Below, piece by piece: positions 1 through 9,011 of a stretch of 9,011 nucleotides of DNA (positions are counted from its first letter, which is position 1; the number at the start of each line of letters is the position of its first letter). The position numbers and the translations under genes are program-made. The notes beneath the pieces are model-generated. The model made no database searches. It had not been told where the DNA came from and saw only the letters and a list, made by a program, of their open reading frames with translations. The DNA is from Deltaproteobacteria bacterium (GTDB lineage Bacteria > Desulfobacterota > SM23-61), in contig JAOUFX010000069.1 in assembly GCA_029857975.1 (NCBI GenBank), positions 1 to 9,011 of the forward strand, read 5' to 3'.

Positions 1-13
1 TCCTATTAAATTT

Positions 14-20
14 AAGGAGG
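14..20 (+). promoter_or_regulatory. Ribosome binding site deciding a TTG start
   Basis: AAGGAGG is a near-complete Shine-Dalgarno match placed 7 nt before TTG at 28. It favours this non-ATG start over the in-frame ATG at 40. Confidence 0.75.
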
Positions 21-27
21 TTATCCA

Positions 28-1269
28 TTGGAAGCAACCATGAAGAAACATTTGGAAGGGGTTCGAGTTATCGATCTGACCGCCTGGCTGGCGGGTCCGT
101 TTCTCAGTATGCAGTTGGCGGCATTGGGGGCTGAGGTCATTAAAATTGAGCGGCCCGGGATAGGTGATCCTACCCGATTAAGCGTTCCCTTTGCCGGACC
201 CGGCGGAGTGCGGTTTGAAGGAAAGACTCGGGAAGACATTGCGCTTATCAATTTAAAGCGCAACCGGGGCAAGAAAAGCATCACCCTTGATATGAAAAGT
301 AAGCGGGGGATGGAAATCTTTCGCATGTTGGTTGCCAAGGGGGATGTGGTCCTTGAAAATTTTGCTCCGGGTACCATGGAAAGTTTCGGTTTTGATTATC
401 CCGCGCTAAAGGCGATCAATCCGAAAATCATTTTCTGTTCCATCTCCGGCTATGGACAAAATGGCCCTTACCGGGATCGGACAGCTTTTGATCTTACCAT
501 TCAGGCGACGAGTGGAATTATGGCCGTTACGGGGTTTCCGGATGGGCCTCCCCTCCGCTGCGGACCATGGATTGGCGATCTGATCCCGGCATTGTATGGG
601 CTGAGTGGGATTTTAACCGCGCTGGCCTCGCGGGAAAAAACGGGCCGGGGGGAAAGGATTGACATATCCATGCAAGATTGTTGCTTCTCTATGATCATGG
701 ATGAGTCTTTAGATCTTCTCCTCTCCAGGGGGGTCCCCACCAGGCAAGGGAACAGGAACTCCAGAGCAGTCCCCTGGACTATATTCCCGACGAAAGATGG
801 AAATATCGCCATCTGCGTGTACACGAATGACCAATGGAAGATATTTCTGGAGGCGATTCAAAGAGAAGATTGTTTAAGGGATCCTCGATTCAAGAATCTT
901 GAAGATCGATTGAAAAACGCGCAGGAAGTGGAGGCGATTGTAACGGAATGGAGCAGCAATTTGAGCACGGCAGAGGCCTTAAAAAATTTAAGGGAGAAAA
1001 AAATCCCTTGTGATCCAGTCCTGGAAGTCAAAGAGGTGCTGGAGGATCCGCAGCTGAAGTCCCGGGGAATGATTCAAGAACTGATGCATCCCCTGAGTGC
1101 CAAAACCGGATTGAAGGCCGCCGGATTCCCCATCCGCTTTTCTGAGCTTCCCGCAGAATATCCGGGGCCAGCCCCTTTCCTTGGGCAGCATAACAAGGAT
1201 ATCTACGAGGGATTATTGGGCTTCTCCCAGGAGGAACTGGAACAATTGGAGAAAGAAGGAATTATTTGA
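28..1269 (+). CDS. Family III CoA-transferase (CaiB/BaiF type)
   Basis: Probable cytoplasmic CoA-transferase that moves CoA between two carboxylic acids through an aspartyl-CoA intermediate. The 413-residue length is usual for the family. Visible family blocks are the N-terminal L-x-G-V-R-V-I-D-L-T segment with A-G-P (residues 9-24), N-R-G-K-K-S-I-T-L-D (79-88), E-N-F-A-P-G (110-115) and S-I-S-G-Y-G-Q-N-G-P (138-147). Asp184 in W-I-G-D-L lies where the catalytic aspartate of formyl-CoA transferase falls. The start is TTG at 28: AAGGAGG at 14-20 sits 7 nt upstream, whereas the ATG at 40 would be 19 nt away. The acid and CoA-donor pair cannot be read from sequence; candidates range from carnitine/crotonobetaine-type to aromatic or alkyl succinate substrates. 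It converges on the amidase gene, with a repeat between them. The family call is secure; the substrate is unknown. Confidence 0.93.
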   Translation: MEATMKKHLEGVRVIDLTAWLAGPFLSMQLAALGAEVIKIERPGIGDPTRLSVPFAGPGGVRFEGKTREDIALINLKRNRGKKSITLDMKSKRGMEIFRMLVAKGDVVLENFAPGTMESFGFDYPALKAINPKIIFCSISGYGQNGPYRDRTAFDLTIQATSGIMAVTGFPDGPPLRCGPWIGDLIPALYGLSGILTALASREKTGRGERIDISMQDCCFSMIMDESLDLLLSRGVPTRQGNRNSRAVPWTIFPTKDGNIAICVYTNDQWKIFLEAIQREDCLRDPRFKNLEDRLKNAQEVEAIVTEWSSNLSTAEALKNLREKKIPCDPVLEVKEVLEDPQLKSRGMIQELMHPLSAKTGLKAAGFPIRFSELPAEYPGPAPFLGQHNKDIYEGLLGFSQEELEQLEKEGII

Positions 1270-1289
1270 AAAGAAGACGATACGGAATT

Positions 1290-1426
1290 TAGCAGGATGC
1301 GGAAAAACTCCGCTTCATCGTCACTCCCGCGAAAGCGGGAGTCCAGAAGGTATTGAGAAGACTGGGTTCCTGCTTCCGCAGGAATGACAACATAAGGCCG
1401 AAAAGGACTTTTTCAGCAAACTGTTA
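1290..1426. repeat. Nested palindromic intergenic repeat (MITE/REP-like)
   Basis: The outer arms, 1290-1311 and 1405-1426, are inverted copies of about 22 nt that agree at 17 positions by eye (core GAAAAA-x-TCC). Inside is a second inverted pair spanning 1320-1388. It is made of two compact hairpins: a perfect 8-bp stem ACTCCCGC/GCGGGAGT with GAAA loop (1323-1342) and a perfect 7-bp stem TTCCTGC/GCAGGAA with TTCC loop (1367-1384). No coding capacity is seen. The architecture is like that of the element at 7923-8042. From general knowledge, hairpins of the form GTCA-x-TCCCGCGAAAGCGGGA recur between genes in many proteobacteria; I have not verified copy number here. Confidence 0.75.
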
Positions 1427-1459
1427 GTACTTAACGCAATTGTAAAATTAAATACTAAC
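1423..1459 (-). other. Stem-loop downstream of the amidase gene
   Basis: Inverted arms of 12 nt (1423-1434 and 1448-1459) differ at one position, which becomes a G-U pair in the minus-strand transcript. The loop is 13 nt. It lies 25 nt after the amidase stop and could stabilise or end that transcript. No clear U-run follows, so it is not called a terminator. Confidence 0.35.
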
Positions 1460-1483
1460 TTTTCCACCCCCAATTTTTTTCTT

Positions 1484-2902
1484 TTATTCGACGGGCGGCC
1501 TTTTATCCCGCCAGGGCGCGATGGCTTCGAAAGCAGCCGCTGCCTTGAGAACGGTGGTCTCGCCCAGTCTCCGGCCGATGATCTGGAGACCCACCGGCAA
1601 TCCTTCGGCAGTCCAACCGCAAGGAACGGAGATGGCCGGAAGTCCGGTCACGGTAATCGCATAGGTTAAATATAGCCATTCCAGATAATGATTCATAGGC
1701 GCGCCGTTGATCTCCTGGGGATAGGGCATCTCTACGGGAAAAGGAGGAGCGGCGACAGTCGGGGTGAGCAGCAGGTCATAGCGCTCAAAGAACTGGCGGA
1801 CGCGGTGGTAGAGCGCTGTCCTCTCCTTCTCCGCCTCACCGACTTGCTGGGCAGTGAGGGGAAAGCCTTGCTCAATATTCCAGACCAGGTTGGGATTCAT
1901 CTGGTCACGCCATTTTTCCAGCTTCTCAGCGTGCAGAGTAACCATCCGCAAGGCACGGGTGACATGGATAATCTCCCGGACCCGGCTGAAGTCCGGTTCA
2001 TCCTGCTCGACGGTACATCCCAATTCGGTAAAGCGCTTAGCCGCAGCACCGGCAACGGCCTCGATTTCCCGATCCACGGGCGAAACTTTCAGGTCCGGGC
2101 TCCAGGCCACTTTGAACCCCCGGATATCCGGACGCTCGACGGCAGCAACAAATTCCTGCCCGTCCCCCGGGAGGGAGATCGGGGAGCGGTCGTCCGCTCC
2201 GGCAATCACGGAGAGCATCAGGGCCGTATCTCCAACCGTTCTGGACATGGGACCCTCCACGGCCAGGGTATCCCATCCCATAAAGCTCGGATAGATGGGG
2301 ACCCGCCCGGCAGAAGTTCGAAATCCCACCACGCCGCAAAAAGAGGCGGGAATCCGCAGCGAACCCCCCAAATCACTTCCCGTGGCCAGCGGGCCGAGGC
2401 CGCAGGCCAGGGCAACGGCTGCTCCTCCACTGGACCCTCCGCAAGTACGGCTGAGTTTCCAGGGGTTGCGAGTGGGGCCAAAAACGGCGTTATACGTGTT
2501 TGCTCCCGCTCCGAACTCGGGGGTGTTGGTTTTCCCGAGCACGATCGCCCCGGCGGCCTTCAGACGCTGGACGACCAGGGCGTCCTCAGCAGGGACATGA
2601 TGCTCAAAAATCTTTGACCCAAAGGTGGTCCGGATCCCGGCCGTAAGGGTAAGATCCTTGATGGAAACGGGGATGCCGTGTAAAGAACCGAGCTTTTCCC
2701 CTTGCATGATTTCCGATTCGGCTTTTTTGGCCGCCTCCATGGCCATCTTCGGGACCACCGTGCAGTAGGCGTTGACCTTGGGGTTGATCTTTTCCACCCG
2801 GCCCAGAAGAGCCTCTACAATTTCCCGAGGAGACAAGGTTTTTTTCTTCATCGCCTCGATCATTTCCGTGGCCGGCATAAAACCCATATCCGTTTTATTC
2901 AA
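1484..2902 (-). CDS. Amidase signature family hydrolase
   Basis: Cytoplasmic amidase of the amidase-signature (AS/GatA-like) family, which hydrolyses carboxamides to acid and ammonia through a Lys-cisSer-Ser triad. The triad is visible as Lys82 (G-I-P-V-S-I-K-D), Ser157 (G-G-S-S-G-G) and Ser181 (D-L-G-G-S-L-R-I-P). Its 75- and 24-residue spacings match fatty-acid amide hydrolase as I recall it. The C-terminal P-V-G-L-Q-I-I-G-R block is also present, and 472 residues is a usual length. The start is TTG at 2902, with AAAGGAG 9 nt upstream; the next ATG (codon 6) has poorer spacing. It begins 18 nt after the nitrilase stop, so the two are probably cotranscribed. A role in glutamyl-tRNA amidotransferase is unlikely because no gatB or gatC gene is next to it. 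The substrate could be an aliphatic or aryl amide. No signal peptide is seen. Confidence 0.94.
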   Translation of the reverse strand: MNKTDMGFMPATEMIEAMKKKTLSPREIVEALLGRVEKINPKVNAYCTVVPKMAMEAAKKAESEIMQGEKLGSLHGIPVSIKDLTLTAGIRTTFGSKIFEHHVPAEDALVVQRLKAAGAIVLGKTNTPEFGAGANTYNAVFGPTRNPWKLSRTCGGSSGGAAVALACGLGPLATGSDLGGSLRIPASFCGVVGFRTSAGRVPIYPSFMGWDTLAVEGPMSRTVGDTALMLSVIAGADDRSPISLPGDGQEFVAAVERPDIRGFKVAWSPDLKVSPVDREIEAVAGAAAKRFTELGCTVEQDEPDFSRVREIIHVTRALRMVTLHAEKLEKWRDQMNPNLVWNIEQGFPLTAQQVGEAEKERTALYHRVRQFFERYDLLLTPTVAAPPFPVEMPYPQEINGAPMNHYLEWLYLTYAITVTGLPAISVPCGWTAEGLPVGLQIIGRRLGETTVLKAAAAFEAIAPWRDKRPPVE

Positions 2903-2911
2903 TTTTCTTTT

Positions 2912-2918
2912 CTCCTTT
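2912..2918 (-). promoter_or_regulatory. Ribosome binding site for the amidase TTG start
   Basis: AAAGGAG on the minus strand lies 9 nt before TTG at 2902-2900, just after the nitrilase stop. It supports the TTG start and translation from a shared mRNA. Confidence 0.65.
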
Positions 2919-2920
2919 GA

Positions 2921-4033
2921 TTAATTGGCTTCCAGTTCCTTGATAATGGCTTCGAGCTTGTCCTGATTGAGTTTGAATTTCTTGGCTACTCTTTCCAGTT
3001 TTTCGGAGGAAATTCTGGTGGAACCCTTTTCCCCCGCCGCCTTCTGGACGGGCTCCCATCCTTCCTCGCGAATGTTGAGCGAAACCAAGTCCCAACGGCT
3101 GTAATGTCCCATGCAGTCAAAGACATTTTTAGCGATGATGCGGTCATCCATATCCAGCTCAGCATAAACGATGGTCTCCTTGTTAAAAACGGGTTCAGCG
3201 AGGTAGGTTCCAAAGGGGCCGGCGATACAACTTCCCCCCATGGCCCAGTTGAAATTGGTGGTCTGCTTGAAGGGAAAGGTGTCGGGGACCTCGCTGGCCG
3301 GGAGGTAGAGGCCAGAGCTGACTACGAAGGTCTGGGTTTCAAAGGCGTATTCCCGAACGCAGCAATCCTGGTCGCAGGTATGCAAAGGGCCCATCTTCCC
3401 GCTCATGTCCCTGACCTTGGTTTGGGAATTGAAGGTCCAATACCCGGGCCAGCAACAGGCGTGGATCTCTTCTCCTTTTACGGCCATGGCCGCTCTCATC
3501 AGGATCATATGGTTCTCATAGCAGATCAGGCCCCCAATGCGGCCGATATCGGTATTAAATACCTGAATATCGCGGGCGTCTCCCATCCCCCAAAAAAACC
3601 TTTCCTGGTGGGTGGGCATGGTTTTGCGGTGCCGGCCTAAAATTTCTCCGTTTCTGCCGATAAAAAGCTGGGTGTTGAACAAGGTCTGGCTTCCAATTCG
3701 ATCATCCTGTTCATTGATTCCAACCACACAATAGGCATGGGCGTGTTTTGCTGCCCGGCACAGCTGGTCGGTTTCCGGGCTGGGGATCTTTATGGAATTT
3801 TCAAAGAAGGCAATAACCGTATCCCTCCAGTCTTTGGACTTCTCGGGGTTCGTGTATCCAAAACTTCCCCTCCAATAAGGATAGGCTGGAATGCCCGTCT
3901 CGGGGGTAACGACTAAGTCAGCCTTCTCCTTGCCCGCTTCCTCGATGTACCAGCAATATTTTTCCACACTTCGCTTTTTGTCCATAAATACCGGCGTCGC
4001 CTGAACGGAGGCCGCTTTCACCATTTTTCCCAT
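2921..4033 (-). CDS. Nitrilase (carbon-nitrogen hydrolase superfamily)
   Basis: Probable cytoplasmic nitrilase converting a nitrile to the acid and ammonia; related members make amides instead. The Glu-Lys-Cys triad is visible: Glu45 (V-T-P-E-T-G-I-P-A-Y-P-Y-W), Lys137 (G-R-H-R-K-T-M-P-T-H) and Cys171 (G-G-L-I-C-Y-E-N-H-M). The assisting Glu144 lies in H-Q-E-R-F-F-W-G-M-G-D. The P-T-H-x-E-R-x-x-W-G segment and the proline/aromatic-rich stretch after Glu45 point to the true nitrilase/cyanide-hydratase branch over biotinidase- or NAD-synthetase-type amidases. The motif is C-Y-E-N where nitrilases commonly have C-W-E. The length of 370 residues is usual. The ATG at 4033 has AGGAG 6 nt upstream on the minus strand. 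The amidase follows after 18 nt, which suggests a nitrile/amide-using operon. The substrate class is not readable from sequence. Confidence 0.9.
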   Translation of the reverse strand: MGKMVKAASVQATPVFMDKKRSVEKYCWYIEEAGKEKADLVVTPETGIPAYPYWRGSFGYTNPEKSKDWRDTVIAFFENSIKIPSPETDQLCRAAKHAHAYCVVGINEQDDRIGSQTLFNTQLFIGRNGEILGRHRKTMPTHQERFFWGMGDARDIQVFNTDIGRIGGLICYENHMILMRAAMAVKGEEIHACCWPGYWTFNSQTKVRDMSGKMGPLHTCDQDCCVREYAFETQTFVVSSGLYLPASEVPDTFPFKQTTNFNWAMGGSCIAGPFGTYLAEPVFNKETIVYAELDMDDRIIAKNVFDCMGHYSRWDLVSLNIREEGWEPVQKAAGEKGSTRISSEKLERVAKKFKLNQDKLEAIIKELEAN

Positions 4034-4160
4034 GGATCTCTCCTCTCCTGTAAAAAATATAAAATTCTACTCTTTTTTTTAAAAAAATTCTAAATTCCTC
4101 TTGGGCTTTTATTAGATGCGATCTCCATGCGCATGTCGCGGTCAGGGATCGGATAGGAAT

Positions 4161-4577
4161 TCACTTTGCTTCGGTGGGGAATTTAGCCTTGGACCATTCT
4201 TTCCATCCACCTTTGAGGACGTAAACTTTTTTGAATCCCAAGGAAATGAGCTCCTGTGCCACCCGGGCACTTGTCCCCTCGCTGGGTCAGGCGCAGTAGA
4301 GGAGAAGAGTTTTCTCTTGGGAATATTTTTCAGCCCAGGATTTAGTTTGCTTTGAAGGATCCTCCCGGATTGCTCCCTGAATTTTTTCTTTACTGCCATC
4401 CCAATCTCTTCCGGCACGAACATCCAGGATGATGACTTCCGGGTTGCCGAGCATCGATTTCATTTCTTCTTTGGTGATACGGGGGACATCACCGGCCCAG
4501 GCCATGATGGTCCAAATACCGAACCCCAAAAAATATAGCGCAATTTTTAAACCCATCTTCCATATTCTTTCCGGCAT
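4161..4577 (-). CDS. Exported rhodanese-domain selenoprotein with in-frame TGA (Sec97)
   Basis: A 138-residue single-domain rhodanese if TGA at 4289-4287 is read as selenocysteine; otherwise it stops after 96 residues. The N-terminus is a signal peptide: basic residues, a hydrophobic run I-A-L-Y-F-L-G-F-G-I-W (12-22) and an A-W-A/G-D cleavage site near 28. The mature protein is therefore periplasmic. The rhodanese fold shows as I-I-L-D-V-R (49-54), the active loop Y-C-A-U-P-S-E-G-T-S-A-R (94-105) and V-Y-V-L-K-G-G-W-K-E-W (118-128). Cys95 matches the usual catalytic cysteine. Residue 97 is Cys in homologues I recall that have a Y-C-A-C-P loop, so the TGA falls on a cysteine site and gives a C-x-U redox-like motif. 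The 41 codons after TGA are intact and family-like, and a SECIS-like hairpin follows. The likely role is sulfur/selenium transfer or thiol redox work in the periplasm. The alternative is a nonsense mutation or base error. Confidence 0.8.
4256..4286 (-). promoter_or_regulatory. Candidate bacterial SECIS element
   Basis: Directly after the in-frame TGA on the minus strand, 16 nt lead to a perfect 5-bp stem GUGCC/GGCAC (4270-4266 with 4260-4256). It closes a five-base loop CGGGU (4265-4261). Bacterial SECIS elements recognised by SelB sit within the coding region just after UGA, with the apical loop roughly 16-37 nt away and a G among the first loop bases. Here the loop begins 21 nt after UGA and its second base is G. 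The loop also contains GGU, as in the E. coli fdhF SECIS. The stem is short, so structure alone is not decisive. Confidence 0.6.
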
Positions 4578-4891
4578 TTTCCTACCCCTTTCGGTTGAGA
4601 ATTGAGCATTCCTTTTCCTGGCTTCCCTCTACTCTTGGCCCCCATTCCCTTGAGGAGGGAATTATATAAATCGGACTTTGCTTTCTGTGCTTTCATTTTT
4701 AGTGTCGCTATCAAAAAGACGGAGATGAAAAAGGGGTTTGTTAGGAAAAAAATCCTGAGTGTAGCCTCTAACGGTCCGGCCATCAACATAACGCACGACG
4801 ATTTTAATTGATTCCATACCCCATTAACCTTGCCAACCGTTTCCTCAGCCGCACGAGAACCAGAAAAGATTTTGCCCGCTTTGGGATTCAT
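4547..4891 (-). CDS. Unrecognised ORF between promoter and rhodanese gene
   Basis: An open frame of 114 codons that I do not recognise. It has a hydrophobic segment around residues 47-63 (L-R-I-F-F-L-T-N-P-F-F-I-S-V-F-L-I) and a Lys/Gly-rich tail. There is no motif and no convincing Shine-Dalgarno before the ATG at 4891 (the nearest AAGGG is about 14 nt away). Its end overlaps the start of the rhodanese gene by 31 nt in another frame. A strong-looking promoter lies just upstream, so the region is probably transcribed. It may equally be a long 5' leader of the rhodanese mRNA or a decayed gene. Coding status is doubtful. Confidence 0.2.
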   Translation of the reverse strand: MNPKAGKIFSGSRAAEETVGKVNGVWNQLKSSCVMLMAGPLEATLRIFFLTNPFFISVFLIATLKMKAQKAKSDLYNSLLKGMGAKSRGKPGKGMLNSQPKGVGKCRKEYGRWV

Positions 4892-4915
4892 AAGAGCGCG
4901 TTCAACCCTTAAAAC

Positions 4916-4944
4916 ATTCTATAGGTATTCCTAAATATCGTCAA
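4916..4944 (-). promoter_or_regulatory. Sigma-70-type promoter reading toward the rhodanese gene
   Basis: On the minus strand, TTGACG (4944-4939) and TAGAAT (4921-4916) are separated by exactly 17 nt. Each matches the -35/-10 consensus at five of six positions. The predicted transcript starts near 4908 and runs into the unrecognised ORF and then the rhodanese gene. Confidence 0.5.
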
Positions 4945-5055
4945 ATGAATTGGTTTTAGTCCAATTTACTTGAATGAACTACCCGCAAGGTGTAGCATAT
5001 AAACCTAAGCTTTGTCCTTTATCGATTTTTTACTATCGCCTAAAAAAGGCGATTT

Positions 5056-5249
5056 ACCACAGAGGGCACAGAGGAAAGTTAAGATAAATCAAGGAAACAA
5101 ACTCCTTTTCGTTACTTAACCCTGTGCACTCGTTAAGTGAAAACAATGAAACATTTTATCTGAGGAATTGATTATATGAGAGCACAGAGAAAAGATTGAG
5201 CTTATTTTGTTTTTTTAACTATGAAATGAATCTCCGTGTTCTCTGTGGT
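5056..5249. repeat. Inverted-repeat element with CACAGAG ends
   Basis: The ends ACCACAGAG-x-x-CAC-x-GAG (5056-5073) and its inverse (5232-5249) match at 15 of 18 positions. A further partial copy, AGCACAGAGA, lies at 5181-5190. A perfect 7-bp stem ACTTAAC/GTTAAGT (5114-5138) lies inside. The interior is AT-rich with no ORF. It resembles small non-autonomous dispersed repeats, but no target-site duplication is evident. Confidence 0.55.
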
Positions 5250-5313
5250 TTAAAAGAATCGCTCAATTTGGGTATCGGTCACATGGCCGGTTGACCGAGG
5301 AGGGTAGAGGAAA

Positions 5314-5682
5314 GTGGGAAGATTAAAACAATTCATCGGCCTAACTCTTTTCATCCTGATGTTAATATTTTCCATGGCCCTTGCGCAGGGGCAGGAAAAG
5401 GAGGAACTCTTAGGTAAAAAAGAGTCCACCCCCAAAAGCCTTGTGGAAAAAGCCAAACAAAAAGCCAAGGAGGAAATGAAAGCGGTCAAAAAGGATATCA
5501 AAAAGGCTGGAAAAGAGTTAAAAAAGTCAGCCGCCGAATTCCCGGACAAAGCTGGCAAAGAATTTAAAAAGACCGGGAAAGCCCTTAAAGAGACCGGCAA
5601 GGAATTAAAAGAAACCTCCAAGGGCGCCTTCGAGGGGTTGAAAAAATTTTTCAAGAAATTGCGAAGTTATTTCAAAGATTGA
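5314..5682 (+). CDS. Small exported lysine-rich helical protein
   Basis: I do not recognise a family for these 122 residues. A clear signal peptide (basic start, hydrophobic F-I-G-L-T-L-F-I-L-M-L-I-F, A-L-A/Q near residue 24) sends it to the periplasm or cell surface. The mature part is very rich in Lys, Glu and Ala and lacks Cys. It is built of heptad-like amphipathic units such as K-K-T-G-K-A-L, K-E-T-G-K-E-L and K-E-T-S-K-G-A (around 85-105), so it should be helical or coiled-coil. It ends in a basic aromatic patch (F-F-K-K-L-R-S-Y-F). The start is GTG at 5314, with GAGGAGGG at 5297-5304, 9 nt upstream. A terminator follows the stop, so it is probably monocistronic. It may be an envelope-associated, nucleic-acid- or lipid-binding protein, but nothing in the sequence decides this. 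Confidence 0.75.
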   Translation: MGRLKQFIGLTLFILMLIFSMALAQGQEKEELLGKKESTPKSLVEKAKQKAKEEMKAVKKDIKKAGKELKKSAAEFPDKAGKEFKKTGKALKETGKELKETSKGAFEGLKKFFKKLRSYFKD

Positions 5683-5700
5683 TCGGTCTTTGTTCCGATC
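5681..5700 (+). other. Small stem-loop at the end of the lysine-rich gene
   Basis: A perfect 6-bp stem GATCGG/CCGATC with an 8-nt loop overlaps the last two bases of the TGA stop. It has no U-run of its own and may add to the stronger terminator just downstream. Confidence 0.35.
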
Positions 5701-5713
5701 TTGAATCAGAAAA

Positions 5714-5735
5714 GGCCGGGAGAATCCTCCCGGCC
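5714..5735. terminator. Strong stem-loop terminator between convergent genes
   Basis: A perfect 9-bp stem GGCCGGGAG/CTCCCGGCC closes an AATC loop. On the plus strand it is followed by CTTATTTCTT, and on the minus strand by TTTTCTG. It lies between the lysine-rich gene ending at 5682 and the phosphorylase-like gene ending at 5794, so it probably ends transcription from both sides. Confidence 0.8.
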
Positions 5736-5793
5736 CTTATTTCTTACGCTCCACCTGCCTCCGCCGGAGGAAAAAAATTGAGAAAAAAAATTT

Positions 5794-6534
5794 TTATAGA
5801 GCCAGGCAAGATTCAACGGCTATCTTAGCTGCTTTTTTTGAAGCGAGCCAGAAATAAGGATGTAAGAATCCCGTTTTCCATTTGAGCGTTCCCAGTTCGT
5901 CGGAAACCACCATCAGGCCGCCAATTTGGACTTGGCGAAAGGCGGCGACGGTAAACAGAGCGGACATCTCCATTTCTACGGCGAGGAGGCCCATCTCGGC
6001 ATAACGTTTAACTTGTCTCCGGGTTTCCCGAAAGAGGGCATCCGTTGTCCAGATTTTCCCCGATCGCACTTTGACCCCTTCCTCCTGGCATTTCTCCCGG
6101 CATATTTTAGCAATACCCTCATCGGCCTGGCCCGCGACTCCCTCCGGCAGGGGGTAATGAATAGAGGTTCCTTCTTCACTCAAGGCCTCGGTAGGAATGA
6201 CCAGGTGACCCACGGAGAGATCCGGTTGCAGGGAGCCGCAGCATCCGAAAGCAAAAATCTTCCGCGCTCCCATAGCGATCAGCCTTTCCAGAATAATCGC
6301 GGCCTGGGGAGCGCCAAGCGGCGTTCCGAAAACGGAAATTTTTTTCCCATCCATCCTTGCCGTACCGTAAGTCATGGAGGGAAAACGCAATCGCACCCAA
6401 GCGGTTTTTTTAATCTTCAGTTCCTTGCGGAGAAATTCCAGGTAAGGTTCAAAAAGGGTTAAAACAATGGGGTGGTCGATCTTAGGGTCACCCGGGATTT
6501 TCCGGGGTTCAATAAGCACGGAGTCATCTTCCAT
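5794..6534 (-). CDS. Nucleoside phosphorylase-like protein (PNP/UDP family)
   Basis: A 246-residue cytoplasmic member of the purine/uridine phosphorylase superfamily, whose members split nucleosides with phosphate to the base and sugar-1-phosphate. Family signs are G-T-P-L-G-A-P-Q-A-A (70-79), the glycine-rich F-G-C-C-G-S-L-Q-P-D (96-105), V-E-M-E-M-S-A (186-192), where the E-M-E pair normally grips the ribose, and S-D-E (211-213), with Asp212 at the usual base-contacting site. The N-terminus has P-G-D-P (14-17), but what follows differs from typical uridine phosphorylase, so substrate and even activity are uncertain. The length is normal. The ATG at 6534 has GGGGAGG about 4 nt upstream and starts 15 nt after the stop of the S51-fusion gene, so the two form an operon. 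Both cysteines in F-G-C-C-G are unusual for this loop as I remember it. Confidence 0.88.
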   Translation of the reverse strand: MEDDSVLIEPRKIPGDPKIDHPIVLTLFEPYLEFLRKELKIKKTAWVRLRFPSMTYGTARMDGKKISVFGTPLGAPQAAIILERLIAMGARKIFAFGCCGSLQPDLSVGHLVIPTEALSEEGTSIHYPLPEGVAGQADEGIAKICREKCQEEGVKVRSGKIWTTDALFRETRRQVKRYAEMGLLAVEMEMSALFTVAAFRQVQIGGLMVVSDELGTLKWKTGFLHPYFWLASKKAAKIAVESCLAL

Positions 6535-6549
6535 ATTTCCTCCCCATGT

Positions 6550-7797
6550 TTATGAGAACCGGCGCCATTGAGTCCCCTGAGGGGTATCTTCCACAACAAT
6601 TCCAGACCGAAGTAATTGGCGCCGGATGTCATCGGCAATTTCCCACTGTTTGGCTGCCCGGAGCCTGCTGCGAATATCCAGAAGAATATCCACCAGGGGT
6701 GCGAGAATGGGCAAAACATCCTTGGGACACTCGTTAAAACGGAGGCCAAGTTGAACGATCATTCCCCGAAACGTTTCCCGGGCCTGGGAGATCAGGTCTT
6801 CATCCTCGAAATCCTTGCAAGATTTCCAGATTATTTTATCCAAGGTAACAAGTACATTGATCAAAGCTTCCCCTTGATGATCCTGAAGATAGCGATCGAA
6901 AGATTCCTTGAATGATTTAACCTGCTCCACAAATAGTTCAGCGGCAGGTTCGGCGGCCTGGATTTTTGGGGGTTCCCCTGGTTTTTCTTCGGTGGATGGC
7001 GCGGCCAACCCTTTGAACTCATCCAGAGGGAGGATTTTTCCATCCTTGAATATCTTTTGGGAGCTCCGGTGGTGCAACGTCACGCCTCCAATGCCCCGGA
7101 TGGAAACTTTTTCCTCCTGGAAGTCCAGAATACAGGCCGTGTGCTCATCGATGCCGAGAATCGGGATATCCTCGGGGAGCATTTCTTCGAGCCGAATCAA
7201 TCGCGACTCCCCCATGTAGCAGAACCGGGTGTCATGGGTGCCCCCTTCGGCGTTGTTCCAGTGGGGGATCACGACGATATTCAGTCCCAACCTGCCCAAC
7301 AGATTCATGCCCTCGATCCAATGCAGTTCTTCTCCCACCTTGTATATTTCGTAAACCGGAAGCGTAAACCGGCCGAGGGTCAGGGCGGCAGCGCTGGCAG
7401 CAATGAAGCAGGCGCCGCTTTGGACCCTTTCGAGAATAATTTGAGGAATGGGCGTCCCGGCCCAATTTTTTAGAGCGTAAGTGGGGCTTCCGGGGCCCAC
7501 AAAGATGTAATCTGACTGGCGGAGAGTTTGAAAAGCCTTCTCTGAGTCGTAGGGGGAAATATTCGTAGAAGATTTGAAGGCCACAGGTTCCATGGTTTGA
7601 CCGAGACGCTTTTCAAAATATTCCCTTGTCTTTTCAAAAAGGTCGTCGGCATTCATCTGGAAGCCTGCCGGAGTATCGATGAATACGGCCTTGACCGGAG
7701 GGGTGAGTTTCTGCAGGAGATCCCGGTGCACCCGGACCATCGAATCGGTTGTCTCCCCAGAACCCATGATGGCAATGACGCCGCGGCGAGTAGACAT
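6550..7797 (-). CDS. Peptidase S51-like domain fused to cysteinyl-tRNA synthetase-like C-terminus
   Basis: A two-part cytoplasmic protein of 415 residues. Residues 1-263 resemble peptidase S51/cyanophycinase and class I amidotransferase-like proteins: G-V-I-A-I-M-G-S-G-E-T (6-16), I-F-V-G-P-G-S-P-T-Y (98-107), an elbow A-A-S-A-A-A-L-T-L-G (133-142) with possible nucleophile Ser135, and G-I-D-E-H-T-A (215-221). The family's G-x-S-A-G-A is altered to A-x-S-A-A-A. A Pro/Glu/Ala-rich linker (264-287) leads to a helical region. Its end, L-R-A-A-K-Q-W-E-I-A-D-D-I-R-R-Q (379-394) then G-I-V-V-E-D-T-P-Q-G-T-Q-W-R (399-412), closely resembles the C-terminus of cysteinyl-tRNA synthetase. No catalytic synthetase core is present. 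The start at 7797 is chosen because AGGAGG lies 4 nt upstream; the frame is open 29 codons further without a ribosome site. It is first in an operon with the phosphorylase-like gene. Substrate and biological role are unknown. Confidence 0.85.
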   Translation of the reverse strand: MSTRRGVIAIMGSGETTDSMVRVHRDLLQKLTPPVKAVFIDTPAGFQMNADDLFEKTREYFEKRLGQTMEPVAFKSSTNISPYDSEKAFQTLRQSDYIFVGPGSPTYALKNWAGTPIPQIILERVQSGACFIAASAAALTLGRFTLPVYEIYKVGEELHWIEGMNLLGRLGLNIVVIPHWNNAEGGTHDTRFCYMGESRLIRLEEMLPEDIPILGIDEHTACILDFQEEKVSIRGIGGVTLHHRSSQKIFKDGKILPLDEFKGLAAPSTEEKPGEPPKIQAAEPAAELFVEQVKSFKESFDRYLQDHQGEALINVLVTLDKIIWKSCKDFEDEDLISQARETFRGMIVQLGLRFNECPKDVLPILAPLVDILLDIRSRLRAAKQWEIADDIRRQLLRSGIVVEDTPQGTQWRRFS

Positions 7798-7800
7798 GAT

Positions 7801-7808
7801 TCCTCCTT
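7801..7808 (-). promoter_or_regulatory. Ribosome binding site deciding the S51-fusion start
   Basis: AAGGAGGA on the minus strand lies 3 nt before ATG at 7797, which gives normal spacing for its AGGAGG core. It places the start 29 codons inside the longest open frame, which has no comparable site. Confidence 0.75.
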
Positions 7809-7922
7809 GGTTTAATTTACCGAGCGAATTTTGGAAAAGCAAGGAAGAAATGGAAAAACCATCCGGGTTGGAGCGTCGAATCAAGTCGAGAAGATCTCTT
7901 GCTATTGCGGAACAAAGAATTA

Positions 7923-8042
7923 TGATGGCTTCGTAAAAAGTCCATCTGTCCCGCTCTGAGCGGGATTGCGCGCCTTGTCCCGCGAAACGCGGGAGAGCTT
8001 TTTACTTTGCCATCGCAATTTTGACTTTTTACGAGATCATCA
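7923..8042. repeat. Palindromic intergenic repeat (MITE/REP-like)
   Basis: The 20-nt inverted ends (7923-7942 and 8023-8042) match at 17 positions, sharing TCGTAAAAAGTC. Inside are two perfect GC hairpins: CCCGCT/AGCGGG (7950-7964) and CCCGCG/CGCGGG (7979-7993). No coding capacity is seen. End sequences and internal hairpins are laid out like those of the 1290-1426 element, which suggests related dispersed families. Its right end provides part of a possible promoter for the downstream ThDP enzyme gene. Confidence 0.78.
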
Positions 8043-8055
8043 ATCATGTTATGAT
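8028..8055 (+). promoter_or_regulatory. Possible extended -10 promoter for the ThDP enzyme gene
   Basis: TATGAT (8050-8055) is preceded by TG at the extended -10 position, with a weak -35 TTTACG (8028-8033) 16 nt upstream. The -35 and part of the spacer lie within the end of the palindromic repeat. It fits the gene starting at 8095. Confidence 0.35.
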
Positions 8056-8083
8056 AAAAAATAAGTCTGATCGATTTTTTCCG

Positions 8084-8090
8084 AAGGAGG
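8084..8090 (+). promoter_or_regulatory. Ribosome binding site of the ThDP enzyme gene
   Basis: AAGGAGG lies 4 nt before ATG at 8095, a strong match that fixes the start. Confidence 0.75.
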
Positions 8091-8094
8091 GAGC

Positions 8095-9011
8095 ATGCCA
8101 TTTATTTCCGGGTCAACGGCTTTTTTGGAGATTCTGAAACAGGAAGGGGCGGATTGTATTTTCGGCAACCCAGGGACCACCGAGCTTCCTCTCATGGACG
8201 CCCTGCAGGGCCAAAAGGAGATTCGGTATTTTTTGGGCCTGCACGAGGGAGTAGCCGTCTCGATGGCCGATGGCTATGCGATCGCCTCGGGAAAACTGGG
8301 GGTCATCAATGTCCATACCACTCCCGGAATCGGGAATTCGATGGGAATGCTGTACAACGCCTACAAAGCCAATTCCCCCCTTCTCGTCACGGCCGGCCAG
8401 AACGACCAGAGCTTCCTCATTACCGAACCCATTCTTTATTCTAACCTTCCCGACGTGGCGAAGCCTTGGGTGAAGTGGTCCTACGAGATCCTCCGCCTCG
8501 AGGATTTACCCCGGGCGCTACACCGGGCCGCAAAAGTGGCCGCTTCCCCCCCTATGGGCCCGGTCTTTCTTTCCCTTCCGGCGGATGTGCTAAAAGCTGA
8601 GGGAGAGGTAGATCTGGGGGCTCCCACCCGGATCGATCCTCGTCTCCGGGCTTCCCAGGCTGCGATCGAAGCAGCAGCCGAAATATTGAGCAAGGCGAAA
8701 CATCCGATGATCATCGCGGGTGATGCCGTGGCCCGCGGCGACGCCCATGCCGAGCTGGCCCGGGTGGCGGAACTGCTCGGAGCTCCTGTTTATCAACAGA
8801 CGGTATCGGGAACTTGTAACTTTCCTTCTTCCCATCCCCTCTCTTTGGGACCGATTCCCCGCGTCCAGAAAACAGCCCGCCAGGATCTACAGGATGCCGA
8901 TGCGCTTTTTTCGGTGGGGGCCGATCTTTTAACCATGTCCTTGCCTTCGGAGATTGATCCGATTCCTCCCGGCCTGACCATCATCCATCTCCACCTTGAC
9001 CCGTGGGAAAT
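8095..9011 (+). CDS. ThDP-dependent 2-oxoacid enzyme, benzoylformate decarboxylase-like (partial)
   Basis: The first 305 codons of a thiamine-diphosphate enzyme of the acetolactate synthase/benzoylformate decarboxylase superfamily; full members have about 530-570 residues, so the cofactor's diphosphate-binding domain lies outside the window. Visible features of the N-terminal pyrimidine-binding domain are F-G-N-P-G-T-T-E-L-P (23-32), the catalytic Glu51 in L-H-E-G, A-D-G-Y-A (58-62) and H74 in V-H-T-T-P-G-I-G-N. That histidine, with N-A-Y-K-A-N-S-P-L-L-V-T-A-G-Q, follows benzoylformate decarboxylase, in which it is catalytic. The central domain begins near residue 185. It probably decarboxylates or carboligates an aromatic or branched 2-oxoacid; acetolactate synthase itself is less likely given the histidine and no small-subunit gene in view. 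The ATG at 8095 has AAGGAGG 4 nt upstream. It is divergent from the S51-fusion operon. Confidence 0.9.
   Translation, partial: MPFISGSTAFLEILKQEGADCIFGNPGTTELPLMDALQGQKEIRYFLGLHEGVAVSMADGYAIASGKLGVINVHTTPGIGNSMGMLYNAYKANSPLLVTAGQNDQSFLITEPILYSNLPDVAKPWVKWSYEILRLEDLPRALHRAAKVAASPPMGPVFLSLPADVLKAEGEVDLGAPTRIDPRLRASQAAIEAAAEILSKAKHPMIIAGDAVARGDAHAELARVAELLGAPVYQQTVSGTCNFPSSHPLSLGPIPRVQKTARQDLQDADALFSVGADLLTMSLPSEIDPIPPGLTIIHLHLDPWE

What the first reader, a model, noticed from the sequence alone, without database searches (positions are those of the whole stretch)
4161..4577. Probable selenocysteine-containing periplasmic rhodanese (C-x-U active-site loop)
The frame has one TGA, and it falls in the rhodanese active loop directly after Tyr-Cys-Ala, where related proteins I recall have Cys. 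The next 41 codons remain open and carry the expected end of the domain, including T-S-A-R and V-L-K-G-G-W-K-E-W. A decayed gene would rarely lose only this codon, and would rarely lose it to TGA. A standard gene caller would report a 96-residue truncated protein and miss the C-terminal third. A secreted rhodanese with adjacent Cys and Sec could act in sulfur, polysulfide or selenium chemistry or as a thiol oxidoreductase. Sec-containing rhodanese-related sulfurtransferases have, I believe, been reported in bacterial selenoproteome surveys, so the family may not be new; the C-x-U exported form deserves checking.
Basis: partly seen in the sequence, partly recalled or inferred. Interest (0 to 1): 0.85.

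Follow-up and report, generated by a model that had tools for sequence, protein, structure and literature searches.

The report
Exported rhodanese with selenocysteine active site
This gene very probably reads a stop codon as the rare amino acid selenocysteine in the active loop of an exported sulfur-handling protein; that protein family is already catalogued, and the fresh detail is a side branch that carries two selenocysteines there.

Summary
On the minus strand, 4577..4161, a 138-residue rhodanese frame has one in-frame TGA (codon 97, + strand 4287-4289) right after Tyr-Cys-Ala. Reading it as selenocysteine is well supported. The protein scores 175 bits (cut-off 115) on NCBIfam NF041203, "rhodanese-related (seleno)protein". 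In 110 nonredundant family genes read as DNA, that codon is TGA in 99, Ser in 8, Cys in 3. A five-pair hairpin begins 16 nt after the TGA; all five pairs show two-sided changes, and its loop has a G at position 2 in 99 of 99, as bacterial SECIS models require. By my count all 38 genomes behind the first 43 loci have SelB, a clear tRNA-Sec, or both. The window's own genome is not held, so its sel genes and reads are unchecked. The CxU family is in print (PMC13188914: "form 3, NF041203, CxU"), so this is a new member of a known kind. Not found in the papers searched is a UxU rhodanese: TGA also replaces the catalytic Cys in 15 of 110 genes and 3 of 19 held-out genes, scattered on the tree. Function (periplasmic persulfide/thiol redox) is inferred.

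The parts
4161..4577 (-). Selenoprotein gene: exported single-domain rhodanese, 138 aa with Sec97, TGA stop at 4161-4163
4287..4289 (-). In-frame TGA (codon 97), Sec codon, third residue of the active loop after Tyr (C-A-U)
   Evidence: TGA in 99 of 110 family genes
4293..4295 (-). Codon 95 (TGC), the presumed rhodanese catalytic Cys; TGA instead in 15 of 110 family genes
4256..4270 (-). SECIS-like hairpin: 5-bp stem, 5-nt apical loop with G at position 2; 21 nt lie between the TGA and the loop
4494..4577 (-). N-terminal signal sequence (positive start, hydrophobic run, A-W-A before residue 29); read by eye, no predictor run
   Evidence: first 30 residues; pLDDT 61-63 over residues 1-30, before the domain

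Best explanation
The gene encodes a member of the NF041203 family: a small exported rhodanese whose TGA is read as selenocysteine by SelB and tRNA-Sec, guided by a SECIS hairpin just downstream in the coding sequence. Shown here by sequence: the frame, TGA conservation, the covarying hairpin, Sec machinery in related genomes, and a predicted rhodanese fold. Inferred: Cys95 takes up a sulfane sulfur (persulfide) as in other rhodaneses, and Sec97, two residues on, attacks or resolves it through a selenenylsulfide, so that the protein works as a periplasmic persulfide/thiol oxidoreductase rather than a plain sulfurtransferase. The confidence given is for the selenoprotein identity; for this particular job I would say about 0.45.
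Against: The window's genome is not held, so its own sel genes are unseen. Folded alone the window's stretch is not unusually stable (z -0.32, 73 of 200 shuffles as good); mean z was only -0.70 over 88 rows against synonymous shuffles, in a script that mislocated 11 loops. In a held-out set of 19 Sec genes from the phylum of G030, 13 form all five pairs, 2 form four and 4 only three. CxC homologues there also form the GC-rich stem (5 of 6 scored rows; 2 further CxC rows were not scored), and two of the 11 genes of the main set without this TGA keep it, so the stem alone is not Sec-specific; covariation and codon choice carry the argument. Six of 68 database proteins have W in the Sec column. 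No conserved partner gene points to a function.
Confidence: 0.95

Rival explanations
1. Pseudogene or base-call error: a Cys codon has become TGA in a decaying or miscalled gene.
For: One base change from TGC/TGT gives TGA; occasional broken copies exist (a TAA in L010 and in L103).
Against: The same codon is TGA in 99 of 110 family genes from many assemblies; downstream codons and the RNA stem look selected; no TAG and only 2 TAA among 83 places.
Confidence: 0.03
2. TGA is read as tryptophan or by ordinary read-through, not as selenocysteine.
For: Six of 68 database relatives show W in this column.
Against: None of the 110 genes seen as DNA has TGG there; the states are TGA, Ser or Cys. TGA also ends this gene and two other window genes (28-1269 and 5314-5682), which speaks against a genome-wide Trp code. 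The six W forms are all on contigs of 632-1689 bases and are most simply TGA translated under code 4 by a gene caller (inference; their DNA was not fetched).
Confidence: 0.02
3. The truncated 96-residue product is the functional one and the 3' part is a relic.
For: Gene callers report it.
Against: It ends inside the active loop; the 3' part is conserved (G123 and W128 invariant, G124 and W125 nearly so, in 61 sequences) with restricted synonymous sites.
Confidence: 0.01
4. Same selenoprotein, other job: a plain periplasmic sulfurtransferase, a polysulfide or selenium handling protein, or a metal-binding protein, rather than a thiol oxidoreductase.
For: The fold is close to persulfide-handling rhodanese domains (CoA-disulfide/persulfide reductases, persulfide dioxygenase fusion). 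CXU, UXC and UXU motifs of mammalian SELENOP are described as cadmium-binding (PMC11818150, one passage).
Against: A second nucleophile two residues from the catalytic Cys, Cys or Sec in 102 of 110 genes, fits a redox pair; but 8 of 110 have Ser there, and nothing here tests activity.
Confidence: 0.4

Closest known systems
NCBIfam NF041203 rhodanese_LYCAU / 'Rhodanese-like domain-containing protein form 3' (CxU) of PMC13188914
   Same: Same domain, same CxU loop; the window scores 60 bits over the curated cut-off.
   Different: Nothing found in the window's own protein. Family genes with UxU (15 of 110) go beyond the 'CxU, 1' entry of the review's table.
DedA/GlpE-type and other CxC rhodaneses (YCACP, YCTCPNE)
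   Same: Same loop with P-x-E and S-A after it; Cys at the Sec column.
   Different: Cys instead of Sec; frames of over 300 aa in the rows seen.
TsoB, rhodanese/DsbD fusion selenoprotein (NF045694)
   Same: Rhodanese with Sec; weak match of the window (27.3 bits).
   Different: Far below its cut-off of 805; listed as UxxxxU with two Sec.
E. coli GlpE single-domain rhodanese
   Different: No second Cys or Sec in the loop (recalled); window 26.2 bits against GlpE cut-off 102.

Membership tests
NF041203 (CxU rhodanese selenoprotein) | Score over the curated cut-off (115 bits) | tested here: met
   175.1 bits, residues 22-138, TGA written as C
NF041203 (CxU rhodanese selenoprotein) | LYCAU active loop with in-frame TGA (the family's name) | tested here: met
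   LLLYCA-TGA
Bacterial selenoprotein | bSECIS hairpin: 4-16 bp upper stem, 3-9 nt loop, G in the first two loop positions, 16-37 nt from the TGA, energy at or below -7.5 kcal/mol | tested here: met
   5 bp, 5-nt loop with G at position 2, 21 nt between TGA and loop; covariation in 99 sequences; 55-nt stretch -17.6 kcal/mol, though not more than shuffles; rule from PMC13188914 section 5
Bacterial selenoprotein | selA, selB, selC, selD in the same genome | not testable with these tools
   No genome held. In the two genomes with a 66-67% identical neighbour gene on the rhodanese contig (G001, G002): SelA and SelB in both, SelD full length in G001 and a fragment in G002, tRNA-Sec 72.6 bits in G002 but only 45.6 in G001
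Bacterial selenoprotein | Sec found in the protein | not testable with these tools
   Needs mass spectrometry or selenium labelling
Rhodanese (PF00581) | Pfam match and fold | tested here: met
Rhodanese (PF00581) | Sulfurtransferase activity | not testable with these tools

The most novel reading that the evidence does not exclude
Within this family the catalytic rhodanese cysteine itself has repeatedly been exchanged with selenocysteine, giving a U-x-U loop in which two TGA codons, six bases apart, are both decoded under one downstream hairpin: a rhodanese with a diselenide-capable centre. It is seen in deltaproteobacterial and Nitrospirota relatives, not in the window's own protein, which is CxU.
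Probability: 0.85. Interest if true: 0.5.

Novelty: new member of a known kind. Interest (0 to 1): 0.35.

Why it matters
It backs a predicted selenoprotein family with RNA covariation evidence and shows that an ordinary ORF call cuts the protein at residue 96. The UxU relatives offer natural CxU/UxU pairs (for example L067 and L089, neighbours on the tree) for asking what selenium adds at the catalytic position and how one SECIS could serve two UGA codons.

Tried and rejected
Own-genome search for sel genes: no genome held. A single-sequence scan of genome contigs found nothing; a profile scan found 43 loci. Rfam: no match in the window at gathering scores, only chance-level ones at the locus. 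Gene neighbourhoods of the 99 Sec genes, within 4.2 kb or to the end of the held locus (16 of 97 loci are under 4 kb): no partner in more than 14 loci; of the two 14-locus clusters one is an antisense ORF over the gene itself and the other was not annotated. Single-sequence folding energy was uninformative. Plasmid records: 19 with a relative, all under 60% identity. Decay, Trp recoding and functional truncation were weighed and rejected as given under rivals. Paper searches bearing on a UxU rhodanese: (full-text searches; two listed only part of their hits) and in-paper finds. The only UXU found concerns mammalian SELENOP. The two Haft papers were not held, so an earlier report of a UxU rhodanese is not excluded.

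Full report
What is there. The frame lies on the minus strand, 4577 to 4161. It has one internal TGA at codon 97 (+ strand 4287-4289), after Y-C-A, then 41 open codons and a TGA stop. Standard ORF listing gives 96 residues. Pfam PF00581 covers residues 35-130. NCBIfam gives NF041203 "rhodanese_LYCAU, rhodanese-related (seleno)protein" at 175.1 bits against a cut-off of 115; the seven other families matched, TsoB among them, are far below theirs. The first 28 residues look like a signal sequence ending A-W-A (by eye; one search prints them).

Relatives. A protein search gave 68 relatives. Of these, 46 end at YC(x), 9 end at Y, 6 are full length with W at the Sec column and 7 are other. A profile scan of genome contigs gave 43 loci; 41 of 43 have TGA in the column, one Cys (L029) and one Ser (L024), and six have TGA at the catalytic Cys as well. 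NF041203 was then sought in 395 genomes of the phylum of G010, the genome of Desulfacinum hydrothermale: 60 have a place over cut-off, 83 places by my count. Thirty places came as loci and I fetched the other 53. After removing duplicates, and 3 of 113 rows under 100 bits, 110 genes remain, the window included: CxU 84, UxU 15, CxS 7, CxC 3, SxS 1. One CxS row (L105) has a TGA one codon later and another (L113) has a TGA elsewhere. That script split frames at TAA and TAG and so could not count those stops; one search does (2 of 83 places with a TAA, none with a TAG).

RNA. The 54 bases from the TGA align without gaps in 99 genes. A stem of columns 20-24 with 30-34 is paired in 99.6% of 495 cells, has two-sided changes in 5 of 5 pairs, and beats all 500 shuffles and all slides. 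All five pairs form in 97 of 99 genes, the loop's second base is G in 99 of 99, and 15 of 15 UxU genes form all five pairs. The strongest third-position covariation, of 136 pairs, links the two wobble positions of the stem (T-A 63, C-G 32, T-G 3, C-A 1), and it holds in each GC3 tertile. Codons are restricted: Ser AGY 97 of 98, Ala GC[AG] 93 of 93, Val GTG 63 of 63, against 196 of 512, 402 of 995 and 277 of 862 elsewhere in the same genes. Of the 11 genes without TGA at the site, two keep all five pairs with the loop G (L029, L024), L105 keeps four, and eight form three or fewer. In a held-out set from the phylum of G030 (a Nitrospiraceae record by its title), 19 Sec genes were read from the loci fetched: loop G in 19, five pairs in 13, four in 2, three in 4. 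CxC homologues there form the five pairs in 5 of 6 scored rows, and two more CxC rows (L149, L150, loop FCAC) were not scored; a GC-rich S-A-R-T-A stretch can give the stem without Sec. The model quoted in PMC13188914 section 5 (section read) is met. Also against: energies of single sequences are unremarkable (where 11 of 99 loops were mislocated and 88 rows were scored).

Machinery. In the 38 genomes behind L001-L043, SelB is over cut-off in 35 (2 of 14 control genomes pass). tRNA-Sec reaches 56 bits or more in 31 (my count; 34 are over the gathering score, which 5 of 14 controls also pass). Each of the 38 has at least one. In ten of these genomes, chosen by me, SelA is over cut-off in 10 and SelD in 8; 11 of the 12 SelD places over cut-off hold a TGA themselves. 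A neighbour gene in the window (6550-7884) is 67% and 66% identical to genes on the same contigs as rhodaneses of G002 and G001, so the window probably comes from a relative of those deltaproteobacterial MAGs.

UxU. Fifteen of 110 genes have TGA-x-TGA. On a tree of 99 genes with the two loop sites masked, UxU needs 9 changes, at least 5 forced by well-supported branches; the root is for drawing only and the tree has few columns, so direction is open. L089 (UxU) and L067 (CxU) are neighbours. Three more UxU genes are among the 19 held-out genes, and 4 of 18 places over cut-off in that phylum hold two TGA (my count). Nine of 68 database proteins end at the Tyr before the catalytic Cys, which fits UxU, though their DNA was not seen. 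Both TGAs lie within 16-37 nt of the loop (27 and 21 nt).

Fold and function. AlphaFold2 gives pLDDT 96-98 from residue 31 on; the best structural matches are rhodanese domains, including those of CoA-disulfide/persulfide reductases and a persulfide dioxygenase fusion. Solved relatives by sequence are mostly rhodaneses and sulfurtransferases (52 sequences). No partner gene is conserved. I infer a periplasmic persulfide/thiol redox role from the C-x-U pair, at about 0.45.

What is known. PMC13188914 (passages, section 5 and the first third of the reference list seen) lists "form 3, NF041203, CxU, 1", credited to its reference 13, Zhang and Gladyshev 2005 (not read). PMC9312934 (passages seen) lists COG0607 form 2, CxU. 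PMC1794560 (passages) holds the word rhodanese only in its reference list. PMC12013277 holds no rhodanese. PMC11818150 (one passage) names UXU in mammalian SELENOP. Haft and Tolstoy 2025 and Haft and Gwadz 2023 are not held. I found no UxU rhodanese.

Verdict. The finding is right, and ordinary within a known, if obscure, selenoprotein family; the UxU branch is the part worth a second look.

Noticed in passing
L006, L009, L015, L016, L033, L038, L043, L062, L073, L088, L089, L091, L093, L099, L120 (and L141, L146, L147): UxU form: TGA also at the catalytic Cys, scattered on the tree, one hairpin for both TGAs (in L146 and L147 only three of its five pairs form).
   Followed up: yes
L038 5189-6495; G432:C67 and G465:C25: Tandem copies: three in a row in L038 (CxU, UxU, CxU), adjacent pairs in G432 and G465.
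   Followed up: no
L010 10001-10381: The copy in Desulfacinum hydrothermale DSM 13146 has an in-frame TAA after the Sec codon: broken or miscalled.
   Followed up: no
L024, L106, L111, L113, L114, L118, L119: Family genes with Ser at the Sec column; six of these seven lack the hairpin, so Sec seems to be lost to Ser as well as to Cys.
   Followed up: partly
window 6550-7884 (-): 444-aa protein with a peptidase S51-like match and a C-terminal cysteinyl-tRNA ligase anticodon-binding match; near full-length matches in 9 of 38 genomes.
   Followed up: no
window 5314-5682 (+): 122-aa Lys/Ala-rich protein with a signal-like start (by eye) and no Pfam match.
   Followed up: no
G016:C36, G010, G024: Second SelB or tRNA-Sec hits in one genome; in G016 a SelB and a tRNA-Sec-like gene are adjacent.
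   Followed up: no
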